Origin: Rudaeicoccus suwonensis
GTDB taxonomy: Bacteria > Actinomycetota > Actinomycetes > Actinomycetales > Dermatophilaceae
Direction of reading: 5' to 3'
DNA length: 64,000 nt
Assembly: GCF_007829035.1 (NCBI RefSeq)
Contig: NZ_VIVQ01000001.1
Location: 1,178,001-1,242,000, forward strand
A program made the position numbers and the translations under genes. Shown in pieces: positions 1-64,000 of the stretch (position 1 is its first letter; the number at the start of each line of letters is the position of its first letter). The notes under the pieces are model-generated. The model searched no databases, was not told the DNA's origin, and saw nothing but the letters and a program-made list of their open reading frames with translations.

Positions 1-1
1 C

Positions 2-292
2 TATGAGCGCTGGATCTCCTGTGCCGCAGAGGTTTTCGACGGTTCCGATGTGTCGCTGGAGTGGTACACGACGCGTGAGCGCGGTGAGCACGAGGTGCTG
101 CCGTGGGACCACCTCGACTCCGGTCTCGACAAGGACTGGCTGTGGGACGACTGGCAGGAGGCGCTCGACGAGACCGAGGTCGACGACTGCCGCTGGACGC
201 CCTGCTTCGACTGCGGCGTCTGCCCGCAGATGAACACCGAGATCCAGGTCGGCCCCACCGGCAAGAAGCTGCTGCCGCTGTCGGTCGTCTGA
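2..292 (+). CDS. TIGR03960-family B12-binding radical SAM protein, C-terminal end only
   Basis: The gene starts before the window; the last 96 residues are present. The tail carries a cysteine-rich CFDCGVCPQ motif and ends shortly after it, as I recall for the C-terminus of this radical SAM family. The assignment is supported by the TIGR03936 partner gene and rne downstream, since these genes usually sit together in actinobacteria. The exact substrate of the family is not established. Here the usual partner is about 2.3 kb away instead of adjacent, because a TetR/MFS pair lies between them. The catalytic CxxxCxxC site would be upstream and cannot be inspected. Confidence 0.75.
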   Translation, partial: YERWISCAAEVFDGSDVSLEWYTTRERGEHEVLPWDHLDSGLDKDWLWDDWQEALDETEVDDCRWTPCFDCGVCPQMNTEIQVGPTGKKLLPLSVV

Positions 293-308
293 CCCTCACC
301 AGCCTCGG

Positions 309-920
309 CTAACCCGGAGGCGGCCGGCGAGCCGGCCGGGCGCCGCGCAGGTGGACGGCGATGCCCGGCGCCGCGACGCGGATCAGTTCCTCCTGAGGCA
401 TCGCCGCGATTGTCGGCACCCGTATGACGTAACGCGCTGTCAGCACCCCGGCGATCGTGAGGATCACGCCGACAGCCCGGGCGTCGCCGTCGCGACCGGC
501 CAGCCGGGCCTTGAGCCGTCCGAGCAACTCCGTCTCCAGGAATTCATCGAAGCCACCGGTGTGCCCCTCGTGAGCCGCGCTCGTCAGCACCGTCTGGACC
601 AGAACGGGACCGATGCGCGGGTCGTCCCACACGTGCAGCAGCATCCGCAGGATCCGCTCGGGCCATTGCTGGAGCGGCGCGTCCAGAGCATGGTCGAGAA
701 GTTCGCCGGGCCGGACCGGAATTGCCATGGCAGCCGTAAAAAGCCCCTGTTTCGAGGCGAAGTGGTAGCTCAGCAGAGCCACATCGACCCCGGCGTCCGC
801 GGCGATGGCGCGCAGGGTGGTCCGCGCGTACCCGGCGTCGAGGAAGCGGCGGCGCACGGCATCGAGGATCTGGGCTCGTGTGTCGGGCTTACCGGTTCGG
901 CGACCTCTGGTTTTATTCAT
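309..920 (-). CDS. TetR family transcriptional regulator
   Basis: A 203-residue protein with an N-terminal TetR helix-turn-helix at about residues 10-60; the recognition region reads TTLRAIAADAGVDVALLSYH. The C-terminal two thirds should be the ligand-binding and dimerisation domain. I chose the ATG at 920 because the helix-turn-helix begins just after it. The open frame continues upstream to 1061, but that would run into the neighbouring transporter. It is divergent from the MFS gene at 1012 with 91 bp between them, the usual arrangement for a local efflux repressor. The ligand is unknown. Confidence 0.88.
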   Translation of the reverse strand: MNKTRGRRTGKPDTRAQILDAVRRRFLDAGYARTTLRAIAADAGVDVALLSYHFASKQGLFTAAMAIPVRPGELLDHALDAPLQQWPERILRMLLHVWDDPRIGPVLVQTVLTSAAHEGHTGGFDEFLETELLGRLKARLAGRDGDARAVGVILTIAGVLTARYVIRVPTIAAMPQEELIRVAAPGIAVHLRGARPARRPPPG

Positions 921-1011
921 CAGCGTTGAATCTAGTGTGCGCGGCGGCTGACCGTAAGCCTCGAGGAGCGACCGAACAGCGGTCACGCTCACCGGAGGAA
1001 GGGTTCTCGTC
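921..1011. promoter_or_regulatory. Divergent TetR/MFS promoter region with possible operator
   Basis: This 91-bp gap must hold promoters for both divergent genes. It contains nested inverted elements: TGACCG at 949-954 with CGGTCA at 980-985, and ACCG-N5-CGGT at 971-983. These could be TetR half-sites but are short. GGAGGA at 994-999 is the Shine-Dalgarno sequence of the transporter gene. Confidence 0.3.
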
Positions 1012-2586
1012 ATGAGGAGCAACAAGGGCGCGCTGACCGCCGTCTGTGTGGGACTCGCCACGGTGGTGTCCGCGGTGTCATCGCTGATGGTCGCGCTGCC
1101 GGATGTGGCTCGTCATACCGGCGCTTCGCAGACCCAACTGTCCTGGATCGTCGACGGCTACGCGCTCACCCTCGCCGCACTGCTCCTGCCCGGTGGCTAC
1201 CTGGGCGATCGTCTCGGTCGACGCCGGGTGATGCTCTGCGGACTTGGACTCATCGTGCTCGCTGCTGCAGGTGGTGCACTGGTCACGGACCCGACGGCGC
1301 TCATCGGTGTGCGTGTCGTGATGGGTATGGCGGCCGCGCTGATCATGCCCGCCACGTTGTCGACAATCACCGCGACCTTCCCGCCGGACGAACGCGTCCG
1401 TGGCGTGGCGATCTGGGCCGGGCTGGCCGGCGGCAGCGCGGTGCTCGGCCTGTTCGCCTCCGGGTTGCTGCTGGAGTGGTTCTCGTGGCAGGCGATCTTC
1501 TGGTTCACCGTTGCGCTGGCGACGGCTGCGACCGGGCTCACGATTCGCTCGGTGCCGGAGTCGCGAGCCGTGAGCATCGGGCGCTTCGACGTCGGTGGAG
1601 CAGCCCTGTCGGTGCTCGGTCTCGGCGTGCTCGTCTACTCGATCATCGAGGCGCCGATCGAGGGCTGGGGGAGTGCGCGCACCTTGCTCGGCCTCGCCGC
1701 CGGTGCTGTCATCCTGTGCTGCTTTGCCGTTTGGGAACTGCGAAACAGCGCTCCACTGCTGGATGTTCGGCTGTTTCGGCACCGCGGCTTCGCTGCCGGC
1801 ATGCTGAGCGTGTTCTCGCTCTTCTTCGTCTTCTTCGGGTTCATCTTCGTCTTCATGCAGTACCTGCAGTTCGTCCGTGCCTGGTCGCCGCTGGTGGCTG
1901 CGTGCGCGGCGACACCGGTGGCACTCGGCCTCCTGCCCGGTGCCCGGATCGCTCCACGTCTGGTCGAGCGGTTCGGCTCGCGGGTGCTCGCTCTGGTCGG
2001 TATGGCGCTCGTCGCCATCGGCATGAGCGGCCTGGCGACCGTGCACGCCACCACCGACTACTGGTTGATCGCGGTTCTGCTCTGGCTGGCTGGCACCGGC
2101 ATGGGCTGGGCGATGACGCCCGCGACCACCGACATCACCGACTCCCTTCCGCAGGACCAGCAGGGTGTCGCCTCCGCGATGAACGATGTCGCTCGCGAGG
2201 TCGGCGGAGCACTCGGCATCGCCGTGCTCGGCAGCGTGCTCAGCAACGGCTACCGGTCAGGACTTCCGTTGCACGGGGTTCCGCAGCAGGTGGCGACGGT
2301 GGCTCGAGAGTCCGTGGCGGCCGCGGTCGGCTTGCCCGAGCCGATGAGCTCGCTGGCCCGCAGCGCATTCGTCGACGGGCTGGGTGATGCGCTCGGCCTG
2401 GCAGCGGTCGTGCTGATCGTCTGCGCGCTCGGTGTCGCACTCGTTGCCGGACCTACCGGGCGACGCAAGTCCGACGCCGCAGATTCGGTCGAGCGTCCGC
2501 GCGGCGGAGCGACAATCCCCGTCACAGGTCGGCGCCGGCAGACGCACGGCCCTGTGCTGCGATCTGCCGCCTGCGAAGAGCACTGA
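1012..2586 (+). CDS. DHA2-type (14-TMS) MFS drug efflux transporter
   Basis: A 524-residue membrane protein of the EmrB/QacA type. The N-terminal transmembrane region is followed by the MFS loop motif GDRLGRRRVM. Later there are many more hydrophobic helices and a basic cytoplasmic tail. The length and the number of hydrophobic segments fit the 14-helix DHA2 family of proton-coupled multidrug exporters. The ATG has GGAGGA about 12 bases upstream. It pairs with the divergent TetR gene and is probably repressed by it. The substrate cannot be read from the sequence. Confidence 0.88.
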   Translation: MRSNKGALTAVCVGLATVVSAVSSLMVALPDVARHTGASQTQLSWIVDGYALTLAALLLPGGYLGDRLGRRRVMLCGLGLIVLAAAGGALVTDPTALIGVRVVMGMAAALIMPATLSTITATFPPDERVRGVAIWAGLAGGSAVLGLFASGLLLEWFSWQAIFWFTVALATAATGLTIRSVPESRAVSIGRFDVGGAALSVLGLGVLVYSIIEAPIEGWGSARTLLGLAAGAVILCCFAVWELRNSAPLLDVRLFRHRGFAAGMLSVFSLFFVFFGFIFVFMQYLQFVRAWSPLVAACAATPVALGLLPGARIAPRLVERFGSRVLALVGMALVAIGMSGLATVHATTDYWLIAVLLWLAGTGMGWAMTPATTDITDSLPQDQQGVASAMNDVAREVGGALGIAVLGSVLSNGYRSGLPLHGVPQQVATVARESVAAAVGLPEPMSSLARSAFVDGLGDALGLAAVVLIVCALGVALVAGPTGRRKSDAADSVERPRGGATIPVTGRRRQTHGPVLRSAACEEH

Positions 2587-2609
2587 CGCTCTCAACTACG
2601 CTCCCGTGA

Positions 2610-3347
2610 GTGGCAAGACAGCGCGTCCCCGAAGGTCCGGCACCCGATCCGGCAGTGCAGAAATTGCGTGTGCACTACGCCAAACGAGGTCGGTTGAGAT
2701 TCTCCTCGACCCGCGACTTCCAGCGGGCCTTGGAGCGGGCGCTGCGCCGGGCCGAGGTGCCGATGGCGTTCTCCGCGGGATTCCACCCGCACCCGCGCAT
2801 CAGCTACGCCAATGCCGCGCCCACCGGAACAGCCAGCGAGGCGGAGTATTTCGAGCTGCAGCTGCGTGAGCGACGCGACCCAGCCGCACTGCGCGCGGAT
2901 CTCGACGGCGCGTTGCCGGACGGGCTCGACATCATCGCCGTCGCCGAGGCGCTGCCCGGCGCCCTTGCCGACCGGCTCGCCGCGAGCGTATGGCGTCTGG
3001 AGTTCGCCGACATCGACACCGAGACATTGCAGAATGCTGTCGGCGCCTTCCTGGACCTCGATCGCGCCGAAGTCACCCGGATGATGAAGCAGGGCCCGCG
3101 CACCTTCGATGTGCGCGAAGCCGTTCTCAGTGCAGCGACCGACGACAAGGGACTACGCGTCGTCATACAGCACATGACTCCGCTGGTCCGTCCCGATGAT
3201 CTGCTCCAGGCACTGAGCACGTATGCCGGGCTCAACCCCACCCGTCCGCCGTTGGTCACCCGACTGAGCCAGGGGCCGCTCGCGGGGGATGGCACCGTCG
3301 GCGATCCCTTGACCGATTCTCGATCGACCGATCCGGCGATTGATTGA
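2610..3347 (+). CDS. TIGR03936 (DUF2344) family radical SAM-associated protein
   Basis: A 245-residue protein starting at GTG. The N-terminal part matches the conserved pattern of the family: KLRVHYAKRGRLRFSSTRDF followed by FSAGFHPHPRISYA. In many bacteria this domain is fused to, or encoded next to, the TIGR03960 radical SAM protein whose end opens this window. Its biochemical role is not established; RNA or tRNA modification has been suggested from context. The first two thirds are strongly family-like, while the C-terminus is variable. The gene precedes rne, as is common in actinobacteria. Confidence 0.85.
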   Translation: MARQRVPEGPAPDPAVQKLRVHYAKRGRLRFSSTRDFQRALERALRRAEVPMAFSAGFHPHPRISYANAAPTGTASEAEYFELQLRERRDPAALRADLDGALPDGLDIIAVAEALPGALADRLAASVWRLEFADIDTETLQNAVGAFLDLDRAEVTRMMKQGPRTFDVREAVLSAATDDKGLRVVIQHMTPLVRPDDLLQALSTYAGLNPTRPPLVTRLSQGPLAGDGTVGDPLTDSRSTDPAID

Positions 3348-3641
3348 CAGTCAGAGTGCTTGGCGTGTGCGACAATGATCCTCGGTCGTCGGCATCACCA
3401 CAACGTGCCCACGCCCCGTCGAATCCCTGAACGTACCCGCGATATCGCGACGAGTGCTGTTCGGGACCGACGGCGTCCGGCCTTCGGTGCCGCGCTTGGT
3501 CGCGAGCCGCAGCTTGGACGTAACAGCCGACTTTGGGTCGCCCAACCAGATGGTTGGTAGCGGCGAACCACCCGCGCCACGCGGGCGTGCGGGCCGATGC
3601 CCTCGTTGTGGGCCGTCCGCGTGCTTGACAGAAGGAGGGCC
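3348..3641 (+). promoter_or_regulatory. Long 5' leader/promoter region of rne
   Basis: A 294-bp stretch without a convincing gene. It contains a short perfect hairpin CCAACC-AGAT-GGTTGG at 3542-3557 and GC-rich inverted elements around 3570-3590. RNase E genes of other bacteria are autoregulated through a structured 5' untranslated region, so a similar leader is possible here, but this is inference. A TTGACA at 3344-3349 has no well-spaced -10 partner. AAGGAGGG at 3632-3639 is the ribosome binding site of rne. Confidence 0.3.
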
Positions 3642-6335
3642 ATGGCCCCCTCTACGGACAACCCATTCCTGATTCCCGGACTCGGCGACGCCGCAGATTC
3701 CGACAGTCGCGCCGAGCAGGGCGCCGTCGTTGACGATGCGGTGGAGGACGCCACCTCGCACGAGTCGGCCAGCGGTGCCGACGGCGACGCGACGCAGGCG
3801 ACCGGCGACGACAGTGCTGCCGACGCGCAGGCCGACACCGACGATGCCGATGACGAAGAGACCGACGCTGCTTCGGCTCCGGCAGCCGCGGCACCCCTGA
3901 CCTTCGGGCTGCTGTTCCAGGCACCCGATCCGGTCGTGGCGCGTGCTCCGCGTCGGGCGACCAGCACCACGGTCACCGTCGATGAGGCCGACGACACCGA
4001 CGCCGACGACGAGTCGTCCGACGCAGGATCGGCTGCTGCCGACGACGACACCACACAGACGTCGCGGTCACGCCGCCGCGGCGGACGAGGCCGTCGCGCC
4101 AAGTCCGAGAGCGATTCGGAGTCCGGCAGCCAGGATGCCGCTGCCGAGGACGCCGGCAACTCCGGCGACGCAGATATCTCGGACGACACCTCCGGCACCG
4201 ACGACGACTCCGCAGAGCAAGGCAGCCGTCGCCGTACTCGCCGGCGTCGCCGCAGCGCCAACTCCGGCGCCGGCACCGACGACCCGCCCGGCACCGTCAC
4301 GAAGGTGCGTGAACCGCGCGGTGGTCGCGACGAGGTCACCGCCATCAAGGGCTCCACGCGGCTGGAGGCCAAGAAGCAGCGCCGCCGCGAGGGTCGTGAA
4401 GCCGGCCGCCGCCGCACCGTGATCACCGAGGCAGAGTTCCTCGCCCGCCGCGAGAGCGTCGACCGCGTGATGGTCGTGCGCGAGAAGGACGGCCGCACCC
4501 AGATCGGCGTTCTCGAGGACGGCGTGTTGGTCGAGCACTACGTCTCGCGCGAGGTGCAGCAGTCCTCGATGGCCGGCAACGTCTACCTCGGCAAGGTGCA
4601 GAACGTCCTGCCGAGCATGGAAGCCGCCTTCGTCGACATCGGCCAGGGCCGCAACGGCGTGCTGTATGCCGGTGAAGTCAACTGGGATGCCGCCGGCCTC
4701 GAGAACGGTCAGGCCAAGCGCATCGAGAACGCCATGAAGTCCGGCACCAACGTGCTGGTGCAGGTGACCAAGGACCCGATCGGGCACAAGGGTGCCCGCC
4801 TCACCAGCCAGGTGTCTCTCCCGGGCCGGTTCCTGGTCTACGTGCCGGGCAACTCGATGACCGGCATCTCCCGCAAACTGCCCGACACCGAGCGCGCGCG
4901 GCTGAAGAAGATCCTCAAGGAGATCGTCCCCGCCGACGCCGGCGTGATCGTCCGCACCGCCGCCGAGGGTGCCAGCGAGGCCGACCTGCGCGCCGACGTC
5001 GAGCGCCTGCAGGCGGACTGGGAGCAGATCCAGGCCGACGCCAAGACCGCCAACGCCCCGAGCCTGCTGCACGGCGAGCCCGACCTGACCGTGCGCGTGA
5101 TTCGCGACGTCTTCAACGAGGACTTCGCCAAGCTGGTCGTCTCCGGCGACAAGGCGTGGAACCAGGTGCAGGGCTATCTCACCTCGGTCGCGCCTGACCT
5201 GGCCCAGCGTCTGGAGAAGTGGACCGGTGAGACCGACATCTTCTCGGTGCACCGCATCGACGAGCAGTTGGCCAAGGCGATGGACCGCAAGGTGTGGCTG
5301 CCCTCCGGTGGCTCGCTGATCATCGACCGCACCGAGGCGATGACGGTCATCGACGTCAACACCGGCAAGTTCGTCGGGTCCGGCGGCAACCTCGAGGAAA
5401 CCGTCACTAAGAACAACATCGAGGCAGCCGAGGAGATCGTCCGGCAGCTGCGGTTGCGCGACATCGGCGGCATCATCGTGGTCGACTTCATCGACATGGT
5501 GCTGGAGTCCAACCGAGACCTGGTGGTCCGGCGGCTGCTGGAGTGCCTCGGCCGCGATCGCACCAAGCACCAGGTCGCCGAGGTGACCTCGCTGGGCCTG
5601 GTTCAGATGACGCGCAAGCGCGTGGGGTCCGGTCTCATCGAGATCTTCTCCGAGCCGTGCGAGCACTGCGGTGGCCGTGGTCTGATCGTCCACACCGAGC
5701 CGGTCGACCGGTCCTCGGGTCGAGGCGGCAACGACTCGAACGGTGCAGGCACCTCCGGTGGCCGTGCCCGCAAGGGCCGCAAGAAGGCTGAGCCAGTTCC
5801 CGAGCAGGCACCCGGCAAACCGACCGGTGGCCCGACGGCGGCGCAGATCGCGGCCGCTGCCCACGCGGCCGCCCTGAGCTCCGGCACCAAGGACGACGCC
5901 GTGGCAGAGCCAGCCGAGGTGACGGTGGAGGCCGCCGACTCCAGAACGTATGACGATGCTCTTGTGGTCACCGCCGAGCCGGTGGAGGCAGCACCGAAGG
6001 TGTCGGGCCGAGCCCGTCGTCGCCGCGCGACTGCTGCGGTGGCCGCGCCGCCGGCAGTCGATGTCGACAGTGCTGGTGACACCACTACGGACGCCACGGC
6101 AGGCGCGCACGACGTGTCGAATCTGTCGGACGACTCCGGCGCCGCGCACAGCTCTGCCGCACCTGTTGCGGACGACCACGGTGCGGAGGAGGCAGCGGCA
6201 TACGTGCCCGTCGACACCGAGCCGGTGGCCGACGACGCAACTGCCAAGGCCGCGGCCAAGCGCAAGAAGCGCAAGCGGGTCGTCGCGCCCGCGGGGCCGC
6301 CGGTGAATTTGGATGAAAGCAGCGACGACCAGTAA
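3642..6335 (+). CDS. rne: Ribonuclease E/G family endoribonuclease
   Basis: An 897-residue RNase E/G that cleaves single-stranded RNA in mRNA decay and rRNA/tRNA maturation. The ATG at 3642 was chosen because AAGGAGGG lies just upstream; the frame is open a further 15 codons. Residues 1 to about 260 are acidic, low-complexity and arginine-rich patches, as in actinobacterial homologues. The S1 domain begins near residue 305. The catalytic Mg-binding aspartates are D571 in VIDVNTGKF and D615 in IIVVDFIDM. The zinc-link cysteines are C673 and C676 in PCEHCGGRG. The C-terminal part is again disordered, ending in a lysine/arginine cluster, and is a likely RNA or partner docking region. Confidence 0.96.
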
Positions 6336-6439
6336 AGTTGACCCTCGGTGTGCCCACCGAGCCGACGTCCCGGAACCCCGGGGTCGCTGTTGGCCGGTCA
6401 CCCATCCAAGAGCACACCAAGACGAAAGAGAGTTCCGAC
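6336..6439 (+). promoter_or_regulatory. rplU-rpmA leader with two hairpins
   Basis: Between rne and rplU there are two perfect stem-loops. One is CTCGGTG-TGCC-CACCGAG at 6344-6361, the other CCCGG-AACC-CCGGG at 6369-6382. The first could act as a partial terminator after rne or as a ribosomal-protein leader. L21 leaders are known in other phyla, but I see no sequence match that proves one here. Confidence 0.3.
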
Positions 6440-6748
6440 GTGTACGCGATTGTTCGCGCAGGCGGTCGCCAGGAGAAGGTCTCCGTGGGCGACGTGCTGA
6501 CCATTGACAAGGTGGCCGTGGCCGCCGGTGAGAGCATCGAACTGCAGCCGCTGCTGCTGGTCGACGGCTCCACCGTGACCTCCGACGCCGGCAAGCTGGC
6601 GAAGGTGACCGTGAAGGCCGAGGTCGTCAAGGCCGCCAAGGGCCCGAAGATCACCATCATCAAGTACAAAAACAAGACCGGCTACCGCAAGCGGCAGGGC
6701 CACCGTCAGCCGCTGACGCTGGTCAAGGTCACCGCGATCGAGGCCTGA
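6440..6748 (+). CDS. rplU: 50S ribosomal protein L21
   Basis: A 102-residue protein, the normal L21 length, starting with GTG ([18 protein letters not shown]). The basic C-terminal [14 protein letters not shown] is the family signature for 23S rRNA contact. The GTG was preferred over the upstream ATG at 6338 because the conserved protein begins exactly there. It is followed by rpmA after 97 bp, the nearly universal rplU-rpmA pair, with obgE next. Confidence 0.98.
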
Positions 6749-6845
6749 GCGCCCGTCACGACGTTTCCGGCCCCTGCGGCAGCGAGTTCGCGCGCGACCG
6801 AGCCGGAATGCTCCTAGTCACTCATACACGTAAGGCTGAAAAGAC

Positions 6846-7112
6846 ATGGCACACAAAAAGGGTGCATCCTCGACCCGCAACGGTCGCGATTCCAATGCCC
6901 AGCGCCTCGGCGTGAAGCGTTTCGGCGGCGAGATCGTCGGCGCCGGCGAGATCATCGTCCGTCAGCGCGGCACGCACTTCCACCCGGGTGAGGGCGTCGG
7001 CCGCGGTGGCGACGACACGCTGTTCGCACTGGTGCCCGGCGCCGTGCAGTTCGGCGCCAAGCGCGGTCGCAAGACCGTCAACATCGTGGAGGCCGAAGGC
7101 GCCGACGCCTGA
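6846..7112 (+). CDS. rpmA: 50S ribosomal protein L27
   Basis: An 88-residue L27 with the N-terminal [20 protein letters not shown] that reaches toward the peptidyl transferase centre, and the [20 protein letters not shown] core. No cleavable N-terminal extension of the Firmicutes type is present. It is followed by a strong hairpin and then obgE. Confidence 0.98.
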
Positions 7113-7135
7113 CGCATCGTCTTCGTACCTCACGT

Positions 7136-7174
7136 CGAAGGGGTGGGTTCCGATCAACGGGACCCACCCCTTCG
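7136..7174 (+). terminator. Strong stem-loop terminator after rpmA
   Basis: Arms at 7136-7151 and 7159-7174 pair over 16 bp with one G-T pair, around a 7-base loop (GATCAAC). No T-run follows, which is common for actinobacterial terminators. It separates rplU-rpmA from obgE 120 bp downstream. Confidence 0.75.
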
Positions 7175-7293
7175 GCCGTCATAAGATCACCAGCAGGTGC
7201 GGTGGGCGGCTGCACGGCACCTGTCGCATCCGTTCAGGGCCGCCCGGCGGTGCCGGCGCCGCCCGACCCTGACCCCTTCCGCTAGGAGCAACC

Positions 7294-8835
7294 GTGGCCA
7301 CCAATTTCGTCGACCGAGTCGTGCTGCAGGTGCGTGCCGGCAACGGCGGCCACGGCGTGGCCTCGGTGCACCGTGAGAAGTTCAAGCCGCTCGGCGGCCC
7401 CGACGGCGGCAACGGTGGTCGTGGCGGCAGCGTGATCCTCGAAGTCGACCCGCAGTCGACGACCCTGCTCGAATATCACCGCAATCCGTTCCGCGGCGCG
7501 CCGAACGGCAAGCCCGGAGCAGGCGACGAGAAGAACGGCGCCGACGGCGACGATCTGATTCTGCCGGTCCCCGAGGGCACCGTCGTCAAGGATCCGACCG
7601 GCGACGTGCTCGCCGACCTGGTCGGCATGGGCACCCGGTATGTCGTCGCCGCCGGCGGGCGCGGTGGCCTCGGCAACAAGGCATTGGCCTCCCAGCGCCG
7701 CAAGGCACCCGGTTTCGCGCTGCTCGGTGAGCCCGGGGACGAACTCGACATCGTGCTCGAGCTGAAGACGCTCGCCGACGTGGCGCTCATCGGCTTCCCC
7801 AGCGCCGGCAAGTCCAGCCTGGTGTCGGTGATGTCGGCCGCCAAGCCCAAGATCGCCGACTACCCGTTCACGACCCTGGTGCCCAATCTCGGTGTCGTGA
7901 CTGCAGGTTCGCTGCGTTACACCATCGCCGACGTGCCCGGTCTGATCCCCGGAGCCAGCCAGGGCAAGGGCCTGGGCCTTGAGTTCCTGCGGCATGTCGA
8001 GCGCTGTTCGGTGCTGGTGCACGTCATCGACTGTGCAACTCTCGACCCCGGCCGCGACCCGATGAGTGACCTTGAGGCGATCGAGCACGAATTGTCGGAG
8101 TATGTCGCAGACGAGTCCCTCGGTGGCAAGCCGTTGTCCGAGCGCACCCGCATCGTGGTGCTCAACAAGGCGGACGTCCCCGACGCCCGTGACCTCGCCG
8201 ACCTCGTGCGCCCTGACCTGGAGGCCCGCGGCCTCGAGGTGCACGTCGTGTCCGCCGTCGCCCACACCGGTCTGCGCGAGCTGAGCTACTCCCTGGCCAA
8301 GCACGTGCAGGATGCCCGTGCCGAGGTCGAGCAGGCCATGCCGCAGCGAATCGTCTTGCGTCCCAAGGCTGTTGACGACTCCGGCTTCACCATCCGCAAG
8401 GAGCAGCACGGCACCACCCAGGCCTTCCGGATCCTGGGTGACCGGCCCACCCGCTGGGTCCGGCAGACCGACTTCTCCAACGACGAGGCCGTGGGCTATC
8501 TCGCCGACCGGCTCGGCCGCCTGGGCGTCGAGGACGCGCTCTACAAGGCCGGAGCGGTGCCGGGCTCGATGGTGCTGATCGGTCCCGAGGACAACTCCGT
8601 CGTCTTCGACTGGGAGCCCACCATCTCCGCCGGTGCCGAACTGCTCGGCCGTCGCGGCACCGACCTGCGTCTGGAGGACACCGGCCGCGCCACCCGATCG
8701 GAGAAGCGCGAACAATTCCACAACCGCAAGGACGCCCAGCGGGAGGCGCGCGAACTGCTCGCGGCCGAGCGCAAGGCGGGCCTGTGGACCGAGCGCGACC
8801 CGGTCGAGATCGACGCCCCCGACGATGAGCAGTGA
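7294..8835 (+). CDS. obgE: Obg family GTPase (ribosome assembly)
   Basis: A 513-residue GTPase starting at GTG with AGGAG upstream. The glycine-rich Obg fold covers about residues 1-158 ([15 protein letters not shown]). The G domain carries GFPSAGKSS at about residue 167, the switch [10 protein letters not shown] and NKAD. A C-terminal OCT domain follows, then a charged tail. The family binds the 50S subunit and couples ribosome maturation to growth and stress. Its stop overlaps the start of proB by 11 bp, so the two are probably translationally coupled. Confidence 0.97.
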
Positions 8836-9988
8836 GCTGCGCTCGCGGATAGCCGCTGCGCGCACCGTTGTCGTCAAAGTCGGGTCGAGTTCGCTGACCG
8901 ACCCCCGTGGTGGCCTGTCGACCGGGCGGATCGACTCGCTCGTCGCCGTGTTGGCGAAGCGACGGCTGGCGGGCGCAAATGTCGTGCTCGTGTCTTCCGG
9001 TGCGATCGCTGCCGGCATGGTGCCGCTGCGATTGCCGCGTCGACCACGGGATCTGGCCACCCAGCAGGCAGCGGCCAGCGTCGGGCAGGGAGCCCTGCTT
9101 GCGGCATACACCTCGGCCTTCGCCGACCACCAGCTGACGGTCGGGCAGGTGCTGCTCACGGCCGACGACGTGACCCGTCGCGGGCACTACACCAACGCGC
9201 GGCGCACCCTGGAGCGACTGCTGGCATTGGGAGTCGTGCCCGTCATCAACGAGAACGACACCGTCGCCACCCACGAGATCCGCTTCGGCGACAACGACCG
9301 GCTCGCGGCCCTGGTTGCGCACCTCATCGACGCCGATGCGCTTGTGCTCCTCTCCGACGTCGATGCGCTGTATGACGGTCCGCCGTCGCGGCCGGGCGCC
9401 CTTCGGATCGGAGCGGTGCTCGGACCGGAGGATCTGGCGGGCGTCGACATCGGCACAGCAGGCACGTCTGTCGGCACCGGAGGGATGGTGACCAAGGTCG
9501 AAGCAGCCGCCATCGCCACCTCCGCCGGTGTGCCGACGGTGCTGACCTCGACCGGCAACGCCGGCGCTGCGCTGGCGGGCCACGACATCGGCACGGTCTT
9601 CGCGCCGACCAGTGAACGGCCCAGCGCCCGCGCGCTGTGGCTGCGGCACGCGACGACACCTGCCGGACGGCTTGTGCTCGACGCCGGTGCGGTCACGGCC
9701 GTCACCACCCGCGGCACCTCCTTGCTACCGGCCGGCATTCGCGCGGTCGAGGGGCACTTCAGCGCAGGTGACGCCGTTGACCTCGTCGACGAGACCGGTC
9801 ACGCCGTAGCCCGTGGCCTGGTCAACTACGACTCCAGGGAGCTGCCCGAATTGCTCGGTCACACGACACGCGAGCTCGCAGCCACGCTCGGCCCGACATA
9901 CGAGCGCGAGGTCGTGCATCGTGACCACCTCGTGCTGCTGTCACATGGTTTGTCCGGCACGCCCACAGGCGATCGCGCAGGACGATAA
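8825..9988 (+). CDS. proB: Glutamate 5-kinase
   Basis: A 387-residue kinase making gamma-glutamyl phosphate, the first step of proline synthesis in the cytoplasm. The ATG at 8825 lies inside the end of obgE. The amino acid kinase domain opens with [16 protein letters not shown] and contains the conserved [20 protein letters not shown] segment for glutamate binding. The last 100 or so residues form a PUA domain. proA follows after one intervening gene. Confidence 0.96.
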
Positions 9989-10002
9989 GCAAGGATGCTG
10001 GC

Positions 10003-10764
10003 GTGACTGCGGCAGACGAACCGGCTGAGGCGACGGCGAGCGCCGACGGCAAGGACTCCAAGCCCGCGGAATGGTGGGACGACCCGCGGATGCCCTGGAA
10101 GGGCAAGCCGACCAAGGCCGAACTGTGGTGCATCGGGCTGATCATCGCCACGGGTGCCTACGGCCTCCTGACGATCCCGGTGCGGCCGTGGATCCTCGGT
10201 TCGTTTTCAGCCCCGACCCGCGACTACGTGCTCGCGGTCTTCAACGGCTCCAACATCGCGATGGTCGACCTCGGCGCCTTGATGCGCGTGGGTCAGCACC
10301 AGCCGCTGTGGTGGCTGGCTCTGATCGCGGCGTCTCTCACGTCGATCAAGTTCGACTGGCTGTGGTGGTGGGCCGGGCGCTTGTGGGGACGCGGCGTCAT
10401 CGACATGGTGGCCGCGCGATCCAAGTGGGCTGCCCGCACCGCGTACGCCGCCGAGCGCCTCGCGAAGCGTTTCGGCGGGCCGGCGGTCTTCCTGGTGTGG
10501 TTCATCCCGTTCCTGCCGAGCTCGATCATCTACGCCTTCGTCGGCGACGCCCGGATGAGCCTGAAGAAGTTCCTGGCGATCGACTTCGCCGCGGGCATCG
10601 TCTACCGCGGGATCTGGATGTATCTCGGCTACCGCATGGGCGCAACCGCCAAGGATCTGGTCAACGAGCTGGCGAAGTACGCGCTCTGGCTGACCATCGC
10701 CGGTGTGATCGTGGTGTTCGTCAGTGTCTACCGGCAGCAGCGGCGGTTCGCGGCCGGTCGCTGA
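10003..10764 (+). CDS. DedA/VTT-domain membrane protein
   Basis: A 253-residue integral membrane protein starting at GTG. A charged N-terminus of about 45 residues precedes several hydrophobic helices. The segment [20 protein letters not shown] followed by [15 protein letters not shown] has the pattern of the DedA/VTT family, members of which move phospholipids across membranes. It lies between proB and proA and is probably co-transcribed with them, although no functional link with proline synthesis is known. Confidence 0.75.
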
Positions 10765-10822
10765 TGACCGAAGCCTGGAAAGGCTCCCGTCATACCGAAC
10801 CTCTCGGCCTACGCTTCCGGGT

Positions 10823-12136
10823 ATGACGAGCACGATCGACGAGCGTGACCGGTCCGATGTGACGACTGCTGACGAAGCGACGCACCGGGTGCAGGCGGCC
10901 GCGTCCGCTGCCCGCCGCGCAGCGCGGCGGCTGGCGCAACTGGCCACCGCCGACAAGAACTCCGCGCTGCATCACCTCGCCGACGCGCTCGTCACGGCCA
11001 CGGATCAGATCGTTGCCGCCAACGACATCGACCTGGCCAGAGGTCGTGACCAGGGCATGCCCGACGGTTTGCAGGATCGACTGCGACTCACTCCGGAGCG
11101 TGTTCAGGCGATCGCCCAGGCGTTGCGCGACCTGGCGGCGCTGCCGGATCCGATCGGAGAGGTCGTGCGGGGCAGCACGTTGGCCAACGGCTTGCAGCTG
11201 CGACAGGTGCGGGTGCCGATGGGCGTCGTCGGCATGGTCTACGAGTCACGACCCAATGTCACAGTCGACGCCGCCGGCCTGGGGCTCAAGAGCGGCAATG
11301 CGATGATTCTGCGCGGGGGTTCGGCAGCTGCGCGCACCAACGCGACGATCGTCGATGTGTTGCGCACCGCTCTCGTCGACGACGGCCTGCCGGCCGATGC
11401 GGTGAGCCTGCTGGAGGGTGGCCACGAGGATGTCGACGCGCTCATCACCGCCCGCGGTCTCGTCGACCTGGTGATCCCGCGAGGCAGCGACCGGCTGATC
11501 CAGGCCGTCGTGCAGGGCGCGACGGTGCCGGTGATCGAAACCGGCGTGGGCAACTGCCATGTGTATGTCGATGCTGCCGCAGACCTCGATCAAGCGGTGC
11601 GCATCGCGCTCAATTCCAAAACGCACCGGCCCAGCGTGTGCAATGCGGCCGAATCGCTGCTGGTGCACACGGCCGTTGCGGACGAGGTGCTGCCCGCGTT
11701 GTATGACGCGCTCACGGCGGCCGGGGTCGTGCTCCACACGGACGAGCCGGCGTCGCGTATCGCCCAGGCGCACGGGTCGGCATACCTGCCCGTGACCGAG
11801 GAGGACTTCGCCACCGAATACCTCGCGCTCGAGATGAGCGTTGCCGTCGTGCCCGATCTGACTGCCGCGATCGAGCACATCGACCGCTACGGCTCGGGCC
11901 ACACCGAGGTGATCGTGACCGAGGACCGTGCGGCGGCCCGGCGGTTCACCGCAGAGGTCGACGCGGCCGTGGTCATGGTCAACGCGTCGTCGCGGTTCAC
12001 CGACGGGGGGGAGTTCGGTTTCGGCGCCGAGATCGGCATCTCCACCCAGAAGCTGCACGCGCGTGGACCGATGGGTCTGCAGGAGCTCACCAGCACCAAG
12101 TGGATCGTCGAAGGCGACGGTCAGATCCGGGGCTAG
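10823..12136 (+). CDS. proA: Gamma-glutamyl phosphate reductase
   Basis: A 437-residue enzyme using NADPH to reduce gamma-glutamyl phosphate, the second proline step. Family motifs are [20 protein letters not shown] and the catalytic cysteine C273 in [12 protein letters not shown] start at the ATG at 10823, where a conserved-length N-terminus begins; the open frame extends 33 codons further up into the DedA gene. The stop codon shares the CTAG at 12133-12136 with the convergent glycosyltransferase gene. The start codon sits inside the window-wide motif GTATGACG. Confidence 0.96.
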
Positions 12137-13080
12137 CTGTTGTCGTTGAGCGAGTCGTAGGCGACGTAATAACTGGGCCTGTCCTGCTGGGCCACGAAGA
12201 TGCGGCCGATGTATTCGCCGAGGATGCCCAGGCAGAGCAGTTGGAGGGCGGCAAAGGCCGCCACGATCGCGACGATCGATGTCCAGCCCTGCAGCACCTG
12301 CCCGCCGAACAGTTTCATGCCGAGTGCGTAGGCGAGCATGACGGCGGCGACGACGAAACCCACGAGGCCGAACCACGTCGCGAGGCGCAACGGTGCCTGC
12401 GAGAAACCGGTGATCGAGTCGAGGGTGAGCTTGAGCATCTTCGACAACGGGTACTTCGACTCGCCGGCGGCGCGCTCCTCGCGTCGGTATCCGACTGTGG
12501 CAGAAGGAAATCCGAGAGTGGGCACGACCAGCCGAAGCACCCGGTTGTGCTCGGGGAGCGCATTGACGGCCTCGACCGTCGCGCGCGACATCAGGCGGAA
12601 GTCGCCCGCATCCGGCGGTGCGTCGATGCCGGACAGGCGGCGCATGAGCAGGTAGAACGCCCGAGCGGTCTGCCGCTTGAAGGCGGTGTCGGTGGTGCGG
12701 TCGGTGCGCACGCCATACACGACGTCGGCGCCCTCCCGGCCCGCCTTGACCATGTCTGCGATGACCTCGGGCGGGTCCTGCAGATCGGCGTCGATGGTGA
12801 CCATCCACTGGCCACGTGCGGCGGCAAGGCCGGCGGAGATCGCTGCCTGGTGACCCGCGTTGGCGCGCAGTCGAATCACGCGCAGTTGCGGCCATTCGCG
12901 CTTGAAGCGCTGCAGCAGTACCGGCGTCTGGTCCTTGGATCCGTCGTCGACGGCGACGACCTCATAGGTCGCGCCGATGGATTCCAGGGTCGGGCGTAAA
13001 CGCTCGACGAGCAGCGGGAGGACATCCTGTTCATTGAACATCGGGATGACGACAGAGAGCTCCGGGGTCATGGTGGCCAT
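12133..13080 (-). CDS. Family 2 glycosyltransferase with two C-terminal TM helices
   Basis: A 315-residue protein of the DPM1/GtrB/ArnC type, which transfers a sugar from a nucleotide donor to a polyprenyl phosphate at the membrane. The GT-A fold begins with [20 protein letters not shown]. The metal-binding region is [12 protein letters not shown], and the QAP...R/W-like region leads into two transmembrane helices at about residues 225-290. The ATG at 13080 or the one at 13071 could be the start; neither has a good Shine-Dalgarno sequence. The gene is convergent with proA and divergent from a small membrane protein gene. Confidence 0.87.
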
Positions 13081-13135
13081 AGGGTAACGCGACGCATTGA
13101 GCACTTCGTCTGAGTCACCCGATAGGCTGCACACC

Positions 13136-13345
13136 ATGAAGTCGTCCCTGGCCCGTATCGGCGCGGATTCCTATGTACCTCCGCTGCAGGAGCACCACCT
13201 GCCGTTCCCGCACATCGTCTACGGGCTGATCGCCTTCTGCGTGTTCCTGGGTCTGCTCGGCCTGCTGTGGAGCTTCCGCAACACGGCCACGAAAGCAGCG
13301 GCACCGACGGCGGGCAACGAGCACGGCGGACGGTCGGAGCACTGA
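13136..13345 (+). CDS. Small single-pass membrane protein
   Basis: A 69-residue protein with one hydrophobic helix ([20 protein letters not shown], about residues 25-45) and a polar tail ending HGGRSEH. Proteins of this size lie upstream of nadD in related actinobacteria, but no function is known to me. Its TGA at 13343-13345 overlaps the apparent nadD start, suggesting coupled translation. The upstream in-frame ATG at 13097 is also possible. Confidence 0.7.
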
Positions 13346-13950
13346 CCGTTCGGCTGGGGGTGATGGGCGGAACCTTCGACCCCATTCACCACGGCCACCT
13401 GGTGGCGGCCAGCGAGGTGCAGTCGCTCCTCGGTCTTGACGAGGTCGTCTTCGTGCCGACCGGTCAGCCCTGGCAGAAAAGCGGCCGTGAGGTCGCTCCC
13501 GCTGAGCATCGCTACCTGATGACGGTCATCGCGACCGCGTCGAACCCCCGGTTCACCGTCAGTCGCGTCGACATCGACCGGCCCGGCCCGACATACACGC
13601 TGGACACGCTGACCGACCTGCGCCGGGCCCGCCCGGATGCGGAGTTGTTCTTCATCACCGGCGCCGACGCGCTGGCACAGATCGTGTCATGGCGCGGCAT
13701 CGACCAGATGTGGGAGCTCGCCAACTTCATCGGCGTCACCCGTCCCGGTCACGTTCTCAGCGATCATGGGCTGCCGCGCGACCGGGTCACGCTGAAGGAG
13801 ATCCCGGCGATGGCGATCAGCTCCACCGACTGCAGGCGCCGGGTCACCGCCGGCCAGCCCGTCTGGTATCTCGTGCCCGACGGCGTCGTGCAGTACATCG
13901 CAAAGCATCAGCTCTACCGGCCAGGTGCCGGTCAACTCCAGGAGGACTGA
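13342..13950 (+). CDS. nadD: Nicotinate-nucleotide adenylyltransferase
   Basis: Converts nicotinate mononucleotide to deamido-NAD in the cytoplasm. The nucleotidyltransferase motif [10 protein letters not shown] lies at the N-terminus and the C-terminal [10 protein letters not shown] is the matching ISST.R signature. Length about 202 residues. The start is unclear: the first beta strand (RLGVMGG) is in frame only with a CTG at 13342, with a GTG at 13267 inside the upstream gene, or, if the strand is cut short, a GTG at 13360. I give the CTG, which overlaps the previous stop in CTGA. rsfS follows directly. Confidence 0.93.
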
Positions 13951-14307
13951 ATGGCCGCCACCCAGCGGGCCATCGATCTGGCCAAGGCAGCCGCCGTGGC
14001 CGCAGCGGACAAGGTCGCCACCTCGGTCATCGCGATCGACGTCAGCGATCAGTTGGCTCTCACCGACATCTTCGTCGTGGCTGCCGGCAGCAACGAGCGT
14101 CAGGTCTCGGCAATCGTCGACGCCGTCGAGGAGCGCCTGCACGACATGCAGGCCAAGCCGATTCGCCGCGAGGGGCGCGGCGACGGACGCTGGGTGCTGC
14201 TGGACTTCGGGGACATCGTCGTGCACGTGCAGCACGAGGAAGAACGCGACTTCTACGCCCTCGACCGGCTGTGGCGGGACTGCCCCACGATCGACCTCAC
14301 GGCCTGA
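13951..14307 (+). CDS. rsfS: Ribosome silencing factor RsfS
   Basis: A 118-residue RsfS/YbeB/Iojap protein. It binds L14 and blocks joining of the ribosomal subunits in starvation. Conserved features are LTDIFVVAAGSNERQV and RGDGRWVLLDFGDIVVHVQ. The ATG follows the nadD stop with no gap, and the nadD-rsfS pair is conserved in most bacteria. Confidence 0.96.
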   Translation: MAATQRAIDLAKAAAVAAADKVATSVIAIDVSDQLALTDIFVVAAGSNERQVSAIVDAVEERLHDMQAKPIRREGRGDGRWVLLDFGDIVVHVQHEEERDFYALDRLWRDCPTIDLTA

Positions 14308-14317
14308 GCGCTGCGCT

Positions 14318-14932
14318 GTGTCGACGGGCCGACGGTTGGTGGTGCTGCGCCATGGCGAGACCGAGTTCAACGCGGCCGGGCGCTGGCAGGGTCAATTCGA
14401 TGCGCCGTTGTCCGAGCGCGGTCACGTGCAGGCGGCGGAGGCGGCGCGGATGCTTGCGTCATACAGCCCGAAATGCGTTGTCGCCAGCGATCTTTCGCGT
14501 GCGGCTGACACCGGGCGAGCTGTCGCCGAGGCTGCCGGCATACCGATCACGTATGACGCCCGGTTGCGTGAGGTCAACGTCGGCGATTGGGCCGGGCTGA
14601 CGAATGCGCAGATCCGTGAGCAGTCCGGTGACCTGCTGGAGCGCATCGATGCGGGGGAGGACCTGCGTCGTGGCGGCACCGGAGAGACGCTGGACGAGGT
14701 TGCTCGACGGGTACACGCCGCTGCACTGGAGGTTGCCGAGCGGATGGCGCCGGACACGACGACGGTGATCGCCACGCACGGGGTGGCGGGGCGTGCGTTG
14801 GTGGCCGCTCTGACCGGTATCGCGCAGCACACCGCCTGGCTGGGTGTGGGTAACCTCGGCAACTGCCATTGGGCGGTGGTGGAGGACGGTTCGCGCGGTT
14901 GGCGCATGACGGGATGGAATCTGCCGGTATGA
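14318..14932 (+). CDS. Histidine phosphatase family protein
   Basis: A 204-residue protein of the phosphoglycerate mutase-like branch. The catalytic RHGET motif is near residue 10 (VVLRHGETEFN), with a second histidine in VIATHGVAGR. The GTG at 14318 is the first usable start. It follows rsfS by 10 bp and overlaps the next gene in ATGA, so it belongs to the nadD operon. Actinobacterial genes at this position are often annotated as phosphatases of unknown substrate, and I cannot narrow it further. Confidence 0.88.
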   Translation: MSTGRRLVVLRHGETEFNAAGRWQGQFDAPLSERGHVQAAEAARMLASYSPKCVVASDLSRAADTGRAVAEAAGIPITYDARLREVNVGDWAGLTNAQIREQSGDLLERIDAGEDLRRGGTGETLDEVARRVHAAALEVAERMAPDTTTVIATHGVAGRALVAALTGIAQHTAWLGVGNLGNCHWAVVEDGSRGWRMTGWNLPV

Positions 14933-15417
14933 CGAGTCTGCTGGTGCCGTGGAAGTCGCCGAAGCGGATGTCCGCGCGACGGCTGGCGCGGCTGATGAGT
15001 TTCTGGCCGCCGATGCTGGGCGCGGGGATCCGCGTGCGGTACATCGCCGACGACTGGACGGAGTGCCGCGCTGAACTGGTGCTCAACAAGCTGAATCGCA
15101 ATACGCACGGCACGGCGTTCGGCGGGTCGATCCAGGCGATGTCGGATGCCTTCTTCGCACTGCTGCTGGTGCACCAGCTCGGCGACGACTACAACGTGTG
15201 GGATCAGGCGGCCGAGGTGAAGTTCGTCAGCCCCGGGTCCGGTTCGGTCTTCGGCACCTTCGAGGTGCCGAAGCAGATCGCGGAGGAGGTGCGCGCCGAG
15301 GCCGCGTCGGGGGAGAAGGTGCTGCGCTGGTTCGAGACGAAGTTCACGCTCGCCGACGGCACGGTGGTCGCGGAGGTGCGCCGGCAGCTCTACATCCGCA
15401 AGAAGAAGGGCCGCTGA
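14929..15417 (+). CDS. DUF4442/hotdog-fold thioesterase-like protein
   Basis: A 162-residue protein related to the PaaI/YiiD hotdog group. The central helix region reads NKLNRNTHGTAFGGSIQAMS, with the HG..FGG pattern of acyl-CoA thioesterases. No signal peptide or membrane helix is visible. ATGA overlap with the phosphatase gene suggests co-translation. A second DUF4442 protein is at 60497. The substrate is unknown. Confidence 0.75.
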   Translation: MTSLLVPWKSPKRMSARRLARLMSFWPPMLGAGIRVRYIADDWTECRAELVLNKLNRNTHGTAFGGSIQAMSDAFFALLLVHQLGDDYNVWDQAAEVKFVSPGSGSVFGTFEVPKQIAEEVRAEAASGEKVLRWFETKFTLADGTVVAEVRRQLYIRKKKGR

Positions 15418-15593
15418 GGCGGCTGCATTGTGCGACGGCCGAAGGGTCGGTGGACTGGCTGCTGAAGCGGTGTGGACGGGCTGGTGGCGTCGGTCTCGCG
15501 CGAAGACGCAGCAATGACACCCGATTTGGTGACTGGTGGTCGGGTTGGCTACTGTATGTCGGTCGCCGCAAGTCGGGGCGGCACAACCCACAC

Positions 15594-15666
15594 GGGGCAT
15601 TGGCGCAGTTGGTAGCGCGCTTCCATGGCATGGAAGAGGTCAGGAGTTCGAATCTCCTATGCTCCA
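15594..15666 (+). tRNA. tRNA-Ala (anticodon GGC)
   Basis: A 73-nt cloverleaf. The acceptor stem is GGGGCAT/ATGCTCC with one G-T pair. The anticodon stem is CTTCC/GGAAG around the loop ATGGCAT, so the anticodon is GGC. The T loop is TTCGAAT and the discriminator base is A. CCA is not encoded. Confidence 0.96.
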
Positions 15667-15678
15667 CTCAGACAACGG

Positions 15679-15714
15679 AGGCCCTTGAACCGCAGTGACG
15701 CGGATCAGGGGCCT
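15679..15714 (+). terminator. Terminator after tRNA-Ala
   Basis: Hairpin with outer arms AGGCCCTTGA and TCAGGGGCCT (one G-T pair) and an inner CCGC/GCGG stem around AGTGA. It is followed by TCTTGTGCTTT, a weak T-rich tail. Confidence 0.75.
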
Positions 15715-15966
15715 TCTTGTGCTTTCGGACCACATCCGTGCACAGCAACTGTCGCTTTCGGTGGTCCGCTCACGCCCAGGCAAGGATGCGGGGGTTCCAC
15801 ATCCCCGTCGTGGTGGCCGAGAGTACCGGATCGGCAAAGCCGGAGACCGAGACGAGCACGTCGGCAATCTCGGGGGAGGCTCATCTTCGCGGCGGGATCG
15901 AATGCGCCATGCACGGTATTTCTGCTGCGCGCGCGTGCCGAATCGGTCGACGAGAGGTGATGCTCA
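15715..15966. other. Intergenic region upstream of the SDR gene
   Basis: About 250 bp with no gene that I can support. It contains an inverted repeat CGGACCAC/GTGGTCCG (15726-15733 and 15761-15768, 27-base loop). The promoter of the next gene should be in the last 100 bases, but I see no clear -35/-10 pair. Confidence 0.4.
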
Positions 15967-16806
15967 ATGTCCAAGGTGTGGTTCGTGACAGGGTCTTCGC
16001 GCGGGATCGGTCGCGCGTGGGCAGGGGCGGCATTGGAGCGCGGGGACCACGTCGTCGCCAGTGCGCGCAATCCCGAAGACGTCGCCGATCTCGTAGAGCG
16101 CTTCGGCGACCACGCGGTTGCGGTGGCGCTGGATGTCACTGATCACGACGCGGTGCTGGCCGCTATCCACGCCGCGCGGGATCGCTTCGGTCGTCTGGAC
16201 GTCGTGGTCAACAACGCCGGCTTCGGTCTGGACTGCGTGATCGAAAACCTCGACGAGGCACAGGCGAGGGCGTCGATGGAGACGAACTTCTTCGGCGCAC
16301 TCTGGGTGAGCCAGGCTGCCGCCCAGGTGATGCGGCCGCAGGGCAGCGGGCTGATCGTGCAGATGTCCACCCAGGGTGGACACATGGCGCATGCCGGCCT
16401 CGGTCTCTATCACTCGGCCAAGTGGGCGCTGGAGGGTTTGACCGAGTCGTTGCATCACGAACTGGCGCCGTTCGGTGTGCAGACCGTGTTGATCGAACCT
16501 GGCGCGATCGTCACCGACTGGTTCGGGTCGTCCCTCATGCACGGCGAGTCCGACGACGTCTACGAAGACATCCTGGCGACTCGGTGGGGAAGTTTCGATC
16601 CCGCCGACATGCCAATGCCGCGGACGGTGGTCGACGCCGCCATGCAAGCCGTGTTCGGTGAAAACCCGCCACAGCGCTTGCTGTTGACCAACCAGGCGTA
16701 TGACCAAGTCACCACCATCTGCCGCGAGCGGCTTGAGGGCTGGGCGCAGTGGGAGCACCTTGCCCGATCGATCGAGGCGCCTGATCAGCCGGAGGCGCGA
16801 CAGTAG
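15967..16806 (+). CDS. SDR family NAD(P)-dependent oxidoreductase
   Basis: A 279-residue classical short-chain dehydrogenase. The cofactor motif is TGSSRGIG near residue 8. NNAG is in VVVNNAGFGLD, and the active-site serine is in MSTQGG with YHSAK supplying the catalytic Tyr and Lys. The acidic residue after beta-2 that marks NAD preference is not present (SARNPED), so NADP is plausible. The closest general type is the 'SDR family oxidoreductase' with a C-terminal extension. No partner gene shows its substrate. Confidence 0.9.
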   Translation: MSKVWFVTGSSRGIGRAWAGAALERGDHVVASARNPEDVADLVERFGDHAVAVALDVTDHDAVLAAIHAARDRFGRLDVVVNNAGFGLDCVIENLDEAQARASMETNFFGALWVSQAAAQVMRPQGSGLIVQMSTQGGHMAHAGLGLYHSAKWALEGLTESLHHELAPFGVQTVLIEPGAIVTDWFGSSLMHGESDDVYEDILATRWGSFDPADMPMPRTVVDAAMQAVFGENPPQRLLLTNQAYDQVTTICRERLEGWAQWEHLARSIEAPDQPEARQ

Positions 16807-16872
16807 GAACGCCGAATCTGCCTGGCGGTCTCGTAGATTGGCCTCACGTTTCGTCAGGGAGGGACCCCACTC

Positions 16873-17790
16873 GTGGATGCAGCCGACATCGATTTTCGAC
16901 CGCTGAGCGCGCCTGTGTCGCGGGAGACCATTCGAGCGGCCAAGGTCGCTGCGCTCGCGGGTGAGTTGGGCAAGAGCACACAACGGCAGGCGAAGATCGA
17001 CTCCGGCAGTTGCGCTCTGATCATCGGGTTCGCGTGTGCGGGTCTCGGATTCGTAGCGATGGCAACGGTTTCCGTCGTGCTGTGGGCGCACGTCGCATCA
17101 GGCGGAGGACCGGCCATCTTCCTGTCGAGCGTGTGCACCATCGCCGCGTTGCTGCTGGCGTACTCGCTCTACCGGCTGTTTCTGAACGTCTACGCCCCAC
17201 CGCAGTGGGCACACGCCGCGCGGTTGCTCGCATTCGGTCGCGCGAACGGGTTCGACGTCATACCTCGCGCCGATGCCTCGCGTGCTCCTGGTCAGCTGCG
17301 ACGACACCAGAACATGGGCACCAGTTGGGTGGCCGACGAGGTTCGGTGGACGCAGCGAGGCAGGGCTGCTCGGACCGGCGTCTATCACTCGTACGACGCG
17401 CGCGGTGGGCGTGGCAGCTCGAGGGCGGTGATCCGCTACCTGTCGATCGACATCGACGGTGGACCCCAGGATCGGATCTTCCAGATGGTTGCGGGTATCA
17501 AGGCACCGATCGAACAATCGCACGCCGCACACGGGCCGAAGTGGGTGAACGTCCTGCCGACCAAGAAACCCCGTCTCACCTGCCCACCTGACGGCGTCTC
17601 GCATGTGCGGGCGTACTTCACCGACGAGGTCATCGAGGCGTTGACCCGGCTGCGCGCGAATGCGCACTTCGTCAGCGGGCGGCTTATCGCCTACCGGGCC
17701 GCGGGGGACTCCCTCGACCCGAACCTCTGGAAGCAGATGATGAGCCTCGTCGATGCGGTCGATGCAATAGTGCCGCCACAGAACGTATGA
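16873..17790 (+). CDS. Hypothetical membrane protein, two TM helices
   Basis: I do not recognise a family. The 305-residue protein starts at GTG with a GGGAGG-like Shine-Dalgarno sequence. Residues 1-45 are polar, two hydrophobic helices follow (about 47-75 and 80-105), and a long soluble C-terminal domain of about 200 residues lies after them. That domain contains RYLSIDIDGGPQD and a WVNVLP segment. The two helices would place the C-terminal domain in the cytoplasm if the N-terminus is cytoplasmic. It is flanked by an SDR and a SnoaL-like gene in the same direction. Confidence 0.65.
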   Translation: MDAADIDFRPLSAPVSRETIRAAKVAALAGELGKSTQRQAKIDSGSCALIIGFACAGLGFVAMATVSVVLWAHVASGGGPAIFLSSVCTIAALLLAYSLYRLFLNVYAPPQWAHAARLLAFGRANGFDVIPRADASRAPGQLRRHQNMGTSWVADEVRWTQRGRAARTGVYHSYDARGGRGSSRAVIRYLSIDIDGGPQDRIFQMVAGIKAPIEQSHAAHGPKWVNVLPTKKPRLTCPPDGVSHVRAYFTDEVIEALTRLRANAHFVSGRLIAYRAAGDSLDPNLWKQMMSLVDAVDAIVPPQNV

Positions 17791-17818
17791 CGCTTGTCGC
17801 GTCGGAAGGAACCACGGG

Positions 17819-18232
17819 ATGGATCAGGACACGACATCGCACGAGGCACTTCCCAAGGCGGTGCGGCGCTGGTACGACATCGCAGCAGCCAAGGACGCCT
17901 CGCAACTGCCCGGCATACTCGCCGACGGGGTGGTCTTCCGGTCCCCGGCCGTGCACACACCGCAAGAGGGGCGGGCACTGACCACGGCATACCTCAGCGC
18001 TGCGCTCGCCGTCCTCGGGCCGTCGCTTCGATATCACCGCAACTGGATCTCCGACACCTCCGCGGTGCTGGAGTTCACCGCCGAACTCGACGGCCTGCAG
18101 GTGCACGGCATCGACATGATCGCGTGGGACGAGCACGACAGGCTGGTCGAATTCACGGTGATGGTCCGGCCGATGAAGGGCCTTCATCGATTGGTCGAAC
18201 TCATGGGCGCGCAGTTGCAGTCCGGCCACTGA
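17819..18232 (+). CDS. SnoaL/NTF2-like domain protein
   Basis: A 137-residue single-domain protein. The pattern of an N-terminal helix (AVRRWYDIAAAKD), LADGVVFRSPAVHTP and a C-terminal GIDMIAWDEHDRLVEFTVMV strand pair fits the NTF2-like cone fold used by SnoaL cyclases, isomerases and many uncharacterised proteins. No catalytic residue can be assigned. The acyl-CoA ligase follows 89 bp later. Confidence 0.75.
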   Translation: MDQDTTSHEALPKAVRRWYDIAAAKDASQLPGILADGVVFRSPAVHTPQEGRALTTAYLSAALAVLGPSLRYHRNWISDTSAVLEFTAELDGLQVHGIDMIAWDEHDRLVEFTVMVRPMKGLHRLVELMGAQLQSGH

Positions 18233-18321
18233 CCGACCTTGCCGGGCCACAGGCCCGCTCCTACAGTCGGTGCTGACCAGCGTGTGACCCAGGTCACTGC
18301 ACCGTCCTCAGGAGGCCCGCC

Positions 18322-19869
<1,548 letters not shown>

Positions 19870-19881
19870 TCCGGACGTCAG

Positions 19882-19932
19882 CCGATGGCGCTGTATGACG
19901 TCGGCTGTGCCCACGTGATGCAGCGCCATCGG
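19882..19932. terminator. Bidirectional terminator between convergent genes
   Basis: Perfect 12-bp arms CCGATGGCGCTG (19882-19893) and CAGCGCCATCGG (19921-19932) enclose a 27-base loop. It lies between the ligase gene and the convergent secreted protein gene, so it can serve both strands. The loop contains a GTATGACG motif. Confidence 0.65.
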
Positions 19933-19972
19933 GGGTCGAATGTGGTTCCGTTCACCTGCTCTGCGGGACGTC

Positions 19973-21700
19973 TCAGCTGGTCGGCACGCTGCTGGCGCCG
20001 GTGACCTTCTCAGCGGTCCAGGTGCTGGAGGGGAGTTGGTGTCCCAGCCACAGCTGGTGGCTGCCGGCACCGACATACGTGATGTCGGTCTGGCCTGTCG
20101 CGCCGATGGTGGAGGCGAGATTGTTGCCGAAGCCGCCCGTGAGTTTTCCGAGGGCCCATGCGCCCGATCCGGAGGTGTTCGACGCGTGCCACAACTGGGT
20201 GCCGCCGGCGCCGATATACGACACGTCGAAGGATCCGGCTGCGGAGGCGGTTGTTCCAAGGTCGGAGCCGAATGCCCCGGTGACTTTCTCGCCGGCCCAC
20301 GCCTTGCCAGGCAGATCGTAGGCGTACCAGATCTGGGTGCTGCCGGCGCCGACATATGCGATGTCGGTCTCGCCCGATGACCTGTCCAGAAGCACGGGGT
20401 CCGAGCCAAAAGCGTTGGGGATCTTGCCGATTGCCCACGTCCCCGCGGTGTTCGAAACATGCCACAACTGGGTGCCGCCGGCACCGACATACGCCAGGTC
20501 GAATCGGCCCGAAGGGGTGACGCCCGCGGTGAGGCCGGATCCAGCCGCACCGGTCACCTTCTGCCCGGTCCACGACTTGCCGGGCAGGTGCGACGAATAC
20601 CAGATCTGCGTGCTGCCGGCACCGACATACGCGACGTCGAGTTCACCGTTCGAGCGCACGACGGACACCGGGTCCGATCCGAAAGCGCCCGTCACCTTCT
20701 CGATGCCCCAGCTGGTGCTGCCGGGCGCGTTCCACACATGCCACAACTGGGTGCTGCCGGCTCCGACGTACACGACGTCGATCTGGCCGGAGGGTGCAAT
20801 CGTGAGGCTCGGGTACGAGCCGACCGCACCGGGAATGACGTGCGAGGACCACGTGGTCGATCCCGCGGCACTCACGTATTCGACGAGTTGACCGGAGGCC
20901 TCCGGAGCCACGACCACGGTCTGTCCATTGCTGCGTATGGCGACCGCCTGCCTGCTCGAGACCCGCCCCGCGACCGGCGACGAAGGAGCTGACCACAACG
21001 CATTCACCACGAGTGCGGCGGCGGCCGCCTCTGGGTCGTAGGCGCCCGGATCACCGGAGCGCTGCACACCCTGGCAGATCGAGCCGATGTCCGTGCTCGA
21101 CAGATTCCAGGTGGTAGGGAAGTCCGCCTGCATCCGATCAAGGAACATGTCGGAGGCGTCTGCCGGGTTCTCCTCCTGGGCAGGTGTGCCCCAACCCTCA
21201 CTGGCACGTTGCTGATACAGCCCCAGACTGTCGAGATTGTCCGAGGCCGTGTAGTCGTGCAACGTCGACTCGGTCATCGCAGTGGTCACTGCAATGACAG
21301 CCGCTCGTTGATCGAGCTTCAGCGCCTGCGTCGCCGCCACGATCGCCCGGGCACACGAGACCTGGTAGCCCGTGATGCCGGACAGTCGCGGGGTGTTGAT
21401 CTGCGGAGCGAGTCGGGTGGCGATGGCGTTGTCGGACGCACTCGGACCAGAAGCTTCGCAGTTGGCGAACGGCAGAGCGGCGCTGCCGGCGATGCTGCGG
21501 GGGCCGACTTGTGGCCCGGTGCTCCCGGCACGTGAGGGTGTGAAGGGAGCGCCGGATGCCAGCCGCACCTGAGCGGCCGGGGCGGGTTGACTGGCGTGGG
21601 CGGCACCGGCAGTGGCGATCATGCTGAGCGCAACTGCCGCGCCGGCGGTGCCGCGCAGTGCGATCTGGAGGGTGGTGTGAGAACGGGACGTGGATGTCAT
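19973..21700 (-). CDS. Secreted wall-lytic-like domain fused to a seven-blade propeller
   Basis: A 575-residue secreted protein. A signal peptide ends after AHA at about residue 36. Residues about 75-235 (AAVIAVTTAMTESTLHDY, SLGLYQQR) resemble the lysozyme-like domains found in many actinobacterial wall proteins, with the E in TES as the likely acid. Residues about 245-575 hold seven repeats of about 47 residues. Six contain D-x-x-Y-V/I-GAG-x-x-Q-I/L-W; the first is degenerate. This suggests a lectin-like beta-propeller, as in PLL/AAL-type sugar-binding proteins. The neighbouring gene has the same propeller on a different catalytic domain. Whether it binds sugar or cell wall is inference. Confidence 0.75.
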   Translation of the reverse strand: MTSTSRSHTTLQIALRGTAGAAVALSMIATAGAAHASQPAPAAQVRLASGAPFTPSRAGSTGPQVGPRSIAGSAALPFANCEASGPSASDNAIATRLAPQINTPRLSGITGYQVSCARAIVAATQALKLDQRAAVIAVTTAMTESTLHDYTASDNLDSLGLYQQRASEGWGTPAQEENPADASDMFLDRMQADFPTTWNLSSTDIGSICQGVQRSGDPGAYDPEAAAAALVVNALWSAPSSPVAGRVSSRQAVAIRSNGQTVVVAPEASGQLVEYVSAAGSTTWSSHVIPGAVGSYPSLTIAPSGQIDVVYVGAGSTQLWHVWNAPGSTSWGIEKVTGAFGSDPVSVVRSNGELDVAYVGAGSTQIWYSSHLPGKSWTGQKVTGAAGSGLTAGVTPSGRFDLAYVGAGGTQLWHVSNTAGTWAIGKIPNAFGSDPVLLDRSSGETDIAYVGAGSTQIWYAYDLPGKAWAGEKVTGAFGSDLGTTASAAGSFDVSYIGAGGTQLWHASNTSGSGAWALGKLTGGFGNNLASTIGATGQTDITYVGAGSHQLWLGHQLPSSTWTAEKVTGASSVPTS

Positions 21701-21808
21701 GACTGGGCCTTGCCTCTCGGGCGGTTTAGCTGTGTTTAGTGGATGAGGGAACGTGTGTCGATCCCTGAAGTTCGACGGCCGGCCGGTGGGGCGCGGCCGT
21801 CGACAGTC

Positions 21809-23428
21809 TCAGCTGGCGCTGGCCGTGGTGCCGGTGCCGATCTTGCCGACGACAGTGCCGCCGGACGGTTGCGTCGCGAGCCACAGCTGGTCGGATCCCG
21901 CACCGACGTATGCCGTTTCGGTCGTTCCGGATCCCTGCATGGTGGTCGCTGCCTCAGATCCGAAAGCGCCGGTCAGCTTCGCGCCTGCCCAGCTGCTTCC
22001 ACCCACCGGGTGCACGGTGCGCCACAGCTGGGTGCTTCCGGATCCGACATACGTGATGTCGAAGGTGCCATTCGACGACAGGCCGGTGCCCAAGTCGCCA
22101 CCGAAGGCGCCGACTGCCTTCTGCAGCGCCCACGAGCCAGGTGTGCCGGTCGCGAACCAGATCTGGCTGCTGCCGGCTCCGACATACGCCACGTCGAGCT
22201 TGCCGTCGGGCTGCTGCAGCAGGACGGGGTCGGACCCGAAGGCGCCGGTCACCTTGCTCTCCGACCACGAGGTGTCCGAGCCGTTCGCGGCGCTGGTCTG
22301 CCAGATCTGAGTGCTGCCGGCGCCGACATACGCCAGATCGAGAGTCTTGCTGTCGCTGCTGAGACCGGCGGTGAGCTGGTTGCCGAACGCACCGGTGACC
22401 TTGTTGACCGACCAGTTCTTTCCGGACGGCTGCGACGCGATCCAGATCTGCGTGCCACCAGCACCGACATACGCGACATCGAGCTCACCGGACGATCTGG
22501 TGACTGCCACGGGGTCGGAGCCGAAGGCGCCGGTCACCTTGTCCAGAGCCCAACTCGCGCCGGTCGAAGCCTGATGCGCCCGCCACAACTGGGTTCCGCC
22601 GGCGCCCTGATACACCAGATCGAGCGCGCCGGCCGACGACAGCGAGAGCGACGGCGATGATCCGAACGCTCCGCTGATCGGTCGCGCGCTCCAGGTCGTC
22701 GAACCCGCCGGTCGCACATATTCGACCAGTTGCCCGGTCTTGGGCAGCGGCGCGACGACGTCGACCTCGCCGTTGGCCCGAGTGACCATCGCGATCTTGC
22801 CGGTCACCCGGCCCGTCACGGGTGGCGCCACCGGAGGGACCAAGTTGTTGTCACGGTAGGCGATCCACGTCGAGCTGCCGTCCATCACACCCGGGTAGTA
22901 GGGGAACGGTATGACGTGCTCGACAGCGCCCTGCTGACCGTCGTTCTCATCGGCGAGGTACGCCGTGTGCTGCGCATTCGCCCACGACACGAACATGACC
23001 ACGTGCGAGCCATCGGTCGGATCCTTTGTGCTGTTGTAGTCGAGGATGTCGCCCATCTGCAGCTGGGAGTCGGTGATCTGGGTGGCCACTCCTCTCAGGC
23101 TCTGTGTCGTGTCTGAGGTGTTCAGTCCCCACGCCATCGAGACGAATCCGGAGCAGTCGGTGCGATAAGGCCCGACGTATGGCGCGGGCCCGTCGACATA
23201 CGTGGTCTGGCTGTAGGGAACATGCTCGTCGATCCACGCCAAGGCGCGCTGGTGGATCTGAGTGCCGGTCAGGGCGGGCTCCACGGTGGTCGGAGTGGTC
23301 GTGACGGTTGAGCGGCCGACTCTTGGCGCGGCGTGAGGCGCGGCGGTGCCGGTGGCGGCGAATGCTGCCGGGGCGACCGCGAAACTGCCGGCGACGAGCA
23401 TGGTGATGGTGGTCTTCTTGAGGTTCAT
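21809..23428 (-). CDS. Secreted NlpC/P60-like amidase fused to the same seven-blade propeller
   Basis: A 539-residue secreted protein with a signal peptide ending AFA at residue 24. The N-terminal domain is of the NlpC/P60 or amidase type: catalytic C92 in TDCSGFVSMAW and H142 in GSHVVMFVSW. The C-terminal part (about 230-539) has seven repeats, six with the GAG-x-x-Q-I/L-W core seen in the next gene; the first repeat in both proteins ends QLVEYV followed by AGSTTWS. It is upstream of and co-directional with that gene (108 bp gap), so they may form an operon. A role in wall remodelling or defence is inference. Confidence 0.78.
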   Translation of the reverse strand: MNLKKTTITMLVAGSFAVAPAAFAATGTAAPHAAPRVGRSTVTTTPTTVEPALTGTQIHQRALAWIDEHVPYSQTTYVDGPAPYVGPYRTDCSGFVSMAWGLNTSDTTQSLRGVATQITDSQLQMGDILDYNSTKDPTDGSHVVMFVSWANAQHTAYLADENDGQQGAVEHVIPFPYYPGVMDGSSTWIAYRDNNLVPPVAPPVTGRVTGKIAMVTRANGEVDVVAPLPKTGQLVEYVRPAGSTTWSARPISGAFGSSPSLSLSSAGALDLVYQGAGGTQLWRAHQASTGASWALDKVTGAFGSDPVAVTRSSGELDVAYVGAGGTQIWIASQPSGKNWSVNKVTGAFGNQLTAGLSSDSKTLDLAYVGAGSTQIWQTSAANGSDTSWSESKVTGAFGSDPVLLQQPDGKLDVAYVGAGSSQIWFATGTPGSWALQKAVGAFGGDLGTGLSSNGTFDITYVGSGSTQLWRTVHPVGGSSWAGAKLTGAFGSEAATTMQGSGTTETAYVGAGSDQLWLATQPSGGTVVGKIGTGTTASAS

Positions 23429-23644
23429 GACGAGCTTCTTTCAGCTTCAGGAGATGACATGGATGTCGTCGAGGGCCTCCATTCGCGGCCGCCGTCGATG
23501 TGGATGAGCGTTGCGACCGGCCATGTCGTCGCCGTGACGGCTGTGTGACGTCACGCTCGCGTCACGCCGCTCTCGTAGCGTCTGTCGCGTTGGACCAGAA
23601 ACGCCGTCGATCACCGGGGGCGGATGCGATGCAAGGAGCACATG

Positions 23645-24451
23645 ATGAGACTCGCCACCACGGTCGTCGCGACGACCTGCATGGCTGCCGCGGCTGCGGT
23701 CGCCACCCCGGCGATCGCCTTCGCCGCCACCGGGCCGGCGCGGGCGGTCACCGCCGGCGCCGTCGCGCCCGGGGCGCCCGGTCACCTGACGTTGACCATC
23801 GCCCCCAACGAACAGGCCATCGCCACCTGGACGGGCGCGTCCGGAAATCCCAGCTACTACGTCATCCAGCTGTACTGCAAGGGCAACTCGAAGGTGAAGG
23901 CGAGCACGACTGCTCCGGCGTCCGCCCGGACCGCCACACTGACGCTCGGCAAGGTCTCGGGCAAGTCGGCGGCGCAGCCAATTCCGGTCAATGCCACAAC
24001 CACCTACAAGACCGGCTGCGTCGACTATGTCGCGTACGCCTACGCTGAGACGCCTGAGAACGTCGCGTCCAAGGTGTCGGCGCCGAGTAACCTGCTTACT
24101 GCTCCCGCTCCGCCGACCGACGCCGTTTTCACCTTCAACGGCAAGGTCGTCGCCGTCAGCTGGAAGTCCTCAACCGCGGCTACGGCATACACGCCGGAGT
24201 ACTGGCACAAGAACGACTCCACGAAAACGAAGACGCCGGTCGGCGGAGTGTGGGTCGAGGCGCCGACGACCACTGCCGTCGTGACCGACACCAAGACGAC
24301 CTGCGGCTGGGTGTATGCGACCAACTGGATCGGCACCTCCGCGCCGAGTCAGCTCACCTGGACAGATGGTGTGCAACCCGCCAGTTCCTTCGCGACTCGC
24401 AGCGTCGGGGTCGATGCTCAGACCGGATCCTGCTGCCAGGGTTACCCGTGA
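23645..24451 (+). CDS. Secreted protein with fibronectin-III-like segment
   Basis: A 268-residue exported protein that I do not recognise as a named family. A signal peptide ends near IAFAA. Pairs of beta-rich segments (LTLTIAPNEQAIATWTGASG, VFTFNGKVVAVSWKSSTAAT) look like fibronectin type III or similar domains. Cysteines in YCKG, KTGCVDY, TTCGW and TGSCC could form disulfides. Two ATGs at 23642 and 23645 are possible; the second is better spaced from AAGGAG at 23633. It is divergent from the propeller genes and ends 3 bp from the SARP gene. Confidence 0.65.
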   Translation: MRLATTVVATTCMAAAAAVATPAIAFAATGPARAVTAGAVAPGAPGHLTLTIAPNEQAIATWTGASGNPSYYVIQLYCKGNSKVKASTTAPASARTATLTLGKVSGKSAAQPIPVNATTTYKTGCVDYVAYAYAETPENVASKVSAPSNLLTAPAPPTDAVFTFNGKVVAVSWKSSTAATAYTPEYWHKNDSTKTKTPVGGVWVEAPTTTAVVTDTKTTCGWVYATNWIGTSAPSQLTWTDGVQPASSFATRSVGVDAQTGSCCQGYP

Positions 24452-24454
24452 TCC

Positions 24455-27241
24455 TCAGCCTCTTGGATGCGGAAGCGCACCGGCGGCCTCACATTCTGCA
24501 ATGAGGTCGTCGGCGCGCCCGACGAAGTAGCTCTCGTTGCCAAGTGCCTCGAAGAGCGCGCGTGCCGACTGCGCGCTGTCGTGCGCTTCACTCAGTTGGC
24601 CAAGGCCGAACAGAGCCTGCGCCATACGAAGTGTCGCCACGGCAGTTCCGTGCACCGGGGCCGGGCGGATCTCGACCGATTGTCGGCTCAAGCGCAGCGC
24701 TTGGTCGAAGTCTGATCGGTGCAGGTGCACCAGCGCCAGACAACTGAGGGCATCCGCGTGACCGAAGTCGAAGCGCTCGCGTTCGCAAATCTGTGCGGCT
24801 TCGAGGGCGGATTTCTCGGCAGGACCGTCCAGACCGTTCTGTATGGCGGCTTCGGTCAGGCCGAGCAACGCGCTCGCCAGGCCGAGTGGGTTGTCGCACT
24901 GGCGCCACAGCCCGACCGCATTCTCGAATCCCGTACAGGCAGAATCGAATTGGTCGGTCGAGAACTCCAGATATGCCAAGTTCATCCGCACAGCCGCCTG
25001 GCCGGCAACATCGCCCAGAGCGGTCCTCAGATCGAGGGCATTCCGGAAGTGGTCTGCAGCCTCGTCGAGTTCGCCGAGATCCTGCAGCGAGGTTGCCAGG
25101 TTGTTGTGTATGCGCGCCTGCGCCGAGAGGTCCTCACAACGCTCGGCCGACGTCAGCCCGAGCCGCAGCATCGACGCCCAGTCCTCCAGCAGTCGGCGAT
25201 AGCTGAAGTATCCCCAGAGCGCGACCGGGAAGGTCCAGCTCACGTCGTCGAGCCGATGGTCGATCGCCTGCTGCATGGCGATGCAGACACTGGGGTAGTG
25301 CCGGTCCATCCAGGCCACAGCGTCCTCGACACTCGTGAACATCGGCAGCTCGGCTCCGGTGGCTCCGGCGATCTCAACGCCCTCGGCGACTCTTCGGTCG
25401 ATGGCACGCCCAGCACGCAACGCCGCAACGGCATACCACCGCACCAGCCGCTCCACCGCCTCGACACCGAAGTGGCGTTCGTCCGCGGAGGCCGGCAGGT
25501 CGAGGGCGTACGCCCGCAACAGATCGTGATAAACCACCGCCTGGTCCGGGGCGATGTCGATCATGCGGGCCTCGGCGAGCTCGTCGACGATCGCCTCGAC
25601 GCGCGGCACCGGACAGTCGAGCATGGCGGCAGCGGCCATCGGATCCAGTTCCTGGATGTTCGCCAGAGCGAGGGTGCGGAAGGCGAGCCGCCGATCCAGC
25701 TCTCCGTCGCGCGGCTGACCGAGCGACTCATATCCGGCCGCGAAGACATTCCGAATCCGCAGATCCCCGACCTGCAACACGTCCAGGCGCCGGGCCGGAT
25801 CGGCGATCCGGTCGGCAATCCGCTGCACGGTGGCTTTCGAGCCGACCGCGAGCCGGCTGGCCACGATCCGGATCGCGATCGGCATACCGCCACAGGCAGG
25901 GACGATCACCTCGCGCACCTGCGCGGAGTCGGCGATCGTGTCGTCACCGATGACCCTGCTGAACATCCGCACGCAGTCTTCACTCGACAAAGGATCGAGG
26001 GTGAGGCGACGGGCCCCGGCGACTTCGGCGAGAGTCCGGCGGGTGGTCATGATGCAGGCGGACCCTGGGCCGGCGGGGATCAGCCGGTCGATCTGCGACG
26101 CGCTCTCGACGTTGTCCAGCAGCACGAGGACTCGCTTCTGCCGCACCATTGCGCGGAACATCGCGGTCTTGGCGGCGATCGTGTCGGGCACGACGGCCGA
26201 AGCATCGAGTGCTCGCAGGAAGCCGGTCACGATGTGCTCCACGCTGCCGAGCGATTCCTCACGCAGGTCTGCATACAACGCGCCGTCGGGGTAGGAGTCG
26301 AGCACGTCATACGCGAGGCGAACAGCCAGCGCGGTCTTGCCCAAACCGGCCGCACCCGTGACGATCAGGGTCTGTCCACCTGCCAGCGCAGACCGACCTG
26401 ACTCGAGCTCGGTCTCACGCCCGACGAAGTCGGCGACGTCTGCAGGCAGCTGCACCGGTCCGCTTGCCCCGGTCGTGGCGTGCGGGGCGACCGTGCCGTT
26501 GAGCACCTGTTGGTGCAGCGACGCCAGTTGCTGGCCCGGCTCGATTCCAAGCTCATCTATCAGGCGCTCACGCTGGGCGCGATAGACCTCAAGTGCCTCG
26601 TCGCGGCGACCACTCTCGGCGAGTGCCTGCATCAGCCGAGCGGACACCGACTCGCGCAGCGGGTGCGCCGCGCTGAGCGTGCGATGGTCGCGGATCAACT
26701 CCTCGTAGCGGCCCAGCTGCAGCTGAGCGGCGGCGTGCACGTCGTGCGCCTGCCACCGCAGTTCTTCCACGACCGGCACGACATCCAGGTGCAACAGCTC
26801 CGACGGCACGTCGGCGAGCATCGGTCCGCGCCACAGCGCCAGTGCCCGCTGCGAGGTCTCCAGAGCGACCGACCATTCGTGCCGACCGCTCGCCGAATGT
26901 GCTTGCTCGATAAGCGTTTTCACCTGGTCGATGTCGATCTGAGCAGGGTCGGCGTCCAGGACGTAGCCGGGGGCCTGGGTGCGCAGCCGGGAGGCGAGCG
27001 GTCCCAGCACCTTCCGCAATCGCATGACATAAGCGCGCAGCGTGTCGCCGGCGCCATCGGGCGCCTGCTCGCCCCAGACGGCGTCGATGAGGCGCGCCGA
27101 CGAGACCGGGCGCCCCGGCTCGAGCAGCAGCGCAGCCAGGATCACGCGCTGCTTCGCCGCCGAGACCGGCAACTGGACGCCGTCGACGCTCACCGACAGT
27201 GGCCCTAACAGGCCGAAGGTGATGTCTGGCGAACGATCCAA
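24455..27241 (-). CDS. SARP/AfsR-family regulator with NB-ARC and TPR domains
   Basis: A 928-residue regulator. The winged-helix DNA-binding domain (FGLLGPLSVSVDG, then AVWGEQAPDGAGDTLRAYVM) is followed by the bacterial transcriptional activation domain to about residue 250. An NB-ARC ATPase follows, with the P-loop TGAAGLGKTALAV, and the C-terminal third is TPR repeats. AfsR-like proteins sense nucleotides and activate secondary metabolism or development genes. I take the TTG at 27241 because GGTGGAG precedes it and the DNA-binding domain starts there; a GTG at 27292 is possible but has no Shine-Dalgarno sequence. It is divergent from the selenocysteine formate dehydrogenase operon. Confidence 0.9.
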   Translation of the reverse strand: MDRSPDITFGLLGPLSVSVDGVQLPVSAAKQRVILAALLLEPGRPVSSARLIDAVWGEQAPDGAGDTLRAYVMRLRKVLGPLASRLRTQAPGYVLDADPAQIDIDQVKTLIEQAHSASGRHEWSVALETSQRALALWRGPMLADVPSELLHLDVVPVVEELRWQAHDVHAAAQLQLGRYEELIRDHRTLSAAHPLRESVSARLMQALAESGRRDEALEVYRAQRERLIDELGIEPGQQLASLHQQVLNGTVAPHATTGASGPVQLPADVADFVGRETELESGRSALAGGQTLIVTGAAGLGKTALAVRLAYDVLDSYPDGALYADLREESLGSVEHIVTGFLRALDASAVVPDTIAAKTAMFRAMVRQKRVLVLLDNVESASQIDRLIPAGPGSACIMTTRRTLAEVAGARRLTLDPLSSEDCVRMFSRVIGDDTIADSAQVREVIVPACGGMPIAIRIVASRLAVGSKATVQRIADRIADPARRLDVLQVGDLRIRNVFAAGYESLGQPRDGELDRRLAFRTLALANIQELDPMAAAAMLDCPVPRVEAIVDELAEARMIDIAPDQAVVYHDLLRAYALDLPASADERHFGVEAVERLVRWYAVAALRAGRAIDRRVAEGVEIAGATGAELPMFTSVEDAVAWMDRHYPSVCIAMQQAIDHRLDDVSWTFPVALWGYFSYRRLLEDWASMLRLGLTSAERCEDLSAQARIHNNLATSLQDLGELDEAADHFRNALDLRTALGDVAGQAAVRMNLAYLEFSTDQFDSACTGFENAVGLWRQCDNPLGLASALLGLTEAAIQNGLDGPAEKSALEAAQICERERFDFGHADALSCLALVHLHRSDFDQALRLSRQSVEIRPAPVHGTAVATLRMAQALFGLGQLSEAHDSAQSARALFEALGNESYFVGRADDLIAECEAAGALPHPRG

Positions 27242-27384
27242 GAGTCTCCACCCGCTCAGAACCCGTGCCGGCCGACACGGATTCGCCTCCACAACGCAGG
27301 CGGAAGGCTACTCCAGCAACCAGCGCGAATCCTGCGTCTGTGCCACCCCCTCGGGGTGGGCCGACCGAGATGTATGACGGAGTA

Positions 27385-30300
27385 ATGTCGGCTCTTGTGA
27401 AGCGTCTGACCCCTCTGGAATGGCCGGTGTTCCGGCAACTCCGGTCAGGCGACTACCTCGGACGGGGTCCGGCGGTCGCCTCGCCGACCACGCGCGAGAC
27501 CACCAGTCGCAATGCCACGGCCGATCGGGTCGTGCGCAGCGTCTGTCCGTATTGCGCCGTCGGCTGTGGTCAGAAGGTCTACGTCAAGGACGAAAAGGTC
27601 GTTCAGATCGAGGGTGACCCGGACTCGCCGATCAGCAGGGGGCGGTTGTGCCCCAAGGGCTCGGCCAGCGAGCAGTTGGTCAACGCGCCGAACCGGCAGA
27701 TCAACGTGCTCTACCGGGCGCCGAAATCGACACAGTGGCAACGCCTTGACCGCGACAAGGCGATCGACATGATTGCCTCCCGCTTCGTCGCCTCCCGCCG
27801 CAACGGGTGGCAGGAGCGCGACGAGAAGGGCCGCCTGCTGCGTCGCACGATGGGCATCGCCAGCCTCGGCGGAGCCACGCTGGACAACGAAGAGAACTAC
27901 CTGATCAAGAAGCTGTTCACCGCGGCGGGCGCCATACAGATCGAGAACCAAGCGCGTATTTGACACTCCGCCACGGTTCCCAGTCTGGGAGCCTCCTTCG
28001 GGCGCGGCGGCGCCACCCAAACGCTGCAGGACATGGCCAACGCCGATTGCATCGTGCTGCAGGGCGGCAACATGGCAGAGGCGCACCCGGTGGGATTCCA
28101 GTGGGTCGCTGAGGCAAAAGCCCGTGGCGCCACCGTGATTCACGTCGATCCGCGTTTCACCCGCACCTCCGCCGTGGCGGACAAGCACATCGCCATACGT
28201 GCCGGGTCCGACGTCGTGCTGCTCGGTGCGCTCATCAATCACGTCATCAGCAACGAGTTGTGGTTCAAGGAGTACGTGCTGGCGTACACCAATGCCGCGA
28301 CGCTGGTGAGCGAGGACTTCCGCGACACCGAGGATCTCGACGGCCTGTTCTCCGGATTCGACCCGGAGACAGGCACATACGACACCAGTTCATGGTCGTA
28401 TGCCGACGCCCAGGGGGATCCGATCGGCAGCCCGGGGGACGAGCATGCCGAGTCCGAGGCGACCCATCGCGCGCCCGGTGATCATCACGGCAGCGGGGGC
28501 CCGTCCCTGGAGCACGCGGGCGTCGAGCGCGACGAGACGCTGCAGGACCCGCGCACCGTCTTCCAGATCCTCAAACGCCACTTCAGCCGGTACACCCCGC
28601 AGATGGTGAGTGACCTGTGCGGCATCGATGAACGCGACTTCGGCTTCCTGGCCGACGCGGTGACCAAGAACTCTGGTCGCGAACGCACCACCTGCTGGGG
28701 GTATGCGACCGGTTGGACCCAGCACAGCCTGGGTGCGCAGTTCATCCGCACCGCTGCGATCCTGCAGCTGCTGCTGGGCAACGTCGGTCGACCCGGCGGC
28801 GGGATCATGGCGCTGCGTGGACACGCCAGCATTCAGGGATCCACTGACATACCAACGCTTTTCAACCTTCTGCCGGGCTATCTGCCGATGCCGTCGGCCG
28901 CGCTGCACGACACGCTGCCGGACTATCTGGCCTCCATCGCGTCGAAGAAGCAGAAGGGTTTCTGGACCGAGGCCGACTCGTATTTCGTGAGTCTGATGAA
29001 GGCGTACTTCGGTGATGCGGCGCGAGAGGACAACTCCTGGGCGTTCGACTATCTGCCGCGGCTGAGCGGTCCACACGGCACCTACCAAACCGTGGTGGGC
29101 ATGCTGGAGGACCAGGTCGAGGGTTACTTCGTGCTCGGGCAGAATCCCGCCGTCGGTTCGGCGAATGCCCGTCAGCAGCGGGCCGGCCTGGCCCACCTGA
29201 AGTGGCTGGTCGTGCGTGACCTTCGCATGATCGAGACGGCGACCTTCTGGAAGGACAGCCCCGAAATCGCCTCTGGCGAAACACGATCCGAAGACATCGA
29301 CACCGAGGTCTTCTTCATGCCGGCGGCGACGCACGTGGAGAAGGCCGGCTCCTTCACCCAGACGCAGCGGCTGCTGCAGTGGCGGCACAAGGCGCTGAAT
29401 GCACCGGGGGAGTGCCAGAGCGAGCTCGACTTCTTCTACCACCTGGGCGTGCGCATCCGGCAACTGCTGGCTGACTCCACAGATGAGCGTGACCGCCCGC
29501 TGCTCGACCTCACCTGGGACTACGACCTCGACGACCGCGGCGACCCCGAGCCCGAGTCGGTGCTGGCCGAGATCAACGGCACGCAGTTGACGGGACCGGA
29601 TGCCGGTGAGGCGTTGTCGTCATACACGCAGTTGAAGGCGGACGGCAGCACGTCGAGTGGCTGCTGGATCTACACCGGGGTGTATGCCGGTGCTCACAAC
29701 CAGGCAGCCCGTCGCGTGCCGCACGGCGGCGACGGCGTGTCGCAGTCGCAGTGGGGCTGGGCGTGGCCGGCCGACCGTCGGATCCTCTACAACCGCGCGT
29801 CGGCCGACCCTGACGGCAAGCCCTGGAGCGAGCGCAAGAAGTACGTCTGGTGGGACGCCGACCAGGGCCGGTGGACCGGTGACGACGTGCCTGACTTCCC
29901 GGTCGACCGGGCACCACACGCACGCCCCGATCCCGACCTCGGCGGCCCTGCCGCACTCAGCGGCGACGACCCGTTCATCATGCAATCGGACGGAAAGGCA
30001 TGGCTTTTCGCGCCCAAGGGATTGGTCGACGGGCCGCTGCCGACGCACTACGAGCCACAGGAGTCACCAGTCGGCAACGCGTTGTACCGCCAGCAGCAGA
30101 GCCCGTCGCGGGTGGTCTTCCCGCGCACCGACAACCTCGACGCACCCAGCTTCGGTATGCCGGGGGCCGACGTCTACCCCTACGTGTTCACGACCTACCG
30201 GCTGACCGAGCACCACACCGCCGGCGGCATGAGCCGGTTCCTGCCGTATCTGTCGGAGTTGCAACCGGAGATGTTCTGCGAGGTGTCACCGGCGCTGGCC

Positions 30301-30690
30301 GCCGAACGCGGTCTGGTCAACGAGGGATGGGCGACTTTGATCTCACCTCGTGCGGTCATCGAGGCCCGCGTGCTGGTCACTGAACGGATGACGCCGCTGA
30401 CGATCAACGGCCGCCTTGTGCATCAGGTGGGCCTGCCCTATCACTGGGCCGTGGGCGACGAGGCGCTGATCACCGGCGATGCCGCGAACGACCTGCTCGG
30501 GGTCACCCTCGACCCGAACGTGCAGATCCAGGAATCCAAGGTGGCCTCGCTCGACATCATCGCCGGACGCCGTCCGCGGGGCGCCGCAGCGGATGAGTTG
30601 GTGCAGCAATACCGTCGCAGGGCAGGCGTCACGACGCAGACCGACAACGACCGGGTGACGCCGCTGCGCGACCAGGAAGGCGACAACTGA
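27385..30690 (+). CDS. fdhA: Formate dehydrogenase alpha subunit, selenocysteine-containing
   Basis: A single frame of 1101 codons with one internal TGA at 27961-27963 that encodes selenocysteine (residue 193), in IENQARI-U-HSATVPSLG. This matches the FdnG/FdhF active site and the frame stays intact to 30690. The 4Fe-4S cluster ligands are C54, C57, C61 and C89. Molybdopterin-binding segments follow (FGRGGATQTLQDMANADCIV, HVDPRFTRTSAVADKH). The protein oxidises formate at a Mo/W bis-MGD site. No Tat signal is seen at the N-terminus, so a cytoplasmic face is likely. ATG at 27385 follows GGAG with tight spacing. Automatic callers may split it into two genes at the TGA. Confidence 0.95.
27975..27993 (+). 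promoter_or_regulatory. SECIS-like hairpin for UGA recoding
   Basis: A stem-loop starts 12 bases after the TGA. Arms 27975-27982 (GGTTCCCA) and 27986-27993 (TGGGAGCC) pair over 8 bp with one T-G pair and a GTC loop. The spacing and the apical GUCU resemble the E. coli fdhF element (GGUUGCAGGUCUGCACC), which SelB binds. It lies inside the coding sequence. Confidence 0.65.
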
Positions 30691-31784
30691 TGGCGAGCCG
30701 GATCAATCCCTCGACCAGTCGGGTCTTCGGGCGACAGTTGAGCGGACCGACCGACCCCGCGGCGGATGCGCACTGGCCGGTGCATCACGAACGCAAGGGC
30801 TTCTTCACCGACACCTCGATCTGCATCGGCTGTAAAGCGTGCGAGGTCGCGTGCAAGGAGTGGAATCGCAACCCGCGAGATGGCGATCTCGAACTCACCG
30901 GCATGTCCTACGACAACACCGTGGCGCTGGGCGCGAGCACGTGGCGACACGTGGCCTTCATCGAGCAGGACGGCGAGCGGATCGCCGCCGCCCGCAAGTC
31001 CGGCGCGCGCCTGGTCGATCTCGGGATGCCGACGGTGCGCGCGCCGCGTCATACCGAACGGGGGAGTACGCCCGGCTCCGAAGGGGATGAAAGCAGAGTC
31101 AGCGCAACGGTTTTCGAGAATGTAGCACTTGACACGGCTCCGCCGGACACGCCTGAGTTCCGCTGGCTGATGGCATCGGACGTGTGCAAGCACTGCACCC
31201 ACGCCGGCTGTCTGGATGTCTGCCCGACGGGAGCGTTGTTTCGCACGGAGTTCGGCTCGGTGGTCGTGCAGGCCGACGTGTGCAACGGCTGCGGCACCTG
31301 CGTGGCCGGGTGCCCGTTCGGTGTCGTCGAGCGGCGCAGCGACGGCACCGCGGCACCCACAGCGCGCGACGGTGACAAGAAGGGCGAACAGCCGCAGGTG
31401 CCCAAGCGCGGCGTCGCGCAGAAGTGCACGTTGTGCTACGACCGGCTGCTGGATGACGAGACACCCGCTTGCGCCAAGACCTGCCCGACGACGTCCATCA
31501 AGTTCGGCGATCACACCGACCTGGTGCACGCGGCGCGCGAGCGCGTCGACCAGTTGCACGCGCAGGGGATGACGGAGGCGCGGCTCTACGGCGCCAACGA
31601 GTTGGACGGCGTGGGCGGCACCGGCGCGATGTTCCTGCTGCTGGACGAGCCCGAGGTCTACGGCCTGCCGCCGGACCCGCGGGTGCCGACGGCGGACCTG
31701 CCGGAGATGTTCCGGCGCGCCGGACTCGCGGCGATCGGCATGATCGCGGCCGCGTCGGTGGCCTTCCTCGGTGGTCGCCGATGA
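30690..31784 (+). CDS. fdhB: Formate dehydrogenase beta subunit (4Fe-4S dicluster)
   Basis: A 364-residue electron-transfer subunit with four 4Fe-4S motifs: CIGCKACEVACKEW, CKHCTHAGCLDVCPTG, CNGCGTCVAGCPFG and a CTLCYDR...CAKTCPT group. A hydrophobic helix near the C-terminus (about 343-361) could anchor it to the membrane, as FdnH is anchored. Its start overlaps the fdhA stop in TGATG, so translation is coupled. It carries electrons from the alpha subunit to the membrane subunit. Confidence 0.93.
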   Translation: MASRINPSTSRVFGRQLSGPTDPAADAHWPVHHERKGFFTDTSICIGCKACEVACKEWNRNPRDGDLELTGMSYDNTVALGASTWRHVAFIEQDGERIAAARKSGARLVDLGMPTVRAPRHTERGSTPGSEGDESRVSATVFENVALDTAPPDTPEFRWLMASDVCKHCTHAGCLDVCPTGALFRTEFGSVVVQADVCNGCGTCVAGCPFGVVERRSDGTAAPTARDGDKKGEQPQVPKRGVAQKCTLCYDRLLDDETPACAKTCPTTSIKFGDHTDLVHAARERVDQLHAQGMTEARLYGANELDGVGGTGAMFLLLDEPEVYGLPPDPRVPTADLPEMFRRAGLAAIGMIAAASVAFLGGRR

Positions 31785-32875
31785 CGCTGTCCGACTACGA
31801 CCAGTTCCGCCCGCCCGAGCCGCCGCGCAAGCGCCGCTTCGGCAAGGCGCAACGCAGCCGTCGGCGCACGTCCGAGGGCCGCGGTGACGGCTCGGTCGAG
31901 ATGCTGATGGTGCCGGAGGTCGAATTCACTTCGTACTACGGGCACAACGTGGTCAAGCCCCCACCGTGGGGGCCAGAGGTCGCGGCCTACCTGTTTCTCG
32001 GCGGGGTGGCCGGCGGCTCCGGATTGCTTGCGCTGGGGGCGCTGCTCACCGGGCGAAACCTGTTGCGCCGCAACGCTCGTCTGGGTGCGATGGCTGCGGT
32101 GGCAGTCGGCGGTGCCGCGTTGGTCAAGGACCTTGGTCGACCTGACCGGTTCTACAACATGCTGCGCACGATCAAGCTGACCTCGCCGATGAGCATCGGC
32201 TCGTGGATCCTCACGGCATTCAGCGTCAGTATGTCGCTGGCCGTCGCAGGCGAGCTGGATCGCTTGACCGGAGAACGGATTCCGCTGGGTCCGGTGCGCA
32301 AGGCGGTCGCGCTGATCGAAGGACCGGCCGGTTTCGCGGCGGCGGCCTTCGCACCACCGCTCGCGGCATACACGGCGGTCTTGTTGTCCGACACCGCGAA
32401 CCCCACCTGGAATGCCGCGCACCGTGATCTGCCGTTCGTCTTCGTCAGCTCGGCGAGCTTGGCGGCGGGCGGTCTGGCCATGATCACCACGCCGGTGCGT
32501 GAGACCAGGCCCGCGCGGGCGCTCGCGGTGATGGGCGTCGTCGGCGATGTGATGGCGACGAAATACATGGAGAGTCGGATGGACCCGCTCACGGTCGAGC
32601 CGCTGCACCACGGCCGACCCGGTCAGCTGATGGCCTGGAGTGAGCGGCTCGCCGTTGCCGGTGGCGTCGGCACCCTGCTGGTCGGGCGCCGGCGGATCCC
32701 GGCGGCGGTGTGCGGTGCGGCGCTGATGGGCGCATCGGCGCTGACGCGTTTCGGCGTGCTGGCTGCCGGGATCGCCTCCGCGAAGGATCCGAAGTACACC
32801 GTCGAACCACAGAAGAGACGTCTCGCTGCCCGACGGGCGGCCGGTGTCACCGAGGACTCGATCACCACGGCGTGA
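31781..32875 (+). CDS. nrfD: NrfD/PsrC-like membrane subunit
   Basis: A 364-residue polytopic protein. The N-terminal 65 residues are charged; then about eight or nine hydrophobic helices begin with VAAYLFLGGVAGGSGLLALG. The pattern fits NrfD/PsrC quinone-linked subunits, which here would pass formate electrons to menaquinone in place of a cytochrome b subunit. ATGA overlap with fdhB marks a three-gene operon. Confidence 0.87.
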   Translation: MTLSDYDQFRPPEPPRKRRFGKAQRSRRRTSEGRGDGSVEMLMVPEVEFTSYYGHNVVKPPPWGPEVAAYLFLGGVAGGSGLLALGALLTGRNLLRRNARLGAMAAVAVGGAALVKDLGRPDRFYNMLRTIKLTSPMSIGSWILTAFSVSMSLAVAGELDRLTGERIPLGPVRKAVALIEGPAGFAAAAFAPPLAAYTAVLLSDTANPTWNAAHRDLPFVFVSSASLAAGGLAMITTPVRETRPARALAVMGVVGDVMATKYMESRMDPLTVEPLHHGRPGQLMAWSERLAVAGGVGTLLVGRRRIPAAVCGAALMGASALTRFGVLAAGIASAKDPKYTVEPQKRRLAARRAAGVTEDSITTA

Positions 32876-33344
32876 GGCTCGGTCGGTCTCGAGCGCCGAA
32901 TCAGTTGGCACACATAGCAACTCGCCGAATCGGCGACTTCTGGTGGCCGTCAGAGGCAGCCCGTCGCCGTACTCGCCGAATCGGCGAGTTATGTGGGGCT
33001 GACGTGATGAGTGAGGCCAGTGAGTCTTGCGTGGCGGTGAAATCGACCGCATCGGCGACTTACTTCGTTAGCGAGATGCGAACTCGCGCCGAACTCGCCG
33101 GATCGGCGACGTATGTCGTGCATGCTGCCTCACCACCCAAGCGGAACTCGCCGAGTCGGCGACTTCTGGTGGCTGTCAGTTGTAACCCGTCGCCGTACTC
33201 GCCGAATCGGCGACTTCTCACATCCCACGCGGAGGCAGTCATGACGACCGGTTCCACTGGCTCGCCAGATCGGCGACTTTCGATACGCCGCAGGCGTTGG
33301 TCGTCTCCCCGTCGCCGCCAGGTCTGGCCCCGTGAGCCCGTCCG
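32876..33344. other. Non-coding region downstream of the fdh operon
   Basis: About 470 bp with long open frames only because of high GC. No frame looks like a protein. It is filled by the palindromic repeats listed separately. Confidence 0.6.
32919..33279 (+). repeat. Array of ~20-bp palindromic repeats at ~51-bp spacing
   Basis: Seven copies of a 20-bp imperfect palindrome ACTCGCCGAATCGGCGACTT lie on the same strand. Their right arms TCGGCGACTT begin at 32930, 32981, 33052, 33103, 33156, 33207 and 33270, giving intervals of 51, 71, 51, 53, 51 and 63 bp. The core is CGCCGA-A-TCGGCG. The 31-bp spacers after copies 1 and 5 are related to each other. No cas genes are near. The same right arm and a TCGACCG-x-ATCGGCGACTT form recur at 54.6-55.4 kb. 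Confidence 0.8.
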
Positions 33345-33592
33345 TCAGTTCACCCGGGCCAAGAAATCTGTTGGCAGGTCCTCGGGCGCCACCGAAATGA
33401 CGGATTTGTCGTTGTCGCCGACATGTTCGAACAGCGTGATCCGGGGCGAACTCAGGCACCACGAAGATCGGGTATGTCGGTCCGGCGTCGCGAAATGCGC
33501 GCATCTCATCGAGATGGTCGTTCTGGTAGAGCACCGTCCCGGCTCTGCAGTTTCTCCACCAAGGGCTTCGCCAACGCCAGTGAGGCGGCCGA
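33345..33592 (-). pseudogene. Remnant of a protein-coding gene broken by frameshifts
   Basis: On the minus strand, protein-like segments occur in three frames in succession: [16 protein letters not shown] (from about 33585), then [20 protein letters not shown]...FVVPEF, then [20 protein letters not shown]...LARVN and stop at 33345. Joining them needs a frameshift near 33536 and another near 33450. An in-frame stop precedes the first segment, so the 5' end is lost too. I do not recognise the family. Sequencing error is less likely because two shifts are needed. Confidence 0.45.
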
Positions 33593-33668
33593 CGGCTATC
33601 GGAAAGCCGGCCGGATGGAATCGCCCGTATGCCGGTCGCGCATGAGGCGTCACTGCCATCATGGCGCG

Positions 33669-34337
33669 ATGAGCTACGACCCGCTGAACAGCTTGACCCG
33701 CAAGGAGGGCCGCGCGAGCGCGGACCGCAGCACCCTGGACGCGCTGCTGGACGAGGTGTCGGTCGGAGTGCTGTCGACGGTGCTGGACGGTATGCCGTGG
33801 TCGGTGCCGATGCTGTTCGCCCGCGACGGTGACAACGTCATACTGCACGGGTCGACCGGAGCCGGTGCGTTGCGGCAGGTGACCGAAGGGGCACCCGCGG
33901 CCTTCACGGTGTACTCGCTGGACGGTTATGTCGTGGCGTACAACGCGTTCGAGTCGTCGGCGAACTACCGCAGCGCGGTGTTGCGCGGCACGCTCGTGCA
34001 CCTCAGCGGCGATTCCGCGGTCACCGGTCTCGAGCGACTGACCGACCGACTGTTTCCCGGTCGCACCGGCGAGGTCGTGCCGAGCACGCGCAAAGAACTC
34101 GCGGCGACGGTCTGCCTCGCGCTGCCGATCCGCGAAGGCTCCTGGCTCTACAGGGGGCGAGTCGGCGGGTCCGAGCCACCCGAGTATGACGATGCCACCG
34201 TGCCGGCAGCCCCGGTCTGGACCGGCATCGTGCCGTTGCGGCTCACGGCCGGCGAACCGCAACGCGATGAGTGGAATCACGACGACGTGCCGATTCCGGA
34301 GTCGGTGCGCGCGATTCAGCGGCACTACTCCCGCTGA
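33669..34337 (+). CDS. Pyridoxamine 5'-phosphate oxidase-like (split-barrel) protein
   Basis: A 222-residue flavin-binding split-barrel protein. The opening [20 protein letters not shown] and [20 protein letters not shown] match the family of FMN-dependent PPOX-like proteins (often called pyridoxamine 5'-phosphate oxidase family). True PPOX activity cannot be claimed; many members bind F420, FMN or heme. The ATG at 33669 was chosen because the conserved part starts there. It is convergent with selD. Confidence 0.85.
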
Positions 34338-34392
34338 AGCCGACCGCCGACCGCCAACCGCCCGCGGGCCGGCAAGCTCCGACGCGCAGGTC

Positions 34393-35406
34393 TCAGCGAA
34401 TGCTGATGCCGGCTTCTGCTGTCGTGTGGCCGATCACCGGATGACCCGGCACTTCGCCGACCACGAGCAAGCCACCCGACGTCTGCGCGTCGGCGAGCAG
34501 CAGCAGGTCGTTCTCGGTGATGGCTGCCGTCGTGGCGAGATGCGGACGCACCCAGTCCAGGTTGCGCCGAGTGCCGCCCGAGACGTAGCCGTCGCGCAGC
34601 GCCTCGCGCGCACCGTCGATCACCGGCACAGCGGCGATGTCGATCACCGCGCCGACGCCGGATGCGCGGCAGAGCTTGTGCAGGTGTCCGAGCAGGCCGA
34701 AGCCGGTCACGTCGGTGGCGCACCTCGCACCGGCGGCCAGTGCGGCCACGCTCGCATCGCGATTGAGGCCGGTCATGACCGCCAGCGCCTCCGGTGAGGT
34801 CTCGCCGGTCTGCTTGTGCCGGTTGTTCAGCAGGCCGGTGCCCAGGGGCTTGGTCAACGTGAGTGGCCGTCCGGGGACGGCGGCGTCGTTGCGCAGCAGT
34901 CGATCCGGGTGCGCGACCCCGGTCACCGCCATACCGTACTTGGGTTCCGGATCGTCGATCGTGTGGCCGCCGATGACCGGGCAGCCCGCCTCGCCGGCGA
35001 CGGCCAGCCCCCCGCGCAGCACCTCCGTCATCAGCTCCATCGGTAGCACTCCGCGCGGCCAGCCGACCAGGTTGATCGCGACGACCGGGGTGCCGCCCAT
35101 GGCGTAGATGTCCGACAAGGCGTTGGCTGCAGCGATGCGACCCCAGTCGAAGGCGTCGTCGACGACCGGCGTGAAGAAGTCGGCGGTCGACAGCAAAGCC
35201 AGGTCGTCGCGCAGTCGGATCGCCGCGGCGTCGTCACCGTCGTCGAGGCCGACCAGCACGTCAGGACCGGCTTGTCCGGTGAGACCCCGCACGGCGTCCT
35301 CAAGCTCGCCCGGCGGGATCTTGCACGCGCAACCACCCCCGTGCGCGTAGCTCGTCAGGCGCGCTGCAGCAGCCTCGGACGGCGGTGTCGACTGGGTCTC
35401 GGTCAC
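34393..35406 (-). CDS. selD: Selenide, water dikinase
   Basis: A 337-residue SelD that makes selenophosphate from selenide and ATP, the selenium donor for SelA. The catalytic motif is HGGGCACKIPP: the position that is selenocysteine in some bacteria is Cys here (C26, with C28 next to it). Glycine-rich ATP-binding stretches follow (LDDGDDAAAIRL, GARCATDVTGFGLLGHL). The start is GTG. It diverges from tRNA-Sec, selA and selB, leaving only 43 bp for both promoters. Confidence 0.95.
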   Translation of the reverse strand: MTETQSTPPSEAAAARLTSYAHGGGCACKIPPGELEDAVRGLTGQAGPDVLVGLDDGDDAAAIRLRDDLALLSTADFFTPVVDDAFDWGRIAAANALSDIYAMGGTPVVAINLVGWPRGVLPMELMTEVLRGGLAVAGEAGCPVIGGHTIDDPEPKYGMAVTGVAHPDRLLRNDAAVPGRPLTLTKPLGTGLLNNRHKQTGETSPEALAVMTGLNRDASVAALAAGARCATDVTGFGLLGHLHKLCRASGVGAVIDIAAVPVIDGAREALRDGYVSGGTRRNLDWVRPHLATTAAITENDLLLLADAQTSGGLLVVGEVPGHPVIGHTTAEAGISIR

Positions 35407-35449
35407 CCTCCGACCCTATGCCTGCCGAAGATTCGCTAGCTTGGCCTGC

Positions 35450-35545
35450 GGAAGCGTCAGGGTTCCTGGTGGGCCCCCCGGTCTTCAAAACCGGTGAGAC
35501 CGAGTATCTCGGCCTGGCGGGTTCGATTCCCGTCCGCTTCCGCCA
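35450..35545 (+). tRNA. selC: tRNA-Sec (anticodon TCA)
   Basis: A 96-nt tRNA including encoded CCA. The acceptor arm GGAAGCG pairs with CGCTTCC and an eighth position (T-C) is mismatched. The anticodon stem is CCGGT/ACCGG around CTTCAAA, so the anticodon at 35485-35487 is TCA, reading UGA. The variable arm is long (a CCGAG/CTCGG stem), as in tRNA-Sec. It ends 26 bases before selA and is probably co-transcribed with it. Confidence 0.95.
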
Positions 35546-35571
35546 ACAGCACTGTGGTGCAAGGAGATTCC

Positions 35572-36933
35572 GTGCCAATGACCGACCCGCGCAGGCGTAT
35601 CCCGCGGACCGACGACATCCTGCGGTCGGCCCCTGTCGAAGCCGCCCGGGCATCGGTCAGCGAGCAGGTGATCCGCGATGTCATCGCGGGTGTGCAGCAG
35701 CGTGCGCGCCACGGCGAGATAGCACCCGAGCAGGTCGAGTCAAGCGTCGCCGAAGCACTCGCACGTCGAGGGAGCATCGCTGCGCGACCGGTGCTCAACG
35801 CGACGGGTGTGGTCATCCACACCAACCTCGGCCGGGCGCCGCTGTCAGCTGCCGCTGTCGACGCCTTGGTCACCGCCAGCGGCTATGTCGACGTCGAGCT
35901 CGACCTCGCCACGGGTGTGCGGTCCAAGAGAGGTATGTCGGCGCGCGCCGCGCTGCTGCGGCATTGTCCGGCGGCGCAGGACGCGCTGATCGTCAACAAC
36001 GGCGCCGCCGCGTTGGTGCTCGCGACCACCACGTTCGCAGCCGGCGCCGAGGTGATCGTCAGCCGTGGCGAGCTCATCGAGATCGGCGCAGGCTTCCGGC
36101 TGACCGATCTCATCGAATCGACCGGCGCGCGGCTTCGCGAAATCGGCACCACCAACCGCACGCACCTGCGTGACTACGTCGACGCGATCGGTCCGCAGAC
36201 CGGATGCATCCTGAAAGTGCATCCGAGCAACTTCCGTGTCCAGGGCTTCACCGCCGAGGTGGATATCGCCCAATTGCGTTCAGCGGCAGACAGATCCGGC
36301 ATACCGCTCGTTGCGGACCTCGGCAGCGGACTGCTGCACCCAGACTCATTGTTGCCCGACGAGCCCGATGCGGCGTCGGCTCTGAGGGCCGGCGCCGACA
36401 TCGTGACCGCCAGTGGGGACAAACTGCTCGGCGGTCCACAGGCGGGTCTGGTGCTCGGGCGCGCCGACCTCGTCGAACGTATGGCGCGGCACCCGTTGGC
36501 TCGGGCCGTGCGCGCGGACAAGCTCGCGCTCGCCGCTCTCGAAGCGACCCTCGATGGCCCGAGCACGCCGGTCGAGAGTGCGCTGCACGCCGACGCGGGC
36601 CGGATGGAAGAACGCGCCCGCCGACTTGCCGCAGCAATCGATGCCGAGGTGGTCACTCATGACGGCAGGGTCGGGGGCGGGGGAGCACCGGGCGTGCCGC
36701 TGCCTGGCTGGGCGGTTGCGATCACTGCCGGCGGCGCCCCGCCGACCGAGCTGGCGCGGCGGTTGCGCACCGGAGACCCAGCGGTGCTGCCGCGCCTGCA
36801 CGAGGGCGTGCTGCTGCTGGATCTGCGCTGCATTCCCGAAGCCGACGACGATCGGCTTGCTGTTGCCGTCCGCGACGCTCTGACGACTCTGGTGCCGAAC
36901 GATGGTGAGCCCGCCGTGACACCGGAGCACTGA
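35572..36933 (+). CDS. selA: L-seryl-tRNA(Sec) selenium transferase
   Basis: A 453-residue PLP enzyme converting seryl-tRNA(Sec) to selenocysteinyl-tRNA(Sec). The PLP lysine is K284 in TASGDKLLGGPQAG. Other conserved segments are LNATGVVIHTNLGRAPLS and VKVHPSNFRVQGF-like LKVHPSNFRV. AAGGAG at 35561-35566 is 5 bases before the GTG at 35572 and 11 before an ATG at 35578; I prefer the GTG. It is followed by selB after 3 bp. Confidence 0.96.
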   Translation: MPMTDPRRRIPRTDDILRSAPVEAARASVSEQVIRDVIAGVQQRARHGEIAPEQVESSVAEALARRGSIAARPVLNATGVVIHTNLGRAPLSAAAVDALVTASGYVDVELDLATGVRSKRGMSARAALLRHCPAAQDALIVNNGAAALVLATTTFAAGAEVIVSRGELIEIGAGFRLTDLIESTGARLREIGTTNRTHLRDYVDAIGPQTGCILKVHPSNFRVQGFTAEVDIAQLRSAADRSGIPLVADLGSGLLHPDSLLPDEPDAASALRAGADIVTASGDKLLGGPQAGLVLGRADLVERMARHPLARAVRADKLALAALEATLDGPSTPVESALHADAGRMEERARRLAAAIDAEVVTHDGRVGGGGAPGVPLPGWAVAITAGGAPPTELARRLRTGDPAVLPRLHEGVLLLDLRCIPEADDDRLAVAVRDALTTLVPNDGEPAVTPEH

Positions 36934-36936
36934 ACC

Positions 36937-38727
36937 GTGCACGTCATCGCGACCGCCGGTCATGTCGATCACGGCAAGAGCACCCTCGTGCGCGCGCTCA
37001 CCGGCACCGAGCCCGACCGTTGGGCCGAGGAGCAACGGCGTGGGCTGACCATCGACCTCGGATTCGCTTGGCTGACAACGCCATCCGGACGAGAAGCTGC
37101 CTTCGTCGACGTCCCCGGACACGAGCGCTTCATCGGCAACATGCTCGCCGGACTGGGCCCGGTGCCAGTCGTGTGTTTCATTGTCGCGGCCGACGAGGGC
37201 TGGCGGGCCCAGTCGGCCGAGCACGCTGACGCGATCGCGGCGCTCGGCATACAGCACGGGTTGGTCGTGATCAGCCGCTGCGATCTGGCGCCCGACCGCG
37301 TCACCGAGGTCATGGCTGAGGCGCGTGCCGGGCTGACGCACACGGGACTGCGGGATGCGCCGGTCGTGGGCGTCTCCGCGGTGACCGGGACCGGCATGGA
37401 TGACCTTCGGAGGACGCTGGATCAGGTGCTTGCCAGGGTGCCGCGGCCCGCAGTGGACGACCGCGTACGCATGTGGCTGGATCGTTCTTTCTCGATCAAC
37501 GGTGCCGGCACCGTCGTGACCGGCACCCTCGCGGGTGGCACGCTCGCGGTCGGTCAGCAACTGGACCTGGCCTCTGGTGAGCACACCTATGCCGTGACGA
37601 TTCGCGGCCTCCAGCGCCATGGCCAGGCGCACGATCGGGTCGGTCCGGTGAGCAGAGTTGCCGTCAATCTCCGCGGTCGAGGCGCAACGGAGATCCATCG
37701 TGGTGATGTCCTGATCTCGCCCGGGGCCTGGCCTTGGACAGCGACGGTCGACGTGCGCCGAGTCAGCGGGGTGCCGCTGGACGAGGTGCCCGTCGAGGTC
37801 ATCGCACACGTCGGAACTGCAGCCATACCAGGCAGATTGCGATCATTCACCGATCGGCACGCCCGGTTGACGTTCACGTGGCCGGTGCCGGTGGTGCACG
37901 CCGACCGCATCGTGCTGCGGCATCCCGGATCCCGGCGTGTGCTGGGCGGTGTGCAGGTGGCAGACGCAGACCCCCCGGCGCTCGGCCGACGCGGCGATGC
38001 CGCAAGGCGAGGCCAGGTGCTGGCCCAGCTACCTGCAGCGGGGGACCTCGGCTACGAGGTGCGACGGCGCGGCGCGGTCAGGCAGGCACACCTGGTCCGG
38101 CTGAATCTCACTGCGCCGCACGCAGATCCACCCGACGGGATCCGCGCGGTCGGGGAGTGGTGGATCGACGGCACGGTCTTTGCCGCCTGGGTGGACCGCC
38201 TGCGCGACGTGGTTGCCCAGCACCATACCGAGCAGCCGTTGTCCGGCGGTCTCACCACGTCGGCAGTACGTGACCGGCTCGGCATGCCCGACACTGCACT
38301 CGTGCCGGAGGTCGCTGCTGTTGCCGGCTTGCGGCTCAGCGACGGCTTGATCAGCGACCCGGCTCGCGAGGCGTCACTCGGACGCGCCGAGCCTGGCATC
38401 ACTGCCATCGAGGCGCGGCTGACGGCCCGACCGTTCGATGCCCCGGAGACGGACGACCTGATAGCGCTCGGCATCGGTGCACGCGAACTGGCGGCGGCCG
38501 AACGCCTCGGCCGCCTTCTGCGCCTCGACGACGGCGTGGTGCTGCTGCCGAGCACGCCCGCGCTGGCGATGCGCGAACTCAGCCGGCTTCCCCAGCCGTT
38601 CACGACCAGTGAGGCACGACAGGCGCTTTCGACCACACGGCGCATCGTCATACCGTTGCTGGAGCACCTCGACCGACGCGGCTGGACCAGACGCACCGAC
38701 GCGCAGCACCGTGTCGTCGTGCGCTGA
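36937..38727 (+). CDS. selB: Selenocysteine-specific elongation factor SelB
   Basis: A 596-residue GTPase that delivers selenocysteinyl-tRNA to UGA codons next to a SECIS hairpin. The G1 motif GHVDHGKST follows the GTG start, with DVPGHERFIGNM as switch II. After the EF-Tu-like domains, the C-terminal quarter holds winged-helix domains for SECIS binding (TSEARQALSTTRRIVIPLLE). It is 3 bp after selA, so the two are co-translated. Its target here should be the fdhA hairpin. Confidence 0.96.
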   Translation: MHVIATAGHVDHGKSTLVRALTGTEPDRWAEEQRRGLTIDLGFAWLTTPSGREAAFVDVPGHERFIGNMLAGLGPVPVVCFIVAADEGWRAQSAEHADAIAALGIQHGLVVISRCDLAPDRVTEVMAEARAGLTHTGLRDAPVVGVSAVTGTGMDDLRRTLDQVLARVPRPAVDDRVRMWLDRSFSINGAGTVVTGTLAGGTLAVGQQLDLASGEHTYAVTIRGLQRHGQAHDRVGPVSRVAVNLRGRGATEIHRGDVLISPGAWPWTATVDVRRVSGVPLDEVPVEVIAHVGTAAIPGRLRSFTDRHARLTFTWPVPVVHADRIVLRHPGSRRVLGGVQVADADPPALGRRGDAARRGQVLAQLPAAGDLGYEVRRRGAVRQAHLVRLNLTAPHADPPDGIRAVGEWWIDGTVFAAWVDRLRDVVAQHHTEQPLSGGLTTSAVRDRLGMPDTALVPEVAAVAGLRLSDGLISDPAREASLGRAEPGITAIEARLTARPFDAPETDDLIALGIGARELAAAERLGRLLRLDDGVVLLPSTPALAMRELSRLPQPFTTSEARQALSTTRRIVIPLLEHLDRRGWTRRTDAQHRVVVR

Positions 38728-38820
38728 TTCGCGTTGTTGTGGTCGCACACCAGGACCGTGACGTGGCCGGGCCCGCGATCGGCGAGCACAACGACGAGGT
38801 GTGGCAGGAGGTGCGAACGC

Positions 38821-41766
38821 TCAGCCGGTCGCGGTGAAACGCAGCGTGAGCGCCTGCGGCTGCATCATCAGCGTGTGCTGTGGCAACGGTTCGGGTCCGC
38901 ACGCGGCCGAGCCGAGCCCGTGTTGGGCGACGTCCAGATGCCACCAGGTGGTGCCTTCCGCCTCGAGTTGACTGTCATGCGCGGCGCGCGCGAGCTGATC
39001 GAGACTGTGACGCCGGACCGTCATACCGATCGGACGATCGGCGGCGATTCGCAGCCCGGTCACGTCTGCTGCGTCCGTGGCTTGCAACTCGCCCCATCGC
39101 ACGTTGCTGCGCTGTCCGTTCTCCTGCGGCCGCACGTATGGCGTGTGCAGTTGATCCAGCGAGCGTCGCCACAGACCGAGGCGGGTCCCGTTGCGGCTGT
39201 CGATATATGACTCGCCCGGGCCGTCGCCCCACCAGGTGAAATCGCCTGTCCAGTCTGGCAGTTGAAGCATCCAGCCGATGCGGGCGACTGGGTGTGACCA
39301 CTCGCCCTCGGGCGTGCAGCTCAGGTGGCACCGCACGACGTCGGTCTGCGCCGACCACACCGCCCGGGTCACCACCGCGATGTCGCTGTCCGCAGGAGCG
39401 GACCGCACCATCGTGACGATCGAACGGTCGTCGACCTGCAGGTCCAGCAACTCGTGGGTCAACCGGTGCAGGCCCATGCGCGACCAGTGGGTGGCAACCG
39501 GCGTGAGGTCGCCGTTCAGGCCGCCACCGTGGTCATTGTCGGTGGGCGCGCGCCACAGCGTCAGGCTCGGGCCGGCGAGCGGGTTGCCGAACAGTCGCGT
39601 CAGCATGCCGGTGGCACGGTTGATTTCGGCGGGGCCGACGGTGAGGGTGCGCGCAGTCGGAGTGGGGGCGACTACAGCGACTGCTGTGTCGTCCTCGGCA
39701 CCCGCGGTCGCCGGGATCTCGGCAGTGCTGTTCGACACCTCGAAACCTGCTGGTGCGTATGCCGTTTCGTTGGTCAAGTAGGCGTGGACCGTCACGGCCA
39801 GTTCGCCATGCGGCGCGTCGAAAATGTCGAGCACTTCCACCGGCAGCGCCACGGTGACGCTCGCGCCGCGCGCGATCGGCGGGATGATGAGAGGCCCGTC
39901 ATACTCGTTGCCGGATTCGTCCGTGATGGTCCAGCGGTAGCTCAGGTCGGACGTGTCGCGGTGGTCACGGATGTTACGCACGTGCACCTCATGGTCGGTG
40001 ACCCTGATCCGCGCAGGTGCGTTGAGCGCGGCCCAATCGAGCATCGCGGGGGAGGGTGTGCGGTCTGGGAACAGCAGACCGTCGCAGCAGAAGTTGCCTG
40101 AGTGCAGCGTTTCGCCGAAGTCTCCGCCGTACCCCCAGGTGGGGCGCCCGTCGATCGAGGTCCGCAACCCGTGGTCGAACATCTCCCACACGAAGGCGCC
40201 GATCATCCGGTCGCTGCGCTCGACATCTCGCAGATACTCCGCAGTGGCGCCGGCACCATTGCCCATCGCATGCGCGAATTCGCAGAGTATGTAGGGCTTT
40301 CCACGTCGGGCGGCATCGGCGTGCACATCCGGCAGCGCCGGCTCGGCGCGGTCGGCGATGGCGCTGACCGCGTCATGCCCGGGATACATCTGCGACCACA
40401 CGTCGGTGTCCGCGGTGTTCTGATCCGGCTCGTAGTGGATCGGTCGCGTCGGGTCGGCCTCCCGGCACCAGGTCGCCATCGCGCTCACCGAGGATCCGGT
40501 GCCGGCTTCGTTGCCGAGCGACCACATGACAACGCACGGATGGTTGCGGTCGCGCGTCACGGTGCGGCGCATCCGGTCGACCAGCGCGTCGCGCCACTGC
40601 GGGTCCGCGGAGGGATTCCGTCGCCAGCCGAAGTCGACGAAGCCGTGCGTCTCGAGATCGCACTCGTCGATCACGTAGAGCCCGAACTCGTCACAGAGGT
40701 CGAGGAAGTCCGGGTGCGGGGGATAGTGCGAGGTGCGAACGGCGTTGACGTTGTGGCGTTTCAGCACGAGCACGTCGTCCAGCAGGTCGTCCCGGGTCAG
40801 CGCCCGTCCGCGGTCGGGATGAAAGTCGTGGCGGTTGACCCCGCGCAAAACGGTCCGGCGGCCGTTCAGCCGGAAGACCCCGTCACTGACGTCGACGCGA
40901 CGGAATCCGACGCGCTGCGTGACTGTGCCCGCCGGCGTGGTCACCTGGACGTCGTACAAACGCGGGGTTTCGGCGGTCCACGGTTGCACCATGCCGACGG
41001 AGATCGGTTCACCGGTGCTTCCGGTGATGCCCAGTTGCGGCACGCCGACCTCGGCTGGGAGATCACTGGTGACGGTGAGTATGCCGTCGCCTGTCGCGGG
41101 GTCGAAGTCCGCGTGGCAGCGGACGTCGGAGGGCAGTCCGGATGGCAGCAGCCGCAGGGTCACCGGCCGGAAGATGCCCGACAGCCACCACATGTCCTGG
41201 TCCTCCAGGTAGCTTGCGGCGGACCACTGGTGCACATGCACGGCGATGAGGTTGTCACCGTCATGCACCAGGTCGGTCACGTCGAACTCGTGCGGTAGTC
41301 GCGAGCCCACCGTGGCTCCCAACAGCGTGCCGTTGCACCACAACTCACCGAACGAGTCGATCCCTTCGGTCCGCAGCACGACACGCGCACCGTGCGCGAC
41401 GGCATCCAGCCACGACGGTGGTACCTGCGTCATACAGCGGTAACTGCCCACCGGTCCGCGCGGGGCACGTGGTGGGTCGACGGGGAACGGGTACTCGGTG
41501 TTGGTGTACTGCGGCGCTCCGTAGCCTTCCAGTTGCCAATGTGACGGCACCGCAATCGATTTCGTGTCACAGGGTGCTCCAGAAGCGAAGCCGTCCGGCA
41601 CGTCCATCGGGTGCGGTGCGTAGTGGAACTGCCAGGTGTCAGGAAGAACAACGACCGGAGTGCCATCGGGCACTGTCCGGGGTGGCAGCGCGCCGACGGA
41701 GGGCTGCTGATGCAGCGCCGGGTCGACAGCTCGAACGGAAGAGGTGCCGTGTCGAGAGGTGTTCAC
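38821..41766 (-). CDS. lacZ: Beta-galactosidase, glycoside hydrolase family 2
   Basis: A 981-residue GH2 enzyme close in size to E. coli LacZ. The jelly-roll N-domain contains PSHWQLEGYGAPQYTN. The acid/base glutamate is in MWSLGNEAGTG (about residue 417) and the nucleophile glutamate in LCEFAHAMGNG (about 496). The C-terminal domain has RAPTDNDHGGG and WWGDGPGESYIDS. No signal peptide, so it hydrolyses imported lactose or galactosides in the cytoplasm. Start GTG. No transporter or LacI regulator is next to it. Confidence 0.94.
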   Translation of the reverse strand: MNTSRHGTSSVRAVDPALHQQPSVGALPPRTVPDGTPVVVLPDTWQFHYAPHPMDVPDGFASGAPCDTKSIAVPSHWQLEGYGAPQYTNTEYPFPVDPPRAPRGPVGSYRCMTQVPPSWLDAVAHGARVVLRTEGIDSFGELWCNGTLLGATVGSRLPHEFDVTDLVHDGDNLIAVHVHQWSAASYLEDQDMWWLSGIFRPVTLRLLPSGLPSDVRCHADFDPATGDGILTVTSDLPAEVGVPQLGITGSTGEPISVGMVQPWTAETPRLYDVQVTTPAGTVTQRVGFRRVDVSDGVFRLNGRRTVLRGVNRHDFHPDRGRALTRDDLLDDVLVLKRHNVNAVRTSHYPPHPDFLDLCDEFGLYVIDECDLETHGFVDFGWRRNPSADPQWRDALVDRMRRTVTRDRNHPCVVMWSLGNEAGTGSSVSAMATWCREADPTRPIHYEPDQNTADTDVWSQMYPGHDAVSAIADRAEPALPDVHADAARRGKPYILCEFAHAMGNGAGATAEYLRDVERSDRMIGAFVWEMFDHGLRTSIDGRPTWGYGGDFGETLHSGNFCCDGLLFPDRTPSPAMLDWAALNAPARIRVTDHEVHVRNIRDHRDTSDLSYRWTITDESGNEYDGPLIIPPIARGASVTVALPVEVLDIFDAPHGELAVTVHAYLTNETAYAPAGFEVSNSTAEIPATAGAEDDTAVAVVAPTPTARTLTVGPAEINRATGMLTRLFGNPLAGPSLTLWRAPTDNDHGGGLNGDLTPVATHWSRMGLHRLTHELLDLQVDDRSIVTMVRSAPADSDIAVVTRAVWSAQTDVVRCHLSCTPEGEWSHPVARIGWMLQLPDWTGDFTWWGDGPGESYIDSRNGTRLGLWRRSLDQLHTPYVRPQENGQRSNVRWGELQATDAADVTGLRIAADRPIGMTVRRHSLDQLARAAHDSQLEAEGTTWWHLDVAQHGLGSAACGPEPLPQHTLMMQPQALTLRFTATG

Positions 41767-41909
41767 CGCACGAGGCTACGCGTGAGCGCGCTGCTGATCG
41801 AGAGCGCAACGCGGCCGCTCTCACCCTTTCGGGTTGGATTGCAACGCGTCCGTCTCGTCGGGGAGGATGAAGGACCATCCCGCTCGTACACCACGAAGGC
41901 GAACTCGCG

Positions 41910-42752
41910 TTGGACACTCGGCTCATCGAACTCGGCTGCTACTTCCGCCACCAGGCGGCGTGGCCCACAGCCGCTGTCTTCCAGGTCACCGCCGCCGGCA
42001 GCGATCGAGTCCGGGTCAGTGATGCCAGGTGGTCGGTCGAGCCGAACGTCCCGTTGCACCACTACACCGACACCTTCGGCAACACCTGCACCCGGCTGGA
42101 GCTGCCGTCCGGTGTCAGCGTCGTCGAATACCATTCACTGGCAACGGTTCCCGACGCCATCGACGAGGCCGAAGAGTCAGCGCCCGAGATTCCCGCCGCA
42201 ACGCTGCCGGATGACGTCCTCGTCTACACCCTGGCCAGCCGGTTCTGTCAGCCGGACGAACTCGGCCGTCACGCCTGGCGATTGTTCGCAGACGTGCCCA
42301 CGGGCTGGTCCCGCGTTCAGGCGATCTGCACCTGGGTGCACGAGTATCTCGTCTATACAACGGGATCCACCGTTCCGACCTCGACGAGCGTGGACGCGTT
42401 CAGCTCCGGCGTCGGTGTGTGCCGCGACTTCGCCCACCTTATGATCACCATGTGCCGGGCTCTGAACATCCCCGCGCGGTATGCCTTTGGCTATCTGCCC
42501 GATGTCGATGTCGCGCCCAACCCGACCCCGATGGATTTCCACGCCTGGGTGCAGGTCTGGCTCGGCGACCGATGGTGGGATTTTGACCCGCGCCACAACA
42601 ACCGGCGCAAAGGTCGGGTTCAGATCGGGCAGGGGCGTGACGCAGCCGATGCGGCGATGGTCACGACCTACGGCGCACCCTGGCTGCAGTTGATGACGGT
42701 CACCGCCCGAGAGGTGGTGCAGGAGCCCACACCTTCGGTTCCTACGGTCTGA
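41910..42752 (+). CDS. Transglutaminase-like family protein
   Basis: A 280-residue protein. The papain-like triad is visible as C in GVGVCRDFAHLM, H in MDFHAWVQVW and D in WWDFDPRHN. An N-terminal beta domain with LHHYTDTFGN is typical of bacterial transglutaminase-like proteins that act as proteases, amidases or peptide-bond-forming enzymes. The start appears to be TTG at 41910. No signal peptide is seen. The substrate is unknown. Confidence 0.85.
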   Translation: MDTRLIELGCYFRHQAAWPTAAVFQVTAAGSDRVRVSDARWSVEPNVPLHHYTDTFGNTCTRLELPSGVSVVEYHSLATVPDAIDEAEESAPEIPAATLPDDVLVYTLASRFCQPDELGRHAWRLFADVPTGWSRVQAICTWVHEYLVYTTGSTVPTSTSVDAFSSGVGVCRDFAHLMITMCRALNIPARYAFGYLPDVDVAPNPTPMDFHAWVQVWLGDRWWDFDPRHNNRRKGRVQIGQGRDAADAAMVTTYGAPWLQLMTVTAREVVQEPTPSVPTV

Positions 42753-42846
42753 GCAGAGCGCCAGGGCGTGCCTTATTGGCCAACCGCAGGACAGATCACG
42801 GTGCGTCACCCGTCCATCCGGGCTGCGGCGGTCTAGTTTTCTGGTC

Positions 42847-43581
42847 ATGAGACGCGATGCGCCGGATGCGACGTGGACCCGACAGGGTCAGTCGCTGGCT
42901 GCCGCGCGGCGTCGGGCCCGTGATGTGCCGCCTGGGCTCCGTCGCCTCGGCATGATCCTGTGCGGCCTGCTCGCGGTGCTGCTGGTGTGGATCATCGTGG
43001 TCGATGGATCCCGCACGCTGTTCACGATCGCGCAAGCGGTGACCTTCGTCGTCGTGTTGGGCGCTGTCTCGATCATCCGGCGCCGGATCGTGATGGGCGA
43101 ACGCACGCTCGCCAGACGGATGCGGCGCCGGATCGCGACACCCGAGAGAGCAACACTGACAACGTATGTCGGGCGTCCTGTCATCATGGCCGCGCTCGGT
43201 GCGCTTGTGGTCGCAGTGGTGACGTCGGTGTGCGCGATCCTCGCGCCCGGCGGCAGCGTGGCCCTCGGCGCCATCACCTTGGTGGGCTCCGTTCTGTATG
43301 CCGCCGGCGCCCGTCAACTGATCCGCTGGATCGTCGCGGCGCCGACACTTGCGGTGGATGACGGGTCATTTCAGCTCGATCGCGAGTTGCGCCGACGAGA
43401 TCTGCTGCGTGCGCTGTCACCGGTGCCGTTGTTCCTGATTGCGCTGTTCGCCGCGGCCGGTCCACAAGTCGCCGGTGGCTGGCCGTTCGTTCGCATCGGC
43501 TGCATCGTTGCCGGGATCGCTTGTCTGCTGATCTGGCTGCCGTCCGAGCTTGGGTCGGGCACCGATCGGGGCGCGCCATGA
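42847..43581 (+). CDS. Hypothetical multi-pass membrane protein
   Basis: A 244-residue protein with about six hydrophobic stretches (for example LVVAVVTSVCAILAPGG and LFLIALFAAAGPQV) and an arginine-rich N-terminal region. I do not recognise a family. Its stop overlaps the start of a small GntR regulator in ATGA. Such pairs are common for YtrA-type systems, but this protein is not an ABC component. Confidence 0.65.
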   Translation: MRRDAPDATWTRQGQSLAAARRRARDVPPGLRRLGMILCGLLAVLLVWIIVVDGSRTLFTIAQAVTFVVVLGAVSIIRRRIVMGERTLARRMRRRIATPERATLTTYVGRPVIMAALGALVVAVVTSVCAILAPGGSVALGAITLVGSVLYAAGARQLIRWIVAAPTLAVDDGSFQLDRELRRRDLLRALSPVPLFLIALFAAAGPQVAGGWPFVRIGCIVAGIACLLIWLPSELGSGTDRGAP

Positions 43582-43934
43582 GAGTGCACATCAATCGCGC
43601 GTCCCCGATCGCGCCATACCAACAGATCTGCGAGCAGATCGCCGCGCAGATCCAGGCCGGCGAATTGCCTGTCGGCACAAGGCTGCCCACGGTCCGCGCG
43701 CTCGCAGCCGAGGTGTCCGTCGCGCCCAACACCGCAGCGAAGGCGTACTCCGAACTCGAGCAGGCCGGACTCATCGAGACCGCAGGGCGCGCAGGCACCC
43801 GGGTAGCCGCGGCCGGTGACGCCTCGCGCGCGCTGGCGGCGGCGGCCGCAGCAGACTTCGCAGACCGCGTCAAAAGGCTCGGTCTGCCGGCCGATGATCT
43901 GGTCGCTCTGGTGCGGGCGGCGCTGGCCGACTGA
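43578..43934 (+). CDS. GntR family regulator, short YtrA-like type
   Basis: A 118-residue protein with an N-terminal GntR winged helix (YQQICEQIAAQIQAGELPVG, VSVAPNTAAKAYSELEQAGL) and only about 45 residues after it. That short tail is typical of the YtrA subfamily, which lacks the large effector domain. It is coupled to the membrane protein upstream, so the two likely form one regulatory unit. Its target could be its own operon. Confidence 0.87.
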   Translation: MRVHINRASPIAPYQQICEQIAAQIQAGELPVGTRLPTVRALAAEVSVAPNTAAKAYSELEQAGLIETAGRAGTRVAAAGDASRALAAAAAADFADRVKRLGLPADDLVALVRAALAD

Positions 43935-43937
43935 TCC

Positions 43938-43977
43938 TGCGGCATACCGGCCCCTGTTCTGACTTCGGTATGCCGCA
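43938..43977. terminator. Terminator made of inverted GGTATGCC copies
   Basis: Perfect 12-bp arms TGCGGCATACCG (43938-43949) and CGGTATGCCGCA (43966-43977) with a 16-base loop, between the GntR gene and the convergent SIS gene. Both arms contain the genome-wide motif GTATGNC in opposite orientation. It can terminate both strands. Confidence 0.7.
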
Positions 43978-43992
43978 ACGCATCTCGTCTGC

Positions 43993-45048
43993 TCAGGTGG
44001 TCTCGGTCACCTTCCGCAGACCCCGCGGGCGGTCCGGGTCGTGATGACGCGACAGCGCCAACTGGAGCGCGAGTTGTTGCAACGGGATGATCTGCACGAT
44101 CGGCGCCAGCTGCTCCGGCAGGTCCTCCGGCAACGGAATCCGGACCTGCGCCGTCCTGGTGCCGGTTGCACCGACCAGACACACGTCCGCGCCTCGCTCG
44201 GTGAGGCGATCCAGCACCGGGTCGAGCATCTGACCGCCGGCCCCAGGTGGAACGATCACCACGACCGGGCGGTCCTCGTCGATCATGGCGAACGGGCCGT
44301 GCAGCAGATCCGCGCCGGAGAAGGCGTGTGCGGACAGATAGCAGGTCTCCATCAGCTTCAGTGCTGCCTCACGCGCGGTCGGATACGCGAAGCCCCGTGA
44401 CGTGGTGACCATGCGGTCGACGAAGCGATAACGCGAGGCGACCTGCGCGACCTCGGGCAGGTCGAGCGCTGCCGCCGCGACCTTGGATACGAAGTGTCCG
44501 GGCGCTAGATCGCCGCCTGACCACGCAGTCACCAGCTGCCACAGCCGCATCAGGCTGGCGGTGTAGGTCTTGGTCGCTGCCACTGACAGTTCCGGTCCTG
44601 CGAGCATCGGCAGGTGCAATTGGGCGGCATCCTGCAGTGGGCTCGAGGGTGTGTTGGTGACTGCGATCGTGAGTGCGCCGCCGCTGCGTGCGGCAGCGGT
44701 TGACTCGACCAGATCGGGTGATCCGCCGGACTGGCTGACGCAGATCCAGACCACACCGGTCAGGTCCGGCCGGGTCCCGTATCCGGTGAAGGTCGATGTC
44801 GAGACCAGACCGACGGGTAGACGGAGCTGGGTCTCGATGAGGTACTTCGCATAGAGCGCCGTGTGGTCCGAGGTGCCACGTGCCGCAAGCAGCACCGCTC
44901 GCGTCGGATGCCCCTGCAAATGTCGGACAAGTGCAGTCAACGGCTCCGTGTCAGTTGAGGCGATGCGATCGAGAACCTGTGGCTGCTCGCTGATCTCGGC
45001 GGCCATCAGGTGGCCGGGTGCGGTGGTGTGGGTGCGGTCTTCGGTCAC
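43993..45048 (-). CDS. SIS-domain (AgaS/GlmS-like) sugar isomerase or deaminase
   Basis: A 351-residue protein with two SIS domains: LLAARGTSDHTALYAKYLIE and VSQSGGSPDLVESTAAAR in the first, and PVVVIVPPGAGGQ in the second. The glutaminase domain of GlmS is absent, so this is an isomerase/deaminase-type amino-sugar phosphate protein, often called AgaS or NagB-II. The start is GTG. It follows the acyl-CoA dehydrogenase pair by 38 bp and may share their transcript. The exact substrate is not visible. Confidence 0.8.
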   Translation of the reverse strand: MTEDRTHTTAPGHLMAAEISEQPQVLDRIASTDTEPLTALVRHLQGHPTRAVLLAARGTSDHTALYAKYLIETQLRLPVGLVSTSTFTGYGTRPDLTGVVWICVSQSGGSPDLVESTAAARSGGALTIAVTNTPSSPLQDAAQLHLPMLAGPELSVAATKTYTASLMRLWQLVTAWSGGDLAPGHFVSKVAAAALDLPEVAQVASRYRFVDRMVTTSRGFAYPTAREAALKLMETCYLSAHAFSGADLLHGPFAMIDEDRPVVVIVPPGAGGQMLDPVLDRLTERGADVCLVGATGTRTAQVRIPLPEDLPEQLAPIVQIIPLQQLALQLALSRHHDPDRPRGLRKVTETT

Positions 45049-45086
45049 ACCGACCAGTATGTCGTGACCACCCCAGTGCGTCGCGA

Positions 45087-46331
45087 CTACTTCAACTGAC
45101 TGGAGTTCAGCTCCAGCAGCCGACGAGCGACCACGAGCAACTGGATCTGTTGGGTGCCCTCAAAGATGTCGAGGATCTTGCTGTCGCGGGCCCATTTCTC
45201 CAGCAGCTCGCGTTCGGCATAGCCCGTCGCCCCGCAGAGTTCGACGCACGTGAGAGCGATCTCGACGCAGGTCCGGCCGGCCTTGGCCTTGGCCATGGAC
45301 GCCTGCATCGAGTTCGGCTTGCCGTTGTCGGCCATCCACGCGGCTCGCAGTGCCAGCAGGTATGCCGATTCGTAGTCGGCCTCGAGCTGGATCAGGCGTG
45401 CGGCGGCATACGGCTGGGTATGCACAGGTGCGGCGAGGTCGGCTGTGACGCCTGCCTTTTCGAGGATCTGGGTCGTCAGGTCGAGGCTGGCTCGGGCCAG
45501 CCCGACCGCCATGGCGGCGACAAGTGGCCGGGTGTTGTCGAAGGTCTGCATCGCGCCGCCGAAGCCGCCTTCGATGCGGATCTCCGGGTCGCCGAGCAGG
45601 TCCTCCGCCGGCACCCGGCAGTTCTCCAGGCTGAACGCAGCCGTGTCAGATGCCCGGATGCCGAGCTTGTGCTCCAGACGCATCAGTTTGAGGCCGGGGT
45701 TCTCGCGGCTGACGACGAACGACTTGATCGCCTGCTTGCCCAGCGAGCGATCGAGCGTCGCCCAGACGACGACGAGTTCGGCACGCTCGCCGGAGGTCAC
45801 ATAGATCTTCTCGCCGTTGAGCACGTAGTCGTCGCCGTCCTTGATGGCGGTGGTGCGGATGGCGCCGGAGTCCGAGCCGGTGTCGGGCTCGGTGATGGCC
45901 ATGGCCGCCCACTTGCTGCCATAGCGCGCCTTCTGCTCGTCATTGGCGACGGCGGCGATCGCGGCATTGCCCAAGCCTTGTCGCGGGATGGACAGTGTCA
46001 GCCCCACGTCGCCGCGGCAGGTCTCCATGATCGACAGCACCGACGACAGGTTGGAGCCGTTCTTGTTGCCCGTGGAGACAGCCGCGCGCTTGCCCGCACC
46101 GACACCCGACGGGGAGTTCTCGGACGCACTGGTGGTGCGCGCGCCGGCGCCCTGGCTGGCCCCGGAATCTTGCAGGCCGTCGATCACCGCGGACATCAGG
46201 TCCAGCTCGCGGGGGTACTCGTGCTCGGCCAGGTCGTATTTGCGGCTGATCGGCCGGAAGACATCGTCGGCGAGACCTGCTGCCTGCTTCACCAGTGGGA
46301 CGAACTTCTTGGGAACTTCAAGGTCGATCAT
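45087..46331 (-). CDS. Acyl-CoA dehydrogenase
   Basis: A 414-residue FAD flavoenzyme of fatty acid or branched-chain acyl-CoA oxidation. FAD-binding segments are AMAITEPDTGSDSGAIRTTA and YVLNGEKIYVTSG. The catalytic-base segment near the C-terminus is ILDIFEGTQQIQ. It lies 93 bp after the second acyl-CoA dehydrogenase gene and is co-directional with it, a pairing reminiscent of the mycobacterial fadE23/fadE24 pair. The acyl substrate is unknown. Confidence 0.92.
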   Translation of the reverse strand: MIDLEVPKKFVPLVKQAAGLADDVFRPISRKYDLAEHEYPRELDLMSAVIDGLQDSGASQGAGARTTSASENSPSGVGAGKRAAVSTGNKNGSNLSSVLSIMETCRGDVGLTLSIPRQGLGNAAIAAVANDEQKARYGSKWAAMAITEPDTGSDSGAIRTTAIKDGDDYVLNGEKIYVTSGERAELVVVWATLDRSLGKQAIKSFVVSRENPGLKLMRLEHKLGIRASDTAAFSLENCRVPAEDLLGDPEIRIEGGFGGAMQTFDNTRPLVAAMAVGLARASLDLTTQILEKAGVTADLAAPVHTQPYAAARLIQLEADYESAYLLALRAAWMADNGKPNSMQASMAKAKAGRTCVEIALTCVELCGATGYAERELLEKWARDSKILDIFEGTQQIQLLVVARRLLELNSSQLK

Positions 46332-46424
46332 CTGTCGGGTCCTTTGTCGTGTGGTCGATGAGAACGTATGTCGCAGTTGGTCTTTCGGGGCGTGGCACCC
46401 GTGAACAGGCGCAGCCGCGCCGAC

Positions 46425-47756
46425 TCAGACCAGCAGTGCACCTTCGAAGAGGCCGGCGCCGCGCAGGTCGCGGTACCACCGCTCGTTGTCGAATTCCTTG
46501 ACGAATCCGTGACCGCCGAGCAACTGCACTCCGTCGGACCCGATCTGCGCGGCATACTTCGCGGTCAGAGCTCGCGCGTGAGCGATCTGAGCACCGGCGT
46601 CACGGCCCGCGTCGAGCCGGGCCGCTGCGCGCCATACGACGAGGCGCAGCCCCTCCAACTCGATGGCGATGTTGGCGACGGCAAATGCCACCGCCTGGCG
46701 GTAGGCGATCGGCTCGCCGAAGGCCGTGCGTTCCTTGGTGTAGATGGTCACGTGGTCGAGCACCGCCTGAGCCGTGCCGACCGCGGCGGCCGACCAGGCC
46801 AGCCGGGCGCGCGCGACGACATCGCGATGGTCGTCGGCCGTGCCGAGCAGATTGCTGACCGGCACCCGCACATCCTCCAGGTGCAGGGCTCCGGTGTTCG
46901 CGGCGCGCACGCCCATCGCGGGGTCGTCCGAGACGCTCAGTCCCGGCGTGCCGGGCGCGACGATCACCAGTCGCGGCACACCGTCGATGGTTGCTGAGAC
47001 GATGAACAGGTCGGCGCTGTCAGCACCGGGCACCAGTGCCTTCTCGCCGGAAAGCACGAGTTCCTGGCCCTCCACCTGCCCGGTGGTCGCGGGCGTTGCC
47101 GGGTCGAAGAGCGGCTGTGGCTCCATGAGCGCGAGGGCACCCGTCGCCGGGGAGCTCTCGTCGGTGAACGGCGGCAGGAAAGTCGCCTGCTGGTCCGAAT
47201 CGCCGTAGTTGACAAGCGCATTGGCGACCGCAGCAGAGGACATGATGGCTACGGCGAGGCCCATGTCGCCGCGGGCGAGCTCTTCCATCACCAGCACCCC
47301 GGTCACGGCGGATGCCTCCTCGGCGACGCCGCCGAGGTCGGCAGGCACGCCGAGCAGCGTCATACCGAGCTGAGCAGCGGACTCTCGCACCGACTCAGGC
47401 ACGGAGCGGCTCGTGTCGGCCTCGGCCCCGGCCGGTCGCAGAACCTCCTCGGCGAGCTCGCGCGCGGCCTGCCGGATCATCTCCTGATCCTCGGTCGGCG
47501 TCAGATCGAACTCGCGCTTGGGCTTGACCGGCGTGTTGCGGGTGGCGGTGCCCGCGCCGGATGTGCGCTGGAAGGCGCGGCCTGCAGCCGTCTGCGCCTT
47601 GAAGCCCTGGCGCGACCCGCGGTAGAGCGCCTTCTCGACCTTGGAGCGGAGGCTGGGGTTCTTCATCGCCTCCAGACCGCCGACCCGTGTGATCAGCCGC
47701 ATGCCGAGGGACTGACTCTTGTCAACGAGCGTCGGCTTGGTGTGCAGGTTGCTCAT
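46425..47756 (-). CDS. Acyl-CoA dehydrogenase, with N-terminal extension
   Basis: A 443-residue acyl-CoA dehydrogenase. The first 80 or so residues are a polar extension (MSNLHTKPTLVDKSQSLG) rare in short family members; the fold proper starts at FDLTPTEDQEMIRQAARELA. It shares the usual core (VLSGEKALVPGADSADLFIV) but lacks the strict ITEP motif. It is the first gene of a two-gene unit with the next dehydrogenase and may act with it. A set of GGTACC sites lies upstream. Confidence 0.88.
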   Translation of the reverse strand: MSNLHTKPTLVDKSQSLGMRLITRVGGLEAMKNPSLRSKVEKALYRGSRQGFKAQTAAGRAFQRTSGAGTATRNTPVKPKREFDLTPTEDQEMIRQAARELAEEVLRPAGAEADTSRSVPESVRESAAQLGMTLLGVPADLGGVAEEASAVTGVLVMEELARGDMGLAVAIMSSAAVANALVNYGDSDQQATFLPPFTDESSPATGALALMEPQPLFDPATPATTGQVEGQELVLSGEKALVPGADSADLFIVSATIDGVPRLVIVAPGTPGLSVSDDPAMGVRAANTGALHLEDVRVPVSNLLGTADDHRDVVARARLAWSAAAVGTAQAVLDHVTIYTKERTAFGEPIAYRQAVAFAVANIAIELEGLRLVVWRAAARLDAGRDAGAQIAHARALTAKYAAQIGSDGVQLLGGHGFVKEFDNERWYRDLRGAGLFEGALLV

Positions 47757-47809
47757 CGCTGCCTTTCACGAGGTTGGGGATGGCCCGGAATCGTGCGCTT
47801 CTCCGGGTC

Positions 47810-47863
47810 GTACCCGAGAGTACCGGATTAAAGGTACGAGCGGTACCGGAAACATCGGGTACC
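47810..47863. promoter_or_regulatory. Cluster of GGTACC sites upstream of the dehydrogenase genes
   Basis: Five GTACC/GGTAC sites begin at 47810, 47820, 47833, 47842 and 47858 (the last two are full GGTACC palindromes). The first two and the middle two are about 10 bp apart, on the same face of the helix. They lie 54-107 bp upstream of the acyl-CoA dehydrogenase start, in its promoter region. A repressor or activator array is plausible; which protein binds is unknown. Confidence 0.5.
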
Positions 47864-47902
47864 GGGTAAATGGATCTCGTGAACGGCGCGTCGACGGCGT
47901 CC

Positions 47903-48661
47903 TCAGCCCGCAGCAGGTGCCTCGGCGAACTCGCGCGCCGCAGCCGCGACGCTTGGTCCGGCGGCCTCGGCGACCTGGCGGGTGAACCGCTCGCTGGGCC
48001 CCGACACCGACAGCGCGACGGTGGGAGCAGCGCTACCCGGGGCGACAGCCGCGACACACCGGACGCCGAGTTCCTGCTCCTCTTCGTCGATGGCGAAGCC
48101 GCGTTCACGGATGCCGTCGAGCTCGGCCTCGAGGTCGGCGACGGTGACGATGGTGTGCCGGGTCGTCGCGCGCAACGACAGCGAACTGATCAGTTCGGTG
48201 GCCTCGTCGCCCGGGAGTGCTGCGAGGGTCGCCTTGCCGATCGCGGTGCTGTGCATCGGCACCACGCGGCCTACCTCGGTGAAGATACGCAGTGAGTGCG
48301 GTGACGGCGCCTGTGCGACATACACCATCGAATTGCCGCGTCGAATCGCGACATTCGCAGACTCGCCGAAGATGGCGGCAAGGCGTCTCGCATGGGGGAG
48401 AGCGCGGTCGGCCAGGCTCTGGCGGCTCAGATCGGCCAGGCGCAGTGCCGCCGGGCCGACCGTGTACTTGCGTTCGTCGACCTGCACCGAATAGCCGCGG
48501 TCCGACAAAGTCGTGAGGATTCGGTGCACTGTGGCGACGGACAGCCCGGTCGCCGTGGCGAGTTCGCTGATGCCACGAGGTCGTCCATCGCCGAGAGCCT
48601 CGACGACATCCAGGGCGCGATCTACCGACTGCACTCCGGTGCGGCGTTCGCTTGCGGTCAT
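47903..48661 (-). CDS. IclR family transcriptional regulator
   Basis: A 252-residue IclR-type protein. The helix-turn-helix is near residues 10-60 (GISELATATGLSVATVHRIL) and the effector domain follows (VPMHSTAIGKATLAAL). The start ATG at 48661 overlaps the glcF stop in ATGA, so it is the last gene of the aceB-glcDEF operon. A palindromic site upstream of aceB is a likely target. Glyoxylate or a related two-carbon acid is a reasonable effector, by analogy with IclR and AllR. Confidence 0.92.
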   Translation of the reverse strand: MTASERRTGVQSVDRALDVVEALGDGRPRGISELATATGLSVATVHRILTTLSDRGYSVQVDERKYTVGPAALRLADLSRQSLADRALPHARRLAAIFGESANVAIRRGNSMVYVAQAPSPHSLRIFTEVGRVVPMHSTAIGKATLAALPGDEATELISSLSLRATTRHTIVTVADLEAELDGIRERGFAIDEEEQELGVRCVAAVAPGSAAPTVALSVSGPSERFTRQVAEAAGPSVAAAAREFAEAPAAG

Positions 48662-50004
48662 GTCCGGCCCAGCAACTCGTCGACGCCGGCCCCGCGAATC
48701 GACGCATCCACGATCGACGCGGTGTGCATGATCGGCAACGGTCGGCCCAGGCGCTCGAGCGCGGTCGCGATCTGCATCATGCATCCCGGATTGGCGGTGA
48801 CGATGAGGTCGGCACCGGTGGCCAGGATGTTGCGGGCCTTCGTCTCGCCCAGTTCCGCGGCCGGCTCGGGGTTGAGGATGTTGTAGATCCCGGCGGACCC
48901 GCAGCAGATCGCAGCGTCGGGGATCTCGAGCAACTCGAGGCCAGGAATCTCGCGCAGCAGAGCGCGCGGTTGGTCGCGGACTCCCTGCGCATGGCCGAGG
49001 TGACAGGCGTCGTGATAGGCCACCTTCAGCGGCAGTGGATGCCGCTCGGCGACCGTGCCGAGCGACGCCAGCAGTTCCGCCAGGTCACGCACCCGATGGC
49101 CGAACTGGCTGAATCTGACGTCCGCAGAACCGTTTTCGTCAGTCGGTAGATGGCCGTAGTCCTTCATGGCGCTGCCACAGCCGGCTGCATTGGTCACCAC
49201 GTAATCACACGGAACGCCCAGTCGCGCGTCATCGAAGGCATCGACCGTGCGTTGCGCGAAGTGCACGGCCTCGTCCTCGCGTCCGGCATGTCCGCTCAGT
49301 GCACCGCAGCACCCCTGACCGGCCGGCACGAGCACCCGGCATCCCTCGGCAGCCAGCACGCGGGCGGTCGCCGCGTTGACGTCGCCGAAGAACGCGTCCT
49401 GGATGCATCCCGTCAGCATGGCCACCGTGGCCCTCGTCGGGCCGAGGGCGGGAATGTCGTCGGGCAGTCGGGGGTTGCGCGAGCCGAGCGCAGGCGTCAG
49501 CCGTTCCATGGCCGCGACCTGGGGAAGGAACCGGTCGAGCAGCCCGGTGCGGCGCAACGCGCGGTCCAGCCGGGTCACCTGCATGACCCGCAGCGGGCCA
49601 CGGAGCAACCGCAGCCGTGCCGGATACGGGAAGAGTCCGAAAATAGCTGCACGCAGAGCCTTTTCGGCGGGTGTGCGTTCGTGGCGGCGTTCCACCTGTG
49701 CGCGGGTCTGCTCCAGCAGGCGGTCGTACTGCACCCCACTCGGGCAGGCCGTTACGCACGCCATACAGCCCAGGCAGGCATCGAAGTGGCCGACCATCGT
49801 GTCGGTCAGAGGAGCACCCTCCAGCCCCGCTTTCATCAGGTGGATCCGGCCGCGCGGCGAGTCCATCTCCTCGCCCCACAGCGTGTAGGTCGGACACGTC
49901 GTCATGCAGAAGCCGCAGTGGACGCAGTCCGAGATCAGGTCGGCTGAGGGTGGGTTGGAGTCGTCGAAAGCGCCTGTCGGCGCTGCGATGTCGCTGTCGG
50001 TCAT
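48658..50004 (-). CDS. glcF: Glycolate oxidase iron-sulfur subunit
   Basis: A 448-residue protein with two 4Fe-4S motifs (CVHCGFCMTTCPTY, CLGCMACVTACPSG) and then CCG-type cysteine domains (GQGCCGALSGHAG, ICCGSAGIYN). It passes electrons from GlcDE to the quinone pool. The start overlaps glcE in TGATG. The CCG motifs fit the GlcF/LutA group; with glcD and glcE present, GlcF is the best call. Confidence 0.92.
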   Translation of the reverse strand: MTDSDIAAPTGAFDDSNPPSADLISDCVHCGFCMTTCPTYTLWGEEMDSPRGRIHLMKAGLEGAPLTDTMVGHFDACLGCMACVTACPSGVQYDRLLEQTRAQVERRHERTPAEKALRAAIFGLFPYPARLRLLRGPLRVMQVTRLDRALRRTGLLDRFLPQVAAMERLTPALGSRNPRLPDDIPALGPTRATVAMLTGCIQDAFFGDVNAATARVLAAEGCRVLVPAGQGCCGALSGHAGREDEAVHFAQRTVDAFDDARLGVPCDYVVTNAAGCGSAMKDYGHLPTDENGSADVRFSQFGHRVRDLAELLASLGTVAERHPLPLKVAYHDACHLGHAQGVRDQPRALLREIPGLELLEIPDAAICCGSAGIYNILNPEPAAELGETKARNILATGADLIVTANPGCMMQIATALERLGRPLPIMHTASIVDASIRGAGVDELLGRT

Positions 50005-51257
50005 CAGATGCCTCCCACGAATCTGCCCGGAGCAAGCAGTCGTCCTGGATCGAACTGATCTTTGAGCCGACGCATCACCGGCAGCCCGTTCACCGGCCCC
50101 CAGACATCGACCTCGGAACGTATGTCGCGTGGCCCGTCGAGCACGACGGCTGTTCCACCGAGGCGAGCGGTCAGGGGGCGCAGCTCACTGAGCACAGTGG
50201 TGAGTTCGGCGCTGGTGATCGAGGTCGGCGCTGCGGCATACAACACTCCGGCGCCTGCCGATCCGCGCACGTGCAGCCCGTGCGCCACGGCAGCGGCACA
50301 CACCTCGACCACTCCGCCGAGAGCCGCCGTCAGTTTGAGGCCGACCTGCGTGCCGCCTGTGGTGAACGGGAATCGCAGCGTCCAGTCCTGCGCATCGCCG
50401 AGGCCTGATTTCGCTTGGTCGTGGTCGTCCGGCCCGAGATCGAAGGCGGCCAGCATCGTGCTGATGGCGGAGGCACGTGCCGCGACACCGGCACCCGTGC
50501 CTTCGACCAGAATCGCGACAGTGGCGGAATCGGGTGCATTGCAGTCGATTTCGATTGCCGATGGTGCGACGACGGACGCGCACGCCGCAGCGAGCACGGT
50601 TTCGAGGTCAGCCGTGGCGATACGGGTTGAGAGCCACCTGGTTGCAGTGGGTTCGGGGTGCAGGCGGAAGGTCGCTTCGGTGATGACCGCGAGAGTTCCG
50701 TGGGACCCGGTCATCAATTTGCCCAGGTCGTATCCGGCGACGTTCTTGACGACTTTTCCGCCGGAGTGTGCGATCGTCCCGTCCGCCAGCACGATGGTCA
50801 CGCCGATCAGCAGATCGCGCACGGTGCCGGTGTGCACGCGTCGCGGTCCGCTCACATTGCTGCCGACGAGGCCGCCCACGGTCGTGCCGGGCACCATGGT
50901 GTCCACCGCGAGACGTTGTCCTCGGCTGCTCAGCGCAGCCTGGAGGTCAGCGATCGCGGCGCCGGCCTCGGCGCTGGCGATGAGGTCACCAGGCTGGTGG
51001 TCGAGGATTCGGTTCATCAGGCTGAGATCCAGCAGGATCGAGGCCTCCGGAGCGGGCGCGCCCCAGGTCAGCTTGGTCCCGTGCCCGCGAACGATGGTCA
51101 CGGCATCGTGCTCGGTCGCGATGCTCATAAGGGCGCTGACCTGCTGCGTCGAGCGCGGTCGGACCAGCAGGCGTGGCAACCGGCCGTCGACGGTGTCCGC
51201 GCTGACGGCAGCGCGCACGTCGAGGTCTGCGCCGCGCAATGCGTTCAGCAATCCCAT
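50004..51257 (-). CDS. glcE: Glycolate oxidase FAD-binding subunit
   Basis: A 417-residue protein with an FAD-binding domain (VRGHGTKLTWGAP, TTVGGLVGSNVSGPRRVHTG) but without the full catalytic C-terminal region of GlcD. It is the second flavin subunit of glycolate dehydrogenase. The ATG at 51257 overlaps the glcD stop in TGATG. The open frame reaches 51338, but that would lie inside glcD. Confidence 0.9.
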   Translation of the reverse strand: MGLLNALRGADLDVRAAVSADTVDGRLPRLLVRPRSTQQVSALMSIATEHDAVTIVRGHGTKLTWGAPAPEASILLDLSLMNRILDHQPGDLIASAEAGAAIADLQAALSSRGQRLAVDTMVPGTTVGGLVGSNVSGPRRVHTGTVRDLLIGVTIVLADGTIAHSGGKVVKNVAGYDLGKLMTGSHGTLAVITEATFRLHPEPTATRWLSTRIATADLETVLAAACASVVAPSAIEIDCNAPDSATVAILVEGTGAGVAARASAISTMLAAFDLGPDDHDQAKSGLGDAQDWTLRFPFTTGGTQVGLKLTAALGGVVEVCAAAVAHGLHVRGSAGAGVLYAAAPTSITSAELTTVLSELRPLTARLGGTAVVLDGPRDIRSEVDVWGPVNGLPVMRRLKDQFDPGRLLAPGRFVGGI

Positions 51258-52738
51258 CAGAAGATCTCCACGCCGGCAGTTGTGGTGGGCGTGCGGGAGT
51301 CGTCGGACGCACTGTGTCGTCGTGGCACCTCGCCGCACAGGCGTGGGGTGGGAAAGACCTTGCCAGGATTGGAGATTCCGGTCGGGTCGAACGCGCAGCG
51401 GATGCGTTGCATCGTGTCGAGGTCGTCTTCGGTGAACATCTTCGGCATGTGCTTCGCCTTGTCGGAGCCGACTCCGTGTTCGCCGGTGATCGAGCCGCCG
51501 TGCTCGAGGCAGAGGTCGATGATGGCGCCGGAGGTCTCTTCGGCGGCGTCCGCCTGACCGGGCACTGCGTCATCGAAAAGCACGAGCGGGTGGAGGTTTC
51601 CGTCGCCGGCATGAAACACATTGGCCACTCGCACGCCACCGTCGTCGGCGAGTTGTTTCATCCGTCGCAGCACCTCTGGCAGCGCGGTGCGCGGGATGAC
51701 GCCGTCCTGCACGATGTAGTCGGGGCTGATGCGTCCGACTGCCGCGAAGGCCGATTTGCGGCCGCGCCAGATCGCTTGGCGCTCCTGGTCATCCGCAGCA
51801 ATGCGGATCTCGAAGGCACCGTGCTCGCGGCAGTGCTGCTCGGCGGCGGCCAGCTCCGAGTCGACCTCCGCCCCAGGCCCGTCGAGCTCGACGACAAGCA
51901 CTGCACCCGCACCGGCCGGATAGTTGCAGGCGACGGCCGCTTCGGCTGCTTCGATCGCGAGGGCGTCCATCATCTCGATCGCGGCCGGCACGATGCCTGC
52001 GCCGATGATCGCCGAGACGGCGGCTCCGGCAGCGTCGGTGTCGGCGAAGCCGGCGAGGAAGGTCTGCACTGTCTCCGGGGTGCGCAACAAGCGGACGGTG
52101 GCCGAGGTTGCGATCCCCAACGTGCCCTCGGAGCCGACGAAGGCGCCGAGCACGTCATACCCGGGGGCGTCCGGCGCGCGGGTGCCGAAGGCGAAGCGGT
52201 CGCCGTCAGGAGTCACCACGTCGAGGCTGAGCACATGTGCCGCTGTGAAGCCGTACTTGAGGCAGTGCGCTCCGCCGGAGTTCTCGGCGACGTTGCCGCC
52301 GATGGTGCAGATCTGCTGACTCGACGGGTCGGGCGCGAAGTAGTAGCCGTCGGGGCGAGTGCGTTGCGAGATCTGCAGATTGATGACGCCTGGATCGACT
52401 ACGGCGCGCTGGTCGCGCGCGGAAACCTCTCGTATCTCACGGAATCCGCTCATCACGATGAGCACCCCGTCGGCGTGGGGGAGCGCGCCACCGGACAGGC
52501 CCGTGCCGGAGCCGCGAGCGACGAACGGGAGGCCGTGCGTCATACAGGCCTGGACTGCGGCCTGCACCTGGTCGGTGTCGCGCGCGAGCACGACGACCGC
52601 GGGGGTGACCCGGTAGTGCAGCAGACCGTCGCAGTCGTATGCCGCTCGTCTGGTCGGGTCGGTGATGACCGCGTCGGACGGCAGGGTCGATCGCAGTCGT
52701 TCGGTGACGGCTGCGATCGACCCCGACGCGTCGGACAT
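51257..52738 (-). CDS. glcD: Glycolate oxidase subunit GlcD (FAD-linked)
   Basis: A 493-residue flavoprotein that oxidises glycolate to glyoxylate. FAD-binding features are PFVARGSGTGLSGGALPHAD and GGNVAENSGGAHCLKYGFT. The catalytic C-terminal domain ends with VFHAGDGNLHPLVLFDD and GEHGVGSDKAKHMP. The product feeds malate synthase encoded upstream. It follows aceB by 4 bp. Confidence 0.94.
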   Translation of the reverse strand: MSDASGSIAAVTERLRSTLPSDAVITDPTRRAAYDCDGLLHYRVTPAVVVLARDTDQVQAAVQACMTHGLPFVARGSGTGLSGGALPHADGVLIVMSGFREIREVSARDQRAVVDPGVINLQISQRTRPDGYYFAPDPSSQQICTIGGNVAENSGGAHCLKYGFTAAHVLSLDVVTPDGDRFAFGTRAPDAPGYDVLGAFVGSEGTLGIATSATVRLLRTPETVQTFLAGFADTDAAGAAVSAIIGAGIVPAAIEMMDALAIEAAEAAVACNYPAGAGAVLVVELDGPGAEVDSELAAAEQHCREHGAFEIRIAADDQERQAIWRGRKSAFAAVGRISPDYIVQDGVIPRTALPEVLRRMKQLADDGGVRVANVFHAGDGNLHPLVLFDDAVPGQADAAEETSGAIIDLCLEHGGSITGEHGVGSDKAKHMPKMFTEDDLDTMQRIRCAFDPTGISNPGKVFPTPRLCGEVPRRHSASDDSRTPTTTAGVEIF

Positions 52739-52742
52739 CGTG

Positions 52743-54350
<1,608 letters not shown>

Positions 54351-54374
54351 GCAGACCTCCTAGCTGTCGCATCG

Positions 54375-54393
54375 CTTTTCGCAATGCGGAAAG
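54375..54393. promoter_or_regulatory. Palindromic operator candidate upstream of aceB
   Basis: CTTTTCGCA-A-TGCGGAAAG is a 9-1-9 palindrome with one mismatch, 25-43 bp upstream of the aceB start. Its AT-rich ends and GC centre resemble IclR-family operators. The operon's own iclR gene is the likely regulator. Confidence 0.55.
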
Positions 54394-54584
54394 ATTGGCT
54401 CGCTCCGTGGAAAACCATACCCCCTCGCCGGGTGGAGTCACGGGGCGCGGGGAGCGCGATCGTGGCGCGCGCGACCGTGGCGAGCAGCAGGCACCGGGCA
54501 CCGGACCTCGCGGGCTGAGCCTCGGGTGCGGGCCAACGGCGGATGCGCTGTATGCCGCACCGGGTCGGTCGCCTGGTCCAGACA

Positions 54585-55366
54585 AACTCGCCGTATCGGC
54601 GACTTTCGTGTGACCGCTGGTACCAATGGGTCTTGTGATGTATATGAGGCGGGAAGGTCGACCGAATCGGCGACTTTCGTGCTCCGCAATCTGGTGACGT
54701 GTGTCGGGTCGTCCGTCCTGCGTGCAGTTTCTCGCTGTGTCGGCGTGTGGATTGGCGCTGGTCGTGAGAATGTCGGTCTTTGCCGGTTCCGGGGTGTGCT
54801 GCGCGCACGAGATGTCGATCTTTACCGGTTCCCGGGTGTGCTGCGCGCACGAGATGTCGATCTTTACCGGTTCCCGGGTGTGCTGCGCGCACGAGATGTC
54901 GATCTTTACCGGTTCCCGCTAGCGGTTCCGACCAATGCCGACATCTCGTGGCTCATGGCCTTCGTCCGCAGTGGCCAGACCAACGCGCGTCGCCGCGTCG
55001 GCGACTTTCGTGTGACTGCTGATGCCAATGGGGCTTGTGATGTACATGAGGTGGGAAGTTCGACCGGATCGGCGACTTTCGTGCTCCGCAACCTGGTGAC
55101 GTGTGTCGGGTGGCCCGTCCTGCGTGCAGTTTCTCGCTGCGTCGGCGTGTGGACTGGCGCTGGTCGTGAGATGTCAATCTTCGCCGGTTCCGGGGTGTGC
55201 TGCGCGCACGAGATGTCGGTCTTTGCCAGCTCCCGCTCAAGTCGCGCTTACGAGATGTCGGTCTTTGCCGGTTCCCGCTGGCGGTTCCGACCAATGCCGA
55301 CATCTCGTGGCCCATGGCCTTCGTCCGCAGTGGCCAGACCAACGCGTGCCGCCGCATCGGCGACTT
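54585..55366 (+). repeat. Two ~360-400-bp direct repeats with palindromic TCGGCGACTT arms
   Basis: A block starting at 54596 recurs at 54998 (402 bp later) and ends at a third TCGGCGACTT at 55357. Each copy starts TCGGCGACTTTCGTGTGAC and has a second arm 71 bp later (54667 and 55069). Each ends with GCCGACATCTCGTGG and CGCAGTGGCCAGACCAACGCG. The first copy carries an extra 42-bp tandem repeat. The 1.28-kb gap between aceB and the MFS gene (54351-55626) holds no gene that I can support; the open frames through it are low complexity and follow the repeats. Confidence 0.8.
54769..54918 (+). repeat. 42-bp tandem repeat
   Basis: Units begin at 54769 (diverged), 54811, 54853 and 54895 (partial), exactly 42 bp apart, and read GATGTCGATCTTTACCGGTT followed by CCCGGGTGTGCTGCGCGCACGA. 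The GAGATGTCGG core is repeated in inverted form as GCCGACATCTCGTG at 54937-54950, so the array can fold back on itself. The second large copy has two or three diverged units (near 55210 and 55251). Confidence 0.75.
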
Positions 55367-55626
55367 GTGGATGCCGCCGCATCCGCTTCGAACGGATGGC
55401 CGCCTCGGTATGGCCTCACACGGGTGAGTTCGCTGCCAGCGACGACTGGGAAGCATCCGCCGAGCCTGCTTGTTGTGAGCAAGGAATCGCAACCGGATTT
55501 CTCGGCGCCGACTCGGCGTGGACTCGGCGCCGATTCGACGCCGACTCGACGCCGACTCCGGAGGCAACGAATCCAACGCGTTGGCCGGATTCGTCAGAGA
55601 CCCCATCCCACCGGAAGACTTGATCT

Positions 55627-56862
55627 GTGACCGAGCAAGCCGCCCTCCACGACATCTGCGACGACGAAGCGGCGGATGCAATCGGTCCGGCTCCGGCCGG
55701 CAGTCACGTCAATCTTGCCATCCTCGCTCTCGCGCTCGGCGGATTCGCCATCGGCACAACGGAATTCGTGACCATGGGGCTGCTTCCGCAGATCGCTGCC
55801 GGGGTCGGCATCTCGATTCCGACGGCCGGGCACGTGGTGTCGGCATACGCGCTCGGTGTCGTCGTCGGTGCGCCCACCATCGCCACGATCGCGGCCAAGG
55901 CTCCACGCAAACACGTGCTCATCTGGCTGATGGTGGCCTTCGCCGCCGGCAACATCGCCTCCGCGCTCGCGCCGAACTACGCCACCTTGATGATTGCGCG
56001 CTTCGTCGCAGGGCTGCCACACGGTGCCTTCTTCGGCATCGGCGCGGTGGTCGCCGCGGGACTGGTTGACCGACAGCGACGCACCTGGGCGGTGTCGATG
56101 ATGCTGACCGGTCTGACGGTCGCGAACATCGTCGGCGTGCCGGTGGCGACGCTGCTGGGTCAGCAGTTCGGGTGGGAGTGGCCCTATGGGCTGGTGGCAC
56201 TGCTGGCCATCACGACTGCCGCCGTCGTCGCGTTGTGGGTGCCGAAGCAGGACGGCGATTCGGCCGCATCCGCCCGCAGCGAGCTCAGCGCCCTGGCCAA
56301 ACCGCAGGTCTGGCTCACCCTCGGCATCGGGACCGTCGGATTCGGTGGGATGTTCGCCACCTTCTCCTACATCGCGCCTACGATGACCAAGCTTGCCGGA
56401 TTCAGCAGCGACGTCGTGCCGCTGATCCTGATGGTCTATGGGGTCGGTATGACGATCGGCACCGTGCTGTCGGGCCGCGTTGCCCGTATCGGCATGCTGC
56501 GCGGAATCTTCCTCTCGCTGATCGCGATCGCCGTCATGCTCGCGGCATTCGGACCCTTGGCGCAGCACAAGGTCACCGCAATCGTGGCGGTGCTGCTTCT
56601 CGGCCTGCTGCCGTCGATCTTGGTGCCGATGTTGCAGACCCGCTTGATGGACGTCGCACACGAGGGGCAGTCACTCGCCGCCGCGCTGAATCACTCGACG
56701 CTGAACATCGCCAATGCGCTCGGTGCCTGGCTGGGCAGCGTGGTGCTGGCGTCGGGTTTGGGTTACGAGTGGCCCAGCAGGTTCGGTGCGATGCTGGCCG
56801 TCGGTGGGCTGTTCGTCACCGCGACGTCGGCGTTGGTCGCCCGGCGCAGCGTGGCGGCCTGA
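55627..56862 (+). CDS. MFS transporter, DHA1/AraJ-like
   Basis: A 411-residue 12-helix transporter starting at GTG. An MFS opening (GGFAIGTTEFVTMGLLPQIA) and a central region with KPQVWLTLGIGTVGFGG place it in the DHA1 group with AraJ and YdhP. Such proteins export sugars, arabinose-like compounds or drugs by proton exchange. The N-terminus has a 27-residue polar leader. No regulator is adjacent. The large repeat block lies directly upstream. Confidence 0.88.
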   Translation: MTEQAALHDICDDEAADAIGPAPAGSHVNLAILALALGGFAIGTTEFVTMGLLPQIAAGVGISIPTAGHVVSAYALGVVVGAPTIATIAAKAPRKHVLIWLMVAFAAGNIASALAPNYATLMIARFVAGLPHGAFFGIGAVVAAGLVDRQRRTWAVSMMLTGLTVANIVGVPVATLLGQQFGWEWPYGLVALLAITTAAVVALWVPKQDGDSAASARSELSALAKPQVWLTLGIGTVGFGGMFATFSYIAPTMTKLAGFSSDVVPLILMVYGVGMTIGTVLSGRVARIGMLRGIFLSLIAIAVMLAAFGPLAQHKVTAIVAVLLLGLLPSILVPMLQTRLMDVAHEGQSLAAALNHSTLNIANALGAWLGSVVLASGLGYEWPSRFGAMLAVGGLFVTATSALVARRSVAA

Positions 56863-56915
56863 CCGCAACGTCCCGAGCGCGGATCGCCCGGCTGCGGCAT
56901 ACCGAATTTCCAACA

Positions 56916-56959
56916 GAACTGAGTTGCCCCCGAGATCTCTCTCGGGGGCAACTCAGTTC
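56916..56959. terminator. 20-bp perfect hairpin between convergent genes
   Basis: Arms 56916-56935 and 56940-56959 are perfectly complementary over 20 bp with a TCTC loop. It lies 54 bp after the MFS stop and 16 bp from the end of the convergent secreted protein gene. No T-run follows on either strand. It should be a strong bidirectional terminator. Confidence 0.8.
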
Positions 56960-56974
56960 CGGGGAGGAATCCGG

Positions 56975-57613
56975 TCACCCAGCGGCCGGCGTGAAGGTCG
57001 CAGTCACGGTGTTGCCCGAGCCGGAGGTGAGGCTCGTGATGACACCGGTCAGCAGACCACAATTGGCGAAGCTCGGGAGGGTGTACGTCGTGTGCATGGA
57101 GAACGGCGAGAAGATGTTGGTGATCTTGCCGGTCAGGTGCATCGAGGCCGGTGTGGCCGTCTTGCAGGTGTCGGGAACCAGATTGACGAAACTCAGCACC
57201 GGGGGAGTCAGCTTGGTCACCTGCACATTGAAGTACTGCGTCACGTCGATGTTGCCGCTGTCGAAATTGCCCTTCGCGGGGCCGGTCGGCTCGATCTGCA
57301 GGGTCGCCGTGGCGATGCCCGGAATGGTGACCAGACCCGGGATCAGCGGGAGGTCGACCGTCATGGTGCCCGGCTTGAGGCTCAGAGCCGCGCTCACGTT
57401 GTTCTTGAGAGCGCCGATGTCGACCATCGTCGTCTGGGTGCCAGTGAAGTTCACGGTCTTGCCGGGCTTCTTGACGTAGGTGGAGACCTTTGCCGTGTAG
57501 TGCAGCGTCCAGATCGGTGCGGCGCTGGCGCCGGGGGACGCGGCCACGGTGGTGGCAACGGCGGTTGCGGCTGCTGCAACCGCGAGGATGCTTCGTCGGG
57601 CGGCCAATCGCAT
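56975..57613 (-). CDS. Secreted protein of unknown function
   Basis: A 212-residue exported protein. A signal peptide runs to about residue 32 (SPGASA). The mature part is beta-rich and has two cysteines (VPDTCKT and SFANCGLL) that may form a disulfide. I do not recognise the family; it resembles other small secreted actinobacterial proteins of about 200 residues with a TLHYTAKV-type start. No adjacent partner. Confidence 0.6.
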   Translation of the reverse strand: MRLAARRSILAVAAAATAVATTVAASPGASAAPIWTLHYTAKVSTYVKKPGKTVNFTGTQTTMVDIGALKNNVSAALSLKPGTMTVDLPLIPGLVTIPGIATATLQIEPTGPAKGNFDSGNIDVTQYFNVQVTKLTPPVLSFVNLVPDTCKTATPASMHLTGKITNIFSPFSMHTTYTLPSFANCGLLTGVITSLTSGSGNTVTATFTPAAG

Positions 57614-57814
57614 GATCTTCAGAACCTCTCGTCACTGGGACAGCGTGATTTCGGTCACGCTAGCACGGAATGACTGCTTTCGCTACCGGTCGGTAACAAG
57701 ACGAGCCCGAGCGACGGAGGTGACGAGCGCTCGCGATTGGTTGACGTGACTGGGGTCATGGGAGACTGGCCCAACCCGATTTCAGCTCTACCCCCGAGGT
57801 ATGTCTTGTCACCC

Positions 57815-59671
57815 ATGGCCCGCACTGCGCTGCCGCCTGCCGCGACGCCGCCGGACCTGATCCGCAACTTCTGCATTATCGCGCACATCGACCACGGCAA
57901 GTCGACGTTGGCCGACCGCATGCTGCAGATCACCGGCGTGGTGCAGGAGCGCGACATGCGTGCGCAGTACCTCGATCGCATGGACATCGAGCGCGAACGC
58001 GGCATCACCATCAAGAGTCAGGCGGTGCGCATCCCGTGGGAAGCCTCCGGAACGACCTACTGCCTCAACATGATCGACACCCCGGGGCACGTTGACTTCA
58101 CCTACGAGGTGTCCCGGTCGCTGGCCGCCTGCGAGGGCGCCGTCCTGCTGGTCGATGCGGCCCAGGGGATCGAGGCGCAGACGCTGGCCAATCTCTATCT
58201 CGCGATGGAGAACGATCTGACGATCGTGCCGGTGCTGAACAAGATCGACCTGCCGGCGGCGCAGCCGGAGAAGTATGCCGAGGAGCTCGCCGGCCTCATC
58301 GGCTGCGATCCGGCCGATGTGCTGAAGGTGTCCGGCAAGACCGGAGCCGGCGTCGAGGAACTGCTCGACGAGATCGTGACCAAGCTGCCTGCGCCGGTTG
58401 GCAACGCCGATGCGCCGCCGCGCGCAATGATCTTCGACTCCGTCTATGACACCTACCGCGGTGTCGTGACCTACGTGCGGGTCGTCGACGGCCAGCTGAA
58501 CCCGCGCGAGCGGATCCAGATGGTGTCGACCAAGGCGACCCACGAGCTGCTCGAGATCGGTGTCATCTCACCGGAGCCCGAGCCCGCCAAGGGTTTGGGG
58601 GTCGGCGAGGTCGGCTATCTCATCACCGGTGTGAAGGACGTGCGCCAGTCGCGCGTCGGTGACACGGTGACCTCCGCTCGCGACGGCGCGACGAGCGCGC
58701 TCGGCGGCTACCGTGACCCCAAGCCGATGGTCTACTCCGGGCTGTATCCCATCGACGGCTCTGACTACCCGATCCTGCGTGATGCGCTCGACAAGCTGAA
58801 ACTCAACGACGCGGCGCTGGTCTACGAGCCCGAGACCTCAGCTGCACTCGGGTTCGGCTTCCGGGTCGGCTTCCTGGGCATGCTGCACCTGGAGATCGTG
58901 CGCGAACGCCTGGAGCGCGAGTTCGACCTCGATCTGATCTCCACCCTGCCGAGCGTGGTGTATGACGTGACTCTCGACGACGGTCGGGTGGTCGTGGTGA
59001 CCAACCCCAGCGAATTTCCCGAGGGCAAGATCGCATCGATCACCGAACCCGTTGTGCGCGCAACGATTTTGGCGCCCTCGGAGTTCATCGGCTCGATCAT
59101 GGAGCTGTGCCAGTCGCGCCGCGGGATGCTTCGGGGGATGGATTACCTGTCTCCGGAGCGCGTCGAGATGCGCTACACCCTGCCGTTGGCGGAGATTGTT
59201 TTCGACTTCTTCGATGCGCTGAAATCCAAGACCCGCGGATACGCCTCGCTGGACTACGAGAACGACGGTGAGCAGGTCGCCGACCTGGTCAAGGTCGACG
59301 TGCTGCTCCAGGGCGACAAGGTCGATGCGTTCTCCACGATCGTGCACAAGGACAAGGCCTATTCGTACGGCGTCATGATGGCGACCAAGCTGAAGGACCT
59401 GATCCCGCGACAGCAGTTCGAGGTGCCGATCCAGGCCGCGATCGGTGCGCGGGTGATCGCCCGCGAGACCATCCGCGCCATCCGTAAGGACGTGCTTGCC
59501 AAGTGCTACGGCGGCGACATCAGCCGTAAGCGCAAGCTGCTGGAGAAGCAGAAGGAGGGCAAGAAGCGAATGAAGATGGTCGGTTCGGTCGAAGTTCCGC
59601 AGGAGGCCTTCATCGCGGCGCTCTCCCAGGACGGCGGTACCGGCGGCAACGCCGAGAAGGCGAAGAAGTAG
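57815..59671 (+). CDS. lepA: Elongation factor 4 (LepA)
   Basis: A 618-residue translation GTPase with [16 protein letters not shown] (G1), [16 protein letters not shown] (G3) and NKIDLP (G4). The C-terminal region ends [17 protein letters not shown], typical of LepA. It back-translocates stalled ribosomes. The ATG at 57815 was chosen because the conserved protein begins there; the frame is open from 57737. trmB follows directly and hemW is downstream, the common actinobacterial order. Confidence 0.97.
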
Positions 59672-60442
59672 GTGTCAGAGCAGGATTCGCGCCCGCAGGC
59701 GCGCACGCGATCGTTCACGCGTCGTGGCGGGCGGATGCCCCCGCGGCATCACCGGGCGATGGAACGACACGCTGCGGCATACCTGATCGACGTGCCGATG
59801 GACGGTCAGGGGACCACTGTCGATCCCGGATTCCGGCTCGAGGTCGAGGCGCACTTCGGGCGCTGGGCTCCGTTGATCGTCGAGATCGGCTCTGGCTCCG
59901 GCGACTGCGTGGTGCACGCGGCGGCCCGGCATCCCGACCACGACTTCCTGGCCATTGAGGTATGGCGACCCGGTGTCGCGCAGACGATCGCCAAGGCGGT
60001 GCACGACGGTGTCGGCAACCTCAGGTTGATCTGCGCCGATGCCGCGCAGGCGCTGCCGACGATGCTGGATGCCGGCAGCGTGCACGAGGTGTGGACGTTC
60101 TTTCCGGACCCATGGCCGAAGACCAAGCATCACAAGCGGCGCCTGGTGCAACCGGAGTTCGCCGACCGGATCGCCGATCTGCTGGAACCGCAGGGTAGTT
60201 GGCGCCTTGCCACCGACTGGTCCGACTACGCGTGGCAGTTGCGTGACGTCGTCGAGGGATGCCCACGTCTGGTCAACCCGTATGCCGGGCGGCTGGCCGA
60301 CCCCGGGGACGTCGAGGTCGATCCGCGCGGCGAGCACGGCGGCTTCGCGCCACGATTCGACGGCCGGATCCGCACCAGGTTCGAGGCCAAGGGGCTGAAC
60401 GTCGACCGGGTCGTGCGCGACGTGGTCGGCGTCCGGGTATGA
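59672..60442 (+). CDS. trmB: tRNA (guanine-N7-)-methyltransferase
   Basis: A 256-residue SAM-dependent enzyme modifying G46 in tRNA. The SAM motif is LIVEIGSGSGDCVVHAA and the family signature is WTFFPDPWPKTKHHKRRLV. The GTG at 59672 follows the lepA stop with no gap. Conserved N-terminal RRGGRMPPRHHRAMERHA is present. The stop lies inside a GTATGACG motif. Confidence 0.93.
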   Translation: MSEQDSRPQARTRSFTRRGGRMPPRHHRAMERHAAAYLIDVPMDGQGTTVDPGFRLEVEAHFGRWAPLIVEIGSGSGDCVVHAAARHPDHDFLAIEVWRPGVAQTIAKAVHDGVGNLRLICADAAQALPTMLDAGSVHEVWTFFPDPWPKTKHHKRRLVQPEFADRIADLLEPQGSWRLATDWSDYAWQLRDVVEGCPRLVNPYAGRLADPGDVEVDPRGEHGGFAPRFDGRIRTRFEAKGLNVDRVVRDVVGVRV

Positions 60443-60496
60443 CGCTGCGTCGGGTAGGGAGCGACCGCATGGTTACCGGGCAGTAGGGTCGCGGTC

Positions 60497-60964
60497 ATGA
60501 ATCCGACCTACGCGATGTACCGCAAGGCGAGCCGCAAACCGTTCGGGCGGCGCTTGTTCTCGCTGGGCTACATGTTCAAGGCCCCGTACTTCGCCTCCGT
60601 GCAACCGCAGGTCGTCGACATGGCGCCGAACCGCGCGGTGGTGCGGATCCGTAACTGGAAGGGTGTGCAGAACCATCTCGGCACGATGCACGCCATCGCT
60701 GTCGCCAACGGCATGGAAGCCGCGATGGGTCTGCTCGCCGAGGCCAGCGTCAAACCGCGAACGCGCTGGATTCCCAAAGGCATTCAGCTGGAGTATCTCG
60801 CCAAGGTGACGGCAGCCGTCGAGTGTGTGGCGCAGACCGATCCGGCGGACTGGGACAAGCCCGTGCCGCACCAGGTCGACATCCGGGTCAGCGGAGCGTT
60901 GCCCGATGGCACCGAGGTCGTGCGCGGCGTCATTCCGGTCTGGGTGACTGCGGTGCGCGACTGA
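60497..60964 (+). CDS. DUF4442/hotdog-fold thioesterase-like protein
   Basis: A 155-residue hotdog protein. The NHLGTMHAIAVANGMEAAM segment matches the DUF4442 (PaaI-like) pattern, and a paralogue of different length is at 14929. It has no signal peptide. It overlaps the convergent LysR gene by 35 bp. The acyl substrate is unknown. Confidence 0.78.
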   Translation: MNPTYAMYRKASRKPFGRRLFSLGYMFKAPYFASVQPQVVDMAPNRAVVRIRNWKGVQNHLGTMHAIAVANGMEAAMGLLAEASVKPRTRWIPKGIQLEYLAKVTAAVECVAQTDPADWDKPVPHQVDIRVSGALPDGTEVVRGVIPVWVTAVRD

Positions 60965-61850
60965 CCGGCGGCGCCGAGGCGACCGAGACCAGATCCGCCA
61001 CCACTCCGGAGAGCCTGCGAGGACCACTCCAGACAGCGCGCAACGAGCGTCGCAGGGCGAGTCCCTCCATCGGCACCTCGCACAGTGTTCCGGCCGCGAC
61101 GGCGTCGTCGACGGCCAGCCGGCTCAAGACCGCCGGAGCACTGCCAGCTGCGACACTCACCCGGACAGCGGCATTGCTCGGCAGTTCGAGCAGAGGCCGG
61201 ACAGGTGTGCCGAGAGCCTCGTCGAGGGCTACCCGCGTGCCCGACCCCACCTCCCTTGTCACCAAAGGTGTTTCGCGCAGTTCGTCGGCTGTCACCGGCT
61301 CGCTGCGCGCGGCCCACGGGTGGGCCGGGGCGACGACGAGCACGAGCTCGTCTCGCGCAACGACCAGATGACGCACACCGCGTGGCGGATTCGGACCTTC
61401 CACGAAGCCGACCGTGCAACGGCCGGCGAGCAGGTCCTCCACGACGCCGAGCGTGTTGCGGACGCTGACCTTCACCGTGACCTCTGGATGGACCGACCGG
61501 AACCGCGACAACCACAGCGGCAGCAGATGTTCGGCCACCGTCTGGCTCGCCGAGACAGTGATCTCGGCTGAGTGGTCGACGCGCAGGGCAGCAGCGCCAT
61601 CCGTCAGTTCGGTTGCGGCTTCGAGCAATCGGCGCGCCCACTCCACGGTGAGCAGGCCCGCTGGAGTGAGTGTGGAGCCCGCGGTCGAGCGACGCAGGAG
61701 GGGTATCTGCAGTTGCCGTTCCAGCCGCGCCACGGAGCGGCTGGCGTTGGGTTGCGCCATACCGATGGATCGGGCGCCGGCCGACAAGCTGCCGTGGTCG
61801 GCGACGGCCACGAGCAGTTCGATCGCCACGAGATCGGGCCATCTGCTCAT
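60930..61850 (-). CDS. LysR family transcriptional regulator
   Basis: A 306-residue LysR protein. The winged helix-turn-helix spans about residues 10-65 (GSLSAGARSIGMAQPNASRS) and the periplasmic-binding-like effector domain follows. The ATG at 61850 starts the conserved helix; a further ATG at 61871 is possible. It is divergent from a YeiH-type transporter gene with 71 bp between them, the classic LysR arrangement. The ligand is unknown. Confidence 0.9.
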   Translation of the reverse strand: MSRWPDLVAIELLVAVADHGSLSAGARSIGMAQPNASRSVARLERQLQIPLLRRSTAGSTLTPAGLLTVEWARRLLEAATELTDGAAALRVDHSAEITVSASQTVAEHLLPLWLSRFRSVHPEVTVKVSVRNTLGVVEDLLAGRCTVGFVEGPNPPRGVRHLVVARDELVLVVAPAHPWAARSEPVTADELRETPLVTREVGSGTRVALDEALGTPVRPLLELPSNAAVRVSVAAGSAPAVLSRLAVDDAVAAGTLCEVPMEGLALRRSLRAVWSGPRRLSGVVADLVSVASAPPVSRAPQSPRPE

Positions 61851-61921
61851 ATGCGCAGGATATAGCACCATGCCGGTTCAGTGGCTACCGAGAGCGACCG
61901 ACGGCCAGGACGATAAAAGAT

Positions 61922-62992
61922 GTGACCACCTCAGCCGTGACCGGCGCACATGACGTCCGGATGCCGGATGCCGGCGGACGAAGGCAGGCTCGGGTCCGCG
62001 CCCTGCTGCCGGGCCTGCTCTTGTGTGTCGCCGTTGCGGCGGTCGCGACCGGACTCGGACGCGAGGTGCCGGTGATCGGTGGACCGGTGCTGGCGATCGT
62101 GATCGGGATCGTGCTCAGCACGTTGGTCCCGTGGGCGCGGAACGAGTCGCTCACGCCGGGTCTGGTGTTCGCATCGCGGCCGGTGCTGCAGACCTCGATC
62201 GTGGTGCTCGGGACAGGTCTGTCGTTGCAGGAGGTGCTGCGGGTCGGCGGTGCGTCCCTCCCGGTGATGTTCGGCTCGTTGGCGGTGTCGTTGATCGGTG
62301 CGCAGCTCATCGGCCGAGCGTTGGGAGTGAGTCGGGACGTTCGCACGCTGATCGGTGTCGGCACCGGCATCTGCGGCGCGTCGGCGATCGCCGCGTCGAC
62401 GGCTGTGATGAAGCCACGTGACAGTGATGTGGCATATGCCATCGGGACGATCTTCACCTTCAACATCGCCGCGGTGTTGCTGTTTCCGCCGCTGGGACAC
62501 CTGATCGGCATGTCGGGTCATTCCTTCGGCCTGTGGAGCGGCACCGCTGTCAACGACATGTCGTCGGTGGTGGCAGCGGCCTACAGCTTCGGCGACGGTG
62601 CCGGGCCCTACGCGATCGTGGTGAAGCTCACCCGGTCGTTGATGATCATCCCGATCGTGGTCGTGCTCGCGTGGGCGACCTCCCGGCGCACCGGCGTGGG
62701 TGTGGCCGAGCGTGGCGCTCTGCCGTGGCGCAAGGTGGTGCCTGCCTTCCTGGTCGGCTTCGTGATTGCTGCAGCGCTGGACACCGTCGGCGTCATACCG
62801 CACTCGTGGCACGGCGGTCTGAGCCAGCTCGGCACCTTCCTGATCACCGTTGCGCTCGCCGGCATCGGCCTGTCGATGCGCCTGCGGCAGCTGCGTCAGG
62901 CGGGATTGCGACCGCTGGTGCTTGGCGGGATCCTGTGGATCTGCGTGGCGGGCACGAGCCTGGGGCTCCAACTTGTCACCGGCACCATCTGA
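61922..62992 (+). CDS. YeiH family putative sulfate exporter
   Basis: A 356-residue membrane protein with about ten hydrophobic helices. Conserved UPF0324 features are VLGTGLSLQEVLRVGG, GVGTGICGASAIAASTAVM and SGTAVNDMSSVVAAAYSFGD. YeiH-like proteins are annotated as putative sulfate exporters on limited evidence. The start is GTG at 61922; an ATG at 61961 is possible. It is divergent from a LysR gene and is probably regulated by it, as E. coli yeiH is next to yeiE. Confidence 0.88.
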   Translation: MTTSAVTGAHDVRMPDAGGRRQARVRALLPGLLLCVAVAAVATGLGREVPVIGGPVLAIVIGIVLSTLVPWARNESLTPGLVFASRPVLQTSIVVLGTGLSLQEVLRVGGASLPVMFGSLAVSLIGAQLIGRALGVSRDVRTLIGVGTGICGASAIAASTAVMKPRDSDVAYAIGTIFTFNIAAVLLFPPLGHLIGMSGHSFGLWSGTAVNDMSSVVAAAYSFGDGAGPYAIVVKLTRSLMIIPIVVVLAWATSRRTGVGVAERGALPWRKVVPAFLVGFVIAAALDTVGVIPHSWHGGLSQLGTFLITVALAGIGLSMRLRQLRQAGLRPLVLGGILWICVAGTSLGLQLVTGTI

Positions 62993-63047
62993 CACAGGTC
63001 GTTCACGCAGTTCCTGGCGACGCCGGTTGCCTTCGTAGGATGGCGGG

Positions 63048-64000
63048 ATGCCCAGCGTGCTGCCCGACGGCGACCCAGTGCCCGTCGACGGCGCGCTGCC
63101 GCAGGCGGCTCTTGCAAGCCTGCAGCGGCGGCCGTTGAGCGTCTATGTGCATGTGCCGTTCTGCTCGGTGCGGTGCGGATACTGCGACTTCAACACCTAC
63201 ACGCTGACGGAGTTGGGTGGCCGCGGTGCAGGCATCAGCACGTATGCCGATGCTGTTCTCGCCGAACTCGATCTGGCGCAGCAGGTGCTCGGTGCAGACG
63301 GGAGTGAACCGCCCTCTGTGTCAACGGTGTTCGTCGGCGGTGGCACCCCGACCATGCTTGCAACGGACGATCTCGTGCGGATGCTCGACGGAATTCGGTC
63401 CAGGTTCGGGCTGACTGCCGACGCCGAGATCACCACGGAGGCGAACCCGGACACGATCGACGGCGATGTCGCGGCGACCCTGGCTGAGGGCGGGTTCACC
63501 AGAGTCAGTCTCGGGATGCAGTCGGCCGTGCCGCACGTGCTCAAAACCCTTGAGCGCACGCATGATCCGCGCAATGTGCTTCGTGCGGTGGACGCCGTCC
63601 GGCAGTCCGGAATGCAGGTGAGTCTCGACCTGATCTATGGCACGCCGGGGGAGTCGTTGCAGGACTGGCGCACCAGCATCGAATCCGCCACTGCGATGAG
63701 TCCGGACCACATCAGCGCCTACGCCCTGGTCGTCGAGGACGGCACGAAGCTGGCGGCCCAGGTGCGGCGGGGTCAGGTGACGATGCCCGACGACGACGAC
63801 GAGGCCGACAAGTACGAGCTGGCCGACGAACTCCTCTCGGCGGCGGGTTACGAGTGGTACGAGATCAGCAACTGGTCGCGGACGTCCGCCGACCGATGCC
63901 GACACAACGAAGCCTATTGGCGCGGCGACAACTGGTGGGGGATCGGCCCGGGTGCGCACAGTCACATCGGCGGAACCCGGTGGTGGAACGTCAAACATCC
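63048..64000 (+). CDS. hemW: Radical SAM heme chaperone HemW, partial
   Basis: The gene runs off the right edge; 317 codons are present. The radical SAM motif is FCSVRCGYCDFNTYT near residue 40 and VFVGGGTPTML follows, as in HemW/CPO-like proteins. HemW is a heme chaperone rather than an oxygen-independent coproporphyrinogen oxidase; the start reads MPSVLPDGDPVPVDG. It is usually downstream of lepA and upstream of hrcA-dnaJ in actinobacteria. The C-terminal HemN domain lies mostly outside. Confidence 0.92.
   Translation, partial: MPSVLPDGDPVPVDGALPQAALASLQRRPLSVYVHVPFCSVRCGYCDFNTYTLTELGGRGAGISTYADAVLAELDLAQQVLGADGSEPPSVSTVFVGGGTPTMLATDDLVRMLDGIRSRFGLTADAEITTEANPDTIDGDVAATLAEGGFTRVSLGMQSAVPHVLKTLERTHDPRNVLRAVDAVRQSGMQVSLDLIYGTPGESLQDWRTSIESATAMSPDHISAYALVVEDGTKLAAQVRRGQVTMPDDDDEADKYELADELLSAAGYEWYEISNWSRTSADRCRHNEAYWRGDNWWGIGPGAHSHIGGTRWWNVKH

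What the first reader, a model, noticed from the sequence alone, without database searches (positions are those of the whole stretch)
32919..33279. Regularly spaced palindromic repeats, apparently undescribed
Seven palindromes of 20 bp repeat at about 51 bp (five helical turns), with two longer intervals of 71 and 63 bp. All are in the same orientation. The spacers after copies 1 and 5 are related. The lattice looks like a protein-binding array or a structured RNA. Together with the block at 54.6 kb it makes a dispersed non-coding family.
Basis: partly seen in the sequence, partly recalled or inferred. Interest (0 to 1): 0.65.

Follow-up and report, generated by a model that had tools for sequence, protein, structure and literature searches.

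The report
Phased intergenic DNA-site arrays, one genome
One bacterial genome carries a large family of short palindromic DNA sites, strung between ordinary genes at intervals that step by about ten bases and built around a repeated two-site module, which looks like a landing platform for an unknown DNA-binding protein.

Summary
The array is real and one of many in this genome: in the stretches I fetched, 137 boxes form 36 clusters, and 25 of 30 multi-box clusters have one orientation. Two features were missed. (1) The 71-bp interval is not a longer gap: copies 2 and 3 form a composite element, box L, five 9-bp TGNGRC-NNN units, then a distinct box R (left arm TCGACCG). A search found 42 near-full-length copies, 39 without net indel, although the 44 bp inside average only 55% identity. 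(2) Box intervals bunch near 40, 50, 60 and 71 bp; 33 non-redundant intervals other than 71 keep a period of about 10 bp, as expected for proteins on one face of DNA. In 57 relatives nothing exceeds 22 bits. RNA structure has no support. REP/BIME and IS21-end membership were tested and not met. None of 29 nearby proteins scanned is a transposase. The binding protein is unknown. Bacillaceae and a few other bacteria have phased arrays with the same 11-bp core; shared ancestry is unproven. Most likely a REP-like family of protein-binding arrays, so far seen in one genome.

The parts
32920..32939 (+). box 1, ACTCGCCGAATCGGCGACTT
32968..33063 (+). composite element: box L, five 9-bp units, box R
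   Evidence: hit G000:C1:1210968-1211063
32971..32990 (+). box 2 = box L of the composite element
32994..33038 (+). five 9-bp TGNGRC-NNN units between box L and box R
   Evidence: alignment columns 29-73
33042..33061 (+). box 3 = box R (left arm TCGACCG)
33093..33112 (+). box 4
33146..33165 (+). box 5 (33145-33216 is a 90% copy of 32919-32990)
33197..33216 (+). box 6
33260..33279 (+). box 7, imperfect left arm
54584..54680 (+). second composite element
   Evidence: hit G000:C1:1232584-1232680
54987..55082 (+). third composite element, in a 92% copy of the stretch that holds the second
   Evidence: hit G000:C1:1232987-1233082
55352..55366 (+). single box at the end of the 54.6-kb block

Best explanation
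A family of extragenic DNA-binding arrays, so far seen in one genome. Shown: boxes TCGCCGNATCGGCGACTT lie mostly between ordinary genes, mostly in one direction within a cluster, at intervals that step by about 10 bp, and around a module of two unlike boxes 71 bp apart with five 9-bp TGNGRC units between them. Inferred: a dimeric sequence-specific protein binds each palindromic box; boxes on one face of the helix let neighbouring dimers touch; the 9-bp units are contacted by the same or a partner protein, so that assembly starts on the two-box module and extends to single boxes. The likely outcome is local DNA compaction or separation of neighbouring transcription units. The family grew by local duplication and copying within the genome, as REP-like repeats do, with no dedicated transposase recognised.
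For: Interval quantisation: 33 non-redundant intervals other than 71 give R=0.64 at period 10.0; 0 of 2000 random sets reach the observed value. Rigid module: 39 of 42 near-full-length copies without net indel, while the inner 44 bp of 23 non-redundant copies average 55% identity, range 36-77%. Nine-base periodicity of conservation: p=0.00025 at lag 9, 0.0067 over lags 3-15. One orientation in 25 of 30 multi-box clusters. 25 of 30 clusters overlap no predicted gene. No covariation for an RNA.
Against: No binding protein is known. The best period is 9.8-10.0 bp, not 10.5, and intervals of one locus are not fully independent. The model was trained on pairs exactly 71 bp apart and its hit list stopped at 69, so the length figure leans towards no indel; a weaker 23.9-bit match spans model positions 5-100 in only 66 bases. 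Nine loci share longer repeats and five boxes abut an insertion-sequence-like end, which fits a mobile origin. Five of 30 clusters touch or overlap a predicted gene.
Confidence: 0.5

Rival explanations
1. Relics of a non-autonomous mobile element: the boxes are, or were, transposase-binding sites at multi-site transposon ends, spread in trans by an enzyme now lost or not recognised; the phasing reflects the old transposase.
For: Nine loci share stretches of about 150-725 bp at 78-98% identity that contain boxes; in five loci (L052, L054, L060, L061, L067) a box directly abuts AGAGATYGCGCGGGTAGGT, which by eye is the end of a decayed insertion sequence. Transposon ends with several phased sites are known from IS21 and Tn7-like elements (recalled).
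Against: No Y1 transposase in the genome. The two IS21 copies have other ends, and 29 IS21 loci of relatives hold no box array, although those loci seldom reach the far IS end. None of 29 proteins scanned near arrays or in the window is a transposase. The modules are diverged yet keep their length.
Confidence: 0.3
2. Neutral repeats: the boxes spread by slippage and recombination and carry no function.
For: Clear local tandem duplications, e.g. 41-bp and 26-bp units in L059 and the duplicated 72 bp in the window.
Against: Does not by itself explain a constant module length with a diverged interior or a common ~10-bp lattice across unlike spacers.
Confidence: 0.12
3. A transcribed structured RNA or RNA-protein sponge with 9-nt repeats.
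For: Box L and box R can pair in a consensus fold; 9-nt units could bind a modular RNA-binding protein.
Against: None of 8 consensus pairs shows a two-sided change (the boxes hardly vary, so this is lack of support rather than disproof); no Rfam match but two tRNAs in the window; no sigma-70-like or terminator-like site at 32.7-33.8 kb (few are expected by chance in such a stretch).
Confidence: 0.06

Closest known systems
REP / BIME elements with RAYT transposases (PMC2817692, passages seen)
   Same: High copy number, extragenic, palindromic, clustered, species-specific.
   Different: No Y1 transposase in the genome, no GTAG-type head next to the palindrome, direct rather than alternating orientation, and a 71-bp two-box module with 9-bp units.
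IS21-type transposon ends with several repeated binding sites (recalled)
   Same: Repeated sites at intervals of whole helical turns.
   Different: IS21 copies of this genome and of relatives carry other end sequences; arrays stand alone.
Phased intergenic arrays with the core ATCRGCGACTT in Bacillaceae and a few other bacteria
   Same: Same 11-bp core, direct orientation, short regular intervals (20-21 or 41-42 bp); 12 of 14 checked lie outside an ORF of 130 aa or more.
   Different: Other flanks, mostly no palindrome, no 71-bp module; common origin not shown and chance sharing of an 11-mer not excluded.
Dispersed palindromic sites of chromosome proteins (Noc, SlmA, MatP; recalled)
   Same: Many short palindromes spread over a chromosome, bound by a dimer.
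   Different: Those are mostly single sites; here clusters between genes, with a composite module and helical phasing.

Membership tests
REP/BIME | Abundant extragenic palindromes in clusters | tested here: met
REP/BIME | RAYT (Y1) transposase gene in a carrier genome | tested here: not met
   PF01797, 0 matches; found in 5 of 14 control genomes
REP/BIME | GT(A/G)G head next to the palindrome | tested here: not met
   flanks AAC and CTTATG in the consensus
REP/BIME | Alternating orientation within BIMEs | tested here: not met
   25 of 30 multi-box clusters in one orientation
IS21 ends | Motif at the ends of IS21 elements | tested here: not met
   two own copies; 29 loci of relatives, no array, 5 scattered single core matches; 20 loci of array-bearing genomes, no array. 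Far ends often lie outside these loci.
Structured RNA | Covarying base pairs | tested here: not met
   0 of 8 pairs with two-sided change; boxes nearly invariant
Structured RNA | Match to a described family | tested here: not met
   only two tRNAs in the window
Intrinsic terminator | GC-rich stem followed by a T run | tested here: not met
   0 found at 32.7-33.8 kb (mean 0.4 in shuffles)
CRISPR array | Uniform spacer length | tested here: not met
   intervals from 26 to 100 bp
CRISPR array | cas genes nearby | not tested
   no cas search was run; no Cas family among the 29 proteins scanned
Protein-binding array | Sites in helical phase | tested here: met
   with the limits stated there
Protein-binding array | A protein binds the site | not testable with these tools
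   needs a bench assay

The most novel reading that the evidence does not exclude
A dedicated nucleoprotein system: a protein with modular recognition reads the five 9-bp units between two palindromic anchors 71 bp apart, starts assembly there, and extends along helically phased single boxes; because phased intergenic arrays with the same 11-bp core also occur in Bacillaceae, Bacteroidota and Bifidobacterium, a transferable chromosome-organising or genome-defence factor may stand behind a class of intergenic arrays so far passed over as repeats.
Probability: 0.12. Interest if true: 0.75.

Novelty: new variant of a known kind. Interest (0 to 1): 0.45.

Why it matters
Intergenic repeats in bacteria are often filed as inert or selfish. 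This family shows two signs of constraint on DNA geometry (a module of fixed length with a diverged interior, and box intervals in steps of about 10 bp), so it offers a direct bait for an unknown DNA-binding protein and a way to ask what arrays between housekeeping genes do. If the Bacillaceae arrays share the binder, the question widens to several phyla.

Tried and rejected
REP/RAYT: no Y1 transposase in the genome, no GTAG-type head. IS21 ends: an idea from recall, prompted by the Bacillus-type arrays. The two own IS21 copies have one single 1-mismatch core each, inside the element, and other ends; 29 IS21 loci of relatives have no array, 5 scattered 1-mismatch cores and 5 weak family-B matches; 20 IS21-like loci from 7 of 9 array-bearing genomes, only one above the family cut-off, have no array. 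These loci seldom reach the far IS end, so the test is not complete. Structured RNA: no covariation. Coding repeat: considered because the 9-bp unit is three codons; set aside by eye because TGA stops occur freely in the frame that opens with ATG. Replication polarity: GC skew from 20 sampled 3-kb stretches against the orientations shows both orientations on both arms; a rough test. Plasmids and phages: one weak match in Streptomyces, none, weak Pseudomonas phage matches; the weak plasmid match (E=0.4) lies among genes that look like Bacillus chromosome. Viral contigs: none for the module start or for family B; 5 for the core pair, not arrays. Papers: 15-mer in 0 papers; 11-mer in 8 papers, 7 listed, titles unrelated; topical searches seen as listings only, 302 papers of which 15 listed, 9 listed, 8 of 11 listed, 0. 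I saw passages of PMC2817692 and one of PMC3848588. Cross-phylum sharing: the collection scan (36 stretches) was made for this very core and no shuffled-motif control could be run; 11 of the 36 are from 5 Bacillaceae-type genomes, and several others look by eye like coding repeats or isolated pairs.

Full report
Observation. Seven boxes are present at the stated place with intervals 51, 71, 51, 53, 51 and 63 bp. The 20-mer with up to 3 mismatches gives 10 matches at 7 sites in the window, against a mean of 0.01 in shuffles and 0 of 100 shuffles with as many. Box 3 is not a palindrome and box 7 is imperfect; boxes 5 and 6 with their spacer are a 90% copy of boxes 1 and 2. The array lies between a formate dehydrogenase operon (alpha subunit matching NCBIfam formate_DH_Act, an Fe-S subunit, a weak NrfD match ending at 32875) and a + strand gene (my start 33669) without an NCBIfam match; selD, tRNA-Sec, selA and selB follow.

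Genome-wide family. The window is G000:C1:1178001-1242000 of a 3.83-Mb assembly. The 16-mer core with up to 2 mismatches has 77 forward and 89 reverse hits, against 1 and 0 for the reversed control; only the first 100 or so places were listed. I fetched stretches around listed places. In 34 of these loci plus the window, a strict box pattern finds 137 boxes in 36 clusters; 30 clusters have two or more boxes and 25 of those have one orientation. Three loci gave no box. At least one counted box, the last in L066, is probably a stray coding match; the mixed clusters in L052, L054 and L060 contain a fully symmetric variant whose direction is arbitrary. By a home-made gene of 30 clusters overlap no predicted gene; L043 and L060 overlap one by 31-36 bp, and in L061, L065 and L066 a predicted gene reaches into the cluster. 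For 20 clusters with both neighbours within about 800 bp I count 9 between convergent, 5 between divergent and 6 between co-directional genes (with my own reading of the window array); no null was computed. Neighbours are ordinary: 8 of 10 proteins had a Pfam family (PAP2, LPG synthase region, GH25, M20 peptidase, LeuA-like, NAD ligase, GNAT/SCP2, TPR), 9 of 10 an NCBIfam one (an oxidoreductase, HemE, TatD, ArgS, GalE, SmpB, Lgt, glutamate synthase, PhoH2), and the 54.6-kb block lies between malate synthase and an MFS exporter.

Composite element. In the first 30 loci plus the window, 27 box pairs sit exactly 71 bp apart and align without gaps. Consensus: AACTCGCCGNATCGGCGACTTATGTGTGACNNNTGNGNCNNNTGNGNCNNNTGNGNCNNGTGAGGCGNNNANATCGACCGCATCGGCGACTTATG. 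Box L is a palindrome; box R has the left arm TCGACCG. Between them run five 9-bp units, TGNGRC-NNN. In 23 non-redundant copies the column information has an autocorrelation of 0.41 at lag 9 (p=0.00025 for that lag, 0.0067 for the best of lags 3-15); the inner 44 bp average 55% identity (36-77%), and the 18 columns picked as least conserved are 29% identical. A sequence-only model finds 42 copies at 46 bits or more, each covering at least 91 model positions except where shortened; by comparing spans in that table 39 have no net indel, two related copies have +1 and one has -12. The list stopped at 69 scored places and the model was trained on 71-bp pairs, so these figures lean that way; a weaker match (23.9 bits) spans positions 5-100 in only 66 bases. 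Of 57 relatives 16 have one or two weak matches at E up to 0.01, the best 22.4 bits, which I take as chance.

Spacing. Among 71 direct neighbour intervals of up to 110 bp, 18 are 40-41, 11 are 50-51, 6 are 59-63 and 25 are 71. After removal of similar spacers 43 remain (R=0.72 at period 10.0). Without the ten 71s, 33 remain: R=0.64 at 10.0, best period 9.8, and 0 of 2000 random sets (uniform 26-100 bp) reach the observed value. The period is below 10.5, and intervals of one locus are not fully independent. I read this as sites kept on one face of the helix.

RNA reading. Rfam finds only two tRNAs in the window. The consensus fold of the 27 copies pairs box L with box R in 8 pairs, none with a two-sided change; as the boxes hardly vary, this is lack of support rather than disproof. 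No terminator-like or sigma-70-like site was found at 32.7-33.8 kb.

Mobile-element reading. No Y1 transposase. Two near-identical IS21 copies exist with other ends. 29 IS21 loci of relatives, 107 kb, hold no array. Nine loci (L045, L048, L050, L052, L054, L058, L060, L061, L071) share stretches of about 150-725 bp at 78-98% identity that contain a box, and in five loci (L052, L054, L060, L061, L067) a box abuts AGAGATYGCGCGGGTAGGT, by eye the end of a decayed insertion sequence. Mobile DNA has thus used or carried boxes at some places, but the window array shows no such element.

Companion family B. The 54.6-kb block also has 42-bp direct repeats of CACGAGATGTCGATCTTTRCCGG that end in an inverted pair. 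The 20-mer with up to 3 mismatches has 27 matches in this genome, 21 of them by my count within a few hundred bases of a box cluster. GAGATGTC-N34-GAGATGTC occurs 34 times here and once each in 2 of the other 296 genomes of the order sampled.

Elsewhere. The 18-mer at up to 1 mismatch: 69 hits here, 1 in 1 of 96 relatives. Two exact 11-bp cores 19-49 bp apart: only this genome among 396 of the phylum sample. A scan of the 84,980-species collection for two cores 41-71 bp apart gave 36 stretches; 11 come from five Bacillaceae-type genomes with 20-21-bp units, others from Cryptobacteroides (21 bp) and Bifidobacterium mongoliense (42 bp), and several look like coding repeats. Of 14 such arrays checked, 2 overlap an ORF of 130 aa or more (the neighbours were read as translations, not run through family libraries). 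In the family of one of these genomes 6 of 193 genomes have such arrays, three of them already known from the scan, and the reversed control is 0. This is a lead: the scan was made for this core and no shuffled-motif control could be run.

Verdict. A real and abundant family of extragenic arrays, so far seen in one genome, with signs of constraint on DNA geometry. Best reading: protein-binding array (0.5); next, relics of transposase-binding sites (0.3). It works like interspersed extragenic repeats and like arrays of operator sites, but fails tested defining features of REP/BIME and of IS21 ends, so I file it as a new variant of interspersed extragenic repeats.

Noticed in passing
window 54770-54950 and 55168-55310; L049, L051, L053, L059, L066, L070, L232, L233, L234: A second repeat family, B (GAGATGTC...), in 42-bp direct repeats that often end in an inverted pair about 47 bp apart; it shares many intergenic regions with the boxes and also stands alone.
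   Followed up: partly
L052, L054, L058, L060, L061, L067, L071: Decayed insertion-sequence-like elements with ends AGAGATYGCGCGGGTAGGT; in five loci a box directly abuts the end, as if the box were a target or part of the element. Not run through family libraries.
   Followed up: partly
L099, L101, L103, L108, L083, L090, L092 and others: Bacillaceae genomes carry intergenic direct arrays of ATATATCRGCGACTT units at 20-21 bp, several per genome.
   Followed up: partly
window 28033-38727: A selenium cluster: formate dehydrogenase operon, selD, tRNA-Sec, selA, selB. The alpha-subunit ORF starts at profile position 210, with more coding sequence upstream to be expected, which fits an in-frame Sec codon or an upstream part.
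   Followed up: no
L142 (NZ_CP100662.1, 9646-17672): A record named as a Pseudomonas fluorescens plasmid carries glgA, glgP, a sporulation gene and a menaquinone gene and looks like Bacillus chromosome; possible contamination.
   Followed up: no
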